Positions 1-64,000 of a stretch of DNA of 64,000 nt are shown here, piece after piece. The stretch is from Cohaesibacter haloalkalitolerans (GTDB lineage: Bacteria > Pseudomonadota > Alphaproteobacteria > Rhizobiales > Cohaesibacteraceae): the NCBI RefSeq assembly GCF_003574655.1, contig NZ_QNUM01000005.1, forward strand, positions 248,001 to 312,000, read 5' to 3'. Position 1 is the stretch's first letter. Every line of letters starts with the position of its first letter. The notes beneath the pieces are model-generated. The model did not search any database and was not told the DNA's origin. It saw nothing but the letters and a program-made list of their open reading frames with translations. A program made the translations under genes and the position numbers.

Positions 1-731
1 TCATGGTCGATAATTTCTCTCAGGGCGGTGCTGCCATCAACCAGCTCTGCACGGCCTTCGATCTGGGGCTGAAGGTTTTCGATCTGGCGATCGAACATCC
101 GACCGGCGACATCACGGTTGAGCCAGCCATGTCCGAGAAGGACTGTGTGGCAACCATGGCCTACGGCATGGAAGCCATCGCAGGTGGAACCGATCTGCTC
201 TGCCTTGGTGAAATGGGCATCGGCAATACGACGATTTCCGCAGCTCTTTTCTGTGCCCTGTTTGGCGGCACCGCTGAGGACTGGTGCGGTCGCGGTTCAG
301 GGGTTGACGACAAGGGCTTGCAGCTCAAGATCGACCTCGTCAACAAGGCACTCGACACTCACAAGGACTATCTGGACAAGCCTCTGGAAGTGCTGGCACG
401 CCTCGGTGGTCGCGAATTTGCCGCCATGTGTGGCGCTGTGCTCGCTGCCCGCATCAACAATGTGCCGGTGATCGTTGATGGTTTCAACACCACCGCCGCT
501 GTTGCTGTGCTGCACAAGCTTGATCCACGCACCCTTGACCATTGTGTCTTCTCTCATTGCTCTGCTGAAGGTGCTCACCGTCGCGCTCTTGATGCAATGG
601 GCAAAACCGCGATTGTCGACCTTGGCTTCCGTCTCGGCGAGGGCACCGGTGCTGCCGTTGTGGCTGGCCTTGCCAAAGCCGCCTGCCAGATGCACAACGG
701 GATGGCAACCTTCGCCGACGTCGGGCTCTGA
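1..731 (+). CDS. cobT: Nicotinate-nucleotide-dimethylbenzimidazole phosphoribosyltransferase, C-terminal part
   Basis: The enzyme transfers ribose phosphate from nicotinate mononucleotide to dimethylbenzimidazole, making alpha-ribazole phosphate for the lower ligand of cobalamin in the cytoplasm. About 242 residues are visible, roughly the last 70 percent of a protein usually near 340 residues. The frame is open to the window edge, so the true start lies upstream. Family signatures seen are GEMGIGNTT near visible residue 68, FSHCSAEGAH near 187 and LGEGTGAA near 213. The last of these carries the Glu known to be catalytic in Salmonella CobT. A strong terminator follows at 772-804. No other cobalamin gene is in the window. 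Confidence 0.95.
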   Translation, partial: MVDNFSQGGAAINQLCTAFDLGLKVFDLAIEHPTGDITVEPAMSEKDCVATMAYGMEAIAGGTDLLCLGEMGIGNTTISAALFCALFGGTAEDWCGRGSGVDDKGLQLKIDLVNKALDTHKDYLDKPLEVLARLGGREFAAMCGAVLAARINNVPVIVDGFNTTAAVAVLHKLDPRTLDHCVFSHCSAEGAHRRALDAMGKTAIVDLGFRLGEGTGAAVVAGLAKAACQMHNGMATFADVGL

Positions 732-771
732 GCCACTTCGTCTGGGATTGCCCCGGATAATCAAATCCATG

Positions 772-804
772 CAAAGCCGGCTTCATGCCGGCTTTGTCTT
801 TTTT
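772..804 (+). terminator. Rho-independent terminator after cobT
   Basis: A perfect 10-bp stem (772-781 with 787-796) has a 5-nt loop and is followed by a T-rich run to 804. It lies 41 bp after the cobT stop and separates cobT from the leader of the next gene. Confidence 0.85.
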
Positions 805-896
805 GTCTGTGAATGCTCATCTCGGGCCTTCCTGTGTACTTTGTCGCGCTTCGATATTTACAGGTCGGAAGCTGGCTGATAGCTTTCAAAGGCTTA

Positions 897-1024
897 TCCA
901 TGTTCAGCTAGGGTTCCGCTGCTTGTGCAGGTCTGGACCGAGCGCTGCTATGAGCCCGAGTGGGCAGACACCTGAAAGACGAAAAATCTAGGGGGGATGG
1001 ACAAGGCACGTAACTCGTGTGTCC
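897..1024 (+). promoter_or_regulatory. ykkC-family riboswitch candidate (guanidine-I or a subtype-2 relative) with overlapping switch hairpin
   Basis: CTAGGGTTCCG at 908-918 is followed at once by a perfect hairpin (CTGC 919-922 with GCAG 927-930) and then GTCTGGACCGAG at 931-942. This is the conserved 5' half of the ykkC aptamer as I know it (CUAGGG-UUCCG, hairpin, CUGGUCCGAGAG), with one base changed in the second box. Further on are a GCCC/GGGC hairpin (954-965), a small AGA/TCT hairpin with an A-rich loop (977-989) and a G-run (991-996). These sit where the family has its GGGA-AAAA-CCC-GGG element. TCCAT (897-901) can pair with ATGGA (997-1001) as a closing helix. That 3' strand overlaps the first arm of a second hairpin (999-1003 with 1020-1024, plus 1007-1010 with 1016-1019), so the two folds exclude each other. 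The EamA gene starts 25 bp later. The family call is fairly safe; the ligand is open. Confidence 0.7.
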
Positions 1025-1048
1025 AAACCAATCGTTTAAAGGTATTCC

Positions 1049-1903
1049 ATGTCACTCCTCGGATTTATGCTCGTTCTGGCCGCTGCTGTCTGTCACGCCA
1101 CCTGGAACTTCTTTGTCAAACGCATCAACGCCGGACCGGAACTGGTCTGGCTGTTCTCCCTGATCACCGTTGTCATCTACAGCCCGTTGGCGATCTATTT
1201 TGCCCTGACAATGGAGACAATTGATCTCGTCGGGATCAGTTTCATTGTCGGCAGCTGCATCATTCATCTGGGCTATTTCCTGCTGTTGCAAAAGGGCTAT
1301 CGCACCGGCGATCTGTCCGTGGTCTACCCGACTGCGCGGGCGACGGGCCCCATGCTGTCGACTATCTTCGCCATAGTTCTGCTCGGTGAACACGCCACGC
1401 TTCAGGGCGGGCTTGGCGCTCTGGTCATCATCTTTGGCGTTATGATGCTGGCTGGCGGTCTCAAGGTGCGCTCGGCCGAGCAAATCACGTCGCTGTTGTT
1501 CGGTGTCGGGGCTGGAACCCTGATCGGCAGCTATACGGTCTGGGATGCCTATGCCGTCTCGGTTCTTGCTTTGCCGCCGCTACTGCTTGATTACAGCTCT
1601 TCATTCGGTCGGATGCTGTTGCTGGCACCGGTCGCTGCCAAGCGAAAAAGCTCGGTAGCCGAACTATGGCGCAAGCACAAGCCGGGGCTTTTCGTCATCG
1701 CACTCTTCAACCCGCTTGCCTACATTCTGGCCCTAGTTGCCATGACCTTCACGCCCGTGACCTACATCGCCCCTATCCGCGAAGTCAGCGTCGTGCTGAC
1801 AGTGCTGCTGGGTAGCCTTGTGCTGGGAGAGGGGAACCTCAGGAGCCGGCTTACCTGGTCCTGCGTCATTCTGGCAGGCGTCTCGATCCTGGCTTCGGCC
1901 TGA
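1049..1903 (+). CDS. EamA/DMT-superfamily permease
   Basis: This is a 284-residue inner membrane protein with about ten hydrophobic segments arranged as two EamA repeats (roughly residues 4-137 and 150-282). That is the usual length of the drug/metabolite transporter family. Family members export or exchange small metabolites; the substrate cannot be read from the sequence. The ATG at 1049 has AAAGG at 1038-1042 as ribosome site. The gene stands alone, preceded by a ykkC-type riboswitch candidate, which suggests its substrate is related to the ligand of that RNA, for example guanidine or a nucleotide. It converges on the histidine kinase gene. Confidence 0.85.
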   Translation: MSLLGFMLVLAAAVCHATWNFFVKRINAGPELVWLFSLITVVIYSPLAIYFALTMETIDLVGISFIVGSCIIHLGYFLLLQKGYRTGDLSVVYPTARATGPMLSTIFAIVLLGEHATLQGGLGALVIIFGVMMLAGGLKVRSAEQITSLLFGVGAGTLIGSYTVWDAYAVSVLALPPLLLDYSSSFGRMLLLAPVAAKRKSSVAELWRKHKPGLFVIALFNPLAYILALVAMTFTPVTYIAPIREVSVVLTVLLGSLVLGEGNLRSRLTWSCVILAGVSILASA

Positions 1904-1984
1904 GCCTTGTTGAGCATAAAAAAAGCTGGTCGCGGAGTCCCTGGACCTGCCTTATGTGTTTCTGCGATACGCGGGAAGGGGGGG

Positions 1985-3514
1985 CTATCCAGCTCTCTTG
2001 AGCAGGATGCGCGGCTTCTTGGGCTGGATGACATCCATGACGCGGCTCGGCGGGAACTTTGCGGTGACGGTCGTGCCCTTGCGCAATTCCGACTTGAGGT
2101 CGAATGACCCGTCGTGCATGGAGACCAGCGCCTGAACGATGGAAAGCCCAAGCCCGGAACCTTCCTCGGCGCTCTGAATGGCCGCCGATCCTTGACCGAA
2201 GGCGCTGAGAACCGTCGCGATTTCATGCTCGGGAATGCCGATCCCAGTGTCCTTGACGGCAACCATCTGACCACCATCCTCGGTGGATTTGACGGTCAGC
2301 GTAATGACCCCACCGTTGGGCGTGAATTTGACAGCGTTGGTCAGCAGATTGAGGATGACCTGCCGCACGGCGCGTTCATCCGCCCACAGTTTCGGCAAGG
2401 TCTGATCGGCATCCAGAACGATGGAGATGTCCTTGGCCTTGGCTCTGATCCGCAGCAGGTTTTCGCAGTCTTCAGCGACCAGTGCCAATGTTACCGCTTC
2501 CTCATTGAGCTTGTAACGACCGGCCTCGATGCGGGACAGGTCGAGAATCTCGTTGATGAGATTGAGCAGATGCGAGCCGGAAGCGTGGATGTCGTTGGCA
2601 TATTCCTTGTATTTCTCGTTCGGCATCGGCCCGAAGACTTCGCTTTTCATCATTTCCGAAAAGCCGAGAATAGCGTTGAGCGGCGTGCGCAACTCGTGGC
2701 TCATGGTTGCCAGAAAGCGGCTCTTGGCCGTGTTGGCTTCCTCGGCCTGACGACGCGACTCATCAGAGATCGCCTTGGCCTGTTCCAGCTCGGTGATCAG
2801 ATAGTCTTTTTCCAGTCGGAAATTCAGCATGGCGACAGTGGAGCTGTAAAGCCGTTTCGACAGAAGGATGAAAAAGACGATGGCGCCGATCGACATCAGC
2901 GACAGGGTCGTGTCGATCTCCCGCGTGTGAATGAGAATGGAATGGTTGATCACCAGCGCAATGGGCAGGGAACCGGCCCACACCGCCGCCGGTATCGGGA
3001 AGCTCAGCATGGTCGTGATCGCGATGACCACCAGCATCACGGCAAACTGGTATTCCTCCAGATAGCCAACGTCCTTTGCCGTCGGCAGCAACAGGATGGC
3101 CGCCCAGACGATGCCGTCAACAGCTTCCAGAAACAGAAAGCGTCGCTGCCAGACATTGAGCGCGATGTCATTGCCGGAATAATGCACGAAGCTCCTGGCA
3201 AAGATGGTCTTCGCTGAATGGGTGAATATGGCCGCGATCAGCCAGAAGAGCGAATAGATGGGGGTCGTCCAGAGCGTGGAAATCGCTGCAGAGATGAGAA
3301 ACAGAACCGGAATGGCAAAGGCTGCAGAGATCCGGTTCTCTGCATACATCATCATCAGTTCATGGCGGAAGGAGGGGCGGTAGCCATTCTTGTTGTTGAG
3401 CTGTTCACGCACGTCGTGAACGGTGCGCAACACGGCGCGCCTTTTTGCTGCGCGAGCGCTGTTCACTTCTCGTGAATCCCCTTTTGACCGATCAGTGTTG
3501 AAGACACCGGTCAT
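1985..3514 (-). CDS. Membrane sensor histidine kinase of the DivJ/PleC/PdhS type
   Basis: This is a 509-residue protein. About six hydrophobic segments fill residues 50-230, followed by a short coiled coil (about 230-270). The HisKA domain carries the phospho-acceptor box MSHELRTPLNAILGFSEMM and a dimerisation helix ending LDLSRIEAG. The HATPase domain has its N, G1 (DTGIGIP) and G2 (GSGLGLSIV) boxes. The HisKA wording is that of the DivJ/PleC/PdhS kinases, which in alphaproteobacteria act on DivK/PleD-like receivers. No response regulator gene is adjacent, so the kinase is an orphan. I chose the ATG at 3514 because AAGGG lies 8 nt upstream; an upstream ATG at 3562 lacks this. The sensor part is integral to the membrane, without a PAS domain or a large periplasmic loop. 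A weak stem followed by a long T-run on the minus strand near 1918-1945 may be its terminator. Confidence 0.85.
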   Translation of the reverse strand: MTGVFNTDRSKGDSREVNSARAAKRRAVLRTVHDVREQLNNKNGYRPSFRHELMMMYAENRISAAFAIPVLFLISAAISTLWTTPIYSLFWLIAAIFTHSAKTIFARSFVHYSGNDIALNVWQRRFLFLEAVDGIVWAAILLLPTAKDVGYLEEYQFAVMLVVIAITTMLSFPIPAAVWAGSLPIALVINHSILIHTREIDTTLSLMSIGAIVFFILLSKRLYSSTVAMLNFRLEKDYLITELEQAKAISDESRRQAEEANTAKSRFLATMSHELRTPLNAILGFSEMMKSEVFGPMPNEKYKEYANDIHASGSHLLNLINEILDLSRIEAGRYKLNEEAVTLALVAEDCENLLRIRAKAKDISIVLDADQTLPKLWADERAVRQVILNLLTNAVKFTPNGGVITLTVKSTEDGGQMVAVKDTGIGIPEHEIATVLSAFGQGSAAIQSAEEGSGLGLSIVQALVSMHDGSFDLKSELRKGTTVTAKFPPSRVMDVIQPKKPRILLKRAG

Positions 3515-3678
3515 GCCTGACGCCCTTTTTATTTTTATACAAATTGCTCCGAAAGGCATCATTTCCCATTTGTATTAAGATCCCGCTGAAAAAGTTGGTA
3601 AATGAATGGTAAATTGCAAAATGCCTTCTGAACGGATAGTTTTAAGTCATTGAACCCGTTGAAGGACATCGACCAGTT

Positions 3679-4359
3679 TTGGAATCGGAAAACGGCTTGA
3701 ACCAGAAACCACCACAGCCCTCGACCTCTGCTCTTGGCGCCACTTTAACGGCGCTTGAGGAGGAGGTCTCTCGCTGTCGCGCCTGTGTCTCGGAGCCCGC
3801 AGGTTCCCCGCTGCCACACCTGCCAAGGCCGGTGGTTCGTCTGTCGGCGACCGCTCGAATCTGCATCGCCGGACAGGCGCCGGGCATGCGTGTTCACCAG
3901 ACCGGCATTCCTTTTAACGATCCTTCCGGGGACCGTTTGAGGGACTGGATGGGGATCGACCGGGAAACCTTTTATGATCAGAGCCTGATTGCCATTGTGC
4001 CGATGGGCTTCTGTTTTCCCGGGTATGACGCCAAGGGCGGCGATCTTCCGCCGCGCAAGGAGTGCGTCCGCCTCTGGCATGACCGGATTTTTGCTGCCAT
4101 GCCGCAGATCGAGCTGGTTCTTGCCATCGGGCAATATGCCCAGCGCTATCATCTTGGCTCTCTGCGAAAGAAATCGCTTACCGAGACTGTAAAGGCAGCA
4201 CAGGCCTTCTGGAATGGGTCAGATAGCCCCCGCGTCTTGCCCTTGCCCCATCCGTCTTGGCGCAATACGGCCTGGCTCAAGAAAAATCCATGGTTCGAGC
4301 GCGAAATCCTGCCGCTGCTCAAGGAAGAAGTTCAAAGGCACCTTGTCACTACACGGTGA
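3679..4359 (+). CDS. Uracil-DNA glycosylase superfamily protein, family-4-like with Fe-S cysteines
   Basis: This 226-residue protein probably removes uracil or a related damaged base from DNA. Motif 1 reads GQAPGMRVHQTG with a following PFNDPSGDRLRDWMG, and motif 2 reads LPHPSWRN near residue 192. Four cysteines are placed as in 4Fe-4S family-4 enzymes: a CxxC near residue 34, and a pair separated by 16 residues near 110-127 (MGFCFPG to RKEC). Motif 1 has Gly-Gln-Ala-Pro-Gly rather than the more common Gly-Glu-Ala-Pro-Gly, and a His stands four residues later. It may therefore form its own branch. The start is TTG at 3679; no upstream ATG is in frame and the next internal ATG is past motif 1. 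The gene stands alone. Confidence 0.8.
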   Translation: MESENGLNQKPPQPSTSALGATLTALEEEVSRCRACVSEPAGSPLPHLPRPVVRLSATARICIAGQAPGMRVHQTGIPFNDPSGDRLRDWMGIDRETFYDQSLIAIVPMGFCFPGYDAKGGDLPPRKECVRLWHDRIFAAMPQIELVLAIGQYAQRYHLGSLRKKSLTETVKAAQAFWNGSDSPRVLPLPHPSWRNTAWLKKNPWFEREILPLLKEEVQRHLVTTR

Positions 4360-4528
4360 AATGGTTTTGCTCAGTCTGGAGGAGTTCCTAAAGAATGAGG
4401 TGTTTGGTGACATTTACCTGATTGATTTGAGAATATTCTTTCGGTAGCATGTTTCTTATGACTGATTTGGGGTAATTTTTTGTCTTGCCCAAAAGGGAGG
4501 TCGTTCAGGGAAGGGATCGGAGAGAACC

Positions 4529-5008
4529 ATGCTGGATCGTTTGGATCGGCGCATCCTGCAAATTCTGCAGGAAGATGCCACAATGCCCGTAGCAGAAATC
4601 GGACGCAGGGTAGGATTGTCAACCACGCCGTGCTGGCGACGCATTCAGAAAATGGAAGAGGAAGGCGTGATCACCGGTCGCGTTGTTCTGCTCGACCCGG
4701 AAAAGGTGAACACCAAGGTGACTGCCTTTGTTGCGGTCACCACCAATGAGCATTCCTCCGACTGGCTCAAACGTTTCGCCGACGTTATCAGAGATTTCCC
4801 TGAAGTGGTGGAATTCTATCGCATGGCCGGGCAGGTGGACTATCTGCTGCGGGTCGTCGTTCCGGATATCGATGCCTATGACGCCTTCTACAAGAAGCTG
4901 ATCTCGCGCATAGAGGTCGGCGATATTTCAACGACCTTTGCAATGGAGCAAATCAAATATACCACCGCTCTGCCGCTCAACTATCTGCCAGACAAGGAAG
5001 TGCGGTGA
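4529..5008 (+). CDS. Lrp/AsnC family transcriptional regulator
   Basis: This 159-residue protein has an N-terminal AsnC-type helix-turn-helix (residues 1-55, beginning LDRLDRRILQILQED and ending TTPCWRRIQKMEEEG). The C-terminal RAM/effector domain covers about residues 70-150. Such proteins form octamers that bind DNA in response to amino acids. GGAGAGAACC stands just before the ATG. The neighbours do not show its target. The convergent dehydrogenase acts on branched-chain-type hydroxy acids, which would fit an amino acid regulator, but this is inference. Confidence 0.92.
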   Translation: MLDRLDRRILQILQEDATMPVAEIGRRVGLSTTPCWRRIQKMEEEGVITGRVVLLDPEKVNTKVTAFVAVTTNEHSSDWLKRFADVIRDFPEVVEFYRMAGQVDYLLRVVVPDIDAYDAFYKKLISRIEVGDISTTFAMEQIKYTTALPLNYLPDKEVR

Positions 5009-5037
5009 CCTTCCGGGCACCCAGACTGATGCTATGA

Positions 5038-5073
5038 AAATGACAAAGCCCGCAGCCGTGGTGGCGCGGGCTT
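5038..5073 (-). terminator. Terminator reading the minus strand, downstream of the dehydrogenase and its remnant
   Basis: AAGCCCGC (5046-5053) pairs with GCGGGCTT (5066-5073). On the minus strand the stem is followed by a T-rich stretch; on the plus strand there is none. It therefore serves transcripts arriving from the right. It lies 160 bp beyond the present dehydrogenase stop but only about 30 bp beyond the relic of a second 3' end. Confidence 0.6.
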
Positions 5074-5106
5074 ATCTGCATCCGATCTCTTTCCGCCTGT
5101 CGCCGC

Positions 5107-5158
5107 TTCCAGTCGAGCAGGGCAATAAGGGAAGACGTATCCCAACGATTGCCGCCCA
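5107..5158 (-). pseudogene. Remnant of a second copy of the 3' end of the dehydrogenase gene
   Basis: This 52-nt stretch matches 5238-5289, the last codons of the adjacent dehydrogenase gene, in the same orientation at a distance of 131 bp. Between the shared GGC-GGC and the final Lys codon six codons differ and five of these differences are synonymous (Arg, three Leu codons and Lys). The one replacement is Arg to Trp. The stop codon has become CGG and the Met codon at the left edge is GTG. DNA further upstream on the minus strand no longer resembles the gene. The pattern means that the relic was once translated, so it is the tail of a former paralogue rather than a fresh slip. Confidence 0.7.
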
Positions 5159-5233
5159 CCAGATGCGCCTTTGCGGAGCAAAGCCAAGCGCATCGCCAGA
5201 GATAGCATGGGCGGCAGCCGTGTTCACTGAAAC

Positions 5234-6106
5234 CTATTTCCGGTCAAGAAGGGCAATGAGGGAAGACGTATCCCAGCGATTGCCGCCCATGGCCTGAACC
5301 TGGCTGTAGAACTGATCGACAGTGGCGGTTACCGGCAGGTGAGCGCCATTGCTGCGGGCTTCGTCAAGTACGATGGACAGGTCCTTGCGCATCCAGTCGA
5401 CAGCAAAGCCAAACTCGAATTCGCCTTTGGCCATGGTCGCAGCGCGGTTTTCCATCTGCCACGAACCGGCGGCACCCTTGGAGATCACATCAATCACAGC
5501 GGCAACGTCAAGCCCGGCTTCCTTGGCGAAGTGAACGCCTTCCGACAGTGCCTGAACGAGGCCGGCGATGCAGATCTGGTTGACCATCTTGGTGAGCTGA
5601 CCAGAGCCGGAAGGCCCCATCAGGCCGACCATGCGGGCAAAGGATTCGATGACCGGCTTGGCCTTGTCGAAAATGTCCTGATCTCCACCGCACATGACGG
5701 TGAGCACGCCGTTTTCCGCGCCAGCCTGACCGCCGGAAACTGGCGCATCGATGAAACCGACGTCCTGAGCCTTGGCCACTTCATAAAGCTCGCGGGCAAC
5801 CTTGGCGCTGGCGGTTGTGTTGTCGATGAAAATAGCGCCTTCCTTCATGGTGGAAAGAGCCCCGTCTTCACCGATGGTCACTTCGCGCAGATCATCGTCG
5901 TTGCCAACGCAACTGAACACGAAGTCGGCACCTTCCGCAGCGGCGGCTGGCGTCAAGGCCATGGCTCCACCATGTTCGGCAACCCATTTTTCCGATTTGG
6001 CAGCGGTACGGTTATAGACGGTGACCTCATGTCCACCCTTGTGCATCAGGTGAGCGGCCATTGGGTAGCCCATGACACCGAGACCGAGAAATGTAACTTT
6101 GGCCAT
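5234..6106 (-). CDS. NAD(P)-dependent beta-hydroxyacid dehydrogenase (3-hydroxyisobutyrate dehydrogenase / tartronate semialdehyde reductase family)
   Basis: This 290-residue cytoplasmic enzyme oxidises or reduces a beta-hydroxy acid. The N-terminus has the Rossmann motif GLGVMGYPMA at residues 7-16. The substrate signature DAPVSGGQAGAENG is near residue 120, and the catalytic Lys lies in GSGQLTKMVNQI near 171. The remainder is the helical dimerisation domain. The family includes 3-hydroxyisobutyrate dehydrogenase (valine breakdown), 2-hydroxy-3-oxopropionate reductase and succinic semialdehyde reductases, which sequence reading cannot separate. I placed the start at 6106, where the Rossmann fold begins and GAGGT precedes the ATG; the longer frame adds 27 unlike residues. 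It follows glyS after a terminator. Confidence 0.88.
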   Translation of the reverse strand: MAKVTFLGLGVMGYPMAAHLMHKGGHEVTVYNRTAAKSEKWVAEHGGAMALTPAAAAEGADFVFSCVGNDDDLREVTIGEDGALSTMKEGAIFIDNTTASAKVARELYEVAKAQDVGFIDAPVSGGQAGAENGVLTVMCGGDQDIFDKAKPVIESFARMVGLMGPSGSGQLTKMVNQICIAGLVQALSEGVHFAKEAGLDVAAVIDVISKGAAGSWQMENRAATMAKGEFEFGFAVDWMRKDLSIVLDEARSNGAHLPVTATVDQFYSQVQAMGGNRWDTSSLIALLDRK

Positions 6107-6144
6107 ATCAAATACCTCATATCGCTGGAGCGGAACGCGGGGTT

Positions 6145-6180
6145 CCAGAAAACAAAGAGGGCGGCTCGATAAGCCGCCCT
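6145..6180 (-). terminator. Terminator after glyS
   Basis: On the minus strand a perfect 9-bp stem (6172-6180 with 6158-6166) has a 5-nt loop and runs into CTTTGTTTT. It starts 19 bp after the glyS stop and lies just before the dehydrogenase start. Confidence 0.85.
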
Positions 6181-6198
6181 TCATCAATTAGCAAAATC

Positions 6199-8271
6199 TC
6201 AGCCGGCGATCTTCGAGAAATCTGCCACCGTCAGGGTGGTGGCGCGGATCTGGTTGAGCATCTTCAGCCGGTTCTCGCGAACCTCGGGACGCTCGTCATT
6301 GACCAGAACCTTCTCGAAGAAGGCATCCACCGGCGCGCGCAAGGTGGCAAGCGCCGACATTGCGGCTTCGAAATTCTCGGTCGACACGGCTTCTTCGGCG
6401 GCCACACGGGCCGTTTCGATGGCGGCGGCGAGGGCAACTTCCTCTGGCTCATGCAGATGGGCGCCCTCTACGAGCCCTTCAAAGCTGGCGCCAGACTTTT
6501 TCTCTTCGGCGCGCAGGATGTTGGCGGCACGGCGATAGCCTGCGAGCAGGTTGGCCCCGTCGTCGCTGGCAAGGAACGAACCCAGAGCCTCGACGCGCTT
6601 GGAAATCATCACGATATCGTCCTGTCCGCCAAGGGCGAACACGGCATCGAGCAGATCGTGGCGAGCGCCCTTGTCCTTGAGATAGACGCTGAGGCGGTCG
6701 ACGAAGAAGGACAGAAGGTCATCGCCCTGAGCAAAGTCGGCGCGGGCCGTCTTGAAGCTGTCAAGCAGTGACAGGCGGATATCGTTTTCTTCCAGAATGC
6801 GGATGACGCCAAGAGCGGCGCGGCGCAGGGCGAACGGGTCCTTGGAACCGGTCGGCTTTTCGTCAATGGCCCAGAAGCCGGTCAGAAGGTCCAGCTTGTC
6901 GGCGAGGGCAACGGAAATGGATACCGGCTCGGTCGGTACTTCGTCGCTCGGGCCCTGCGGCTTGTAATGCATCTCGATGGCGTCGGCGACTTTCGGGTCT
7001 TCGTTCTGTGCCAGAGCATAGTAGCGGCCCATCAGGCCCTGCAGCTCGGTGAATTCGAATACCATGTCTGTGACAAGGTCGGCCTTGGCGAGCTTTGCGG
7101 CGCGCGCGGCGAGGGCCGCATCGGCACCAACCTTGGGTGCCAGAGCTTCAGACAGCGCCACCAGACGGGCAACGCGCTGGCTCTGGGTGCCGAGCTTTTC
7201 ATGGAACACCATGCTGTCGAGCTTGTAGAGGCGGGTTTCGAGGCCGGTCTTGAGGTCGGTTTCCCAGAAGAACTTGGCGTCGGACAGGCGGGCGCGCACG
7301 ACCTTCTGGTTGCCGGCGACGATGGTTTTGCCATCATCGGGAGCAATCAGGTTGGACACCAGAACAAACTTGTTTGCCAGCTTGCCGGTCTTCGCGTCCT
7401 TCAACACGAAACATTTCTGGTTTTCGCGAATGGTGGTCTGAATCACTTCCTCGGGGATGGCAAGGAAGGCTTCCTCGAAGGACCCCATCAGGGCAACGGG
7501 CCATTCGACAAGGCCTGCGACCTCTTCAAGGAGGCCCATGTCTTCGATCAGCTCAAGCCCCTGCGCAAAGGCGAGGGTCTTGGCGTCGTTGAGAATGATC
7601 TCCTTGCGTTCGTCAAGGTCAAGGATCACCTTGCGGGCGCGCAGACCTGCTTCATAGTCATCAAAGCGTTTGACGGCAAAGCTTTCCTTGCCGTGGAAGC
7701 GATGGCCTTGCGTCTCGTTGCCACTGACGATGCCCTCGACAGAGAATGGCACGACTTCGGAGCCTTCGCCTTCCGTGGAAAGGGTGCAGACGATGGAATG
7801 CAGCGGACGAACCCAGCGCAGGGCGCCTTCACCGGCAACACCCCACTTCTGGCTTTTCGGCCATGGGAACTTGCGCACGACATCCGGAACGAGGTCTGCA
7901 ATGATCTCTTCGGCCTTGCGACCCGGCTTGTTGATCACGGCAACGTAGAAATCGCCCTTTTTGGGGTCGGACTGAATGGTTGCTTCATCGATGGAGGAAA
8001 GTCCGGCGCTGCGCAAAAAGCCCTGCAGGGCCTGTTCCGGCACGCCGACGCGAGGGCCCTTGCGCTCTTCCGAAATATCGGGAGAGGAAGCCAAGAGGCC
8101 GGTGATCGAAAGCGTCAGGCGACGCGGGGTGGCAAAGGCGCGTGCACCCTCGTAGGTCAAACCGGCATCCACCAGACCCCCGGTGATCAGTTTTTTCAAA
8201 TCTTCAGCGGCCCGGCGCTGCATGCGGGCCGGGATTTCTTCGGAAAATAGCTCAAGCAGAAGGTCTGGCAT
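6199..8271 (-). CDS. glyS: Glycyl-tRNA synthetase beta subunit
   Basis: This 690-residue protein is the tRNA-recognising and editing subunit of the bacterial alpha2-beta2 glycyl-tRNA synthetase. The N-terminus [18 protein letters not shown] is the family hallmark. The central HD-like part includes the MDPFALRR-like sequence [16 protein letters not shown] near residue 480. The C-terminal anticodon-binding DALR-type helices end at the stop. Length agrees with the usual 690-700. GAGAAG precedes the ATG. The alpha subunit gene glyQ, commonly just upstream, is not here: the next gene upstream is an amino acid ABC permease, 237 bp away. Confidence 0.97.
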
Positions 8272-8508
8272 GGTCTTCTCGATTTACAACAGAAACAGGA
8301 ATTGTCTTTGGGTTTTTGAACTAGCAAGCCGAGGCGGCTTTGTCACTGATAAAATGTCTGTTTGGGCAAAGTCAGCCATAAAGCGCACAAGCCAGTTCGG
8401 CTCTTCCTGCCGGAATTTGCCTGTAGAGGGAACGGCAGGGTAGGACGGAGGCTGCAAGGCCCGAGCGGAGCTGTTCTCCCTTGCCCGAGCCTGCCGTATC
8501 GATGTGCG

Positions 8509-9366
8509 TCAGCCGTTGTCGCGCCTCAGGTGTCGCGTCAGGCGCTGTTCGATGAGATCCCAAAGGCGGCGCAGGATCTCGACGCAGATCAGGTAGAAGA
8601 TGGCCGCGTAGATATAGGCCTGGAAATCATAGGTCTGGGAGAAGGCGCGGCGGGTTTCGCCCATCAGGTCATAGACCGAGATAATCGACACAACGGCGGA
8701 ACCCTTGATCATCAGGATGAATTCGTTGCCATAGGGGCGCAGAGCAACAATCAGCGCCTGCGGCAGGATAATCTTGAAAAAGGTGACGAATTTCGGCAGT
8801 CCGAGACTTTGAGCCCCTTCAATCTGGCCCTTGGGCACGTTCATGATGGCTCCGCGCAGGATTTCCGCCTGATAGGCTGCGGTGTTCAGCGTAAAGGACA
8901 GCAGTGCAATCGACCAACTGTCGCGGAACAGCCACCACATGTTGATGTCCTGCCAGAAGTGGCGGAACTGGCCGAAGCCGTAGTAGAGCAGAAACAGCTG
9001 CGCCAGCAGCGGAGTGCCGCGGAAGAAATAGATATAGCCGAAGGCCATCCTGTTGAAGAGCTTGATCTTCGACATGCGGCCAAAGGCGATCGGCAGAGAC
9101 AGGATACCTCCGAGCGCAACGGACATGGCCACCAGTTCAATGGTCGTCAGAAAGCCATAGAGATACTTCGGCCGGTAGCGGCTCATATAATCGGGATCGT
9201 AGCTGACATAAAGAAACACGGCGATACTGAGGAAGAACACGGCCCAGATGGCGAGTAGCACATAGCCAGTGATCTTGCGACCGCTGAGCAGCTTTTCACG
9301 CATGCTTTCCGGGCGGGGTCTGGATTCCAGAAGCGTCTTGGCAACATAGCTTGTCTGAATGGTCAT
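8509..9366 (-). CDS. Polar amino acid ABC transporter permease (HisM/GlnP type)
   Basis: This 285-residue inner membrane subunit belongs to a histidine/lysine/arginine/ornithine-type uptake system. About five membrane segments start after a 35-residue cytoplasmic tail. The EAA loop that contacts the ATPase reads GAQSLGLPKFVTFFKIILPQ near residue 180. The start ATG at 9366 overlaps the stop of the upstream permease by one base (TGATG), which shows translational coupling; the longer open frame upstream is the other gene read out of frame. The two permeases should form a heterodimer. Confidence 0.93.
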   Translation of the reverse strand: MTIQTSYVAKTLLESRPRPESMREKLLSGRKITGYVLLAIWAVFFLSIAVFLYVSYDPDYMSRYRPKYLYGFLTTIELVAMSVALGGILSLPIAFGRMSKIKLFNRMAFGYIYFFRGTPLLAQLFLLYYGFGQFRHFWQDINMWWLFRDSWSIALLSFTLNTAAYQAEILRGAIMNVPKGQIEGAQSLGLPKFVTFFKIILPQALIVALRPYGNEFILMIKGSAVVSIISVYDLMGETRRAFSQTYDFQAYIYAAIFYLICVEILRRLWDLIEQRLTRHLRRDNG

Positions 9367-10073
9367 CAGCGAACCTCCCCGCGGCGCGCACGCTTTTCGA
9401 TGGCTTCCAGCGCCATGGAGGAGACGAAGGTCAGCGCGAGATAGACCACGCAAGCCAGCGCAAAGAAGAAGAAGGCTTCCTTGGTGTTGCGGGCTGCAAG
9501 GCCGGTTGCGAACATTGTGTCGGTCAGTCCGATGATGGAGACCAGAGACGTGTCCTTGAGCAGAATGAGCCACAGGTTGGAAAGACCGGGCAGGGCGAGC
9601 TTGATCAATTGCGGCACGATGACCAGACGCATGGTCTTGAACCATGGCAGGCCCAGCGCAAAGGCGCCCTCATATTGTCCCTGCGGAATGCCCTTGAAGG
9701 CAGACAGAAACACTTCGCTGGCATAGGAAGAAAAGACGAAGGCAAGGGCAATCATCCCGGCGAGGAATGAGTTGACCTCGATTTCCATGCCCAGCACATG
9801 CTGAAACAGCAGGTTGAGCAGGATCTGGCCACCGTAATAGACGATGAACAGGGTCAGGAGTTCGGGCAATCCGCGAAAGATGATGGTGAACAGCTTTGCT
9901 GCTCTCTGAATGCTCGGTTCTTTGGAGTTGATGCCAAGGGCCAGGAAAAAGCCCATGAACAAGCCAACCGGCAGGGTGCATATGGCCAGCGAGACCGTAA
10001 AGAGCACACCATGGGCGATCTCGTCGCCCCAGCCTGTGGCTCCGAAGGAGAGAAGGGTCAGATAATAATCCAT
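9366..10073 (-). CDS. Polar amino acid ABC transporter permease (HisQ type)
   Basis: This 235-residue inner membrane subunit is the partner of the permease encoded just downstream. It has five hydrophobic segments and the EAA loop GAFALGLPWFKTMRLVIVPQ near residue 135. It begins MDYYLTLLSFGATGWGDEI, as in rhizobial HisQ homologues. It is read in one unit with the binding protein gene upstream (10141-10941), from which it is separated by a hairpin, and with the second permease downstream. No ATP-binding subunit is encoded in the window. Confidence 0.93.
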   Translation of the reverse strand: MDYYLTLLSFGATGWGDEIAHGVLFTVSLAICTLPVGLFMGFFLALGINSKEPSIQRAAKLFTIIFRGLPELLTLFIVYYGGQILLNLLFQHVLGMEIEVNSFLAGMIALAFVFSSYASEVFLSAFKGIPQGQYEGAFALGLPWFKTMRLVIVPQLIKLALPGLSNLWLILLKDTSLVSIIGLTDTMFATGLAARNTKEAFFFFALACVVYLALTFVSSMALEAIEKRARRGEVR

Positions 10074-10097
10074 ATTGAATTGCCAGCTTCACTAAAG

Positions 10098-10122
10098 AGC
10101 CCGGCAGGGTCGCTGCCGGGCT
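10098..10122 (-). terminator. Intercistronic stem-loop between binding protein and permease genes
   Basis: A perfect 10-bp GC-rich stem (10098-10107 with 10113-10122) with a 5-nt loop sits in the 67-bp gap. The minus strand shows only a short CTTTA after it. It is probably a partial terminator or mRNA-protecting hairpin that keeps binding protein expression above permease expression, as is common in such operons. Confidence 0.6.
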
Positions 10123-10140
10123 TGTTTTCAACCGTATCGA

Positions 10141-10941
10141 TTATTCGTCGCCACCATAGACGTCGAAGTCGAAATACTTGTCGTTGATTTCCTTGTATTT
10201 GCCATTGGCACGGATTGCCTTGATGGCAGCGGAGAAGCGATCGGCAAGCTCGGTTTCACCCTTGCGGACAGCGATACCTGCGCCCTGACCGTAGATTTCT
10301 TCAATGGCAGGGAAGGTGCCCAGGATCTTGCAGCAGGCGCCAGATTCGGATTTTACCCACTCGTCGAGCACGACAACGTCGTCGGTAACGCCGTCAAGAC
10401 GGCCTGCTTCGAGGTCGAGTTTGTATTCATCAGAGGTCGGATAGAGCTTCAGCTCGGTGTCCGGCAGCTTCTGTTCGGCAAAGTTGGAGTGGGTGGTAGA
10501 AGACTGTGCACCGATGGTTAGGCCCTTGAGCTCAGCAACGGCAGCAGGCAGATCCTTCGGATCGATTGCGGCGAGCTTGGAGTCCTTGGGAACAGCCAGA
10601 GCACCCGGCGTGTTGTAATATTTTTTGGAGAAGTCGACCTTCTTCAGACGATCCGGAGTGATGGACATGGATGCGATGACCGCATCGAACTTGCCAGCCA
10701 TCAGGGCAGGGATCATGCCGTCCCAATCCTGGACGACGAATTCGCATTCGGCCTTCATTTCTTCGCACAGCGCGTTTGCCATGTCGATGTCGAAGCCGAT
10801 CAGTTTGCCGTCAGCGGTCAGTTCGTTGAACGGAGGATAGGCACCTTCGGTACCGATACGGATTTTATCAGCAGCCTGTGCGCCACCGGCAACCATCATC
10901 AAAGCGGTTGCAGCGACTGCAAATTTCGTGAAAAGACGCAT
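10141..10941 (-). CDS. Periplasmic lysine/arginine/ornithine/histidine-type binding protein
   Basis: This 266-residue protein has a signal peptide (residues 1-23, cleavage after AQA). The mature SBP family 3 fold begins DKIRIGTEGAYPPFNELTADG. The ligand-site Asp and Arg region (DWDGMIPALMAGKFDAVIASMSIT) and a CC pair in SGACCKILG near residue 203 are as in ArgT/HisJ relatives. AGAGGGAAA precedes the ATG. It is the first gene of the operon with the two permeases. It is clearly paralogous to the protein encoded at 11414-12187, with long blocks in common. Confidence 0.93.
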   Translation of the reverse strand: MRLFTKFAVAATALMMVAGGAQAADKIRIGTEGAYPPFNELTADGKLIGFDIDMANALCEEMKAECEFVVQDWDGMIPALMAGKFDAVIASMSITPDRLKKVDFSKKYYNTPGALAVPKDSKLAAIDPKDLPAAVAELKGLTIGAQSSTTHSNFAEQKLPDTELKLYPTSDEYKLDLEAGRLDGVTDDVVVLDEWVKSESGACCKILGTFPAIEEIYGQGAGIAVRKGETELADRFSAAIKAIRANGKYKEINDKYFDFDVYGGDE

Positions 10942-11358
10942 AATATTTTCCCTCTTGTATATTGTATAAACATCTCGACCGCGGCATCAGCCAATGGTCA
11001 TACACAATATAGAGCCCTTTCAGGGCTTCTCTGGATTGGGCGGACCCTAGCCGCTTGGTGGCATATTCCCACTATTTTGCCGGACTTGACAACAGGCAAT
11101 CCCATGAAATCGGGTAAGGCGGCGAATTTTGCCCAAATTATAGACGAATGTGAAATAAAAGCATATTTTTGGATGTCGTAGCGAAACGAAATTTGGCGTA
11201 GTTGGTGAAATTTTTCAAATTTGGCGAGGGTTCTTGTCGTCGGTTATCGCCATGGTTGTCTGGGCAGTATAAAATTTGTGCAATATTGGCGAATTTGGCG
11301 GAGCGTAGAGACTCGAACTTACGGCAAATCGGCAAGAAAATTCGATCTGGATAGCAAA
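10942..11358. other. Intergenic region between the two binding protein genes
   Basis: There is no convincing gene. The region is AT-rich compared with its surroundings and must hold the promoter of the downstream binding protein operon. A small perfect hairpin (11013-11018 with 11022-11027) lies about 70 bp before that start. Short repeats of the type AATTTGGCG occur several times between 11187 and 11300. Confidence 0.5.
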
Positions 11359-11385
11359 ATGCCGGACACCATGGGTATCCGGCAT
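11345..11385 (-). terminator. Terminator after the second binding protein gene
   Basis: On the minus strand ATGCCGGA (11385-11378) pairs with TCCGGCAT (11366-11359), followed by TTTGC. It lies 28 bp after the stop of the gene at 11414, so that binding protein is made from its own single-gene transcript. Confidence 0.65.
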
Positions 11386-11413
11386 TCACGTCTGCATGTG
11401 TGGCTAGGCCAGC

Positions 11414-12187
11414 TTAGTCGCCGTATACATCGAAATCGAAGTATTTGGCGTTGATTTCCTGATATTTGCCGTTGGCGCGAATGGCGGCAATGGCTGCCGA
11501 CAATTTGTCGGCCAGCTCGGTGTTGCCCTTCTTCACGGCAATGCCAGCGCCTTCGCCGTTGATCTTCGGATCCGGGGTCAACTGCATCAGGATCTTGCAG
11601 CAGGCGCCAGCTTCGGATTTGACCCACTCGGAAAGCACAACGCCGTCATCGATGACAGCATCAACGCGGCCCGATTCCAGATCAAGCTTGTATTCGTCAG
11701 CAGTCGGATAGAGCTTCAGATCAATGTCGGGAATTTTCTGTTCGGCATAGTTGGCGTGGGTCGTGGAGACCTGTGCGCCAATGGTCAGGCCAGCCAGCTC
11801 ACTGATGTCTGTGCCCTTGAGGTCGCTGTCCTTGAGAACGGCAACGGCCGGTGGGGTGTTGTAGTATTTCTTGGAGAAGTCGACCTTCTTCAGGCGGTCT
11901 TCGGTAATCGACATCGAAGCAACAACCGCGTCGATCTTGCCAGCAATCAGCGCAGGGATCATGCCATCCCAATCCTGAATGACAAACTCGCAGTCCGCCT
12001 TCATTTCCGCGCACAGGGCGTTGGTGATATCAACGTCAAAGCCGCTCAGTTCACCCGCAGCAGAAAGCTGGTTGAACGGAGGGTAGGCGCCATCGATGCC
12101 AACGCGGATTTTTTCCGCGGCGGAAGCCGCGCTGCATGCCATCAGCGCAGCAGCTGCAGCAATTGCAATTTTTTTCGTGAGTTTCAT
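11414..12187 (-). CDS. Second periplasmic polar amino acid binding protein
   Basis: This 257-residue protein has a signal peptide ending near residue 23 (ASA before AEKIRVGIDGAYPPFNQL). It has the same SBP family 3 blocks as its neighbour, including DWDGMIPALIAGKIDAVVASMSIT and the CC pair in AGACCKI. It differs in the loop regions that line the ligand cleft, so it may feed a different amino acid into the same permease pair. I placed the start at 12187, where the signal peptide begins; the longer frame adds 24 residues that do not look like an export signal. A terminator follows directly. Confidence 0.92.
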   Translation of the reverse strand: MKLTKKIAIAAAAALMACSAASAAEKIRVGIDGAYPPFNQLSAAGELSGFDVDITNALCAEMKADCEFVIQDWDGMIPALIAGKIDAVVASMSITEDRLKKVDFSKKYYNTPPAVAVLKDSDLKGTDISELAGLTIGAQVSTTHANYAEQKIPDIDLKLYPTADEYKLDLESGRVDAVIDDGVVLSEWVKSEAGACCKILMQLTPDPKINGEGAGIAVKKGNTELADKLSAAIAAIRANGKYQEINAKYFDFDVYGD

Positions 12188-12460
12188 GACTCTTGTCCCA
12201 TTGCGAAGTCGAAAGTTCGGCGAGGTCCTCCAGGAACCATTTGCGGGCATGGTTGGCAAAGGCCAGACGCGCTGCCCGACGGATGGTTTTGATCACCTGT
12301 CTCGCATGAGGCAAGTCTTTGACCATTCCTCAAGCCATAACAATAAGAATTTTGCGTATCAGGCAGCACAATGAGCAGAGGATTGGCAATTTGCCGAAAT
12401 GAAGCATAATCCCCTGTCGTATTGCCGATCTCGCTGCAAAATGTCGTTTTTGCTACAAAC

Positions 12461-13030
12461 TCAGAGTTTCATGGTGTTGATAACGAATTCGGCCATCGCT
12501 TCCACATCGTCGATCTGGAACATCGGCAGGCCGTGTGTTGCGTCCATTTTCTCCGGTTCATCGCTTGCCACGGCAACAATCAGATGGTCTTTCTGGGCAA
12601 GGGGTGTGGTGTTGACCGCATTGGCGCGCCTGACTTCGATTTTCGGGAAAGCCTCGCTCTTGTAGCCTTCGACAATCACCAGATCACAGGGTGACATCCG
12701 CGCCAGAACATCGCTCAACAGCGGTTCGTCTTCATCCCGGCATTCATGCATGATGGCCCAGCGGGTTCCGGCTGCGACAAGCGCCACCTCGGTCGAGCCT
12801 GCCTCGCGGTGGCGGTAGCTGTCGGTGCCTTCCTTGTCGATGTCGCATTTGTGGTGGGCGTGCTTGACGGAGGATATGCGATAGCCCTTGTCGCAGAGGC
12901 TCTTGATGAGGCGGGTTGCCAATGTTGTCTTGCCCGAGTTCTTCCAGCCCGTGACACCGAAAATCTTGTGCCCATGGGTTGCTATCTGTGCCAACTGGGT
13001 GGCATCTGTAACGCCAGACTTGTCAGACAT
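12461..13030 (-). CDS. mobB: Molybdopterin-guanine dinucleotide biosynthesis protein B
   Basis: This 189-residue cytoplasmic GTPase assists the attachment of GMP to molybdopterin. The P-loop reads GVTGWKNSGKTTLATRL near residue 25, followed by SSVKHAHHKCDIDKEGTDSYRH, typical of MobB. Its first 8 bases overlap the end of mobA, so the two are translationally coupled. The longest part beyond the P-loop contains DLVIVEGYK, also a family motif. Confidence 0.93.
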   Translation of the reverse strand: MSDKSGVTDATQLAQIATHGHKIFGVTGWKNSGKTTLATRLIKSLCDKGYRISSVKHAHHKCDIDKEGTDSYRHREAGSTEVALVAAGTRWAIMHECRDEDEPLLSDVLARMSPCDLVIVEGYKSEAFPKIEVRRANAVNTTPLAQKDHLIVAVASDEPEKMDATHGLPMFQIDDVEAMAEFVINTMKL

Positions 13031-13682
13031 TGCCTTCTTCCTTCCCGATTTCTGCGAGTAGCCCTTCAGCCAGGGCGAGATCTTCAGCGGTATTGATGTT
13101 AAAAAACGGATCTACAGACCGTCCGTGACCGACAAACGGCTCAAACGTGACAGACAGCGCTCCCTGCTGTTCGGCCCACAGCATCATCTTGCGATCGCCC
13201 GCCGCCAGATAAGCTTCCAGCGAGTCCAAAAGCGCCACTGGCCACAGGCCGAATGTCGGATGCAACCGCCCGCCCGACATCGCCAGAACCGGACGCCCCG
13301 ACTCAGTTTCAGCGATATCGCAAAGGCGTTTTGCCAGAGTGACGGGGAAAAACGGCGTGTCGACGGCGACACTCAGCACATGAGTGGAGGCTTGCGTCTG
13401 TTGTGCCCACTGCAGCGCTTTCAGAATCCCAGCAAGCGGTCCGGCATGGTCATCGTTGCCGTCGGGCAGAAGCGGATAGTCGGTCGGATAGGATGCCGGA
13501 TCGCCATTGGCACTGATGACAATCGTTGCGACCTGCGGCGTGAGCCTTGCAAGGCAATGCTCCAGCAAGGGGCGACCGGCAAGAGGAACAAACGCCTTGT
13601 CCCTGCCGAGCATGCGTTGGGACCGCCCGCCCGCCAGCAAGACGGCCACGACATCCGTTCCGCAAGTTTGTTCGTGCATCAT
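13023..13682 (-). CDS. mobA: Molybdenum cofactor guanylyltransferase
   Basis: This 219-residue enzyme transfers GMP from GTP to molybdopterin to give the MGD cofactor of DMSO-reductase-family enzymes. The nucleotidyltransferase signature LLAGGRSQRMLGRDKAF is at residues 15-31. The metal-binding VAVDTPFFP follows near 100 and HPTFGLWP near 145. I chose the ATG pair at 13682/13679 behind GAGGG; the longer frame starting at 13730 has no ribosome site. It is followed with overlap by mobB. Confidence 0.92.
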   Translation of the reverse strand: MMHEQTCGTDVVAVLLAGGRSQRMLGRDKAFVPLAGRPLLEHCLARLTPQVATIVISANGDPASYPTDYPLLPDGNDDHAGPLAGILKALQWAQQTQASTHVLSVAVDTPFFPVTLAKRLCDIAETESGRPVLAMSGGRLHPTFGLWPVALLDSLEAYLAAGDRKMMLWAEQQGALSVTFEPFVGHGRSVDPFFNINTAEDLALAEGLLAEIGKEEGNV

Positions 13683-13889
13683 GCCCTCGACTGATGTGAC
13701 ACGTAAGGAGGAAGCCCCACGTTCATCCATGAATGCCGGATGTTAAACACGCTGTCAGACAGGGTGCAACGAAATTCCGGCGTCAACCTCTTCGCGGTTT
13801 GGAGGCCTGCCGCCTTCTCCAGCGCAAGGGCGACTTATTTGCACTTTGTCATCCTTGACCCTTGACGCCGGACCGAAAGCGTTCCAGCT

Positions 13890-15104
13890 ATGAGGACAGA
13901 GATCGCAAATCAGGAAAGACGAAGAGTCGTGTTCTGGAAAAACAAGAGTGAGCAAGCCGTGACTGAAGACAAGATCCTGCAGCTGCTGCGGCAGATAAAG
14001 TCTGCCCCGGGGGCGGGCGACATCGTGTCGGAAGGGATGGTATCCGATATCATCATCCGGGATGGCACCGTCATGTTCTCCATCTCGGTTCCTGCTGAAA
14101 AGGCCGAAGCCTGCGAGCCATTGCGCAAACAGGCAGAAGACGCTGTTGCGGGGATGGAAGGGGTCAACAAGGCGATGGTGGTTTTGACCGCCGAGCGCGC
14201 GCCATCTGCGCAGCAGCCCTCAAGTCCCTCATCCGCACCAAAGGCGGCTCCCAGAGCACCGTCCGCACCGCAACAGCAAAAAGGCCCCAGTCATATCGAC
14301 ATCGCTGGCGTCAGGCAGATCATTGCCGTCTCCTCGGCCAAGGGTGGAGTGGGCAAGTCGACCACGGCGGTCAATCTGGCGCTTGCCCTGCAGGCCAACG
14401 GACTCAAGGTGGGCATTCTGGATGCCGACATCTACGGCCCGTCGATCCCGCGTCTTCTGAAAATCACCGACAAGCCGACTGCTGTCGCCAACTCCCGCCG
14501 GATGAACCCGATCAAGGCCTATGGTCTGATGGCCATGTCGATCGGCCTGCTGGTTGATCCCGATACCCCGATGGTCTGGCGCGGTCCCATGGCCGTCTCG
14601 GCACTGACCCAGATGATCCGCGATGTCAATTGGGACGTCGAAGGCAAGCTTGACGTGCTGGTTGTCGACATGCCTCCGGGAACCGGTGACATTCAGCTGA
14701 CCATGGCCCAGCAGGTGCCGCTGTCCGGATCGGTGATCGTGTCAACCCCTCAGGATCTGGCGCTGATCGACGCTCGCAAGGGCATCGCCATGTTCCGCAA
14801 GGTCAACATTCCCATCCTCGGTATTGTCGAGAATATGAGCTATTTCTCCTGCCCGACCTGTGGCACGCGGCACGATATCTTCGGACATGGTGGCGCCCAT
14901 GCCACGGCCACTGAAATCGGCGTGCCGTTTCTTGGCGAAATTCCGCTGCATATGGAAATCCGCGAGCGTTCCGATGCTGGCGAGCCGATCATTGTTGCCG
15001 AGCCGGAAAGCGATCACACCGCGGTCTATCTGCAGATTGCCAATGCCATGATGAAGCAGATTGCCGGCGTCACGAGACCGGCACCGGCCATCGTCATCGA
15101 ATAG
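13890..15104 (+). CDS. Mrp/ApbC-type Fe-S cluster carrier ATPase
   Basis: This is a protein of up to 404 residues. An N-terminal MIP18/DUF59 domain (about 25-100) is followed by a Pro/Ala/Ser-rich linker (about 108-135) and a ParA/MinD-type ATPase domain. The ATPase carries the deviant Walker A SAKGGVGKSTTAVNLA near residue 152. The cluster-binding CxxC is in YFSCPTCGTRHDIFG near 318. Family members carry and transfer 4Fe-4S clusters. The start is uncertain: ATG at 13890 has no ribosome site, whereas GTG at 13959 has GAGTGAG upstream and would start at the DUF59 domain (VTEDKILQLL). It is divergent from mobA. Confidence 0.9.
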   Translation: MRTEIANQERRRVVFWKNKSEQAVTEDKILQLLRQIKSAPGAGDIVSEGMVSDIIIRDGTVMFSISVPAEKAEACEPLRKQAEDAVAGMEGVNKAMVVLTAERAPSAQQPSSPSSAPKAAPRAPSAPQQQKGPSHIDIAGVRQIIAVSSAKGGVGKSTTAVNLALALQANGLKVGILDADIYGPSIPRLLKITDKPTAVANSRRMNPIKAYGLMAMSIGLLVDPDTPMVWRGPMAVSALTQMIRDVNWDVEGKLDVLVVDMPPGTGDIQLTMAQQVPLSGSVIVSTPQDLALIDARKGIAMFRKVNIPILGIVENMSYFSCPTCGTRHDIFGHGGAHATATEIGVPFLGEIPLHMEIRERSDAGEPIIVAEPESDHTAVYLQIANAMMKQIAGVTRPAPAIVIE

Positions 15105-15153
15105 CGATCTGCAAGTGGGAGAGGAACCATCTGCTCCCCACATCCTGTCCAAC

Positions 15154-15189
15154 AAAAAAGGCCCGGCCTCCTCGAGGAGCCGGGCCTTT
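15154..15189. terminator. Bidirectional terminator between mrp and the convergent EamA gene
   Basis: An 11-bp perfect stem (15157-15167 with 15179-15189) encloses a further 10-bp palindrome. There is an A-run on the left and a TTT on the right, so it can stop transcripts from both sides. Confidence 0.85.
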
Positions 15190-15205
15190 GTCATGAGCAG
15201 ATTGC

Positions 15206-16213
15206 TCATTCAAAGCCGGTTCTGGCGGCGACCAGTTCATCCGGGTTGCCCGATCTCTTTCCCTGTCGCTGCAGACGCGCGACCTTTCTTTCCCTGAAAA
15301 TGGTGTAGATGCCGGAGGCCAGAATGAGGACGATGCCGAACCAGGTCAGGCTGTCGGGCACTTCACCCCAGATCAGATAGCCGTAGACCAGCGCAATCGG
15401 CATGGAGACATAGCGGAATGAGGACACAACAGACACTTCCCCATTCTGCATGGCGATGGATACATAATACTGTCCAAGCGTGAGGAACAGGGCGGCCCCC
15501 GCGATATAGACCAGGTTGATCGTTGTCGGCTGCATCCAGCCCTCATCACCCGAAAAATACATCTGGAACAGCGCCAGAATGCCACCGCCGATGGTGGAGA
15601 CGATCATGGTGGTGAGGGTAACAACCCAGAGCGAGATTTCCGGTTTGATCTGGCGGGTGATAAGGTCGCGGGCTGCGGCGAAGATAACGGCCGCCACGGC
15701 GAACAGCGAGTAGAAATTGAACCCATCGAGGCCGGGGCGGACAATGGCCATCACGCCAACAAAGCCGACCAGAACCGCAAGCCAGCGGCGTATGCCTACG
15801 GTTTCATGCAGGAAAACAGCCGCAAAGGCCGTCGTTGCCAACGGGATCGCCTGCAAAACGGCATAGACATTGGCCAGTGGCAGGAACTTGAGGGCAACCA
15901 GACACCCGATGGCCGAGAAGGTTTCGCAAAGGCCACGCAGCAGCAGGATCGGGTCAAAACTCTGGTAGAGGTAACGCAGCTGCCGCAGGATGACGCACAG
16001 CATCAACACCATGATGGTGGCACAGATGCCGCGAAAGAAGATCATCTGTCCGGTAGCCAGCCCGGTGCCAACAAGCTTGTTGAAGACGTCGTTTGTGCCA
16101 AAGCTGAAAACCGACACCTGCATGACCAGAATGCCGTAAATGTTTCCCCTGTCGCCGGGATTAACCCTCGCATGCGAAGCCTTGGCCGCGCTGCCTTTTG
16201 GACCAGTTGCCAT
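15206..16213 (-). CDS. EamA/DMT-superfamily permease
   Basis: This 335-residue protein has ten hydrophobic segments in two EamA repeats (about 25-160 and 175-305). It has a short cytoplasmic head rich in Ala, Gly and Lys and a basic tail after the last helix (FRERKVARLQRQGKRS). It is not close to the permease at 1049-1903 beyond family level. The substrate is unknown. It is convergent with mrp and shares its terminator; it is followed upstream by moaA on the same strand, 87 bp apart. Confidence 0.87.
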   Translation of the reverse strand: MATGPKGSAAKASHARVNPGDRGNIYGILVMQVSVFSFGTNDVFNKLVGTGLATGQMIFFRGICATIMVLMLCVILRQLRYLYQSFDPILLLRGLCETFSAIGCLVALKFLPLANVYAVLQAIPLATTAFAAVFLHETVGIRRWLAVLVGFVGVMAIVRPGLDGFNFYSLFAVAAVIFAAARDLITRQIKPEISLWVVTLTTMIVSTIGGGILALFQMYFSGDEGWMQPTTINLVYIAGAALFLTLGQYYVSIAMQNGEVSVVSSFRYVSMPIALVYGYLIWGEVPDSLTWFGIVLILASGIYTIFRERKVARLQRQGKRSGNPDELVAARTGFE

Positions 16214-16300
16214 GAAATTGACCTTTAAAGAGGACGCCCGAACGGGAATGGTGACGCGCCTTGGGCGGGAACAGAGTCTATCCGACAGAGGATCTCCTGC

Positions 16301-17332
16301 CTAGCCGCCAGTCACGGACATATGCCTGCCAATAGAAGGACGATTGTTTTTCCTGTCAATGACAAAATCGTGGCCTTTTGGCTTTCTGTCTATGGCCTGA
16401 CGAATTGCGTTGATAACGAGTTCGTTGCCTTCCGACTGGCGCAGCGGCTTCCGCAAGTCTGCTGCATCTTCCTGCCCAAGACACATGAACAGGGTTCCGG
16501 TGCAGGTGATCCGCACACGGTTGCAGCTTTCGCAGAAATTGTGGGTCAATGGCGTGATGAAACCGATCCGGCCGCCAGTTTCCTCGACCGTCACATAGCT
16601 CGCCGGGCCACCGGTCTTGTGGTGCGACGGCGAGAGCGTCCACGATCCTTGCAACGCTTTCCTGACGTCGGACAAGGGCAGATACATGTCGGTGCGGTCA
16701 AAATCGATTTCACCCATCGGCATTGTCTCGATGAAGGTGATATCCATGCCCCGTTCATGGCAAAACCGGATCATCTCGTCATACTCGTCATCATTGACGC
16801 CCTTGAGCGCCACCACATTCAACTTGATCTTGATGCCATGGGCAAGCGCACTTTCGATGCCGTCGAGCACCTGCTCAAACCGGCCCCAGCGGGTGATTGC
16901 ACGGAACCTGTCTTCTCTCAGCGTATCGAGGGAAACATTGATGCGCCGAACACCACAGGCGGAAAGATCGGCGGCAAAACGGGAAAGCTGCGAGCCGTTT
17001 GTCGTCAGGGTCAGTTCGTCAAGGGCACCGGATTCGAGATGGCGGGACAGGGAGGAAATGAGCGTCATGATGCCCCTGCGGACCAGCGGTTCCCCGCCGG
17101 TGAGACGCAGGCGCCGAACGCCATGGTCGATGAAGACCGTGGAAAGCCGGTCCAGCTCTTCCAGCGTCAGAATCTCGGCCTTGGGCAGAAAATGCATGTT
17201 TTCGGCCATGCAATAGACACAACGAAAATCGCAGCGATCCGTGACAGACAGCCGCAGATAATCGATGTGGCGCCCGAAGGGGTCCACCAAAGGAGCGGTC
17301 TGCGGGGTGCTTGCGTCTTCAAATTGCATCAT
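16301..17332 (-). CDS. moaA: GTP 3',8-cyclase
   Basis: This 343-residue radical SAM enzyme starts molybdopterin synthesis by converting GTP to 3',8-cyclo-7,8-dihydro-GTP together with MoaC. The N-terminal SAM cluster motif CDFRCVYC is near residue 38 and the GGEPL motif near 80. The C-terminal second cluster uses [13 protein letters not shown] and FMCLGQ. The protein ends in Gly-Gly, needed in known MoaA proteins. The start is ATG at 17332 (or 17329) behind AAGGAAGAG. The other cofactor genes of this window, mobA and mobB, lie 3 kb away. Confidence 0.95.
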
Positions 17333-17558
17333 CTCTTCCTTGAAACAAAATGTGACTCTGGTCATCATCATTAAACAAGGGGGGATGGTTGCGCATCTCT
17401 CATTGCCAAGTCAATCACAGAATGCTGCAATCGCAGCCCTAACCGTGCGCTCTCACAGACATGTGAGTGTTTACAGCACGATCATGGGAGCGCTTCTGTC
17501 GCCGACCGGGACAGCCGGAGGGTGGCTCCCTCGATGCAACACAACAAGGATGCCAGAC

Positions 17559-17915
17559 ATGACGGACGCATGGCCAACCGAAATCCGCTTGAAGAAAGAC
17601 AAGAAGACCCTCAGCATTCGCTTTGATGACGGCAGCGCCTATGACTTCCCGGCTGAATTCCTGCGGGTGACTTCGCCCAGTGCCGAGGTGCAGGGCCACA
17701 GTCCGGATCAGAAAAAGACACTTGGCAACAAGCGCAATGTCGAGATCATGAAGGTGGAACCGGTCGGCAACTATGCTGTCCGGCTGCATTTCACGGATCT
17801 GCATGATTCCGGCTTTTTCACCTGGGACTATTTCAAGCGTTCCGGCGAGGCCATGGATGAGATCTGGAGCCAGTATCTCAAGGACCTCGAGGCCAAGGGC
17901 CTCAGTCGCGGCTGA
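17559..17915 (+). CDS. DUF971 (gamma-butyrobetaine hydroxylase N-terminal-like) protein
   Basis: This is a protein of about 118 residues, made almost entirely of one DUF971 domain. It opens WPTEIRLKKDKKTLSIRFDDG, followed by FPAEFLRVTSPSAEVQGH, and contains the conserved GNYAVRLHFTDLHDSGFFTWDYF. The same domain forms the N-terminus of gamma-butyrobetaine dioxygenases. Free-standing copies are often found beside Fe-S genes such as mrp, and mrp lies 2.5 kb away here. The start at 17559 has AAGGA 8 nt upstream; ATG at 17550 is an alternative. The longer frame into moaA is not coding. Confidence 0.85.
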   Translation: MTDAWPTEIRLKKDKKTLSIRFDDGSAYDFPAEFLRVTSPSAEVQGHSPDQKKTLGNKRNVEIMKVEPVGNYAVRLHFTDLHDSGFFTWDYFKRSGEAMDEIWSQYLKDLEAKGLSRG

Positions 17916-17973
17916 CTACCCGGTGGAGCAAGGGCGTCTCGTGCTCATCTGCACTTTGGCTTTGATACAAATG

Positions 17974-18004
17974 AAAAAGCCGATCTCGCGGGAGACCGGC
18001 TTTT
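17974..18004. terminator. Bidirectional terminator between the DUF971 and L,D-transpeptidase genes
   Basis: AAAAGCCGATCTC pairs with GAGACCGGCTTTT around a short GCGG loop. The one non-Watson-Crick position is a G-U pair only in the minus-strand RNA, which favours use by the L,D-transpeptidase transcript. U-runs exist on both sides. Confidence 0.8.
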
Positions 18005-18030
18005 GTCAAATCAGATGAGGGGCCGCCAGA

Positions 18031-18633
18031 TTATTTCTGGGTAGCCTGGATCACATGTACCTGAGCGCCAACCTTGACGCGCTCGTAAAGGTCAATCACG
18101 TCTTCGTTTGCAAGACGGATGCAGCCGGAAGAAACGGCCTGACCGATGCTCCATGGCTCATTGGAGCCGTGAATGCGGTAGATGGTGGAACCGATATACA
18201 TGGCACGAGCGCCCAGCGGGTTGTTCGGGCCGCCTTCCATGTAGGAAGGAAGGTTCGGAACGCGCTTGCGCATTGCAGGAGGAGGAGTCCAGCCCGGCCA
18301 TTCAGCCTTGCGGCTCACGCGATGGGTGCCGGTCCACTGGAAGCCAGGGCGACCAACGCCGATGCCATATTTAACGGCCTTGCCATCGCCCATGATGTAA
18401 TAGAGGCGGCGTTCCTGGGTGTTGATGACGATGGTGCCCTCTGGAGAGTTTGCAAATTTCCCGTCATAGGAAACAGTGGTGCGCTTGATCGGGGATTTGC
18501 CCCCGTGAGCGTAGCCGCTGACGTCTTTCCAGGTCTGCGATTCCATGTCGAAATATTTAGAAGCGTTGGCGTTTGTTACTGCTACGGCCAGGCCGAGCAG
18601 CAGTCCAGCGCCAAGAGTGATCAGTTTGCGCAT
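18031..18633 (-). CDS. L,D-transpeptidase (YkuD domain), exported
   Basis: This 200-residue protein has a signal peptide (residues 1-24, cleavage after ANA). The YkuD domain covers residues 60-195. It ends with the catalytic box: IHGSNEP, then 11 residues later SSGCIRLANEDVIDLYERV with the nucleophile Cys. These periplasmic enzymes form 3-3 cross-links in peptidoglycan or attach outer membrane proteins to it. A PGWTPPPAMRKR segment typical of the ErfK/YbiS-like group precedes it. Single gene with its own terminator. Confidence 0.93.
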   Translation of the reverse strand: MRKLITLGAGLLLGLAVAVTNANASKYFDMESQTWKDVSGYAHGGKSPIKRTTVSYDGKFANSPEGTIVINTQERRLYYIMGDGKAVKYGIGVGRPGFQWTGTHRVSRKAEWPGWTPPPAMRKRVPNLPSYMEGGPNNPLGARAMYIGSTIYRIHGSNEPWSIGQAVSSGCIRLANEDVIDLYERVKVGAQVHVIQATQK

Positions 18634-19238
18634 TGGTTAGTCCCGAAATAAAAATTGGTCTGACTTTGCATGCACAACTCCGAGAGCTGTCCCGGTTGAA
18701 GCAAAGCCGGACATCATCATTGCCACACGAGTGTTAACGGTATTTTCTAAATATGACGTGTTTTCGCAAGCGTTTTTAAAAAAGTTGCGTTCACATTTTT
18801 GTTTTTAAGGAAAGAATGCGAATTTGTTGTTATTTTGCAACAGGCGAAGACGAGGCAATTGCACTCCCTCGCAAATAGGCCTCTATAATCACTTCTGATT
18901 AGTGGCTTGTTTGGTGTATTTTCTTGCATCTGCAATTAGGGATAGAATCTATTTGATTCGAGTATACTAAGTAATTTTATGGAGTGAAGGGGGCAAGTTT
19001 CCTCAAATACCCGATCGGCAAGCGTCAAAGGGGGTTAAATTAAACTTCGAGATATACAAAACTGTGTGCCATCGTTTGCGCGCAACGCGAGTTGTGTTAT
19101 CAAAACTCTCAATTGTGTTTTTCGTTATTCTTTCCTGCTTGCCATTTGCAGCCCGGTTTATCGATTTGCGGGCCGAATCTGGTGGGAATATCACTTTGGT
19201 TGACGCCTCTGGTTGAATTGAAAAGGAGGCGGCATTCG
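18634..19238. other. AT-rich intergenic region between divergent surface-protein genes
   Basis: About 600 bp without a gene. It is clearly richer in A and T than the rest of the window and must carry promoters for the L,D-transpeptidase (left) and the autotransporter-like gene (right). I see no tRNA, repeat or clear operator. Short frames in it are not protein-like. Confidence 0.5.
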
Positions 19239-20567
19239 TTGAGTTTGAACATGCGCTTGCGTTATTTGGCTTTCATCCTAGTCTGTTCCACCAGCTTGCT
19301 GCCGCAACTGGCGCATTCGGCTTCATTGTCAAATGCCAGTGGTAATGAAAACGACAATAACTCTGATAACGCAAATTGCCATGCCTGGTGGTTGCACAAC
19401 TGTGACGGCGGCGATGAAACGGATCCTCCGGGTGAGTCTGGCGGTGGCGACCCGGTCATTGTTGATCCGGATGATCCCACCGACAAGGAGAACAAACAAT
19501 CGGCCGGCGCAACCGCAGCTTCGACCACCTCTGCGGCCAACACCGCCATTGGAGGTCTGGTGGGACAGATCATGTCAGCCAGCGGCACGAGTGGCTTTGG
19601 TGGTGGAACGCCTTCCGGATCGGGCTCTGGTGGGGCGCCTTCCCATATTTCCTCCTATGTTGTCCGTCTTTCGGAAGAACCCGGCGTCAGCGCAATCACC
19701 ACCACCTATGGAGACGGGGGGCAGCCATCGCTGGCGCCGCTTGATCGTTATGCCTGGATCAAGCCCATGGGCGGCTTGTCGCGCAAGGAGGCAACAGCCA
19801 GCGGACCGAGTGCGGAAGCGACCTTCGGCGGCATGATGTCCGGCATGGATATCTATTCCGACGCTTTCTATCGGCTCGGTGTGATTGGTGCACTTGCCCG
19901 AGTCAATGTTTCTGCCGATGTCAATGACAGCCACGTCCAGATGACACTGGCCAAGGCGGGTGTGACCAACAGCGTCGAATGGGGCCACGCCTATATCGAC
20001 CACATGCTTCTTTACGGGCCGGAGTTCACCCACACCAAACGGTCCGTCGTCTCTGGCGGGACAAAAAGCCTGATGACATCCGACTATACGAACCATCGGA
20101 TCACCAATGCCTTTGAAGTCGGCTATCGCACCGTGCTGTCCGGCGTGGTGATCCAGCCCAGTGCAGGCGTCCAGCTTGACTGGGCCTATCAGGATGATGC
20201 TCGCGAGAAGGGACTGGCTGGTGCGGCGATCTATACCAAGGCAAGCAGCTACTGGAGCGGCAATACCAAGCTCGGGTTCAATCTTTCGACGGCCTTTTTC
20301 CTGGGTGACTATGCCCTTGCCCCAAGCTTCGGCGCCTACTGGATTCATCGATTCGGGCAGTTGTCCGGAACGTCGATGATGTCATTTGATTCCGGCAGCA
20401 CCTATCAGGCTATGGGCGAGGCGCCGATCCGTGACGTGACCAAGCTGCAGACAGGGCTAACCCTGACGATGAAAAACAATGTCAGCCTGTCTGCCAACTA
20501 TGCCTTGTCCTTTACCGCCAAGGAACAGAACCACGCTGCCAATCTCGGTTTCAGATATCGATTCTAG
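19239..20567 (+). CDS. Autotransporter-type outer membrane beta-barrel protein with minimal passenger
   Basis: This protein of about 442 residues has a signal peptide (cleavage near LAHSA). A low-complexity segment of about 130 residues follows, rich in Asn, Asp, Gly, Pro, Ser and Ala, including DPDDPTDKENK. A barrel domain occupies about residues 165-442. The barrel has alternating strands, PMGGLSRKEATASG near its start, and ends RYRF with the terminal Phe recognised by the BAM complex. This agrees with the autotransporter beta-domain fold. Classical autotransporters carry a long passenger, and none is present. I chose TTG at 19239, 9 nt after AGGAGG; ATG at 19251 is an alternative but is 21 nt from that site. 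It stands alone. Confidence 0.75.
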   Translation: MSLNMRLRYLAFILVCSTSLLPQLAHSASLSNASGNENDNNSDNANCHAWWLHNCDGGDETDPPGESGGGDPVIVDPDDPTDKENKQSAGATAASTTSAANTAIGGLVGQIMSASGTSGFGGGTPSGSGSGGAPSHISSYVVRLSEEPGVSAITTTYGDGGQPSLAPLDRYAWIKPMGGLSRKEATASGPSAEATFGGMMSGMDIYSDAFYRLGVIGALARVNVSADVNDSHVQMTLAKAGVTNSVEWGHAYIDHMLLYGPEFTHTKRSVVSGGTKSLMTSDYTNHRITNAFEVGYRTVLSGVVIQPSAGVQLDWAYQDDAREKGLAGAAIYTKASSYWSGNTKLGFNLSTAFFLGDYALAPSFGAYWIHRFGQLSGTSMMSFDSGSTYQAMGEAPIRDVTKLQTGLTLTMKNNVSLSANYALSFTAKEQNHAANLGFRYRF

Positions 20568-20727
20568 ATCAACAAGTTCGCCCGGTTGGATGAAACAATC
20601 TGTGAGGTCGGACTGACATCGATCTCATGGAAATTGCATTGTTGCAGCCCGTTCCATCTGTTTTTTAAAGCAAAACATGAAGAGAAGGCGGATTTCAAAG
20701 CGTATAGTCATGGTTGCCGCCGGGTGT

Positions 20728-21153
20728 TCACAACAGCCCTTTGGCCTTCAGCGTGATCCGCGTTGCCTCGTTCAGGTCATAGCTGGCGAGGTCCTCTGGA
20801 CGGACCCAGGCTACCGACTCGAACTCTTCGTTGAACGCAATCTCCCGATTGGCCGCATGGCAGTCGAAAATCAGGTAGATCATGTAGATTTCTTCGGTCG
20901 TGCCGTCCGGATAGGCTTTGGTTCGTGTATCATCTCGGAAGGTCCATGGCGTGACGCGGTCGATGATCAACTGCTCACCCAGCTCCTCGCGAATTTCCCG
21001 GCGAAGCCCTGCCTCGATGGTTTCGCCTTCCTCCAGACCACCACCCGAAAGAGCCCATTGGCCCGGAAAGACACCACGATGCGAAGGCATCTTGCAGAGC
21101 AGATAGGCACCACCATTTTCGATGAGGGGGCAAAGGATCGTTCTTGTACGCAT
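20728..21153 (-). CDS. nudI: Nudix nucleoside triphosphatase NudI
   Basis: This 141-residue protein has the complete Nudix box ([18 protein letters not shown] then REELGEQ). From my memory of the Escherichia coli protein it has the same length and an almost matching order of blocks: CPLI then [28 protein letters not shown]-like [22 protein letters not shown] and a KGLL end. NudI hydrolyses pyrimidine (deoxy)nucleoside triphosphates. The start ATG at 21153 agrees with the family. It is a single gene, convergent with the barrel gene at its 3' side. Such closeness to an enterobacterial protein may point to transfer or only to strong conservation. Confidence 0.9.
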
Positions 21154-21204
21154 GGTAGGTTTCCTCTCTGGAGTAGGCGATTCTAGCGGGAAGAAGCTAA
21201 ATCA

Positions 21205-21236
21205 AAAACAGGCCCGACCTTGGAAGATCGGGCCTG
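21205..21236 (-). terminator. Terminator after class I fumarase
   Basis: CAGGCCCGA (minus strand 21236-21228) pairs with TCGGGCCTG (21217-21209), followed by TTTTTGAT. It lies 42 bp after the fumarase stop. Confidence 0.85.
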
Positions 21237-21278
21237 CAAGACGCGTGGGAGATATTCCGGCTGAATGAAATGCCGAGA

Positions 21279-22895
<1,617 letters not shown>

Positions 22896-23315
22896 TGTCG
22901 GTCCTTGTTTGCAGTTCCGATGACGGGGTGCCACCCGTTTCCGTTATATGGTGATCTGATTGCATCAATGGGGTGATCTGTCTTTGATCGGTATCACCTC
23001 TGTGCAAAGGAGAATCCGCAAATCAATGAGTGCAAGGCTTTGTACCCAATTTCAAGTCCTTCTTATGGTAAAAGCGGTGCCAAATTTTGGTCAGTTTCAT
23101 CCACATTCTCCCGCAAGCGCGGGGCAGGACTGCACATGTGCCCCGTGTTGGCTGCCTTTTCTGCGGCAATTCACAATCGAGCGCACTGTGTCAATTTGTT
23201 CTCTTGAAATATTCTAATATAAGAAATAAATAAAATACCGATTTCCATCACGGGCAACGGGGCGTCATTTTCCCACCGCTCAAATCCCATTTCAAAATTC
23301 TGCAAGGACAAAATA
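22896..23315. other. Divergent promoter region between fumarase and DsrE genes
   Basis: About 420 bp without a credible gene. It must hold the promoters of both flanking genes. The part 23200-23240 is AT-rich, just before the DsrE leader. AAGGAC stands ahead of the DsrE start. No clear operator was recognised. Confidence 0.5.
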
Positions 23316-23690
23316 ATGGCCAAACAAACCGATTATGTCAGCACCCTGTTCAGCAATGCCGACGATCCCAACAAGGTGACCGTAGCCTATACCATGGGGG
23401 TGCAAGCTCTGGCACAGGGGCACAGTGCCACGATCATGCTGATGGTGGATGCCGTTCATCTGGCAAAGAAGGGGGCCCTGGAAGGTATTGATATCGGTGC
23501 TCCGTTTCAGCCAGCCTTGCCGCTTCAGGAAGAGTTCTTCAAGCAGGGCGGCCAGATTCTGGTCTGCAAGGCCTGCATGATACACAATGGCGTCGCAGAG
23601 GAGGAAATCGACGAGCGCATGCAGGTTATCTCGGCAGAAGAGGTCATCCCGATGCTGATGGGGGCAAAAGGCAGTCTTCAGCTGACCTGA
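23316..23690 (+). CDS. DsrE/DsrF-like family protein
   Basis: This is a 124-residue soluble protein with the DsrE fold: KVTVAYTMGVQALAQGHSATIMLMVDAVHLAKKG, then LVCKACMIHNGV with a CxxC near residue 86. Family members relay sulfur as persulfide or serve in unknown redox roles. The CxxC-type site suggests that sulfur or thiol chemistry is possible. The gene lies between the Fe-S fumarase and a DoxX gene, both of which would fit a redox setting, but no function is established. AAGGA precedes the ATG and a strong terminator follows. Confidence 0.8.
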   Translation: MAKQTDYVSTLFSNADDPNKVTVAYTMGVQALAQGHSATIMLMVDAVHLAKKGALEGIDIGAPFQPALPLQEEFFKQGGQILVCKACMIHNGVAEEEIDERMQVISAEEVIPMLMGAKGSLQLT

Positions 23691-23710
23691 GCCGATTGAA
23701 CGCAGATCGA

Positions 23711-23741
23711 AAAAGCCGCCCGAACAGGGGCGGCTTTTTTG
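23711..23741 (+). terminator. Terminator after the DsrE gene
   Basis: AAAGCCGCCC pairs with GGGGCGGCTTT around a short GAACA-type loop, and a T-run follows. The A-run on the left may let it also serve the convergent DoxX gene. Confidence 0.85.
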
Positions 23742-23782
23742 TTCGTGTGGGGCGTCGAGAGATCAACTCACTACGCGGGCCG

Positions 23783-24376
23783 CTAGAAGACCTTTTTCAT
23801 GACGCGGTCAACGGACAGGCGCCCGCCGCCGAAAGCCGCATAGAGGAAGGTTCCGCCAGCCCAGAATAGCGAATTGGTCACGGCTTTTTCCTGCATCATG
23901 CCCAGAAAGGATGCGCCCCCGTCCTTGAGCATGCCAAGGCCACCGCCGGTAAAGAGTTCTGGCGTGCCGCTCAGGGCCGCGATTCCCGCTTCGGTCAGGA
24001 AGACCGGGGGATAGGGATGCGTAATGTGATAATAAAGGGTCACAAGCAGCATCAGGCCATTGGCGAGGGCAGCCGGGCGAGTGAACAGTCCGATCGCGAT
24101 CAGCAGACCGCCAGCGAAATTGGCAACCGCCATCAGCGGTGACCACAGCCAGCCGGGATAGAATCCCAGGCTCTCAACAAAGCCGGACATGGCCATGGGC
24201 GCCATGATCTTGCTCCACCCCGAATAGGCAAGTGCCAATCCGATGGCGACACGCAGAGCCGTCCACGCAAGCGGCTGGGCAAGGTTGGCATAAAGCGGGG
24301 CCAGGGAGGGGAAGTATAGTTTCTCTTCGCTCGTCTCAGAAGTAATGTTTCTCGGTGTAGTCTCTGACTCTGACAT
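23783..24376 (-). CDS. DoxX family membrane protein
   Basis: This 197-residue protein has a short N-terminal cytoplasmic part and four hydrophobic segments. It includes the family motif GLALAYSGWSKIMAP near residue 45 and GLLIAIGLFTRPAAL near 92. DoxX proteins are small quinone-bilayer-type membrane proteins; relatives act in sulfur oxidation or in thiosulfate/oxidative stress complexes, while many have no known role. It is convergent with the DsrE gene and divergent from fumC. Confidence 0.82.
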   Translation of the reverse strand: MSESETTPRNITSETSEEKLYFPSLAPLYANLAQPLAWTALRVAIGLALAYSGWSKIMAPMAMSGFVESLGFYPGWLWSPLMAVANFAGGLLIAIGLFTRPAALANGLMLLVTLYYHITHPYPPVFLTEAGIAALSGTPELFTGGGLGMLKDGGASFLGMMQEKAVTNSLFWAGGTFLYAAFGGGRLSVDRVMKKVF

Positions 24377-24688
24377 GGCTTCCTCATTGTTTGTATGAAG
24401 TACTTATAGTTGTATTGAGGATTTTTTTGTCTTCTTAAGTTGATATTGTGTGTTGTTTTGATTAATATTGAAAATTCAAAAATATTGTCCAGCGAATAGC
24501 TGGAGGAATTATCAATATAGGTAAAATAACCTACCATATTACTGGTGCGGAGTCTTGGTGAATTTTCAGACATAAAATTAGACCCGCCACTGCCCTTAAA
24601 TTGCAGCTTTCATGCCCCCATCTGTTTGACAGGCCTTGCCGACAAAGGTCGGAAAACAGCCTGTTTGCATAAACTGATGGAGAAAGAG
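24377..24688. other. AT-rich divergent promoter region between doxX and fumC
   Basis: About 310 bp without a gene. The part 24400-24560 is very AT-rich, unlike the flanking genes, and probably holds back-to-back promoters. The open frame that extends fumC upstream through this region does not look coding. Confidence 0.5.
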
Positions 24689-26080
24689 ATGAACGAAATA
24701 CGCGTGGAAACGGATTCCTTTGGCCCCCTGGACGTTCCGTCAGACAAATATTACGGAGCCCAGACGGCGCGATCGCTCATCAATTTCCCGATCGGGGAAG
24801 AAACCATGCCTGCGCCGATCATCCGGGCCCTTGGTATCATCAAGCTGTCGGCTGCGCGGGCCAATCTGGCGCTCGACAATATCGAATCCCGTATCGGTAA
24901 CGCCATCATCAGCGCCGCCGAAGAAGTGGCCGAGGGCAAGCTCAACGATCACTTCCCGCTTTCGGTCTGGCAGACCGGCTCCGGCACGCAGTCGAACATG
25001 AATGCCAACGAGGTGATTTCCAATCGGGCTATTGAATTGCTGGGCGGTGTTCTGGGCTCGAAGGATCCTGTTCACCCGAATGATCATTGCAATCGCAGCC
25101 AGTCTTCCAATGACACCTTCCCGACGGCGATGCACATTGCCACAGCCGAGCAAATCCGCAATCATCTCATTCCGGCGCTCGAAAAGCTGCATGCCGCCTT
25201 GGCTGAAAAATCCGGGAACTTCAAGGATATCATCAAGATTGGCCGCACCCACTTGCAAGATGCCACCCCACTGACGCTGGGACAGGAATTCTCCGGCTAT
25301 GCCGCGATGGTTGAGAATGGCATTCGCCGTGTTTCCAGCGCTCTGCCTGCCCTCTATGCACTTGCTCAGGGTGGGACGGCAGTTGGAACTGGCCTCAATG
25401 CAAAAATCGGATTTGCCGAGAAATTCGCCGAAGAAGTCGCCACCTACACGGGATTGCCCTTCATCACTGCGCCCAACAAGTTCGAAGCACTGGCAACCCA
25501 CGACGCCATGGTTGAAGCCCATGGCATGCTCAACACGCTGGCCGCAAGCCTGTTCAAGATTGCCAGTGACATCCGTCTGCTCGGCTCCGGTCCACGGTCC
25601 GGGCTTGGCGAGATTTCACTGCCCGAGAACGAGCCAGGGTCATCGATCATGCCCGGCAAGGTCAATCCGACCCAGTGCGAGGCCATGACCATGGTCTGTA
25701 CTCAGGTGATGGGCAACAATGCTGCGGTTTCTATGGCCGGGTCGCAGGGGCATTTCGAGCTTAACGTGTTCAAGCCGATCATAGCCTACAATACCATCCA
25801 GTCCATCCGGTTGTTGACCGATGCTGCCACCAGCTTCACCGACAAGTGCGTCGTCGGCATCAAGGCCAACGAAGAGCAGATCAGTGCCCTGATGCAACGT
25901 TCGCTAATGCTGGTAACTGCCCTTGCACCTCACATCGGCTATGACAACGCTACCAAAATCGCCAAAACAGCGCACAAGAACGGCACAACCCTCAAGGAAG
26001 AAGCCGTCAGGCTGGGCTACGTCTCGGCAGAGGATTATGATCGTTGGGTCCGTCCGGAGAAGATGATCGCTCCGCAATGA
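24689..26080 (+). CDS. fumC: Class II fumarate hydratase
   Basis: This 463-residue iron-free fumarase is expected to act as a homotetramer in the citric acid cycle. Signatures: [22 protein letters not shown] at the start (shown in parts [13 protein letters not shown] and DKYYGAQT), [14 protein letters not shown] near residue 95, [19 protein letters not shown] near 185 and the fumarate lyase signature [13 protein letters not shown] near 315, which holds the catalytic Ser. The start is ATG at 24689 with GGAGA upstream. It is oxygen-stable, in contrast to the class I enzyme in the same window, and unrelated to it in fold. Confidence 0.97.
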
Positions 26081-26359
26081 GCCCCGGCTTATAGTTGCGC
26101 CTTGCGGGGTGGTTGGCACCTCTCATGACAAATCCGGTTGCCTATTTCAGTAAAGGCTTTTCAACGGTCTGCAAAGAGATAGGCAACGGTCCTTCGAAGT
26201 CAGTTTCGCCAGTCTGTATTGATACGTTTTTTCTCGACCAGACCGAATTTTTCATGATAGTTTTTTCTTATGAATTCGGTTCGGGTTTTAAACGAACCTT
26301 GCAGATGAGAACGGCAATCCCCCGCGAAAGAGCCGTATTAAAGACTCGGAACAGGCCAA

Positions 26360-27016
26360 ATGGCTCAAATACAAAGACGAACCACAACCAGCATTGTGGC
26401 AGACGAATTGCGCAAGCGTATTCAGAATGGCGCAATCAAGGAAGGTGAACAGATCCGGCAGGAGGCAATTGCCAGTCAGCTGGGAGTGAGCCGCATTCCT
26501 GTGCGCGAAGCTTTGCGGCTTTTGGAAGCAGAGGGCCTGATCACGCTGGTCTCCCACAAGGGCGCAGAGGTCACCCGGCTGGAGCCATCAGAGATCGAGG
26601 AACTGTTCGAAATCCGCACCATGATCGAGGTCTGGCTTTTTGAGCATTCCGTGGCCGCCATAACGGACGAGGATCTTGCCGAAGCGCAGGAATGCCTCGA
26701 CGCGATGCGAAAGGCCGACGTCAAGGACTGGGGGCCGCTCAACTGGCAATTCCACGTCGCGCTCTATCGCGCCGCCAACAAGCCCACCACCATCAAGTTG
26801 CTGAAACGCGTTCACGACAATGCCGATCGCTATGTGCGGCTGCATCTCACCCTGTCACGCGATGCGCAGGATCTTGCCCATCGGCAGCATCAGGCCATGA
26901 TCGACGCCGCCCACATGAGGGACGCCTATCTGGCAGGGCGGCTGCTGTCCGACCATATCAATCAGGTCAAGGGACAGCTGCTTGCCTCGGTCGAGAAGCG
27001 GCGGAAAACTGCCTGA
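26360..27016 (+). CDS. GntR-family regulator, FCD (FadR) subgroup
   Basis: This 218-residue protein has an N-terminal winged helix (residues 8-72, with LRKRIQNGAIKEGEQIRQ and SRIPVREALRLLEAEGLI). The C-terminal FCD effector domain (about 80-205) keeps its metal-ligand histidines in WQFHVALYRAA and HRQHQAMIDAAHMRDA. Such repressors respond to carboxylic acids. Position just after fumC suggests a dicarboxylate link, but a 279-bp gap makes co-transcription unlikely. Confidence 0.9.
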   Translation: MAQIQRRTTTSIVADELRKRIQNGAIKEGEQIRQEAIASQLGVSRIPVREALRLLEAEGLITLVSHKGAEVTRLEPSEIEELFEIRTMIEVWLFEHSVAAITDEDLAEAQECLDAMRKADVKDWGPLNWQFHVALYRAANKPTTIKLLKRVHDNADRYVRLHLTLSRDAQDLAHRQHQAMIDAAHMRDAYLAGRLLSDHINQVKGQLLASVEKRRKTA

Positions 27017-27093
27017 TCGCACCTATTCTGCCTTACAGATTGATCGCGGCAGCCTGAGGCTTGGGCGAGATTGTCAGGTCTGGACCTGCACGG

Positions 27094-27133
27094 GGCCAAG
27101 CCCTCAGACTGGCCAAGCCCTCAGGCTGGCCAA
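27094..27133. repeat. 17-bp tandem repeat, 2.3 copies, over the 3' end of the phosphatase gene
   Basis: On the minus strand the unit TTGGCCAGCCTGAGGGC is followed by a second copy with one C to T change and then by TTGGCC. The first copy contains the last codons and stop of the HAD phosphatase, so a small duplication has extended the 3' untranslated part. Confidence 0.8.
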
Positions 27134-27798
27134 TTGGCAAGGGCGCTCGGGATATCGGCGAAGCTGTCCAGCACGAGGTCTGCACCCAATTGGCTTGAAG
27201 GTGTGGCCGTGTACCCATAGCTCATGACGATCACCGGGATGTTGGCAGCTCTTGCTGCTTCGACATCGGCCTGGCTGTCGCCGATCATGATTGTTCGCTC
27301 GCAAACCCCGCCCGCCCGGCTGATGGCTGTGTAGATGTGGTCCGGGTGGGGTTTCTTGTTGGGCACTGTGTCCGAGCCGCAGATGGTGTCGAAATAGGAA
27401 GCGACGCCAATCTGGTCCAGAAGGTCGACAGAAAGATGTTCGGTCTTGTTGGTGCAGACCCCCATCGAAACGCCGTCGGCCTTGAGGCTGCTAAGAACCT
27501 CCATGACGCCGGGAAAGAGCTGGCTGTCCTTGCAGATATTGCTGCTGTAATGGGCGAGGAAAAGCGCGTGGGCGAGATCCAGCTCATCATCCGTGACCGG
27601 GTGATCATAATGGGCGAAGCTGCGTTCCAGCGTGATCCTGGCGCCAAAGCCGACCGTATTGCGGACCTTCTCGACAGTGAAGGGGGCCAGATCATGCTGC
27701 GCCAGAACATGGTTGAGTGCGCCTGTCAGGTCTGGTGCGGTATCCACCAGTGTGCCGTCGAGATCAAACAGGATGCAGGAAAAGGGGCCAGCGGTCAT
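27121..27798 (-). CDS. gph: HAD hydrolase, probable phosphoglycolate phosphatase
   Basis: This 225-residue protein has motif I FDLDGTLVDTAPDL (residues 10-23), a helical C1 cap, motif II as the T in GVCTNKTEHL near 115, the motif III Lys in PNKKPHPDH near 146, and motif IV IMIGDSQADVEAARAA near 170. The cap and length agree with Gph, which removes 2-phosphoglycolate formed during DNA repair or RubisCO oxygenation; other small phosphatases of this subgroup look alike. The start at 27798 begins MTAGPFSCILFDLDG; the longer frame adds 31 unlike residues. Confidence 0.85.
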   Translation of the reverse strand: MTAGPFSCILFDLDGTLVDTAPDLTGALNHVLAQHDLAPFTVEKVRNTVGFGARITLERSFAHYDHPVTDDELDLAHALFLAHYSSNICKDSQLFPGVMEVLSSLKADGVSMGVCTNKTEHLSVDLLDQIGVASYFDTICGSDTVPNKKPHPDHIYTAISRAGGVCERTIMIGDSQADVEAARAANIPVIVMSYGYTATPSSQLGADLVLDSFADIPSALANWPA

Positions 27799-27993
27799 GA
27801 ATTGGTTTCCGTCAAATTCGAATAAGGTAACATAGTGAGGCAAATGGCTTCCCGGTTGAGAAGGCACTCGCCTTGTGTCGGTTGACGGCAATTTGCCAAA
27901 TCATGGCCAAAAAATCCAGATTATTCGAAAAACGCGACCACACTTGACCGCAAGTCCCTTTAGGGCACTTGGCGTCCTGCCGGCGGCGTGATA

Positions 27994-28090
27994 TGAGCGG
28001 AGCAGGGTGGCCGCAGGCAAGTGCATAGCATGTGCCGCTCAACCGCCCCGGGTGGAGCCAAGCCGCTGTCAGGCAGACGTGAGGCAGCGG
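27994..28090 (+). promoter_or_regulatory. Structured leader upstream of rpiA
   Basis: TGAGCGG (27994-28000) is complementary to CCGCTCA (28035-28041) and CCGCTG (28063-28068) to CAGCGG (28085-28090). These give two hairpins in the 130 bp before rpiA. The stretch is GC-rich and matches no riboswitch class that I know. Its function is unproven. Confidence 0.35.
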
Positions 28091-28124
28091 GCCCGCAGGA
28101 CCGAATAGAAAGAAGTTTATAGTC

Positions 28125-28823
28125 ATGAGTGAACAGCTTAAGAGACAGGCCGCCGCCGCCGCACTGGAATTTGTTGAGGATGGAATGAAGCTCGGTATCG
28201 GAACCGGGTCGACGGCTCTTCACTTTGTTGAACTGCTCGGGGAAAAGGTCGCCGCCGGCATGAAGGTGATTGGCGTTCCGACCTCCGAGAGAACCGCCGA
28301 ATTGTGCAAGAAGAACGGCGTGCCGCTGACGACGCTCGAGGAAACCCCCGAACTCGATCTGACCGTAGATGGCGCCGATGAAATCGACCCGCAGATGCGT
28401 CTGATCAAGGGTGGCGGTGGTGCGCTGCTGCGCGAGAAGATCGTTGCATCCGCTTCAGCCAACATGATTGTCATTGCCGACAAGTCCAAGATCGTCGACA
28501 CCCTTGGCGCGTTTCCGCTGCCGATCGAGGTGATGCCGTTCGGGCTGGGTTCGACGACGATTGCCGTCCAGAAGGTGTGCGACCATTATGGCATGCAAGG
28601 CTCGCTGAGCCTGCGCAAGGCCGCTGATGGCTCGAATTTTGTGACAGATGGCAAGCATTATATCATTGATGCCACATTTGGCCGTATTTCTGATGTAGAG
28701 GGTCTGGACGCGGCTTTGCGGGCGATTCCGGGTGTTGTGGAAACCGGGTTGTTCATTGGTATCGCCTCCAAAGCCGTTGTGGCTGGCGCAGATGGTGTGT
28801 CGATTATCGAGCCTGCCTGCTGA
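28125..28823 (+). CDS. rpiA: Ribose-5-phosphate isomerase A
   Basis: This 232-residue enzyme of the pentose phosphate pathway interconverts ribose 5-phosphate and ribulose 5-phosphate. Family blocks: [18 protein letters not shown] (residues 25-42, phosphate loop), [19 protein letters not shown] (84-102) with the active-site acid residues, and LREKIVASA (105-113). The length is as usual. AAGAAAG lies before the ATG. It opens the group with the DUF2059 gene 48 bp downstream. Confidence 0.96.
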
Positions 28824-28871
28824 GACATCTAATTTGAGAAAAGTCTAGGATTTTCGCAAAAGGACTGAAAC

Positions 28872-29417
28872 ATGAAAAAATCTGCCCTTGCTTCCATGCT
28901 GTCGGCTGTTGTGGTCTGCGCAGGCATGTCTGCTTCTGCCTTGGCTCAGGACGCCAAAACGACCGCAGACGCCAATGCAGCCCAGCCGATCGCGGTTGAT
29001 ACGCATTTGCAGGCTGCCATTGCGGTCGTGAAACAGACCGGCACACTGCCTGCCTATTCAGACGCGCTTAGAAACGTCGTGATGAATTCCAAACGGTGGC
29101 TGATCCGCGAAAATCCGTCTGCTGAAAAGGACATCATTGCCACTGTCGACGAAATTGCACAGCAGTACAAGGACGACAATGACCAGATGGCCCAGTCGGT
29201 TGCCATCGCCTGGACGCGCTATCTGAAGGAAGACGAACTCAAGGAAGTGCTGGCCTTCTTCAAGACCCCGACCGGTCAGAAGTTCGCAAGCTACCAGCCG
29301 CGCATTCTTGGCGAATCCGTTCGCGGCCTTCAGGAGTTTACCGCGATCATGACGAACCTCATCGTCAAGGCAGCCAAGGAACAGCTGAACACCAAGGGCT
29401 ACAAATTCTCCGAATAG
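28872..29417 (+). CDS. Exported DUF2059 protein
   Basis: This 181-residue protein has a signal peptide (residues 1-25, cleavage after ALA). The DUF2059 domain covers about residues 95-165, with ELKEVLAFFKTPTGQKFASYQPRI as its core (here split as ELKEVLAFFKTPTG and QKFASYQP). The role is unknown and the location is periplasmic by its signal. The order rpiA - DUF2059 - gor recurs in Hyphomicrobiales to my knowledge. A terminator follows. Confidence 0.85.
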   Translation: MKKSALASMLSAVVVCAGMSASALAQDAKTTADANAAQPIAVDTHLQAAIAVVKQTGTLPAYSDALRNVVMNSKRWLIRENPSAEKDIIATVDEIAQQYKDDNDQMAQSVAIAWTRYLKEDELKEVLAFFKTPTGQKFASYQPRILGESVRGLQEFTAIMTNLIVKAAKEQLNTKGYKFSE

Positions 29418-29447
29418 GTGGATTGTGGTTGTTTGACACGATTTGAT

Positions 29448-29482
29448 AAGGCACGGGTCCGGAACGGGAGCCGTGCCTTTTT
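29448..29482 (+). terminator. Terminator after the DUF2059 gene
   Basis: AAGGCACGG (29448-29456) pairs with CCGTGCCTT (29471-29479), followed by T residues. This ends the rpiA-DUF2059 unit, so gor is transcribed separately. Confidence 0.85.
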
Positions 29483-29693
29483 CATGCCACGGGCTCGAGC
29501 GGGCTGTCGCCGTGCTTGGTAAGAATACGTTTGTGCGTGCGCAAGTTGAGAATTAATTTTCCGCGGGCTCTTTCATTCCTGCCCAGTCTCATTATGTTCA
29601 AGCCGGGAGACTGTTGGTGCAGCATGAAAAAGAGTATCCGTTCGTCCTTGCATCAGGATGCTTGCGGCTGTCAAAAATTGAAGAGGCAAGACT

Positions 29694-31073
29694 ATGAGCG
29701 ACTATGATTATGATCTGTTTGTGATCGGAGCGGGCTCCGGCGGTGTCCGGGCGGCCCGCATGGCCGCAACCTACGGCGCCAAGGTCGCCGTAGCCGAAGA
29801 ATATCGCGTCGGCGGGACATGTGTGATCCGTGGATGCGTGCCCAAGAAGCTCATGGTCTATGCGTCCAAATTTTCCCACGATTTTGCCGACGCCGCCGGG
29901 TTCGGCTGGACCGTTGGTGAAACCTCGTTCGACTGGTCGACGCTCATCCAGCGCAAGGATGCCGAGATCGATCGCCTCAATGGCCTCTACATCAAGAATC
30001 TCGAACGTCATAACGTCGAAATCATCCAGTCTCGTGCCGAAATTCAGGCACCGCACCGGATCTGGCTGTCCCGCGAGGAGCGTCACGTAACCGCCAAATA
30101 TATTCTGGTGGCAACCGGTGGTCGTCCGAACATGCCGCAGGACCTGCCCGGCGCTGAACATCTCATCACCTCCAACGAAGTCTTCCATCTGGACGAAATG
30201 CCCAAGCGTGTTGTCGTCGTTGGCGCTGGCTATATCGCCCTTGAATTTGCCTGCATCTTCAATGGCCTTGGCGCGAAAACCACCGTGCTTTACCGGGGCG
30301 AGGAAATTCTGCGTGGCTTTGATGACGAAATCCGTGCGACCCTGCACGAGGAAATGGAAGGGCGCGGCATCACCATCATCACCGAGGACAATCTGGCGTC
30401 CGTCGAGAAGCACGGCAACGGGCTTACGGTCAAGACGATTGCCGGTCGGACGCTTGAGGCCGATCAGGTGCTCTCGGCCATCGGCCGCTCGCCCTATACC
30501 AACGGTCTTGGCCTTAACAAGGTCGGTGTTGAGCTTGGTCGCAACGGTGCCATCAAGGTTGATGAGTATAACCGCACCAACGTGGATCACATCTTCGCCG
30601 TCGGCGACGTGACGGATCGGGTCAACCTCACGCCTGTCGCCATCCGGGAAGGGGCTGCGCTTGCAGAAACCCTGTTCAACAACAATCCCACCACCACGGA
30701 TTACGAGAATATCGCCACCGCCGTCTTCACCCAGCCCGAAATCGGCACGGTCGGCATGACGGAAGCGCAAGCCAAGGAGGCTTTCGGCAATCTTGACATC
30801 TATTCGGCCAAGTTCCGCCCGATGAAGAACACACTGGCGGGCAACGACGAAAAGATGCTGATGAAGATCATCGTCGCTGCTGACAGCGGCAAGGTGGTCG
30901 GCTGTCACATTCTTGGCCCCGATGCGGGCGAAATGTCCCAGCTTCTCGGCATCGCCATCAAGATGGGCGCGACCAAGGCCGACTTTGACGCAACGGTTGC
31001 CGTCCATCCAACAGCAGCCGAAGAGCTCGTCACCATGAAGGAACCGTCCCGGCGCGTGCGCAAGGACGGGTGA
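29694..31073 (+). CDS. gor: Glutathione-disulfide reductase
   Basis: This 459-residue FAD enzyme reduces oxidised glutathione with NADPH. The N-terminal FAD motif GAGSGGVRAARMAA is near residue 11 and the redox-active disulfide in GGTCVIRGCVPKKL near 43. The second Rossmann motif VVGAGYIALEFACIF is near 176, with Arg residues after it that favour NADPH. The C-terminal VAVHPTAAEELVTM supplies the His-Glu pair of the partner subunit. The GNAT gene starts 7 bp after the stop. Confidence 0.95.
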   Translation: MSDYDYDLFVIGAGSGGVRAARMAATYGAKVAVAEEYRVGGTCVIRGCVPKKLMVYASKFSHDFADAAGFGWTVGETSFDWSTLIQRKDAEIDRLNGLYIKNLERHNVEIIQSRAEIQAPHRIWLSREERHVTAKYILVATGGRPNMPQDLPGAEHLITSNEVFHLDEMPKRVVVVGAGYIALEFACIFNGLGAKTTVLYRGEEILRGFDDEIRATLHEEMEGRGITIITEDNLASVEKHGNGLTVKTIAGRTLEADQVLSAIGRSPYTNGLGLNKVGVELGRNGAIKVDEYNRTNVDHIFAVGDVTDRVNLTPVAIREGAALAETLFNNNPTTTDYENIATAVFTQPEIGTVGMTEAQAKEAFGNLDIYSAKFRPMKNTLAGNDEKMLMKIIVAADSGKVVGCHILGPDAGEMSQLLGIAIKMGATKADFDATVAVHPTAAEELVTMKEPSRRVRKDG

Positions 31074-31080
31074 TCCGAGC

Positions 31081-31644
31081 ATGCCATTGCCGCACAGCAT
31101 CAACGAAGAGGGGCGAGGAACATCCTTGTCTCTCTCGGCTGGGGATTTGACCTTCGGTCCGTTGTGCGGAGCCGATGTTGATGCGGCGACCCGCTGCGGC
31201 CTTGACGCATGGTGCAGCGTGATCGGCGGCAATTCCTTTGATTTTTCTGCCAATGACATCACGCAGATGGAGGCACAACTCCATGCCTTCATGATGTATT
31301 ATGCTGCCGGTCAGGCTGATCCGCATGATCTGCTGACCCTTGCCAAGGCTGATGGAGCCGTCGTCGGCTTCTGTGCGCTGGATTGTTCCACCTCCTACCT
31401 GTCGGACCTGTGTGTCGATCCGCTCTGGCAGAGGCAAGGGGTGGGTGCGGCTCTGATGGAGGATGCCCGCGGCAAGCTGCGTCAGGTGGGGCAGAACCAT
31501 TTGACGCTGGAGGTTTTTGCGCAAAACACCCGCGCTTGCAGCTTTTATCGCAAACAGGGGCTTGAGGTGATGGAACGCAAGGTGAAATATGATCCCCTGT
31601 TGAAACGCAATCTGCTTAAAATGGTGATGCGGCAGGTCTTGTAA
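31081..31644 (+). CDS. GNAT-family N-acetyltransferase
   Basis: This 187-residue protein has an acetyl-CoA binding core near residues 100-150: SYLSDLCVDPLWQRQGVG then AALMEDARGKLRQVGQNHLTLEVFAQN (cofactor loop and strand 5), followed by TRACSFYRKQGLEV. The substrate is unknown. It lies 7 bp after gor and is almost surely co-transcribed, so a role in thiol or gamma-glutamyl metabolism is possible. The first 25 residues look weak and the true start may be later. Confidence 0.85.
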   Translation: MPLPHSINEEGRGTSLSLSAGDLTFGPLCGADVDAATRCGLDAWCSVIGGNSFDFSANDITQMEAQLHAFMMYYAAGQADPHDLLTLAKADGAVVGFCALDCSTSYLSDLCVDPLWQRQGVGAALMEDARGKLRQVGQNHLTLEVFAQNTRACSFYRKQGLEVMERKVKYDPLLKRNLLKMVMRQVL

Positions 31645-31715
31645 ACGGTTTGATGCTTTTCAGCCAAGTCAACGACACGCTTGCCATTACCCGCCCTGAT
31701 ACTGGATAGATTATC

Positions 31716-32366
31716 GTGACATTTGAAGATCTTCTGGCAAACCCTTCCGATTGGGTTGCCTATTTCGGCTATGGCTCTCTGGTCAATGACAAAACAAGAA
31801 ATGGCGAAAGCTTTGGTGTGGCCGGACGGCTCAAGGGCTATCGTCGCCACTGGTCGATCTGGGAAGCCAGCCCGGAACGGCGCGCCTTCGGGATGCATGG
31901 AGCGGCCGCCCTTTCGGTAACCCCGAAACCCGGTGCCTATTGTGACGGGCTGTTGGTCTTTGATCAGAAGAGCCACCTGCCGCAGGTGGACATCAGGGAA
32001 GCGCACTATAGTCGTGTGAAGATCGACCTTGCTGATTTCCAGGCCGATCAACCGCTGCCAGACCAGATCGATTGCTATATCTATGTTGGTCAGCCAGCCC
32101 TCACCAGCAAGGCCGACCCCAAGTTCCCCATTCTGCAATCCTATATCGATGCGGTCATGCAGGGTTTTCTGCACAAGTTCGGCGAAGTCGGCATGATGCG
32201 GTTCGTCGAGGAAACTGATGGCTGGCACACACCGATTCTCAAGGACAGGGACAGGCCTTTCTACCCGCGCAGTGTCGAATTGTCGCTGGAAGAGGCGCGG
32301 CTGGTGGATCTCTATGTTTCAACCACCGGCGCTCCCATGGTAACACCAGACCAGTTGCTGCCCTGA
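31716..32366 (+). CDS. Gamma-glutamylcyclotransferase-like protein
   Basis: This 216-residue protein has the GGCT/AIG2 fold. The N-terminal substrate loop YFGYGSLVND is at residues 16-25, and IREAHYSRVKID near 89-100 should carry the catalytic Glu. Relatives release 5-oxoproline from gamma-glutamyl amino acids or glutathione. Translation starts at GTG 31716. Following gor and a GNAT gene, it suggests a short glutathione turnover group. The C-terminal half (after about residue 130) is longer than in the small cyclotransferases. Confidence 0.8.
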   Translation: MTFEDLLANPSDWVAYFGYGSLVNDKTRNGESFGVAGRLKGYRRHWSIWEASPERRAFGMHGAAALSVTPKPGAYCDGLLVFDQKSHLPQVDIREAHYSRVKIDLADFQADQPLPDQIDCYIYVGQPALTSKADPKFPILQSYIDAVMQGFLHKFGEVGMMRFVEETDGWHTPILKDRDRPFYPRSVELSLEEARLVDLYVSTTGAPMVTPDQLLP

Positions 32367-32632
32367 TACCGGCTTGGAAAGGCGTGTCCCCTGCCCCTGC
32401 AAGAGGGGCGCGATTGGCAGGACGCAGCCGATGAAAGTGGCCGTGAGACGGCAGCTCAGCGTCAGGAACTTGCAAAGAATGCTTATGGTGACTTGGCGGC
32501 GCCGGAAACTTTCGCTAAAAGCTTTGTTCAAACCGGGGCTGCGCATGCCATCGCATCCATGCACCACGCTGGCAGCTTGCCTTGCTGCATCTGGCGCACG
32601 CACCCCCTCCGACCGAAGGAAGGCCGAGCACC

Positions 32633-33334
32633 ATGACGATTATTGATTCCATTCGCAAGAGTGTGGTTCCCATTCATCCCGAAGGGCACAAGTTCATCGC
32701 GATCTTTGCCGTTATCACCGTCATTCTCGGCTGGTTCGTCTCGGCGCTGTTCTGGATCGGCCTGTTCCTGACGCTGTGGTGCTGCTACTTCTTCCGCGAT
32801 CCGGCCCGCGTGACCCCGCTGAAGAAGGGTCTCGTCATTTCTCCGGCCGATGGCATCGTTTCCGGCGTCGGGCTGGCAACACCTCCCAAGGAACTGGGCC
32901 TCAGCGATCAGCCAATGATGCGCGTCTCCGTTTTCATGAATGTCTTCAACGTTCATGTCAACCGTGCGCCGATCAAGGGCAGGGTGCGCAAGGTGGCTTA
33001 CAAGCCGGGCAAATTTCTCAACGCCGAACTCGACAAGGCCAGTGAGGACAATGAGCGTAACAGCTTGATTCTCGACACCGAATATGGTCCCGTCGGGGTA
33101 ACCCAGATTGCCGGTCTGATCGCCCGCCGCATCGTCTGCTGGACAGGTGAGGGCGAGGAACTGCCGGTTGGCGAACGCTTTGGCCTTATCCGCTTTGGCA
33201 GTCGCGTCGACGTCTACCTGCCGTCCTCCATTGTGCCGACAGTTGTTGTCGGCCAGACCATGATCGCCGGTGAATCCATTCTGGCAAACATGGAAGGCGA
33301 ACAGGGCGACATTGGCGCTCACAGAGAGCAGTAA
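32633..33334 (+). CDS. psd: Phosphatidylserine decarboxylase
   Basis: This 233-residue pro-enzyme makes phosphatidylethanolamine from phosphatidylserine at the inner membrane. It is of the short bacterial type. Two hydrophobic segments (about 20-55) precede the core with [12 protein letters not shown] near 77 and [14 protein letters not shown] near 103. The self-cleavage site is the Gly-Ser in [12 protein letters not shown] near 191; cleavage leaves a pyruvoyl group on the Ser. I placed the start at 32633, where family similarity begins. pssA follows after 78 bp. Confidence 0.94.
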
Positions 33335-33412
33335 TTGCTGACGGGCAGGGGCGGCAGAGCGGATTTTCGCAACGCTGGCCCGGCCATAACCAACCGCAGG
33401 ACAAAGTTCCAA

Positions 33413-34294
33413 ATGGCAGACGATCAAGATCATGGCATCAACAATCCGTTTCAGGCTTTTGATCCGGATGAAAACCCGAGACGGCGCTTCAAGGCGGTGC
33501 CCTTCCGGTTGATCGCGCCCAATCTGGTGACGCTGATGGCTTTGTGCGCCGGTCTGACGGGCATCCGCATGGCAATCGATGGCCGGTTTGAAACGGCGCT
33601 GGTCTCCATCGCTGCGGCTGCCTTTCTCGACGGTGTTGACGGTCGGGTGGCGCGGATGCTGAAGGGCACGTCGCGTTTCGGGGCAGAACTCGATTCTCTG
33701 ACGGACTTCGTCAATTTCGGCGTTGCGCCCGCCCTGATCCTCCATGTCTGGATCCTGCATGCCTTCCAGTCGATCGGCTGGATCGGCTCGCTGATTTTCG
33801 CCATCGCCATGGTGCTGCGTCTGGCGCGGTTCAACGTGGCGCTTGATGATCGTAACCAGCCTGCGTGGAAGAAGAATTTCTTTGTCGGTGTGCCAGCTCC
33901 CGCCGGAGCGTTGGCGGTGCTTGCGCCAATCTATCTGGAGCTGTCGGGCTTGCCCCATACGGATCTGGCCGCGCCGGTGGTGCTGATCTACACCATCCTC
34001 ATTGCCATGCTGGTGGTCTCGACCCTGCCGACCTATTCGGGCAAGACCATCGGTCTGCGCATTCCACGCGCCAATGTGCTGCCGCTGATCCTTGGTGTCG
34101 TGGCCGCTGTTGCCATCCTCTTTTCCTATCCGTGGATCACCATGACGGTGCTTGTGGCGGTCTATCTGGCATCGATCCCCTTTGCGCGGCGCTCCTGGTT
34201 CCTGCATGACCGTCAGATGCCCGATGACAATCCGATCACCGATGGCATGGTGGCCGACGCCAAGGATTGTGCCGAAGACGACAAGGACGACTAG
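33413..34294 (+). CDS. pssA: CDP-diacylglycerol-serine O-phosphatidyltransferase
   Basis: This 293-residue membrane enzyme makes phosphatidylserine, the substrate of the Psd protein encoded just upstream. The CDP-alcohol phosphatidyltransferase motif begins DGVDGRVARMLKGTSRFGAE and continues LDSLTDFVNFG near residues 80-110, with the metal-binding Asp residues. About eight hydrophobic segments follow. An acidic tail (DAKDCAEDDKDD) ends the protein. The ATG at 33413 is where family similarity starts. Confidence 0.94.
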   Translation: MADDQDHGINNPFQAFDPDENPRRRFKAVPFRLIAPNLVTLMALCAGLTGIRMAIDGRFETALVSIAAAAFLDGVDGRVARMLKGTSRFGAELDSLTDFVNFGVAPALILHVWILHAFQSIGWIGSLIFAIAMVLRLARFNVALDDRNQPAWKKNFFVGVPAPAGALAVLAPIYLELSGLPHTDLAAPVVLIYTILIAMLVVSTLPTYSGKTIGLRIPRANVLPLILGVVAAVAILFSYPWITMTVLVAVYLASIPFARRSWFLHDRQMPDDNPITDGMVADAKDCAEDDKDD

Positions 34295-34338
34295 AGGCGC
34301 AACGGCACTCTCTCCTTGTAGCATCATGATTGATACGA

Positions 34339-34382
34339 CAAAGGCCCCTTTTCGCGCCGGGAGTAGCGAAAAGGGGCCTTTG
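34339..34382. terminator. Perfect 17-bp inverted repeat between convergent genes
   Basis: Bases 34339-34355 and 34366-34382 are exact reverse complements around a 10-nt loop. The hairpin lies between pssA (plus) and the convergent PadR gene (minus). There is no long T-run beyond it, but runs of T and A within the arms make a bidirectional terminator the simplest reading. Confidence 0.75.
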
Positions 34383-34428
34383 CTTGTCTCCGGTCAGGTT
34401 GACCGGAGTATGTGTTGCGTCGGCTTGG

Positions 34429-35238
34429 CTAGAGGTCTTCGGCCAACTGCAACAGCTTCTGAACGATCTTGCTCGAAGCCGCAGGGTCCTGCTTGATCCG
34501 CTCTGCCGCGGTCTCGCGCAGATTGAGAAGGGCGGTCTCGACGCTGAGCGGCAAGGAGGGAGCTGCCCGCTGGCTGCTTTCGCTTTCCTGCCTTGCCCGG
34601 TCTCCCATCGCCTTGAGAAGATCGAGGATGCGAGTGACCTCTGAGCGCTGTTCTTCCAGTTGGGTAGATCCTTCCGGAGTGATGGCATACCGCTTCTTGT
34701 TGCCTTCCGTCTCGACATTGCACTGCCCGGCTTCTTCCAGATAGGTCAAGGTCGGATAGATCACACCCGGGCTGGGAGCGTAGGAGCCATTGGTCAGGGT
34801 CTCCACTTCCTTGATGATATCATAGCCGTGGCGGGGTTCCTGCTCGATAAGGGCGAGGGCCAGAAGGCGGATGTCACCCTGACCAAGAAACCGTCCACGT
34901 CGCTGGCCACGGCCGTCGCCACCGCCGCCAGATCGACCGCCAGGACCGCCGTGGCGCCCTCGTGGGCCGCCGCCCATGAAGCCGGGATGGAAAGGCCCGC
35001 CCTCGGGAGAGCCCCATACCTCGGGGCCTCTTCCTCTTTCCTGACCACAGCGACTTTCATCACGCCATCTGTTGCCGCGACCGCCTTGAAAGGCGTCGCC
35101 CAATCCATCAGCAAGTCCATAATCAGGGCCATCACCTCGGCGTCCATTGGCGTTCATGCGTCCATGCGGACCGCGGTTGTCGCAGTTATTGCGCCAACGC
35201 CCGCCGCTACGCATCTCTTGAAAATTCTGTTCTCTCAT
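34429..35238 (-). CDS. PadR-family regulator with Gly/Arg-rich N-terminal extension (YqjI-like)
   Basis: This 269-residue protein has a disordered head of about 115 residues rich in Gly, Arg, Asn and Asp (RGG-like runs such as GGRSGGGGDGRGQRRGR). A PadR winged helix (about 115-200) follows: LGQGDIRLLALALIEQEPRH, GYDIIKEVETLTNGSYAPS, PGVIYPTLTYLEEAG. The C-terminal helices (205-265) should form the dimer. The core resembles E. coli YqjI, whose head is His/Cys-rich and binds nickel; here the head has few His and two Cys. ATG at 35238 has GGAG upstream. Two identical palindromes lie before it. It is divergent in role from, but on the same strand as, the RND operon upstream. Confidence 0.88.
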   Translation of the reverse strand: MREQNFQEMRSGGRWRNNCDNRGPHGRMNANGRRGDGPDYGLADGLGDAFQGGRGNRWRDESRCGQERGRGPEVWGSPEGGPFHPGFMGGGPRGRHGGPGGRSGGGGDGRGQRRGRFLGQGDIRLLALALIEQEPRHGYDIIKEVETLTNGSYAPSPGVIYPTLTYLEEAGQCNVETEGNKKRYAITPEGSTQLEEQRSEVTRILDLLKAMGDRARQESESSQRAAPSLPLSVETALLNLRETAAERIKQDPAASSKIVQKLLQLAEDL

Positions 35239-35262
35239 TGGTTTCTCCAAATAGATATAACT

Positions 35263-35312
35263 AAGATATATCTTAAATAGCGCGGTTCGTTCAAACTATC
35301 AAGATATATCTT
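35263..35312. promoter_or_regulatory. Two identical 12-bp palindromes, likely PadR operator
   Basis: AAGATATATCTT occurs at 35263-35274 and again at 35301-35312, 38 bp apart, 25 bp upstream of the YqjI-like gene. GATATATC cores are usual for PadR-family operators. Autoregulation is the obvious reading. Confidence 0.65.
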
Positions 35313-35328
35313 CAATATATTTTCGAAC

Positions 35329-35363
35329 AAAAAAAGACCCATCAGTGAATCCGCTGACGGGCC
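35329..35363 (-). terminator. Terminator of the RND efflux operon
   Basis: GGCCCGTCAG (35363-35354 on the minus strand) pairs with CTGATGGGTC (35345-35336), followed by a run of T. Two positions are G-U pairs in the minus-strand RNA but mismatches in the plus-strand RNA, so the structure serves the minus strand. It lies between the RND gene and the PadR operator. Confidence 0.8.
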
Positions 35364-35398
35364 TTGTCTTTTTAAACCGCTTGGCTGGAGAAAACCGA

Positions 35399-38619
<3,221 letters not shown>

Positions 38620-38620
<1 letters not shown>

Positions 38621-39783
38621 CAGTTCGGCTCCCCGCCACTGGTCTTGCCATCTGCCTTGCTGGCCGTCTTGTTCGCAGTGCCGTTCTCAGACATCACGTC
38701 AGCGGGAACGGGCACCACCTTCTGGCCGGATTTGACATATTCCTGACCAACTGTGATGAGGTCCACTTCGTCGGGCAGCCCCGTGAGCCAGACGCCATTT
38801 TCGTCATTGGAAACGATATTGACCGGCGCGAACAGGGCTGTATCGCCAACAACCTGCATGGCACCGACAATGCCCTCGTCTGACAGGGTCAGCAATGCCG
38901 GGCTCATCAGATGGGCCTTGATTGGCGGCAGGGCGAGATTGGCAATGGCCGTCACGCCGTCGCGCAGCGAGCGGTCGGGATTGGGGATCTCGACTTCGAC
39001 AAGGAAGGTTCGTGTTTCCACATCGGAGACAGAGCTGACAAAGCGTACGCGGCCTTCGGTCTTCTCGCCGGTGACCAGATTGACCTCAGCCTTGTTGCCC
39101 ACTTCAACCTGGGCAATATCGCGCTCGGAGACCTGACCGACAACCAGCATCGGGTCCGGGTTCACGAGCTCGGCGCAGGCCCCGCCAATACTTAGCTGAT
39201 CGCCGATTTCGGCGATATCGCCCTGCACCAGACCGTCAACGGGGGCAAGTATGTTGGTGCGGTCAAGTTCAAGAGCCGCTTCCTTGACACCGGCAATCGC
39301 CGCATCACGCGAGGCGCGCAGAGCTGCCAGCTGGGTCTTGGAGGCAAATCCCTTGGTTGCCAGTGTCTCCTTGGCCTGAAGGTCGAATTCGGCCTGTTCA
39401 AGGGCAGCTCTGGCCTTGGCCAGACTTGCCTCCCGCGAGCCGATGTCGAGTTTGCACAGGAGATCGCCCTTGTGCACCCACTGGCCCTTTTCAACGGCGA
39501 TCGACTGGACGATGGCCGAAGTTTCTGCGCGTACCGTCACCTTCGTATCGGCTTCTGTGCGGCCGCGAATGGTCAGGGTGGATAGTCTCGGCTTGGCAGA
39601 AAAATGCTGAACCGCGACACGGAAGAGCGCATTCTCCTGATTTTCAGTACGAACGGCGGGAGGCGGGGTTGCCTCGGCCGTTTCCTGACCGCTGAAGACG
39701 GCTTCTCCGGTTGCCATCCATCCAACGATCCCAGCAGTACACAGCAGCGCCAGGCCGTATGAGCCTTTCAGTCGCAACGCCAT
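38620..39783 (-). CDS. RND efflux periplasmic adaptor (membrane fusion protein)
   Basis: This 387-residue protein has an N-terminal membrane anchor or signal (residues 5-25). Barrel-sandwich/lipoyl halves lie near 70-105 (VEKGQWVHKGDLLCKLDIGS) and 185-205 (ILAPVDGLVQGDIAEIGDQL), joined by a helical hairpin (105-180). Beta-barrel and membrane-proximal domains follow. It links the inner membrane pump to an outer membrane channel. The start is ATG at 39783; the longer frame adds 29 residues without export character. It is translationally coupled to the permease by TGATG. Confidence 0.93.
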
Positions 39784-39894
39784 GGGGTAGTCCCTCGCTA
39801 TCGGCGCCCCACAGGAATTGGGGCAATAGGTCAAATCAAATGAAAGCCGCAGGCAGATCTTGCGCTCCACGACAATTCGGCTTCAAAATTTATG

Positions 39895-40503
39895 TTATTC
39901 ACTCAGACCGGTCTGTGCTTGCGGTTTGGTCTGGTTGCCTTGTCTTGCGATTTCAACCAGAGCTTCACCATGCATCTTCAGATAGTCAATGCTGGCCTGA
40001 ACACAATAGAGCCCGTAGCTCTTTGCCCATTCAGCCGCCTGGAGATCCAGCTCGTTGCGGCCACAATCACTTGGCTCCAGATCAGTCTGAAGCTCGGATT
40101 CGTTACATGAAGAGATGAGTGCAAGCTCTTCATTCAGTTGTTGAACCTGTCTGTCGATTGCCTCTCTTATCGCGTCGGGTCCGATAAGGCGTGCAAACAA
40201 CGATATAAGTAGGAATTCGGACTTGTAGATATCTGGCCGATGAGGCTGCAAAAGCTCATCGAACAGAGCCCTCCGACCGCTCTCGGTGATGGAATAGACC
40301 TTGCGCGCCGGCTTGCCTTCTTCGGCAACATGGCGGCAGGTGACCAGTCCTTCCGTTTCCAGCTTGTTCAATGCAGGATAGATCGAACCATATGACGCGT
40401 CGATGAAGAAGCTGAAATTGCCCTCCGTCGAGAATTTGCGGATGTCATAGCCGGTTCTGTCGGAACAGTATAGGATGGCAAGACAGATGCTGCGAACATT
40501 CAT
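39895..40503 (-). CDS. PadR-family transcriptional regulator of the RND operon
   Basis: This 202-residue protein has an N-terminal PadR winged helix (residues 1-85): ICLAILYCSDRTGYDIRKFS, IDASYGSIYPALNKLETEGL. The C-terminal Vir-type helical domain (about 90-185) carries several Cys residues (SCNESE, SDCGRNE, LYCVQ). It is the first gene of the PadR-adaptor-permease group, with 111 bp to the adaptor start. A large palindrome 78 bp upstream is its likely operator. Cysteines could sense a thiol-reactive inducer; this is inference. Confidence 0.9.
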   Translation of the reverse strand: MNVRSICLAILYCSDRTGYDIRKFSTEGNFSFFIDASYGSIYPALNKLETEGLVTCRHVAEEGKPARKVYSITESGRRALFDELLQPHRPDIYKSEFLLISLFARLIGPDAIREAIDRQVQQLNEELALISSCNESELQTDLEPSDCGRNELDLQAAEWAKSYGLYCVQASIDYLKMHGEALVEIARQGNQTKPQAQTGLSE

Positions 40504-40580
40504 TGGTCAATCCGTTGGTTTGGCTACGGCCCTCGAAACTCACGATTTCAGTATCAAGGCGTATATCTAAAGTCTATATA

Positions 40581-40619
40581 ACGATTTGATATATGTGTCT
40601 AGTGAATATATCAAATCGT
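40581..40619. promoter_or_regulatory. Perfect palindrome with 14-bp arms, likely PadR operator
   Basis: ACGATTTGATATAT (40581-40594) and ATATATCAAATCGT (40606-40619) are exact reverse complements with an 11-bp spacer. The centre is 97 bp upstream of the padR start. The half-sites hold GATATAT/ATATATC as in the other PadR operator of the window, but the flanks differ, so the two regulators may have separate sites. Confidence 0.7.
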
Positions 40620-40782
40620 CATATCTGCGGGGCATGGAGTCTCCATTTTGTGATGGTCGGTTGCCTCATGGTCTGATTTACAGCTAGGGAAAACTGATTA
40701 TAGTTGCGAGGCTTTGCATGAATGGTTGTAGAACGATCAGTTGCCTCGGCTTCAGGCCTTCGAAACAAGGAACGCATTACCC

Positions 40783-41073
40783 ATGCCAATAACGGATCTG
40801 GTACCGCCGTCGCGTCGACAGGAAAAAGGGGTGAAAGGTGTTTTCAGCAATCCCCTCATGCGGCTGCTGGCGATCAACTGGCTGATTGGATTTGCCGCGA
40901 CTGTGCTGATCTTCTGCGGCCTGCTGCTGACAAATGCCGCAGGACTTCAGGACCTTATTTTCAACAGTGAAGAGCCCTGGATACCGATGGCGCTGCTGTT
41001 CTTTGGCCTACTGATCACCATCTGCAGTGTGGCCATGGGGGCGGCGGTCATGAGCCTGCCCAAGGACGACTGA
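40783..41073 (+). CDS. Small membrane protein of unknown function
   Basis: This 96-residue protein has two hydrophobic segments (about 30-52 and 64-88) joined by a short loop, and a basic N-terminus (PPSRRQEKGVKG). I do not recognise the family. The start at 40783 has AAGGA 11 nt upstream; a TTG at 40741 would add 14 residues but lacks a ribosome site. It is divergent from the RND operon regulator, with the large palindrome in between, so it could share that control. Confidence 0.65.
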   Translation: MPITDLVPPSRRQEKGVKGVFSNPLMRLLAINWLIGFAATVLIFCGLLLTNAAGLQDLIFNSEEPWIPMALLFFGLLITICSVAMGAAVMSLPKDD

Positions 41074-41165
41074 CGCGCAAGGCTCCCCATGTGCGCACCC
41101 GCAACGACATCTGTGACGATCCGTTTGCGTGGCGGTTTTTAGGAATCGTTTTGGTATCGAAACGA

Positions 41166-41702
41166 TCAGGCGCCAACCTTCAGACTGCGCCGTTCGTAAA
41201 GGGTAACGTCTCGCCACTGGCCCTTGTTGGCGCCGTAGGAGATCTGGGCGATGCGCTCGCGAATGCCGACCAGCTTGAACCCGAACTTTTCGTGCAGATG
41301 GATGCTGGCCGCGTTGTTGGCAAAGATGCCCGCCTGTAGCGTCCAGAACCCCTTTGCTTCCGATTCCTCGATCAGCTTTTGCATCAGAAACGAGCCGACA
41401 CCTGCGCCCTTGGCGCTGTTGGCAATATAGATGCTCAGTTCTGCAACGCCCCGGTAGACGCTCCGGCCAGAATAGGCGGACAATGCCACCCAGCCTGCGA
41501 TTTCGCCGTTTAACACCGCCACCATACGGCACTCGGGCAGGTGACCCTTGTCCCATGCTTCCCAGGTCGGCGCCGCATCCGTGAAGGTTGCCATGCCCGT
41601 ATCGATCCCTTCCTGATAGATCCTCAGCATCGTGTCTGCATCTGCGGCAGTGAGCGGACGAGCGGAAAGGAGGGCAGACGGGAGAGTATTCTGTAAGGAC
41701 AT
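41166..41702 (-). CDS. GNAT N-acetyltransferase, phosphinothricin/methionine-sulfoximine type
   Basis: This protein of about 178 residues has the Pat/Bar-like layout: ARPLTAADADTMLRIYQEGI at the start, TFTDAAPTWEAWDKGH near 38, WVALSAYSGRSVYRGVAELS near 66, cofactor loop GAGVGSFLMQKLIEESEAKG near 97 and ASIHLHEKFGFKLVGIRER near 130. Relatives acetylate phosphinothricin, methionine sulfoximine or sulfone. I placed the start at 41702; ATG at 41738 would add 12 residues, and neither has a good ribosome site. Confidence 0.87.
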   Translation of the reverse strand: MSLQNTLPSALLSARPLTAADADTMLRIYQEGIDTGMATFTDAAPTWEAWDKGHLPECRMVAVLNGEIAGWVALSAYSGRSVYRGVAELSIYIANSAKGAGVGSFLMQKLIEESEAKGFWTLQAGIFANNAASIHLHEKFGFKLVGIRERIAQISYGANKGQWRDVTLYERRSLKVGA

Positions 41703-42096
41703 GAATTTGGAACTTTCTTCAGGCGGTAAGATTTTCATTCATGACACGGACGAAATGGTGAGACAATTGCTCTTTGCATGGGAATGAACAATTTCGGTGT
41801 ACGATGTCTTGGTAAGGATTTTTCTGCGGCCCCATCGGCAGAATAAAGATCATGTTAACCGTGGTGACGATCTGTGGTTTCGATATGAAGCATGTTTAAG
41901 CTAATCGATAAGATATGAGCAATCACGTTTACGGTTTGACAACCCTGTTTTCAAATATGTCCTGAACGGAACCTTCTTGAGAAGAGATGTTTATATTTGA
42001 GCTAGAAATATTGGCAAATATTTACATTCAGAAAGTCAGGTATGACCTGATTGGTTAAGTCGGGCCTGTGGGTTTGAGGCGGATGGGGTAGTGAAA
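41703..42096. other. Intergenic region without a recognised gene
   Basis: About 390 bp. The right half (41870-42060) is AT-rich and probably contains the promoter of the small membrane protein gene that follows. No repeat, RNA gene or clear operator was found. Confidence 0.45.
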
Positions 42097-42480
42097 ATGA
42101 TTGTACGGGATGGCAAGAGGATTGAAGCGCTAACGCTCCTGGAAAAAGTCGAGCGAGCCTTCGATAATGCTCTGGCTGCACTGCTGGACCGGCACGGACC
42201 AGAGAAAGCGGCATCTCTGGTTGATGCGTCCCGACGCGTCTATCTTTCGGCTCAAAGCTATTTGCTCGCCATCAACCTGCGACGGCTGCTTTTGCAGACT
42301 GGTCTTTATTGCGTGGTGCTGGGGTTTGCCGTTGGCTCGGTTTTGGTCGGCTCAAGGATCATGTTCACCCTGATCCATCAGGAAATGAGCGAGATGAGCC
42401 ATGATGTCGTTCGAGCCAATCTGCCCAAGGAAGTGGAGACGGCAGACTTGCGACCAACCATACAACTGGCCTCGCAATAG
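42097..42480 (+). CDS. Small single-pass membrane protein of unknown function
   Basis: This 127-residue protein has an amphipathic, charged N-terminal half (ALTLLEKVERAFDNALAALLDRHGPEKAA), shown here in parts: LLEKVERAFDNALAALLDRH then GPEKAASLVDASRRVY. One strong membrane segment lies near residues 68-92 and a polar tail follows. I do not recognise the family. GGGG stands 8 nt before ATG 42097; a GTG two codons earlier is an alternative. Confidence 0.6.
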   Translation: MIVRDGKRIEALTLLEKVERAFDNALAALLDRHGPEKAASLVDASRRVYLSAQSYLLAINLRRLLLQTGLYCVVLGFAVGSVLVGSRIMFTLIHQEMSEMSHDVVRANLPKEVETADLRPTIQLASQ

Positions 42481-42515
42481 GCGACGGCGGTTGGGAGGCC
42501 ATGGTCGCGGTAGAT

Positions 42516-42555
42516 ACAAAAAAGGCTTTGTGACGGATCACAAAGCCTTCTTGCG
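42516..42555. terminator. Strong terminator between convergent genes of unknown function
   Basis: A perfect 12-bp stem (42522-42533 with 42538-42549) has a 4-nt loop. On the minus strand it runs into TTTTTTGT, so it mainly ends the gene at 42561; the plus strand gives only CTTCTT. Confidence 0.85.
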
Positions 42556-42560
42556 TTATG

Positions 42561-43130
42561 CTATTCCTCGATCTTGAACGGCAGGGAAAACTCTGCGGTC
42601 TTGTCGGAATTCTTGTCTTTCAGCACATAGTGCGACACATAGCTTCCCGGTTTCATGCCGTGCAGGTTGATCGTCATCTTGAGGAAGATTTCGCGATTGT
42701 GGCGCTTGAGCGGAACGACCAGATCAACAAAATTCTCGGTGTCGAGCAGGGTGGTGCCTTTGGGGCCTTCGAGCGAATAGTCGACACTCCAGCTTGCAAC
42801 GCTGTTGCCATCATCCGTCTTGCCATAGGAGAAGGCGACCGGCTCGATGTAGATCATCTGGGCAGCATCGGGTTTGAAAACGGCCTCTTTCTCGACAAAG
42901 TTGCCATAGCCGGTCACGTCACTGACGAAAACGGCCTTGCGCACAAACATTGGCGACCTGTTCCAGAAGTCCTCGATGATCCCGTCCAACTGATCGAACG
43001 CGGCTGCCGGTTTGCCAGAGGACAACAGAGCATCTGCTGCTTCAATCTGATCTGACAGTGTGCTTGCCTGACCATATGAAGGGAGCAACGTCAGAGCAAG
43101 CAGTGTGGCCATGGTCCGAAGTTTGCGCAT
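42561..43130 (-). CDS. Exported protein of unknown function
   Basis: This 189-residue protein has a signal peptide (cleavage after GQA near residue 22). The mature part begins with a helix (TLSDQIEAADALLSSGKPAA), then a predicted beta-rich domain with FSYGKTDDGNSVASWSVDYS and an ending HYVLKDKNSDKTAEFSLPF. I do not recognise a named family. GGAAGGA stands 8 nt before the ATG at 43130. It is divergent from the merR gene and has its own terminator. Confidence 0.75.
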   Translation of the reverse strand: MRKLRTMATLLALTLLPSYGQASTLSDQIEAADALLSSGKPAAAFDQLDGIIEDFWNRSPMFVRKAVFVSDVTGYGNFVEKEAVFKPDAAQMIYIEPVAFSYGKTDDGNSVASWSVDYSLEGPKGTTLLDTENFVDLVVPLKRHNREIFLKMTINLHGMKPGSYVSHYVLKDKNSDKTAEFSLPFKIEE

Positions 43131-43488
43131 CAATCCAATCCTTCCAGCGATTATAAGTGCTTATCTTGTTTTTCACTAGCTTGATCTTCTACAGACTGAT
43201 GAAGGATAAATCCATCATTTCGCGCAGTTTTTTCTCCAAAACAGGCCGATTTTGCGCGATTCAAACAGGTTTTGCATGGCTCTGGCGAAAATCGATGCTC
43301 GATTGCTGCAGGATCAACCGGGCCGAGCGCAAGAACAGACCCGCCATGACAAGGGCATCGGCAATATCCGCAATGGCGGATGTGGTGAATTTGACGCCCA
43401 TGCTGGCTGGCATCACCGCTACAGCAGTTGCAGGATGATGCTTCCAAGTGATTGGAGAGCGCTTCGCTCAATTATTGTGCCGTCAGTC
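43131..43488. other. Region between divergent genes with weak small open frames
   Basis: About 360 bp. A minus-strand frame of 50 codons (43261-43413) and a Cys-rich frame of 106 codons (43151-43471) exist, but neither resembles a known family and they overlap in different frames. Treated as intergenic. Confidence 0.4.
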
Positions 43489-43535
43489 TTGAAACAACCG
43501 GATGAACCTCCCTATAATAGCTCTAGAGACTATAG
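43489..43535 (+). promoter_or_regulatory. merR promoter with metal-type MerR operator
   Basis: TTGAAA (43489-43494) and TATAAT (43513-43518) are 18 bp apart. CTCTAGAGACTATAG follows at 43521-43535. Read on the other strand it is CTATAGTCTCTAGAG, close to the operator form described for PbrR/CadR-type lead and cadmium regulators. The site lies at the expected transcription start, which fits autorepression. Confidence 0.6.
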
Positions 43536-43575
43536 CTTCTGGAGCAAATCGCTCTCGTTTTCGGGAACTCTCAAA

Positions 43576-43986
43576 ATGCTGACTATCGGTGAATTGTCAA
43601 AGACCAGCGGCGTCAAGGTGCCAACCATCCGTTACTACGAGCAAATCGGCCTGATTGCAGCCGCTGACCGCAGTGAAGGCAACCAGCGCCGCTATGAAAA
43701 CGACGACCTCAAGCGGCTCACCTTCGTAAAACACGCCCGCGATCTAGGCTTTTCCCTTGATGATATCAAATCACTGCTGGCGCTCAAGGACGACGAGAAA
43801 TGCCCATGCAAGGGGGCTGACGACATTCTCACGCGCCATCTATTCGATGTTCGCGATCGGATATCCCGTTTGCAGCGACTGGAATCAGAGCTTGAGCGCA
43901 TGTCCCATTGTCAGGGTGAATGCATTGCAGAATGCAAAGTCATCGAAAGCCTGGCCGACCATGGCCATTGTATGCACGAGCATTGA
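43576..43986 (+). CDS. MerR-family metal-responsive regulator (CadR/PbrR/ZntR-like)
   Basis: This 136-residue protein has the MerR helix-turn-helix (MLTIGELSKTSGVKVPTIRY then YEQIGLI). A wing and a dimer helix follow. Cysteines are placed as in soft-metal sensors: KCPCKG near residue 76, HCQGECIAECK near 113 and a HGHCMHEH tail. The arrangement fits a lead, cadmium, zinc or copper sensor; which metal cannot be decided. No metal exporter gene is next to it. I chose ATG 43576, where the family N-terminus begins. Confidence 0.88.
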   Translation: MLTIGELSKTSGVKVPTIRYYEQIGLIAAADRSEGNQRRYENDDLKRLTFVKHARDLGFSLDDIKSLLALKDDEKCPCKGADDILTRHLFDVRDRISRLQRLESELERMSHCQGECIAECKVIESLADHGHCMHEH

Positions 43987-44234
43987 TATCAAGTGAACCG
44001 AGGCAATGGGGATCGCAGCGTCGAACCGAAAGACTGAAGGGCTCAGCAGTTTATCCTATTGAAACTGTGGTGAAATATGTCGTGGTTGCCATGTTCGGCC
44101 CACGTCATTGGGGCTGCCGTTCCGTCTGCATGGTATCCGGGTTGGTGGCAGACACTGCAACTTATCATTTCCCGTTATGGCTTCTTGAAAACTATTGATA
44201 GGACTGACTGCGGCATTTGCCTTATAGAAGCGAT

Positions 44235-45002
44235 ATGACTGGAAAAAGATTACCCGATGACAGTATGACACCCCGCTTGCTCTTCCTTCAGGGAATGAAG
44301 CTCGGCGTGCCTGTCGTGATTACTGCCGGACCTTTCGGTGCGCTATTTGGAGCACTGGCTGTTGATGGCGGCATGTCTGTATTCGATGCCGTTCTGATGA
44401 GCGCGACGATTTTTGCGGGAGCGAGCCAGCTGGTCGGCCTTAATCTTTTTGGCCAGCATATTCCTGCCTGGATTGTCGTCCTGTCGATCTTTGCCGTCAA
44501 CTTCCGCCACATTCTCTATTCCGCTTCGATGGGGCAGCATCTGTCGCAATGGTCGATCCTGAAACAGGCCTTCGGCTTCTTCTTCCTTGTCGACCCGGCC
44601 TATGCCGAAACGGAACGAAGAGTGGAGCAGGGCGAGGAAATCCAGTTCTCGTGGTATATGGGCCTTGTCTTCGTGGTCTATGTCGGTTGGGTCGCGATGA
44701 CCTTCCTTGGCGCAATCTTCGGCAATTTCCTCGAAAACTCCCACGCCTGGGGCATTGATTTCATCCTGCCGATCTATTTCATGGCCATGCTGATGGGCTT
44801 CAGGAAGCGCCCCTTCTGGTATCCTGTGGTCGCCGTCAGTGCTGTTGCCTCGGTGATCGCCAGCTATACGGTCGGCTCGCCCTGGCATGTATCCATCGGC
44901 GCTGCCGCCGGCATTCTGGTGGCGGCCATCTTCGCGCCTGCTGCACGGGGGAATGGGGCGGGCGATGTCAGTGAGCCGCTGAAGCTGGAGGGGGATGTGT
45001 GA
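44235..45002 (+). CDS. azlC: AzlC-type branched-chain amino acid exporter subunit
   Basis: This 255-residue membrane protein has about seven hydrophobic segments. The AzlC signature SATIFAGASQLVGLNLFG is near residue 58 and FAVNFRHILYSAS near 90. With the small AzlD partner it exports valine, leucine, isoleucine or analogues. The ATG at 44235 is preferred over an upstream TTG. Its TGA overlaps the azlD start. Confidence 0.93.
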   Translation: MTGKRLPDDSMTPRLLFLQGMKLGVPVVITAGPFGALFGALAVDGGMSVFDAVLMSATIFAGASQLVGLNLFGQHIPAWIVVLSIFAVNFRHILYSASMGQHLSQWSILKQAFGFFFLVDPAYAETERRVEQGEEIQFSWYMGLVFVVYVGWVAMTFLGAIFGNFLENSHAWGIDFILPIYFMAMLMGFRKRPFWYPVVAVSAVASVIASYTVGSPWHVSIGAAAGILVAAIFAPAARGNGAGDVSEPLKLEGDV

Positions 45003-45298
45003 TGTCGGCAACCTTCTGGATCATCATCGGCGGCGCCATCGTAACCTATCTGACCCGCATTGGCGGGCATGTCATCCTGACGCGGTTCAAGGAAATCCAT
45101 CCTCGGGCACGAGCCGGGCTCGATGCTGTTCCTGCTGCGGTGTTGACGACACTGGTAGCCCCGGCCGTTGCGCAGGGTGGGCCCAATGAATGGGCTGCAT
45201 TTGCCATTGCAGTGATTGCGGGCCTCAGGGTTTCCGTTATATGGATGGTGGTGATTGGCACTGTCGCCATTGCGGTTTTGCGTCACGTCAGCGGGTAG
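45002..45298 (+). CDS. azlD: AzlD-type small partner subunit
   Basis: This 98-residue protein has three to four hydrophobic segments and the AzlD pattern YLTRIGGHVIL then ARAGLDAVPAAVLTTLVAP. It shares one base with the azlC stop (TGATG), so the two are translationally coupled and probably form one exporter. Confidence 0.92.
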   Translation: MSATFWIIIGGAIVTYLTRIGGHVILTRFKEIHPRARAGLDAVPAAVLTTLVAPAVAQGGPNEWAAFAIAVIAGLRVSVIWMVVIGTVAIAVLRHVSG

Positions 45299-45361
45299 CT
45301 CACGACCTCTCACCATGAGGCCCCGCCGCAAGACGCCTGAAGAGTTGGAGCTTTGAATAGA

Positions 45362-46084
45362 ATGAAGATCGGTATTCTGGTTGCCGGACCCCTGCCGGAA
45401 GACCTCGTGAAGGCCTATGGTACATTTGATGACATGTTTCGGGAGCTGCTCCTGAAGCAGGACCCTGATCTTACCTTTCAAAGCTATGACGTGTTCAAGG
45501 ATGTGTTCCCCGCCGATAAAGGCGAATGCGATGGCTGGATCGTGACCGGCTCGCTGCACAGCGCCTATGAAAAGCTGCCGTGGATGTTGCGCCTTGAAGC
45601 CTTCATTCGTGATGCCATTAAAGCCAACAGCCCGGTCATTGGTATCTGCTTTGGTCACCAGATCATGGCGACGGCCATGGGTGGTGTCGTGGAAAAGGCT
45701 CCGTCTGGCAGGTGGGGCGCCGCGGTGCATCACTACAAGGTCGATCCCGACAAGCGCCCGCAATGGATGGATGCCGAAAGCGAAGAATTTTCCCTACAGG
45801 CAAGTCATCAGGATCAGGTCACAGTTCTGCCCGAAAGCGGGTGTCTGCTTGCTGGCAACAGCTTCTGCCCCAATGGCATGATTGCCTATGGGCAATCCGG
45901 TCTCTCCATTCAGCTCCATCCCGAGTTATCCGCCCCTCTCATCGAGACACTTCTTGAGCAGCGGCGCGGGCAGTCAATGACAGAAGAGGATGCCGATGTG
46001 GCACTCTCTCATGTGCATGATGCCGTGGATGCTGATAGGGTGGCCAAATGGATGCTGCGCTTCTTCCGCCAGCCGCGTGGCTGA
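45362..46084 (+). CDS. Class I glutamine amidotransferase domain protein
   Basis: This 240-residue protein is a free-standing GATase1 domain. The nucleophile elbow GICFGHQIMA has Cys near residue 95 and the His-x-Glu pair is in IQLHPELS near 187. It resembles the GMP synthase-like amidotransferase group that includes gamma-glutamyl-polyamine or unknown hydrolases. Start ATG at 45362 lies 14 nt after GGAG; a TTG at 45353 is less likely. The M19 dipeptidase gene lies 90 bp downstream on the same strand. Confidence 0.88.
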   Translation: MKIGILVAGPLPEDLVKAYGTFDDMFRELLLKQDPDLTFQSYDVFKDVFPADKGECDGWIVTGSLHSAYEKLPWMLRLEAFIRDAIKANSPVIGICFGHQIMATAMGGVVEKAPSGRWGAAVHHYKVDPDKRPQWMDAESEEFSLQASHQDQVTVLPESGCLLAGNSFCPNGMIAYGQSGLSIQLHPELSAPLIETLLEQRRGQSMTEEDADVALSHVHDAVDADRVAKWMLRFFRQPRG

Positions 46085-46173
46085 GGCGCCGCTGTCGCGA
46101 GTAAAGATCTCCGGGGTCGTCGTTCGGTGAGACGCCAGACCCCAACCGATTGCAAACAAGAACAACAACGAGA

Positions 46174-47226
46174 ATGACTATGGTCAAGGCTATCGTACCC
46201 GTCTTTGACGGCCACAATGACACATTGCTCCGGCTTGAAATGTCCGAAAGGGAAGGGACTCCCATTTCCTTCCTTGAAGGCAGTGAAAAGCTCAATATCG
46301 ATTATCCGAAAGCCGTTGAAGGTGGCTTTGCTGGCGGCCTGTTTGCCATCTTCGTCCCGCCGATGAAGAAGCTGGACAGCAAACCCGACTTTCAATCCAT
46401 GGTCAACGAAGTCGAGCAGCCCTATGCGCTCGACATGACCAATGCGATGATGGCCCGTGCGCTGCGCCTTGCTCAGAAATCGGAAGGGCGGGTGCGCATC
46501 TGCCTCACAAGCGCCGACATCAAGCAGGCCATGGCAGACAATGTCATCGCCCTGATGCTGCATATCGAAGGAGCCGAGGCCATCGACGCCGACTTCAACG
46601 CCCTTGATGTGCTCCACGCTGCCGGTCTGCGGTCCATTGGTCCTGTCTGGAGCCGCAGCAATATCTTCGGCCACGGCGTACCGTTCGACTTTCCCGGCAG
46701 CCCTGATTCTGGCCCCGGCCTTACCGACCTGGGCAAGGAACTGGTTCGGCGCTGTGGTGCGCTGAACATGTTGATCGATCTGTCCCACATCAACGAAAAG
46801 GGCTTCTGGGATGTGCATGCTGTCAGTGAAAAGCCGCTGCTGGCGACCCATTCCAATGTTCATGCCATCTGCCCGTCACGCCGCAATCTGACAGACAAGC
46901 AGCTGGCTGCAATTGCCGAGACCAAGGGGCTGGTCGGGCTCAACTATTCCGTCGGCTTCCTGCGCCCGGATGGTGACAAGAAGCAGATCGACATGGACCT
47001 CGACATCATGGTCGATCATCTGGCCTATCTGGTCGAGAAGCTCGGGGAAGATGGCGTCGGTCTGGGATCGGATTTCGACGGCACCACCGTTCCACAGCGT
47101 ATCGGTTCCTGCGCAGGTAACCCGGCTCTTATCGAACGGTTGCGCGCGCGCGCCTTTGGCGAAGAGCTGATTGCAAAGATCGCCCACAAGAACTGGATTG
47201 CCATGCTGGAACGGTCCGGTATCTAG
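46174..47226 (+). CDS. Membrane-dipeptidase family (M19) zinc dipeptidase
   Basis: This 350-residue amidohydrolase-fold enzyme has metal ligands at FDGHNDTLL (His and Asp, near residue 14), LMLHIEGAEAI (Glu, near 130), LIDLSHINEKGFWD (His, near 200) and LLATHSNVHA (His, near 225). GVGLGSDFDGTTVP supplies the catalytic-site Asp. It has no signal peptide, so it is cytoplasmic, unlike the mammalian enzyme. Substrates would be dipeptides, possibly including D-amino acid forms. ATG 46180 is an alternative start. A strong terminator follows. Confidence 0.92.
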   Translation: MTMVKAIVPVFDGHNDTLLRLEMSEREGTPISFLEGSEKLNIDYPKAVEGGFAGGLFAIFVPPMKKLDSKPDFQSMVNEVEQPYALDMTNAMMARALRLAQKSEGRVRICLTSADIKQAMADNVIALMLHIEGAEAIDADFNALDVLHAAGLRSIGPVWSRSNIFGHGVPFDFPGSPDSGPGLTDLGKELVRRCGALNMLIDLSHINEKGFWDVHAVSEKPLLATHSNVHAICPSRRNLTDKQLAAIAETKGLVGLNYSVGFLRPDGDKKQIDMDLDIMVDHLAYLVEKLGEDGVGLGSDFDGTTVPQRIGSCAGNPALIERLRARAFGEELIAKIAHKNWIAMLERSGI

Positions 47227-47273
47227 GCGTTTGACTAGTTGCTGACCTGCTGACTTGCGCAGAATAGAGACAA

Positions 47274-47303
47274 CAAAAAACCCCGCATCAAGCGGGGTTT
47301 TTA
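47274..47303. terminator. Bidirectional terminator after the dipeptidase gene
   Basis: AAAAACCCCGC pairs with GCGGGGTTTTT around a 5-nt loop. A- and T-runs flank it, so it serves the dipeptidase and the convergent NYN gene. Confidence 0.9.
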
Positions 47304-47328
47304 TATCTATATCTGACTGATCTGGTGA

Positions 47329-47916
47329 TCAGTCATCATATTCTGAATCTTCATAGTCGTTCTGGACCGGAGTGCGCTGTGGGCGCTCATTCGCATCGCG
47401 ACCGATACGGTCGGCGATATGGGCCAGATCGATGAAATGGTCAGCCTGTCGGCGCAGCTCGTCAGCGATCATCGGCGGCTGGGTCGACATGGTGGAAACC
47501 ACGCTCACCTTGCGTCCGCGACGCTGCAGCGCTTCAACAAGTTTGCGGAAATCGCCATCACCGGAGAAGATGACGAAGTGATCCACATGGTCCACCAACT
47601 CCATCGCGTCGATGGTCAGCTCAATGTCCATGTTGCCCTTGATCTTCCGACGCCCTGCAGAATCAGTAAATTCCTTGGTCGGCTTGGTAACGACATGGTA
47701 TCCGTTGTAATCAAGCCAGTCGATCAAAGGTCTGATGGAAGAATATTCCTGATCTTCGGCCAGAGCGGTATAATAATACGTCCGCAGGAGGTATCCCTTG
47801 CCGCGAAATTCTCTCAATAGCCGTTTGTAATCAATATCGAAGCCAAGAGTCTTGGTCGTTGCATACAGATTGGCGCCGTCGATGAATAAAGCAACTTTTT
47901 CTCTAGGATCAAACAC
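47329..47916 (-). CDS. NYN-domain (LabA/DUF88, PIN-like) protein
   Basis: This 195-residue protein is probably a ribonuclease. The NYN core has its acidic residues in FIDGANLYATTKTLG near residue 12, KGNMDIELTIDAME near 93 and FSGDGDFRKLVEALQRRG near 116. A tail rich in Asp and Glu (NDYEDSEYDD) ends the protein. Translation starts at GTG 47916 with AAAGGG 7 nt upstream. It is divergent from rpoZ; the same pairing is seen in other Hyphomicrobiales to my knowledge. Confidence 0.9.
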   Translation of the reverse strand: MFDPREKVALFIDGANLYATTKTLGFDIDYKRLLREFRGKGYLLRTYYYTALAEDQEYSSIRPLIDWLDYNGYHVVTKPTKEFTDSAGRRKIKGNMDIELTIDAMELVDHVDHFVIFSGDGDFRKLVEALQRRGRKVSVVSTMSTQPPMIADELRRQADHFIDLAHIADRIGRDANERPQRTPVQNDYEDSEYDD

Positions 47917-48233
47917 GGATTCACCCTTTATGCTGGTTTTTCGTTGGATTCAATTTCAGGATGAGTTTTGTAATTTAACACGCTCAATCAAAGCCTTGGC
48001 AATTAAACTAAGATATAGAATTTAAGTTTTTGAATATCTTAACCATTCAAAACAATGAAATGCATTCACGTGAAATCAAATCGATTCTGACTTTATACGG
48101 ATTTATATTCAATAACCACCAAGAAAAACAGATTATAAACGAAAACACAACAACGTTACCTTGTCTATGGTATCCAAAATTTTACAAAATGCATTGAAAT
48201 CGGTTTCACTCGGCAGTTTGCCAAGGTTCGCAC
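47917..48233. other. AT-rich region between the NYN gene and rpoZ
   Basis: About 320 bp without a gene. It is clearly AT-rich (48000-48190 most of all) and should hold the promoter of the NYN gene and upstream elements of the rpoZ promoter. No further structure recognised. Confidence 0.5.
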
Positions 48234-48277
48234 TTGTCAAACAAAAAAAATCGCTCTATTTAGGGGGAAATTCCCCC
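48234..48277 (+). promoter_or_regulatory. rpoZ promoter with palindrome at the start point
   Basis: TTGTCA (48234-48239) and TATTTA (48257-48262) are 17 bp apart, a good sigma-70-type promoter. GGGGGAAATTCCCCC (48263-48277) directly follows, its centre at about +1, and the ribosome site TAGGAG begins 3 bp later. The palindrome could be an operator or a start-point sequence that senses nucleotide supply. Confidence 0.5.
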
Positions 48278-48293
48278 AAGTAGGAGATCGTCT

Positions 48294-48698
48294 ATGGCAC
48301 GCGTCACTGTTGAGGACTGCGTTGATAAGGTTGAGAATCGTTTCGAGCTGGTGCTGCTGTCCGGTCATCGCGCGCGTATGATTTCTAGTGGCTCTGCAAT
48401 TACGGTTGATCGTGACAATGACAAGAACCCGGTTGTTGCCCTGAGGGAAATTGCCGACGAGACTGTTTCTCCGGGCGACCTGAAGGAAGATCTCATTCAC
48501 TCTCTGCAGAAATATGTTGAGGTTGATGAGCCTGAAACCGAAGAAGTACAGCTGATTACGGCAGACGAAGCCGCCACGAACGACTATGAAAGCGTCGTTG
48601 GTGAACCAAAGAGCGAAGTCGTGTTCGACCAGATGTCCGAAGAAGAACTGTTGCGTGGTCTGGAAAGCCTTGTGCCGCCAGATCGTACCGACGACTGA
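48294..48698 (+). CDS. rpoZ: RNA polymerase omega subunit
   Basis: This 134-residue protein helps assemble RNA polymerase and, in proteobacteria, forms part of a ppGpp site. It begins [20 protein letters not shown] and continues [13 protein letters not shown] then [15 protein letters not shown], the full omega signature. The acidic tail (about 75-134) is longer than in E. coli but normal in alphaproteobacteria. A terminator follows, then rsh, whose product makes ppGpp. Confidence 0.95.
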
Positions 48699-48725
48699 TC
48701 TTTTCGATCGTTCAGAAGAAATCAA

Positions 48726-48755
48726 AAGGTGGACGTCAATCGTCCGCCTTTTTTA
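48726..48755 (+). terminator. Terminator after rpoZ
   Basis: AAGGTGGACG (48726-48735) pairs with CGTCCGCCTT (48741-48750) with one G-U pair; the loop is TCAAT and TTTTATT follows. rsh therefore needs read-through or its own promoter. Confidence 0.9.
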
Positions 48756-48975
48756 TTGGCATTTTTACCTTTGTTCTGCAATTCTGGCAGCTCTATGCAT
48801 GAGGGTTGAATCGCAGCCTTCCTAATGGCGCGGCTGGCCGATTGCCCGCCCGCCGACAACTGGTTAAATCCGGCTCTTCTTCTTATATGTATAGAGATAT
48901 CAGGTACAATGTTCTCAAGAGAACAGGTAGTGTCCGGGGAACCGGGCATTCAATAATCGAGGTTTCTTTCTCGCC

Positions 48976-51213
48976 ATGATGCGTCAGTACGAGCTCGTTG
49001 AAAGAGTTGTAAGCTATAATCCAAATGCTGACGAAGCCCTGTTGAACAAGGCTTATGTCTATTCCATGCGCAAACATGGCAAGCAGAAGAGGGCGTCTGG
49101 CGATCCCTATTTTGTCCATCCGCTAGAAGTGGCTGGCATCCTGACTGATCTGCGGCTTGATGACGGCACCATCGCCGTCGGGCTCCTGCATGATACGCTG
49201 GAAGACACCGACGCCACCCGCGCCGAGCTGGATTCAATGTTCGGGCCGGAAATTGGCAAGCTCGTGGAGGGCCTCACCAAGATCAGCAAGCTCGATCTTG
49301 TCTCCCGTCGTACCGCGCAGGCCGAGAATATTCGCAAGCTGCTGCTGGCCATCTCCGATGATGTCCGTGTGCTGATCGTCAAGCTGGCTGACCGCCTGCA
49401 CAATATGCGCACACTACATTTCGTGCCCGAGCACAAGCGCCACAGGATCGCGCAGGAAACCATTGACATCTACGCGCCGCTTGCCGAGCGCATGGGCATG
49501 CAGGATATCCGCGAAGAGCTGGAAGGCCTGTCGTTCAAATATATCAATCCGGAGGCCTATCAAGCGATTTCCGAACGTCTTGAAGAAGTGCGCCAGCGCA
49601 ACAAGACAATCATCACGGAAATTGAAGGCGAACTGGAAAAGACATTTCTCGAGAAGGGGCTCAGGGCCACCGTGCGCGGCCGCGAGAAAAGGGCCTATTC
49701 GATTTTCCGCAAGATGCAGCGCCAGAATATCGGCTTTGAGCAATTGTCGGACATCTATGCCTTCCGCGTGCTGGTCGACAATATCGACGACTGCTATCGG
49801 ACATTGGGCATCGTTCATACGATCTGGCCGTGTGTGCCGGGACGCTTCAAGGACTATGTTTCGACCCCGAAACCAAACGACTATCGCTCGATCCATACCA
49901 CGGTGATCGGGCCGGGCCGTCAGCGCGTGGAACTGCAGATCCGCACCTTTGAAATGCACCAGTTTGCCGAATATGGTGTCGCCGCTCATGCCCTCTACAA
50001 GGACGTGACGGGCAAAACCAAGGGTGGCCGGTCTCTCGGGCGTCTGGCCAAGGACAGCAATGCCTATTCGTGGCTGCGTCAGACAGTTGAGCTGTTGTCT
50101 TCGGGCAATTCGGCCGAGGAGTTCCTCGAACATACCAAGCTCGAGCTGTTTCAGGATCAGGTCTTCTGCTTCACTCCCAAGGGGCGGGTTATCGCGCTAC
50201 CACGCGGCGCCATCCCGATCGACTTTGCCTATGCAGTGCATACGGATATTGGCGACACCTGCATCGGCTGCAAGATCAACGGCGCAGTGATGCCGCTGGT
50301 GACCGAGCTCAACAACGGTGACGAAGTCGAAATCATTTGCTCCAAGGCCCAAACACCACCGCCAGCCTGGGAAAATATCGCCGCCACCGGCAAGGCCAGG
50401 GCTGCCATTCGCAAGGCCACCCGCGCAGCTGTCCGCAAACAATATGCCGGTCTTGGCGAGCAGATCCTGCAGAATGCCTTCAAGCGGGCAGGGCAGGAAT
50501 ACTCCGCCGAGCAGATCAAGGTTGCCCTGTCCCGTCTTGGCTTTCAGGCTCTTGACGAGGCGCTGGCCGCTGTCGGTCGCGGCGAGTTGCAATCGCGCAT
50601 GGTGATCGAGGCCGTCTTTCCGGACTATCAGGACCAGCGCGCCGCCCAGAGCGAGGGCGAACGCGGCGAAGGCTGGTTCGGTCTGCCGCATGCCTCGGCG
50701 ATGAAATTCCGGATCCCTGGATCGAGCCGCAAGAATGGCAAGAATGGCCATCAGCCCGGACAGCGGTCCATTCCGATTCGTGGCCTTTCTGCCGACATCC
50801 CCGTTACCTTCGCGCCAGAAGGCGGCGCTGTTCCGGGGGACCGCATCGTGGGCATCCATACGCCGGGCAAGGGTGTGACGATCTATCCGATCCATTCGCC
50901 AGCTCTCAGCCAGTTCGATGATGCGCCGGAGCGCTGGCTCGACGTGCGCTGGGATATTGATGAGGAAAACACCGAGCGTTTCCCGGCGCGGATCGAAGTG
51001 AGCATCCTCAACGAACCGGGCAGTCTGGCGGCCATTGCCAATGTCATCGCGGAAAATGACGGCAACATTGAGAACATCAAGATGGAGCATCAGCTCAACG
51101 ACTTTCATGACATGACGATCGATCTGTCGGTCTGGAACCTCAACCATCTCAACCGGATCATCGAGCAGATCCGCAGCAAGAAGACCGTATCCAAGGCATG
51201 GCGCGTCAACTGA
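48976..51213 (+). CDS. rsh: Bifunctional (p)ppGpp synthetase/hydrolase (RelA/SpoT homologue)
   Basis: This 745-residue stringent-response enzyme has an HD hydrolase domain (about 25-180, LLHDTLEDTDA) and a synthetase domain (about 240-360, with GRFKDYVSTPKPNDYRSIHT). A TGS domain (about 395-455, FCFTPKGRVIALPRGAIPID) and a C-terminal ACT domain (about 665-740, VSILNEPGSLAAIANVIAEN) follow. The RFKD wording is that of bifunctional rather than synthetase-only enzymes, and the HD motif is intact, so both activities are expected. It is the only such long gene in the window. Start ATG 48976 or the next codon. Confidence 0.96.
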   Translation: MMRQYELVERVVSYNPNADEALLNKAYVYSMRKHGKQKRASGDPYFVHPLEVAGILTDLRLDDGTIAVGLLHDTLEDTDATRAELDSMFGPEIGKLVEGLTKISKLDLVSRRTAQAENIRKLLLAISDDVRVLIVKLADRLHNMRTLHFVPEHKRHRIAQETIDIYAPLAERMGMQDIREELEGLSFKYINPEAYQAISERLEEVRQRNKTIITEIEGELEKTFLEKGLRATVRGREKRAYSIFRKMQRQNIGFEQLSDIYAFRVLVDNIDDCYRTLGIVHTIWPCVPGRFKDYVSTPKPNDYRSIHTTVIGPGRQRVELQIRTFEMHQFAEYGVAAHALYKDVTGKTKGGRSLGRLAKDSNAYSWLRQTVELLSSGNSAEEFLEHTKLELFQDQVFCFTPKGRVIALPRGAIPIDFAYAVHTDIGDTCIGCKINGAVMPLVTELNNGDEVEIICSKAQTPPPAWENIAATGKARAAIRKATRAAVRKQYAGLGEQILQNAFKRAGQEYSAEQIKVALSRLGFQALDEALAAVGRGELQSRMVIEAVFPDYQDQRAAQSEGERGEGWFGLPHASAMKFRIPGSSRKNGKNGHQPGQRSIPIRGLSADIPVTFAPEGGAVPGDRIVGIHTPGKGVTIYPIHSPALSQFDDAPERWLDVRWDIDEENTERFPARIEVSILNEPGSLAAIANVIAENDGNIENIKMEHQLNDFHDMTIDLSVWNLNHLNRIIEQIRSKKTVSKAWRVN

Positions 51214-51230
51214 CCGGGGTTGCCGCCCAA

Positions 51231-51290
51231 TCTGGCTATCAAGTCTGGCTATCAAGTCTGACTGACAAGTCTGGCTGGCAAGTCTGGCCG
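51231..51290. repeat. 13-bp tandem repeat, about 4.5 copies
   Basis: Units TCTGGCTATCAAG (51231 and 51244), TCTGACTGACAAG (51257), TCTGGCTGGCAAG (51270) and a partial TCTGGCCGTC (51283) follow head to tail. The array starts 17 bp after the rsh stop and ends 64 bp before acpS. The first two units are identical. Confidence 0.9.
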
Positions 51291-51353
51291 TCTATCCCGC
51301 CCTCTGCGCGACGTTGGCGGGATGACGCTTGAACAATAGGGAAATTTGACAGG

Positions 51354-51770
51354 ATGATTATTGGCACCGGAAATGACCTGATTGATATCAGGCGGGTTGA
51401 AAAATCGCTTGAGCGTTTTGGTGAGCGGTTTATCAACCGCATCTTCACCGAGAAGGAAATCGCCCGATCCGAGCGCAAGGCCCAGAGGGCTGCATCCTAT
51501 GCCAAACGGTTCGCCGCCAAGGAAGCCTGTTCCAAGGCACTGGGAACAGGCCTGTCGCATGGGGTCTTCTGGCGCGACATGGGGGTCAGCAACCTGACAT
51601 CGGGCAAGCCGACAATGGTGCTCACCAACGGTGCTCTTGCCCGCATGTTGTCGATGATCCCGCAAGGGTTCGTCCCCCAGATTGATCTGACGATTACCGA
51701 TGAATATCCCATTGCTCAGGCCTATGTGATCATTTCCGCAGTGCCTGAAAACTGGCCATCAGCACAATAG
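51354..51770 (+). CDS. acpS: Holo-[acyl-carrier-protein] synthase
   Basis: This 138-residue enzyme transfers 4'-phosphopantetheine from CoA to acyl carrier protein. The N-terminal metal site is in [17 protein letters not shown] and the second in [15 protein letters not shown] near residue 53. The length is as usual. AGG lies near the ATG. In many relatives pdxJ sits between rsh and acpS; here the space holds only a tandem repeat. Confidence 0.95.
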
Positions 51771-52001
51771 CGCCACATTCTCGTTGCAAGGAAACGTCGA
51801 AATTGGCCTATTTGGCTGAGGGAAACCCTCATATTTGCACAGAAATGTCGGACTTTTCGGTCAAGCTATTTTCTTGATTGTATCGGCGGAACTGTGCCGC
51901 TATTACCAGATGTGAAGAAACCCAGATAAATGTTCTGCTGCGCCTCCGTGGCCCTGTCTTTCCCAACAGACATGCCGGACATGATTGAAAAGAGATTGAG
52001 T

Positions 52002-52769
52002 GTGTCAGACGATAGCATGAAAGAAAACGAGGGCGGCCTTGGCGAAACCATCAAGGTCATTATCCAGGCACTGGTTCTAGCGCTCGTGGTGCGAACGCTT
52101 CTGTTTCAGCCATTCTCGATTCCCTCCGGGTCCATGAAGTCGACGCTCCTGATCGGCGACTATCTGTTCGTGTCCAAATACAGCTATGGCTACTCGCGCT
52201 ATTCGCTGCCGTTCGGCCTGCCGCTCTTTTCGGGCCGCATTCTGGCCAGCGAACCCAAGCGCGGCGATATCGTGGTGTTCAAACTGCCGCGCGATCCGTC
52301 CATCGACTATATCAAGCGCGTGATCGGTCTGCCCGGCGACAAGATCCAGATGATCGAAGGCCAGCTCTACATCAATGGTCAGGCCGTCAAGCATGAGCGG
52401 ATCGAAGATTTCATCGACACCGACGAGCAGGGGCGCAAGGAACGGGTCGAACGCTTCCGCGAAACACTGCCGAACGGGGTGAGCTATACGACGCTCCACC
52501 TCACGGACAACAACTATCTCGACAACACGCCGGTTTATGAAGTGCCTGCCGGGCACTATTTCATGATGGGCGACAACCGCGACAATTCGTCTGACAGCCG
52601 GGTGCTGAGCAACGTCGGCTATGTGCCGTTCGAGAATCTCGTCGGCAAGGCACAGGTCATCTTCTTCTCGATCGGCGACGGCAAGGCGCCTTGGGAAATC
52701 TGGAGCTGGCCGAGTGCCGCGCGCTGGGAACGCTGGTTCACCAGCCTGAAGCCGGACATGAGTGAGTGA
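52002..52769 (+). CDS. lepB: Signal peptidase I
   Basis: This 255-residue inner membrane protease cleaves signal peptides. One N-terminal membrane segment (about 18-38) precedes the catalytic Ser in FSIPSGSMKSTLLIGDY near residue 46; the general-base Lys is in YIKRVIGLPGDKIQ near 106. The conserved MGDNRDNSSDSR box is near 190. I prefer GTG 52002, giving VSDDSMKENEGGLGETIK, with an AAGAG site upstream; ATGs at 51981 and 51972 are alternatives. It is followed by rnc as in most alphaproteobacteria. Confidence 0.95.
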   Translation: MSDDSMKENEGGLGETIKVIIQALVLALVVRTLLFQPFSIPSGSMKSTLLIGDYLFVSKYSYGYSRYSLPFGLPLFSGRILASEPKRGDIVVFKLPRDPSIDYIKRVIGLPGDKIQMIEGQLYINGQAVKHERIEDFIDTDEQGRKERVERFRETLPNGVSYTTLHLTDNNYLDNTPVYEVPAGHYFMMGDNRDNSSDSRVLSNVGYVPFENLVGKAQVIFFSIGDGKAPWEIWSWPSAARWERWFTSLKPDMSE

Positions 52770-52982
52770 TTTCACCTTATCCGGCGGTGCCAAATCGCAA
52801 AAAGGCCTTGCCAAGCGAGGCTGATTGCGACACAAGCGTCTGCTACGATTGGTGAGACTGAAATAGCCCCCATTTAGGGTAAAATGCCGCGCAGACCCTG
52901 TCTGTGTGGCATTCTCTGTATCGGGCTCTGCCGAAAGGCGACAACCAAAAATCTCGAAATGAAAGGAAAAGGTTGGACTGCA

Positions 52983-53690
52983 ATGAAAAAGAGAGATGTT
53001 GGCAAACTTGAAGAGCATCTCGGCTACCAGTTCAAGGACAAAGCGCATCTGGAACGGGCTTTGAGCCACTCCAGCACCGTTGCCTCGCCGCGCCTTCAGG
53101 TCGACCAGACCTACCAGCGCCATGAGTTTCTGGGTGACCGCGTTCTGGCCGTAACAATTGCCGAAATGCTGCTGAAAGCCTTTCCCAAGGCAGATGAAGG
53201 GGAATTGGCCCGCCGGTTCAATGGTCTTGTTCGCAACGAAACATGTGCGGATGTCGCCAGAGAAATCGGTTTGGGTCCCTTTATCCGTCTCGGCGAGGGA
53301 GAAGCGCAGGCCGGAGGTCGCAAGAAGGAGGCGATCCTTGGCGATGTCTGTGAGGCAGTCATCGGGGCCATCTACATGGATGGTGGCTTTGATCGGGCGC
53401 GAGATCTCATCAAGCAGTATTGGGAACGCCGCATGCTGGACTGGACCGGTCCGCTGCGTGACGCCAAGACGACCCTGCAGGAATGGGTGCAGGGCAACAA
53501 GCTTCCGCCGCCAACCTACCGGTTGATCGAGCGGACAGGTCCGGACCACGAACCAGAGTTTACCCTGAGTGTCGAAGTGCCGACCCTCGAACCGGCCCGT
53601 GGCACGGGACCATCAAAACGCATTGCCGAGCAGGATGCTGCCCGGACAATGCTGATCAGAGAAGGACAGTGGAGTGCGGACACCAAGTAG
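52983..53690 (+). CDS. rnc: Ribonuclease III
   Basis: This 235-residue double-strand-specific RNase has an endonuclease domain (about 1-150) and a dsRNA-binding domain (160-230, TTLQEWVQGNKLPPPTYRL). The signature reads RHEFLGDRVLAV with the catalytic Glu and Asp, and GDVCEAVIGAIYMDGG holds the second acidic pair. Where most enzymes read ERLEFLGD this one reads QRHEFLGD, so the first Glu is Gln and Leu is His. I placed the start at 52983, where AAGG stands about 10 nt upstream; ATG 52959 is an alternative. Confidence 0.94.
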   Translation: MKKRDVGKLEEHLGYQFKDKAHLERALSHSSTVASPRLQVDQTYQRHEFLGDRVLAVTIAEMLLKAFPKADEGELARRFNGLVRNETCADVAREIGLGPFIRLGEGEAQAGGRKKEAILGDVCEAVIGAIYMDGGFDRARDLIKQYWERRMLDWTGPLRDAKTTLQEWVQGNKLPPPTYRLIERTGPDHEPEFTLSVEVPTLEPARGTGPSKRIAEQDAARTMLIREGQWSADTK

Positions 53691-53756
53691 GGTCCCCTTC
53701 GATTACCTCACACGGCGTGCGCTGGAGGCAGCGTGCGCCAAACCAAAAGGACAGGC

Positions 53757-54692
53757 ATGTCGGATACATCCTCTCATGAAGCCGGTTTCCAGCCGGACCA
53801 CAAGACCCGCTGCGGCTATGTTGCGCTGATCGGAGCGCCAAACGCAGGCAAGTCGACCCTGGTCAACCAGATCGTCGGCTCCAAGGTTTCCATTGTCACC
53901 CACAAGGTGCAGACCACCCGTTCGCTCATCCGGGGCATCGCGCTCAAGGACGAAAATCAGGTCATCTTCGTCGATACGCCGGGCATTTTTGCGCCCAAGC
54001 GTCGGCTGGAAACAGCCATGGTCAACGCCGCCTGGGGCGGGGCGAGGGACGCCGATGTCATCGGCATGATCGTCGATGCCCGAAAGGGCCTTAATGAGCA
54101 GATCGAAACCATTCTCGATCGCCTTGCGGACATCAAGTTGCCCAAGGTGCTGATCCTCAACAAGATCGACCTTGTCAAACGCGACACGCTGCTGGCTCTG
54201 GCCCAGGAGATCAACGAGCGGCTGACGTTCGACGAAACCTTCATGGTATCGGCGCTCAATGGTGACCATATCAACGATCTGTTGGACTATTTCTCCGAGC
54301 ATATGCCGGAGGGGCCGTGGCTCTATCCCGAGGACATGATTTCCGACCTGCCGATGCGCCAGCTGGCCTCCGAGATCACGCGGGAGAAGGTCTTCCTGCG
54401 CCTGCATCAGGAGCTGCCCTATGCCTCTACGGTGGAAACCGAGAAGTGGGAGCAGAAAAAGGATGGCTCCGTTCGTATCGAACAGGTCATCTATGTCGAG
54501 CGCGACAACCAGAAAATGATCGTTCTTGGCAAGGGGGGCGCCACCATCAAGGCGATCTCCATGGCCGCCCGCAAGGAGCTGAGCGAGCTTCTGGAAGCCA
54601 ACGTCCATCTGTTCCTGTTCGTCAAGGTGCGGGAACGCTGGGTCGATGATCCGGAACGCTACCGCGAAATGGGCATCGATTTCCCGATCTGA
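53757..54692 (+). CDS. era: GTPase Era
   Basis: This 311-residue GTPase acts in 30S ribosome assembly. G1 is GAPNAGKST (residues 26-34), G3 is DTPGIF near 73, G4 is NKIDLV near 135. The C-terminal KH domain has the GKGGATIKAIS loop near 262, which binds the 3' end of 16S rRNA. AAGG stands 6 nt before ATG 53757. It follows rnc by 66 bp. The usual direct link to recO is broken here by a 461-bp repeat-containing gap. Confidence 0.95.
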   Translation: MSDTSSHEAGFQPDHKTRCGYVALIGAPNAGKSTLVNQIVGSKVSIVTHKVQTTRSLIRGIALKDENQVIFVDTPGIFAPKRRLETAMVNAAWGGARDADVIGMIVDARKGLNEQIETILDRLADIKLPKVLILNKIDLVKRDTLLALAQEINERLTFDETFMVSALNGDHINDLLDYFSEHMPEGPWLYPEDMISDLPMRQLASEITREKVFLRLHQELPYASTVETEKWEQKKDGSVRIEQVIYVERDNQKMIVLGKGGATIKAISMAARKELSELLEANVHLFLFVKVRERWVDDPERYREMGIDFPI

Positions 54693-54786
54693 CCGCAGAT
54701 ACGGACATTTGGTAAAACCAATCCTATCGTGATGACCTAAGGGCTTGTGCGATGCTTCCACATCGTAACAGCCTCAGACGATCCAT

Positions 54787-54813
54787 CTCGCGCCCCTAAA
54801 AGGGCGCGAGTTT
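54787..54813 (+). terminator. Hairpin after era, probable terminator
   Basis: CTCGCGCCC (54787-54795) pairs exactly with GGGCGCGAG (54802-54810) around CTAAAA, followed by TTT. It begins 94 bp after the era stop. Confidence 0.6.
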
Positions 54814-54822
54814 GGAAAGCCA

Positions 54823-54966
54823 GTGCTCCATGGATAATATGGGGCGCCACAGAGGTTGCCAAGAAGACGCGTCTTCCTCTTCGCTGGCCAACAAACCACC
54901 GATGCCTCATGGGTTCTATGGCGCGCCATGAGGGTCACCAGACAGACACATCTTCTGTCTCGTCGT
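54823..54966. repeat. Two diverged 65-bp direct repeats, 79 bp apart, with internal palindromes
   Basis: Bases 54823-54887 align without a gap to 54902-54966 at about 60 percent identity, mostly by transitions. Palindromes inside include GAAGACGCGTCTTC in the first unit, ATGGCGCGCCAT in the second, CCTCATGG/CCATGAGG around the latter and AGACAG/CTGTCT further on. No frame on either strand across the 54693-55153 gap looks coding, and the 79-bp spacing is not a multiple of three. This could be a repeated extragenic element or a structured RNA. Confidence 0.55.
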
Positions 54967-55153
54967 GGATGACATGCCAAGGGTAGGACAGAGTGCCCTG
55001 GCGGTTGCCGGATGGACACACTCAGCTCCTCCATCCTGTCACTTTGCAATCATACGCTTTGTCTTTCCTTCATTGCAATACCGGAAAGGAATTCTGCCAT
55101 GAAGGTGATTTTGACCTCTTCCCTTTTTTAGCAAATCGACGCATCTTTCGCAC

Positions 55154-55894
55154 ATGGAATGGACTGACGAAGCAATCGTTCTGGGCACGAAAAGGCACGG
55201 CGAAACCTCGGTTTTGCTGGAGGTGATGACGCGCAACCACGGCCGCATCATGGGGCTGGTCAAAGGCGGTCGTTCCAAGCGGCAGCAACCGGTGCTGCAG
55301 TCGGGCAACAGTCTTGAAGTCACCTGGCGGGCGCGGCTTGAAAATCACCTCGGGCAGATAACAACGGAATTGCTCACCTCCCGTGCTGCCCGGCTGATGG
55401 CCCTGCCTTTGGGCACCTATGGCATGCAGTTCATTGCCGAACTTACCCGCCTGCTGCCGGAGCGTGATCCGCATCCCTATATCTTTCAGGCGCTGAGCGT
55501 CATCGTCGACGCCTTCGAGGAAGGCGATGTCGCGGGCGAAATGATGGTGCGCTACGAGTTGGCCATGCTGGCCGAACTCGGATTCGGCTTGGACCTTGAG
55601 CAATGCGCGGCAACGGGACAAAGCCACGACCTCGTCTATGTATCGCCGAAATCCGGCCGGGCCGTCTGTCGGGAAGCTGGCAAGCCCTACCATGACCGTC
55701 TGCTGCCGTTGCCATCCTTCCTTGGCGGGGCCTCCACGTCCAACCGCATGACCTATGACGAGTTGGCGCAGGGCTTCACCTTGACTGAGTATTTTCTTGA
55801 GCGCTACGTCTATGGGCCTTTGGGTCGGCAGGCGCCTGAGCTCCGGCTCAGTTTCATAGAAGCTGTCCGCAAGGATCTATCCCTTGAGGAGTAG
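55154..55894 (+). CDS. recO: DNA repair protein RecO
   Basis: This 246-residue protein works with RecR to load RecA on single-strand gaps. The N-terminal OB fold begins MEWTDEAIVLGTKRHGETSV and continues TRNHGRIMGLVKGGRSKRQQ. The C-terminal helical part has LNLELLTE-like MVRYELAMLAELGFGLDL near 133 and two Cys residues (QCAATG, AVCREAG), a reduced form of the zinc site. Length is as usual. Confidence 0.94.
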   Translation: MEWTDEAIVLGTKRHGETSVLLEVMTRNHGRIMGLVKGGRSKRQQPVLQSGNSLEVTWRARLENHLGQITTELLTSRAARLMALPLGTYGMQFIAELTRLLPERDPHPYIFQALSVIVDAFEEGDVAGEMMVRYELAMLAELGFGLDLEQCAATGQSHDLVYVSPKSGRAVCREAGKPYHDRLLPLPSFLGGASTSNRMTYDELAQGFTLTEYFLERYVYGPLGRQAPELRLSFIEAVRKDLSLEE

Positions 55895-55988
55895 CTGCGG
55901 CGGATGGCAGATCGCTTGAAATCGGACGCGCATATGGTAGTAAGGAATAATACTGAATTCTCTTTTCCATATCGGAGCCCTTTGCCCA

Positions 55989-57176
55989 ATGACGCGTTTG
56001 TTTCGTCTCGATTTCTCAACCATCCGACTTGCTCTGATGGCCATGCTGTTCTTTTCGCCGGTTCATGGTCTCTCGGTTCAGGCGCAGGAAGCCGAGTATC
56101 CCGGCTGGGCTGAAAATGCCTGTGTGGGCAACAAGGCCGACTATGCGCGCCTCAAGAGCGCGGCACTTGATGAAGAGGACAGTGTCGCGATGTTGTGGTT
56201 GCGCTGGACCTACCTCAACCCGGACTGCAAGGGCCTCTACAAGGGGTTTGGGCAGGAAGCCCGTGACTTGCTGGAGCGGGCGGCTCAATCGGACAATGCC
56301 GACGCAGCAAGGATTCTTGGCAACAATTTGCTGACCGGGCGCAATGGCTATTCCCACGATCCGGAGCAGGGCATGGAATGGCTCGAGGAAGCGTCAGTGC
56401 TTGGTGAGGAACGGGCCGATCTGGATATGGCGCGGGAATATCTCAGTGGCCAGAATGTGCCAACCGATCTCGTCAAGGCACGGACGAGGCTTGAGAGTTA
56501 CAAGAAAGCCTATGGTTCCAACAATGTGAGCAACGGCATCGAGCGTGATTTGAGGAAGGCGGAAGCCAGGAGCGGCATTGTCCGCCCTGAGGCAAAGACC
56601 GCAGACGCACCGAGGCCGAGCGGCAAAGATACGGCTTCACCAACAAGAAAGGCGGATGCTCAGCAACGCCCAGCCAGCAATCCTTCAGGTCAAAACGCTG
56701 GCACAATGACTGGCAAGGTTGGCGGGGCTCTTCCCGGTGAACTGGTCTATCATGATCTGCCGCTGTTGCGGGACTGCTGGCTCTACAGTGACTTCAGCAT
56801 GCCTGAGGCCTATTTCGGCTCAAAATATGTCGATAGCATCATCGGCTACAAGGGTGCAAAAATGGAACGGGTTGCAGCTGGAAACGAGGTGCTGACCGTG
56901 CGCAATTACTATTGGTACGATGTCGACATCGTGCCAAATGGAAAATACGCCCGCACCGTTACGCTGACGGCCCAGCATATTGCCGACTACGGCGCCAAGG
57001 GTGAGACCAAATGCAAGGAAGAGCCGGTCTATGGCTTCAGCACCCGCGAGGCCCTGATGAAATATGCCTATGAGCGGAATGCCAAACGCAAGTCGAAAAA
57101 GGAAAACTGGCGCTCTGTTCCTCTGAGCAAGGATGTGCTGCAACAGCTCGCCAAATATGGTGTTGTGCGGCAATAG
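55989..57176 (+). CDS. Exported Sel1-repeat protein of unknown function
   Basis: This 395-residue protein has a signal peptide (cleavage after VQA near residue 33). About three Sel1/TPR-like helical repeats (85-190) include ARDLLERAAQSDNADAARIL and GMEWLEEASVLGEERADLDM. A low-complexity basic/polar linker (200-245) is followed by an unrecognised C-terminal domain with two Cys (LRDCWLYSDF, ETKCKEEP). Sel1 proteins mediate contacts with other proteins. It lies between recO and parC on the same strand, but no role in DNA metabolism follows since the protein is exported. Confidence 0.78.
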   Translation: MTRLFRLDFSTIRLALMAMLFFSPVHGLSVQAQEAEYPGWAENACVGNKADYARLKSAALDEEDSVAMLWLRWTYLNPDCKGLYKGFGQEARDLLERAAQSDNADAARILGNNLLTGRNGYSHDPEQGMEWLEEASVLGEERADLDMAREYLSGQNVPTDLVKARTRLESYKKAYGSNNVSNGIERDLRKAEARSGIVRPEAKTADAPRPSGKDTASPTRKADAQQRPASNPSGQNAGTMTGKVGGALPGELVYHDLPLLRDCWLYSDFSMPEAYFGSKYVDSIIGYKGAKMERVAAGNEVLTVRNYYWYDVDIVPNGKYARTVTLTAQHIADYGAKGETKCKEEPVYGFSTREALMKYAYERNAKRKSKKENWRSVPLSKDVLQQLAKYGVVRQ

Positions 57177-57288
57177 AGGTCTGAAAGGGCGGTGAAACTG
57201 CGGTTGTGGGCAGATTGTCTTTGGAATTTGGCCGCCACTTGACACGCATGCAATTGCACGAATCGCCCTTTTTCTATAACCAAGGCCC

Positions 57289-59529
57289 ATGGGAAAAGAA
57301 ACTGAACAGTCAGGCGAGTTTGAAAGCATCAACCTGCGCGAAGCGCTGGAAGAGCGGTACCTTGCCTACGCCTTGTCCACGATTACGCAGCGAGCGCTGC
57401 CAGATGTGCGCGACGGCCTGAAGCCGGTGCATCGTCGTATTCTTTACGCGATGCGTCAGCTCAAGATGGATCCAACTGGCGGCTTCAAGAAGTCCGCCCG
57501 TGTGGTCGGTGACGTGATCGGTAAATATCACCCGCATGGTGATACCGCCGTCTATGACGCCATGGTGCGTCTGGCGCAGGATTTCGCGTCGCGTTATCCG
57601 ATGGTCGACGGGCAGGGCAACTTCGGTAACATCGATGGCGACAGTGCCGCCGCGATGCGTTACACCGAAGCGCGCATGACCGAGGTCGCCCGCCTGATGA
57701 TGGAGGGGCTTGACGAGGACGCGGTCGATTTTCGCGAGACCTATGACAACGAGGACAAGGAGCCTGTTGTCATGCCCGCGAACTTTCCCAATCTGTTGGC
57801 CAACGGGTCAAGTGGCATTGCCGTCGGCATGGCTACATCGATCCCGCCGCACAACGTTTCGGAACTGTGCGAAGCATCGCTCTATCTCATCAAGAACCCG
57901 GATTGCGAAGACGAGAAGATTCTCGAATTGATGCCCGGACCAGACTTCCCGACCGGCGGTGTGATTGTCGAGGACAAGGCCCAGATCCTTGAGGCCTATC
58001 GCACCGGTCGCGGCGGGTTCCGCGTGCGGGCCAAGTGGGAGCTGGAACAGCTCGGGCGCGGCTCCTGGCAGATCATCGTCACGGAAATCCCCTATCAGGT
58101 GCAGAAATCACGTCTGATCGAGCGGATCGCCGATCTGATCCAGAACCGCAAGCTGCCGCTGCTGGTGGATGTGCGCGACGAGTCGGCTGAAGATATCCGC
58201 ATTGTGCTGGAGCCCAAGAGCCGCACCGTTGAGCCAGACCTGATGATGGAAGCGCTGTTCAAGCTGACGGATCTGGAAAGCCGCATCTCGCTCAACATGA
58301 ACGTGCTGACCTCGCACGGCGTGCCTCGTGTACTCGGCGTGCGCGAAGTGCTCAGGCAGTGGCTGGATCATCGCCGCGAAGTCTTGCAGCGCCGCTCGCG
58401 TTTCCGTCTTGGCAAGATCGAGCATCGCCTCGAAGTGCTCGACGGCTATCTGATCGCCTATCTCAATCTCGATGAAGTCATCCGCATCATCCGCTACGAG
58501 GATGAGCCCAAGGCGGAACTGATGAAAACCTTCAGCCTGTCCGAAATTCAGGCTGAGGCGATCCTCAACATGCGCTTGCGGTCCTTGCGCAAGCTTGAGG
58601 AAATAGAGATCCGCACCGAGCATGATGCGCTCAGCAAGGAGCGCGCCGAGCTAATCGAAATGCTCGGCTCGGATGCTTTGCAGTGGGAGCGGATTTCCCA
58701 GCAGATCCGCGAGATCTACAAGCTGTTTGGACCCGACACCGAACTGGGCCGTCGCCGGTCGCAGTTTGGAGAGGCAAGTGAACGCGATATCGAGGATATC
58801 AATCTGGCCATGGTGGAACGGGAGCCGGTGACGCTGGTCCTGTCCGAAAAGGGCTGGATCCGTGCTCTCAAGGGTCACATCACCGACCTCAGCGGCCTTA
58901 ATTTCAAGGATGGCGACAAGCTCAAATTCGCCGTTCAGGCCGAGACCACAGACAAGCTGTTGCTGATGGCCACCAACGGAAAGTTCTTCACGATACAGGC
59001 GGACAAGTTGCCCGGTGGCCGCGGCCATGGCGAGCCGATCCGCGTGATTATCGATATGGAGCCGGGCGTTGATGTGGTCGAGATGTTCGTGCATGTGCCC
59101 GAGCGCAAGGTGCTGATTGCTGCGACTGATGGCCGAGGCTTTGTCACCACGGAAGAAAGCCTTGTTGCCAATACGCGCAAGGGCAAGCAGGTGCTCAACG
59201 TGACCATGCCGGTGGAGGCCAAGCTCTGCAAGACCGCCGATGGCGACCGCATCGCCGTTATCGGCGAGAACCGCAAGCTGCTGATCTTCAATGCCGAGCA
59301 GTTGCCGGAAATGGCGCGCGGGCGCGGCGTCATGCTGCAGCGCTACAAGGATGGCGGCATTTCGGACGTCAAGGTCTTCAAGGCCGAGGAAGGCCTGATC
59401 TGGAAAGACAGCTCCGGCCGCAGCTATCAGCGCTCGCTGGATGATCTGGCTGAATGGTGTGGCGATCGGGGACAGGCCGGGCGATTGCCGCCGAATGGCT
59501 TCCCGCGAAGCAACAAGTTTGAAAACTGA
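57289..59529 (+). CDS. parC: DNA topoisomerase IV subunit A
   Basis: This 746-residue protein is the breakage-reunion subunit that unlinks daughter chromosomes with ParE. The N-terminal region has [20 protein letters not shown], and the catalytic Tyr lies in [15 protein letters not shown] near residue 123. The quinolone pocket reads [14 protein letters not shown], with Thr where E. coli ParC and GyrA have Ser. The C-terminal beta-pinwheel is shorter than in GyrA, as expected for ParC. AAGG lies 3 nt before the ATG. Confidence 0.94.
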
Positions 59530-59534
59530 CAAGG

Positions 59535-59557
59535 CGCCGGGGTTCAACCCGGCGTTT
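59535..59557 (+). terminator. Terminator after parC
   Basis: CGCCGGG (59535-59541) pairs with CCCGGCG (59548-59554) around GTTCAA, followed by TTTCTATTT. It touches the stop codon of the convergent gene. Confidence 0.8.
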
Positions 59558-60586
59558 CTATTTCTGCGGCAGGTAGAGCGTCGTTCTGATCGGCCAATGA
59601 TCGCCGATGGGCGAACGCACGCGCACAACGGCCCCGGCGTCGATGTCCGGGCTGGTCAGGATATGATCAAGGCTGAGGAAGGCTGGCAGGCTCAGCCGTT
59701 TGATGCGTGAGTTGGGCGAGGGGAAGGTCGGCACGAAGCGATCCCGCCGCATGAGATCGGCCTTACGGGCAAATTGGTCGACACGGAAGGCCCAGCCGGT
59801 CGAGTTGAAATCGCCTGAGACCACCTGCATTGGCGTATCCTTGCGTTCGCTTTCGATGATCTCGAGAAGCCTGTCGAGCTGTTTGAGTTTTTCCGCCAAA
59901 GGCAACGGCCAAGCCAGATGCACATTGTAGAGGCGGAACGGCACAGCGCCCGGCATATGCACCGTGGCCGCCAGCAGCTTGCCGTGCAGGGGATTGTTCT
60001 GGTCCGATGATCCCAACTGGTAGGACTTGATGTCGGTCAGGGGGTGCTTGGAGAGAATCGTCAGCGTGCAGACCCGCCATGACTGGCACTTGGCCTGATG
60101 GGGGTAGACCCGCTTGAGATCGGGCTGGTTCTTGAAACGGTTGGGTGCAAACTCCTGCAGGGCTGCAACATCCGGGTCGGCGTTGATGACGGTGCCTGCA
60201 AGCGCTTTCCGGTCCCATGTCCCCATGTAGATATTAAAGCTGAGGAGCTTCAGCGGCTGTTTGCCGGCATCGAGTGCCAGCGTCTCATCGGCATTGCGAT
60301 GGCTGAACCGGCCCCAAAGCTCCGGCCCCAGCAAAACCGCTGAACAGCACAGAATGAAGATCACGATGAGACGGCCGTAGGACTTGAGTGCACCCACGCT
60401 GCTTGGCCAGACAAAACTCATGGCGAGGGCAAAAAGGCCAAGGAGCGCGATGACGATCTGGAAGTGATTGATGACATCGAATACTGGAATGAATGCGCCC
60501 AGCAGCGCCAGAACCGATATTACCGCACCTGCCACAAGGCCCATCAGGATACAAATGTCGAGTATGTGTCTGATCAGCCTTATCAT
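59558..60586 (-). CDS. Membrane-anchored endonuclease/exonuclease/phosphatase-family protein
   Basis: This 342-residue protein has three N-terminal membrane segments (about 5-105) and a C-terminal EEP domain. Its catalytic residues are seen in LLSFNIYMGT near 118, AALQEFAPN near 148, VSGDFNSTGW near 270, LSLDHILTS near 310 and IGDHWPI near 330. The full set suggests an active metal-dependent phosphodiesterase or phosphatase; the domain should face the periplasm if the third helix exits there. Start ATG 60586 follows GAGGA. Confidence 0.88.
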   Translation of the reverse strand: MIRLIRHILDICILMGLVAGAVISVLALLGAFIPVFDVINHFQIVIALLGLFALAMSFVWPSSVGALKSYGRLIVIFILCCSAVLLGPELWGRFSHRNADETLALDAGKQPLKLLSFNIYMGTWDRKALAGTVINADPDVAALQEFAPNRFKNQPDLKRVYPHQAKCQSWRVCTLTILSKHPLTDIKSYQLGSSDQNNPLHGKLLAATVHMPGAVPFRLYNVHLAWPLPLAEKLKQLDRLLEIIESERKDTPMQVVSGDFNSTGWAFRVDQFARKADLMRRDRFVPTFPSPNSRIKRLSLPAFLSLDHILTSPDIDAGAVVRVRSPIGDHWPIRTTLYLPQK

Positions 60587-60689
60587 TCGGTCCTCAATCT
60601 TGATGCAAACTTGTCTTTGATGCGCCCGGAGCAACTGGAGATCCGGCGCATTGTGGCGTTCAAGGGCAGACAAACATCACAAATGAGAA

Positions 60690-61436
60690 TTAATCAAGGC
60701 AGGTCCAGCCATCCATGCCCAAAACTTCCAAAGGCTTGAAGCGGATCTTGTAGGCCATCTTGGCGGAGTTCTCGACCCAATAGCCCAGATAGACATAACT
60801 GAGCCCCGCATGGATCGCCTGCCGGATGTGATCGAGGATGAGATAGGTGCCAAGGCTGCGCTTTTCCTCTTCCGGGGAATAGAAGCTGTAGACCATCGAG
60901 GTGGCGTCATCGAGAACATCGGTGAGCGCCACGGCAACCAGCTCGCCGCGCGGCTTTGCGGCGATGCCGTCGCCTTCCACCCGCTTGCGATATTCCACGA
61001 CAATGGTTTCGATATGGGTCTCCTCGACCATGGCGATATAGTCGGCTTCCGTCATCTCCACCATGCCACCATCATTGTGGCGGGACCGAAGGTAGCGTTT
61101 GAACAGGGCATATTGCTCGGAAGAGGCAATGGCAGGCCGGATGGTGCGGACAAGATCGGCATTGTGGTGGATGATCTTGCGCTGATTCCGCGAGAAGGAG
61201 AATTGGGGCACGACAACCCGCACCGATTTGCAGGCCTTGCAGTCCGCACAGGCTGGCCGATAGGCGATGGTCTGGCTACGCCTGAAGCCGCCGACCGACA
61301 GCAGATTGTTGAGATTCCGCGCTTCTTCGCCAACAAGATACGTAAAGATCTTCCTCTCTTGCCGATCATCCAGATACGGGCAATCCTGTGCTGACGTGAG
61401 ATAGAACTGAGGATTTTCGAGGGCGTGTCTTGTCAT
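60690..61436 (-). CDS. bpt: Aspartate/glutamate leucyltransferase
   Basis: This 248-residue enzyme transfers Leu from Leu-tRNA to proteins starting with Asp or Glu, marking them for ClpS/ClpAP degradation (N-degron pathway). The N-terminus has the Cys motif ACADCKACKSVRV near residue 61. The C-terminal acyltransferase part has SMVYSFYSPEEEKRSLGTYL near 180 and YVYLGYWVENSAKMAYKIRF near 205. I placed the start at 61436 (MTRHALENPQFYLTS), where family similarity begins. Confidence 0.93.
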   Translation of the reverse strand: MTRHALENPQFYLTSAQDCPYLDDRQERKIFTYLVGEEARNLNNLLSVGGFRRSQTIAYRPACADCKACKSVRVVVPQFSFSRNQRKIIHHNADLVRTIRPAIASSEQYALFKRYLRSRHNDGGMVEMTEADYIAMVEETHIETIVVEYRKRVEGDGIAAKPRGELVAVALTDVLDDATSMVYSFYSPEEEKRSLGTYLILDHIRQAIHAGLSYVYLGYWVENSAKMAYKIRFKPLEVLGMDGWTCLD

Positions 61437-61662
61437 ATGGTTCAATGCTTTCAGATGGATAAACATCAAATCATGATTGGTGAAACAAGAAAAGACCGAC
61501 TGAGGTCTATAAAGGTTTCACCTATAGTATATTACCGGAAGGTCGAAAAATCACCCGGATTGTTAAGCGTTGAATGCCGCCGATGGGACATGCGCAAGCA
61601 CGGCACCGGAAGAGGCCTGGAGACGACCGGAGCGGGGGAGGCCGGGCCTTGCGGGGCGTCGG

Positions 61663-63489
61663 CTAGAAACCGTAATACCACGGCGCGATCAGCGTGAAGC
61701 TGAGCCAGACGATGATCATCAGCGGAATGCCAGCCATCAGGAAGTCGGCAAAGCGATAGTGGCCGGGGCCCATGACCAGCAGGTTGGTCTGATACCCGAT
61801 CGGGGTGGCAAACGAGCAGTTGGCCGCGAGGATGACGCAGACGACGAAGGGCTCTACGGGCAGTCCGGTTTGTGTGGCGATGGAAATCGCGATGGGGGCA
61901 AACAGGACAGCGGTGGCGTTGTTCGACAGAATATTGGTCAGCACTGCAATCAGCAGGAACAGACCCGATAGCAGCACCCAGCCTTCCTGCCCCTGCATTG
62001 CATCGACGACAGCGCCAGCGATAAACCGGGCGCCGCCAGTGTTCTGCAAGGCAACCGCGCTGGCAAGAGACGAGCCAACCAGCATATAGATGCGGCTATC
62101 GAGTGCACGCACCGCCTGACGCAGGTTGAGACATTTGAAAATGATCATGAAGAAGGCGCCGGCAAGAGCTGCCGTTGCGATGGGAAGCAGACCGGAGGCC
62201 GTGGCGAAGGCTGTCGCAAGAAAGATCATGATCGCCCGCGGCGCATAGCGGCGCTGGGGCATGTCGGTGCTCGACAGCTCGATCAGCAGCAGGTCCTTGT
62301 TGAGGCGCAGCCCCTCGACATCGTCCCGCGCCCCGCCGACGAGCAAAACATCGCCCGGTTCGAGCCGGATGTCGCTCATCGCCATGCGTGGCATCCGCGA
62401 ACGCCGCTGAACGCCAAGAACAATACAATTGGTCTTGGAACGGAAGGACGCCTGGGCGATTGTCTGGCCCGAAAGGCGCGAAGCCGGTGGTACGATCACT
62501 TCGGCAAGCGTTATGTCTGTTTTCGGCGAAATCTGGCTCAGATGGCGGTCTTCGGCAACCTTGGCCATCTTGTGCCCCCCCTTGAGCGCCGCCGTCAGGG
62601 CGTGGCGCGTGGCCGCAACTACAACCGTATCGCCCGGTTGCAGGGTCACATTGTCAAAAGGGGGCAGATAGGGCGTTTCTCCGCGCTGCACGAGACGCAC
62701 GGTCATGTCCTTGAGGTCGGGGAACATGCCTGCGACTGCCGACTTGCCAACCAGCGCATCGCCTTCGCTGAGCGGAATCTGGGCAATGAATTGCTTGCCG
62801 GTGCTCTGGCTCAACTGATCGGCCATGCTTTTGCGATCTTGCAGAATACGCGGCATGATGAGAATGGCATAGATCGCGCCGATGCCCGACACCATCACGC
62901 CGATTTCCGTGAAGTCGAAGAATTTGAGATCCAGCACCCCCGCCTTGCGCGCCGCCTCCGCGACCAGAAGGTTGGTCGAGGAACCGATGAGGGTTGTCAT
63001 GCCGCCGAGGATGGAAATGAAGGACAGCGGCATCAACACCTTGGACGACGAGAAGCGCAGGTTGCTGGCAACCACGGCCATGATCGGGATGAACATCACC
63101 ACCACAGGTGTGTTGTTGATGAAGGCACTGATGAAGGCTGCGGACAGATACACCCCGACAAAGGCGATGTAGCGATGTCGTTTGGCCAGCTTGGTGATGA
63201 ATTGCGCAGGCTTGTCGAGGGCATCGGTTTGAAACAGGCCCTGGCCGATGATGAGCAGCGCCAGCACCGCCAGAAGGGCCGGGTTCGAGAATCCGGCGAC
63301 AAGATCATCAAGCGTAACCAGATTGGTCGCTTCACTCGCAGCTGGCAGCCCGACAAAGATGAGCATCAGGACCAGCAACGATCCCAAAGCTGTAATTTCA
63401 ATGGCAAAATACTCAAGACTATAGGCAATGATAGAAGCAACAATGACGGCAAACGTGAGCCACATTTGAACTTCGGCAGTTAGGTACAT
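61663..63489 (-). CDS. SLC13/DASS-type permease with two TrkA-C (RCK) domains
   Basis: This 608-residue protein has N-terminal hydrophobic segments (about 8-190) with AFINNTPVVVMFIP near 120 and GGMTTLIGSSTNLLV near 163. A cytoplasmic insert (about 200-400) holds two TrkA-C-type units, and C-terminal membrane segments include LTNILSNNATAVLFAP near 535 and FATPIGYQTNLLVMGPG near 575. The two NxT-bearing hairpins are the substrate and sodium sites of the DASS family. Relatives carry sulfate, dicarboxylates or phosphate; the substrate is undecided. Start ATG 63489 is preferred over the upstream frame, though no ribosome site is obvious. Confidence 0.9.
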   Translation of the reverse strand: MYLTAEVQMWLTFAVIVASIIAYSLEYFAIEITALGSLLVLMLIFVGLPAASEATNLVTLDDLVAGFSNPALLAVLALLIIGQGLFQTDALDKPAQFITKLAKRHRYIAFVGVYLSAAFISAFINNTPVVVMFIPIMAVVASNLRFSSSKVLMPLSFISILGGMTTLIGSSTNLLVAEAARKAGVLDLKFFDFTEIGVMVSGIGAIYAILIMPRILQDRKSMADQLSQSTGKQFIAQIPLSEGDALVGKSAVAGMFPDLKDMTVRLVQRGETPYLPPFDNVTLQPGDTVVVAATRHALTAALKGGHKMAKVAEDRHLSQISPKTDITLAEVIVPPASRLSGQTIAQASFRSKTNCIVLGVQRRSRMPRMAMSDIRLEPGDVLLVGGARDDVEGLRLNKDLLLIELSSTDMPQRRYAPRAIMIFLATAFATASGLLPIATAALAGAFFMIIFKCLNLRQAVRALDSRIYMLVGSSLASAVALQNTGGARFIAGAVVDAMQGQEGWVLLSGLFLLIAVLTNILSNNATAVLFAPIAISIATQTGLPVEPFVVCVILAANCSFATPIGYQTNLLVMGPGHYRFADFLMAGIPLMIIVWLSFTLIAPWYYGF

Positions 63490-63701
63490 AAGAAAGACAG
63501 TCCTTACCCGACCGACACACGGCGTCAGACGGTGCCCCCATAAAAACAGATGACCAAATTTGATTATGCAATTGGAAGCACTCAAGTGCTTCAGAGCCTT
63601 AGAAAATCAGATTATCAGGCTATTTGCAAAGGCAAACTCGAAAAACGCATAGGGAAAGTGGCAGATTAAAATCGATGGAATTGTTTATCTGAGGTCATTA
63701 T

Positions 63702-63728
63702 AAAAAATTGCCCGCGTCAAGCGGGCAA
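63702..63728 (-). terminator. Terminator after the RDD gene
   Basis: TTGCCCGC (63728-63721 on the minus strand) pairs with GCGGGCAA (63715-63708), followed by a T-run. It isolates the RDD gene from the permease gene. Confidence 0.88.
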
Positions 63729-63753
63729 TAAGGTCATCGTTCAACAGATCGGC

Positions 63754-64000
63754 TCAGAACCTGTCGTAGCCTTCGAGCTGTCTCAGCGCGTCGCTGTCCA
63801 TGATCATGGTGCCGAGAATCATGTCATGCAGCAGCTGCTTGCGTCGTGTGAAAAGGCCCACGACGACGATCAGAGGCGTAAGAATGGTGTTGCCGAACCA
63901 GAACAGCAGGCTGTGCATGATGGCCAGCATCGCATATGGCTTTGCGCCATACCACAGGCGCATTTCCAGCCCCATCATCTTCATGCCAGGCGTTGCCGCG
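63754..64000 (-). CDS. RDD-family membrane protein, C-terminal part
   Basis: About 81 codons are visible and the frame stays open to the right edge, so the 5' part is missing. The visible start ATPGMKMMGLEMRLWYG is the conserved TPGK-type loop of RDD domains. A hydrophobic pair follows and the protein ends MDSDALRQLEGYDRF. RDD proteins are small membrane proteins, some linked to sodium-proton exchange; nothing further can be said. Confidence 0.82.
   Translation of the reverse strand, partial: AATPGMKMMGLEMRLWYGAKPYAMLAIMHSLLFWFGNTILTPLIVVVGLFTRRKQLLHDMILGTMIMDSDALRQLEGYDRF

Follow-up and report, generated by a model that had tools for sequence, protein, structure and literature searches.

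The window, a 64,000-nucleotide stretch of the Cohaesibacter haloalkalitolerans genome, begins with a cobT-like gene, followed by an RNA leader and by the gene that the leader is predicted to control, which encodes an EamA-family transporter; the features are listed in Table 1. An intrinsic-terminator-like hairpin after cobT sets the leader apart from that gene, and the histidine kinase gene that comes next after EamA lies on the opposite strand, so the transporter gene stands alone. Among NCBIfam models the transporter is matched best by TIGR03340 (phn_DUF6), at 119 bits and thus below the cut-off of 288.15; weak SMR matches were obtained as well, and no solved relative was found when PDB sequences were searched at E 1.

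Table 1. Features of the leader and its flanking genes in the window
Feature	Position	Strand	Basis or remark
cobT-like gene	3-731		Pfam DBI_PRT; upstream of leader
Intrinsic-terminator-like hairpin after cobT	771-797	+	1 found in 700-1100, shuffle mean 0.5
Promoter-like site TTTACA-17-TAGCTT	857-885	+	8/12 matches; position relative to P0 in relatives
P0 5′ strand UCCAU	897-901	+	partner 997-1001; alignment and covariation
P1 (905-908/944-947), upper helix and hairpin, with boxes CTAGGGTTCCG and CTGGACCGAG	905-947	+	Rfam match, alignments
Subtype-diagnostic residue C (A in guanidine-I)	943	+	numbering from the available text of PMC6031431, Rfam alignment
P2 hairpin GCCC-GAGU-GGGC	954-965	+	alignments
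Pocket strand ACACC, equivalent of PRPP aptamer A74-C78	968-972	+	Rfam alignment, numbering from the available text of PMC6031431
Putative anti-Shine-Dalgarno strand, ACCU (970-973) and AGACGA (977-982)	970-982	+	duplex energies, folds
P3 (977-979/987-989, AGA/UCU), A-rich loop, A990, G991	977-991	+	alignments
P0 3′ strand AUGGA, predicted to be drawn also into extended P4	997-1001	+	covariation, local folds
P4 hairpin 1006-1010/1016-1020, extended in the window by 998-1002/1021-1025	998-1025	+	consensus of 42 segments
Ribosome site UCGUUUAAAGGU	1032-1043	+	ligand-free model: 1040-1043/970-973, 1032-1037/977-982
EamA-family transporter gene, 284 aa	1049-1903	+	Pfam PF00892, 60 bits; predicted controlled gene

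Scanning of positions 800-1100 with cmscan gave a single Rfam match up to E 10, to the Guanidine-I model RF00442 at 897-996 (40.9 bits, E 3.2e-6; gathering cut-off 63). A scan of the whole 64 kb gave no match reaching a gathering score, and a search of the whole genome with RF00442 recovered the leader (E 1.2e-5) and nothing else up to E 1. Both ykkC boxes, CTAGGGTTCCG at 908-918 and CTGGACCGAG at 933-942, are present with a CUGC/GCAG hairpin (919-922/927-930) between them, as the first-pass annotation of this DNA had described, and the unusual 3′ half that it had remarked on, AGA/TCT around an A-rich loop, was found at 977-979/987-989. Together with P1, P2, P3 and the significant covariance-model score, the boxes identify the RNA as a member of the ykkC family. 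The fold energy of 880-1050 is ordinary (z −0.67, with 47 of 200 shuffles folding as well).

Relatives of the leader and their link to EamA

A model (R1) was built from 12 aligned window-like leaders, that of the window included, with a hand-written structure. It gave 48 matches in total, comprising 43 distinct sequences with that of the window among them; these group A leaders score 79.6-125.8 bits, compared with at most 42.8 bits for guanidine-I copies, the window and 11 others being themselves part of the model. Searches with R1 matched 12 of the 18 genomes of the window's genus, 14 of 385 genomes of the class (E 0.001; three above 90 bits) and 17 of 398 of the phylum (two above 80 bits), the two larger searches having been run with stricter filters that lose weak matches. 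The weak matches across class and phylum (28-43 bits) have A at residue 49, except for loci L131 and L133, which belong to the second lineage (group B) described below. A gene-blind DNA pattern returned 35 stretches from the contig collection, mostly alphaproteobacterial, of which 33 contain the full RNA. Named isolates among the leaders include Cohaesibacter marisflavi, Ruegeria, Marivita, Notoacmeibacter and Rhodobium.

An EamA homologue lies 39-117 nt downstream in all 48 R1 matches, 33 of which came from the gene-blind pattern, and the encoded proteins, some of them cut by contig ends, are 43-82% identical to that of the window. EamA is also the next gene in each of the 51 loci counted (43 of group A and eight of group B), and no TauE partner occurs among them. 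When 199 genomes of the order were searched with RF00442 at E 0.01, 48 genomes gave 57 matches, of which 42 exceed the cut-off and 15 fall short of it; each of the 15 lower-scoring matches lies directly upstream of an EamA homologue, and not one of the other 42 lies beside one. Of the 199 genomes, 16 encode an EamA homologue at E 1e-40; the 15 sub-cut-off matches belong to 15 of them, and in the sixteenth (locus L016) the RNA is interrupted by an insertion. Comparison thus demonstrates the link between RNA and EamA gene at the sequence level. No other widespread operon partner emerged when flanks of 1.5-8 kb were compared across the 43 loci: cobT and the histidine kinase gene recur together in five (the window, L004, L005, L006 and the C. 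marisflavi locus L119, where cobT precedes and the kinase follows as in the window), a dehydrogenase-like ORF occurs in four at differing places, and four Rhodobacterales-like loci have one upstream gene in common; the remaining large clusters were taken for shadow frames and rejected. Also rejected was phn_DUF6 proper as a partner, the 30 loci at the best phn_DUF6 genes (of 43 matches in 41 genomes) giving one chance-level R1 match, at L089 (E 0.083).

Some individual loci merit mention. The contigs of L105 (labelled Mesoflavibacter) and L118 (Anaerolineaceae) carry both RNA and EamA, and may be mislabelled or contaminated bins or the result of transfer; with 43% identity, the EamA of L118 is the furthest from that of the window. 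At L148 (1501-1613) there is an apparently decayed copy, with 58.7 bits for R1 and no Rfam match at E 1, in which about 100 nt lie between P0 and P4 and the EamA downstream is open. The 5′ half of the RNA alone is found in Notoacmeibacter marinus (L129, 7373-7392, reverse strand), where R1 finds no copy and the half appears to be a remnant, whereas another Notoacmeibacter sp. (L126) retains both RNA and EamA. Two genomes, G521 and G442, each have two guanidine-I copies on one contig (L053/L064 and L056/L063, respectively), and by eye one copy of each pair precedes a TonB-dependent-receptor-like ORF. A TonB-dependent receptor is an unusual partner for a guanidine-I RNA.

In the alignment of the 43 distinct rows, which was fitted to the model so that its pair counts lean towards the model, 97.1% of 1032 cells are paired, a value reached by 0 of 500 shuffles, and slid structures pair only 23-45%. 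Changes on both sides occur in eight pairs, with P0, P1, the P1 upper helix and P3 contributing two each; these amount to 62 cells, and none of the 500 shuffles reached either the number of pairs or that of cells. Further pair types number 15 and are not above chance (499 of 500 shuffles equalled or exceeded this number). P0 is 97.2% paired with two compensated pairs, confirming the closing helix 897-901/997-1001 that had been proposed, and the long-range pair of G991 with C969 is C-G in all 43 relatives. The outer modelled pair of P3 is G-C in 23 relatives, A-U in 16, G-U in one and other in three in the model-fitted alignment, and A-U in eight and G-C in four of the rows in a 12-row MAFFT alignment; because it is A-U or G-C across relatives, the AGA/UCU change is a compensated one, which the first-pass annotation had raised as a possibility. 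Comparison therefore establishes the aptamer, comprising P0, P1 with its upper helix, P2 and P3. The check set beforehand, for a covariance-model match and for covariation, found both (RF00442 at E 3.2e-6 and the 43 relatives), and the leader is confirmed as a genuine ykkC-family riboswitch candidate. If the leader were instead a structured RNA recognised by a protein, or a thermosensor, and not a metabolite binder, this would agree with there being no known ligand. Such a leader is extremely improbable, however, given that the pocket strand and the boxes are among the invariant columns and that, in the available text of PMC7266159, four metabolite classes have been validated on the ykkC scaffold.

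Pocket residues and subtype assignment

The available text of PMC6031431 sets guanidine-I RNAs, which have A46 and lack P0, apart from subtypes 2a and 2b, which have a pyrimidine (C49) at the corresponding place. The equivalent of position 943 is C in all 43 group A rows (42 by script and the last, L097, by eye) and in all eight group B loci, whereas all 67 of the other ykkC loci compared have A there (30 of the order's 42 matches above the cut-off, 13 from the class, 15 from the phylum and nine from further searches, with one place in G116 counted twice); none of these has an EamA gene (E 1e-5) within 1.7 kb. The RNA shares with Guanidine-I (RF00442) P1, the upper helix, P2, P3, both boxes and the long-range C-G pair, but differs from it in C for A46, C for G at the 72 position, A for G88, the presence of P0 and the sub-cut-off score. 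A divergent guanidine-I riboswitch, sensing guanidine that EamA would export, is thus very unlikely: although RF00442 is the only Rfam match and the transporter has its weak SMR matches, this reading has to contend with a score of 40.9 bits where the cut-off is 63, with C at residue 46 in all 51 counted copies, with the replacement of ACACGG by ACACC[UC] in 43 of 43 rows (ACACCU in the window) and with a conserved P0. Membership of guanidine-I was ruled out on residue 46, the pocket strand and the score; the same features, C943, ACACCU and the score, bear out the earlier suggestion of another ligand subtype, and guanidine is unlikely to be the ligand.

The pyrimidine C943 and the conserved 5′ and 3′ extensions that form P0 are those of subtype 2. 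Like the ppGpp riboswitch (2a), the window RNA has P0 and equivalents of C49 and C75, but the G96 equivalent, G991, is invariant (15 aligned rows), at a place that in 2a, by the available text of PMC6031431, is occupied by A, C or U or left empty, and window-type loci have no amino-acid gene. With the PRPP riboswitch (2b) it shares P0 and the equivalents of G48, C49, C75, C77, C78 and G96, but the window has A at the G95 equivalent and the downstream gene, EamA in 48 of 48 matches, encodes a transporter instead of a purine biosynthesis enzyme; furthermore, 2b is reported from Firmicutes in the available text of PMC5912903, whereas the window-type RNA occurs in Alphaproteobacteria. The same 48 of 48 leave no place for the NUDIX or HAD hydrolase gene of the NDP subtype (2c). 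They do agree with subtype 2d, which is tied to phn_DUF6 in what is available of PMC5912903 and to EamA (formerly phn_DUF6) and TauE in what is available of PMC7266159, a 2020 review in which its ligand was undetermined. The match to 2d, as described in these sources, consists of an EamA gene directly downstream, the ykkC scaffold and the subtype 2 residue; the differences are that no TauE partner was seen here and that the window EamA lies below the phn_DUF6 cut-off. We consider 2d, known by description, to be the best fit for the window RNA, set there by the downstream gene and the subtype 2 residue. EamA, which the first-pass annotation had regarded as an unusual partner, is thus a published partner of 2d. 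A literature search with subscription journals largely outside its coverage found no later paper naming the 2d ligand. The ykkC RNAs strikingly illustrate how a single scaffold can evolve to bind several unrelated ligands.

Equivalents of G48 (G942), C49 (C943), A74-C75-A76-C77-C78 (968-972) and G96 (G991) are retained in the window. Its residue at the G95/G88 place is A990, an adenine being found there in 41 of 43 group A rows; all 43 of these rows contain ACACC, and groups A and B have the pocket bases in common. In the PRPP aptamer, according to the available text of PMC6031431, G48 and C78 hold the 5′-phosphate, C49 and C77 its metal, and A5, G6, A101 and G105 the pyrophosphate; our comparison covers the 5′-phosphate site. 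Because the equivalents of G48, C49, C77 and C78 are kept, an oxyanion ligand is predicted, probably one that carries a phosphonate, a phosphate or a similar group; G48 and C77 equivalents also occur in the guanidine-I consensus, so only C49 and C78 speak for it. These two PRPP-like bases sit beside a description of 2d, in the available part of PMC5912903, that instead calls it most similar to guanidine-I.

The PRPP-like bases could also belong to an EamA-linked ykkC class apart from the published 2d, with a ligand of its own. The EamA neighbour in all 51 loci without TauE, the 119 bits of the window EamA against the TIGR03340 cut-off of 288.15, and the 30 loci at the best phn_DUF6 genes, of 43 matches, without an R1 match beyond E 0.083 would suit such a class. 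We nevertheless regard it as improbable: the available accounts sort subtypes by downstream gene, with 2d comprising phn_DUF6/EamA and TauE (a label perhaps applied loosely), R1 is not expected to detect RNAs distant from group A, and one ligand is the simpler explanation because groups A and B have the same pocket bases.

Complementarity to the ribosome site and the proposed switch

A promoter-like site lies 10-13 nt from P0 in 37 of the 43 leaders and elsewhere in two, with none in the other four; sites scoring at least 8/12 occur in 20 of 43 leaders, compared with 4.7% of shuffles, and a stricter scan (9/12) of 700-1100 found none. The transcript probably starts a few bases before P0. On the 3′ side, comparison establishes P4 (285 of 294 cells paired in the consensus of 42 distinct segments), and in 30 of 43 relatives the local fold of lowest energy is a downstream hairpin that takes up three or more bases of the P0 3′ strand, consistent with the competition between P0 and a downstream hairpin that had been put forward earlier. 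The same aptamer might act through P4 on transcription, by intrinsic or Rho-dependent termination, for which the conservation of P4 just 3′ of the aptamer and the T runs seen by eye after P4 in a few members (L115, L121, L004) could be cited. This is unlikely, since there is no terminator-like site within 800-1100 of the window, a T run is by eye absent from most members and the complementarity found in the leader is aimed at the ribosome site.

That complementarity, between the P3 5′ strand (taken from ACACC on) and the ribosome site, is established by comparison of duplex energies: the mean is −11.7 kcal/mol for a leader's own pair, −10.2 kcal/mol for swapped partners and −7.0 kcal/mol for shuffled sites, and swapped partners were as low as own ones in 0 of 2000 permutations (computed on the 40 of 43 leaders that remain once near-identical sites are removed, which guards only partly against shared ancestry). 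In an offset scan in steps of 5, offsets of −5, 0 and +5 gave 0 of 500, +10 gave 13 of 500 and the other 15 offsets 53-479 of 500, and with one member per clade the median z is −3.9 (28 clades), −2.4 (8) and −2.2 (5). Consecutive duplex pairs number 14 in L112 and 12 in L009; the window has four (970-973/1040-1043) plus six (977-982/1032-1037), and its unconstrained minimum-energy fold contains the 970-982/1032-1043 pairing. Weak duplexes are found in L118 (−4.3 kcal/mol), L101 (−5.7) and L125 (−6.4). As far as the available published accounts extend, this complementarity, P4, the promoter-like site 5′ of P0 and the switch model set out below appear to go beyond what has been described.

We propose that in the absence of ligand 970-982 would pair with 1032-1043 and mask the ribosome site, while the P0 3′ strand would be drawn into extended P4; ligand would stabilize P0 and the P3 pocket, freeing the ribosome site so that the transporter, probably an exporter, could be made. 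The guanidine-I, ppGpp and PRPP switches are ON upon ligand binding in the available text of PMC6031431. When the aptamer fold was forced on leaders ending with the start codon, the ribosome site opened in 37 of 43 (27 by more than 0.1); once 15 nt of coding sequence had been added it opened in 25 of 43 (16 by more than 0.1, while 13 closed by more than 0.1), and under a stricter folding constraint in 23 of 43. The folding supports the ON-switch model only in part. The region first annotated, 897-1024, holds the aptamer but misses what is likeliest to do the switching, 970-982 with 1032-1043; the first-pass reading as a whole stands for subtype, P3 and competition, and falls short on the EamA partner and the extent of the switching region. 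On the evidence of sequence, we are fairly confident that the leader is a subtype 2 ykkC riboswitch, most probably one of the orphan 2d kind, and that it turns on translation of the EamA transporter.

Group B comprises eight loci (L015, L017, L018 and five more) in which P0 is UCGAC/GUCGA, compared with UCCAU/AUGGA in group A, two pairs differing on both sides. By eye, G[AG]UCUC next to the start codon lies opposite GAGA[UC]C of the P0 3′ strand in all eight loci, the pairing occurring in U-G, U-A and C-G versions; the energy program chose another partner for this strand in two of the eight. The designs of groups A and B both suggest a translational ON switch. It is possible, though we offer this tentatively, that subtype 2d binds a small oxyanion of phosphonate, phosphate ester or sulfonate-like type that occupies the place of the PRPP 5′-phosphate and is exported by EamA, and that one aptamer drives two independently evolved translational platforms, with the P3 strand masking the Shine-Dalgarno sequence in group A and the P0 strand masking the start codon in group B. 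The 43 and eight leaders, the proposed transcript start, the switch helix and the pocket-based guess at the ligand make the question of the 2d ligand directly testable. At L016 (reverse strand), the EamA leader of G146, the insertion interrupts the group B RNA after GGCAACT; by eye it is roughly 160 nt long with inverted repeats inside, and the EamA there is open.
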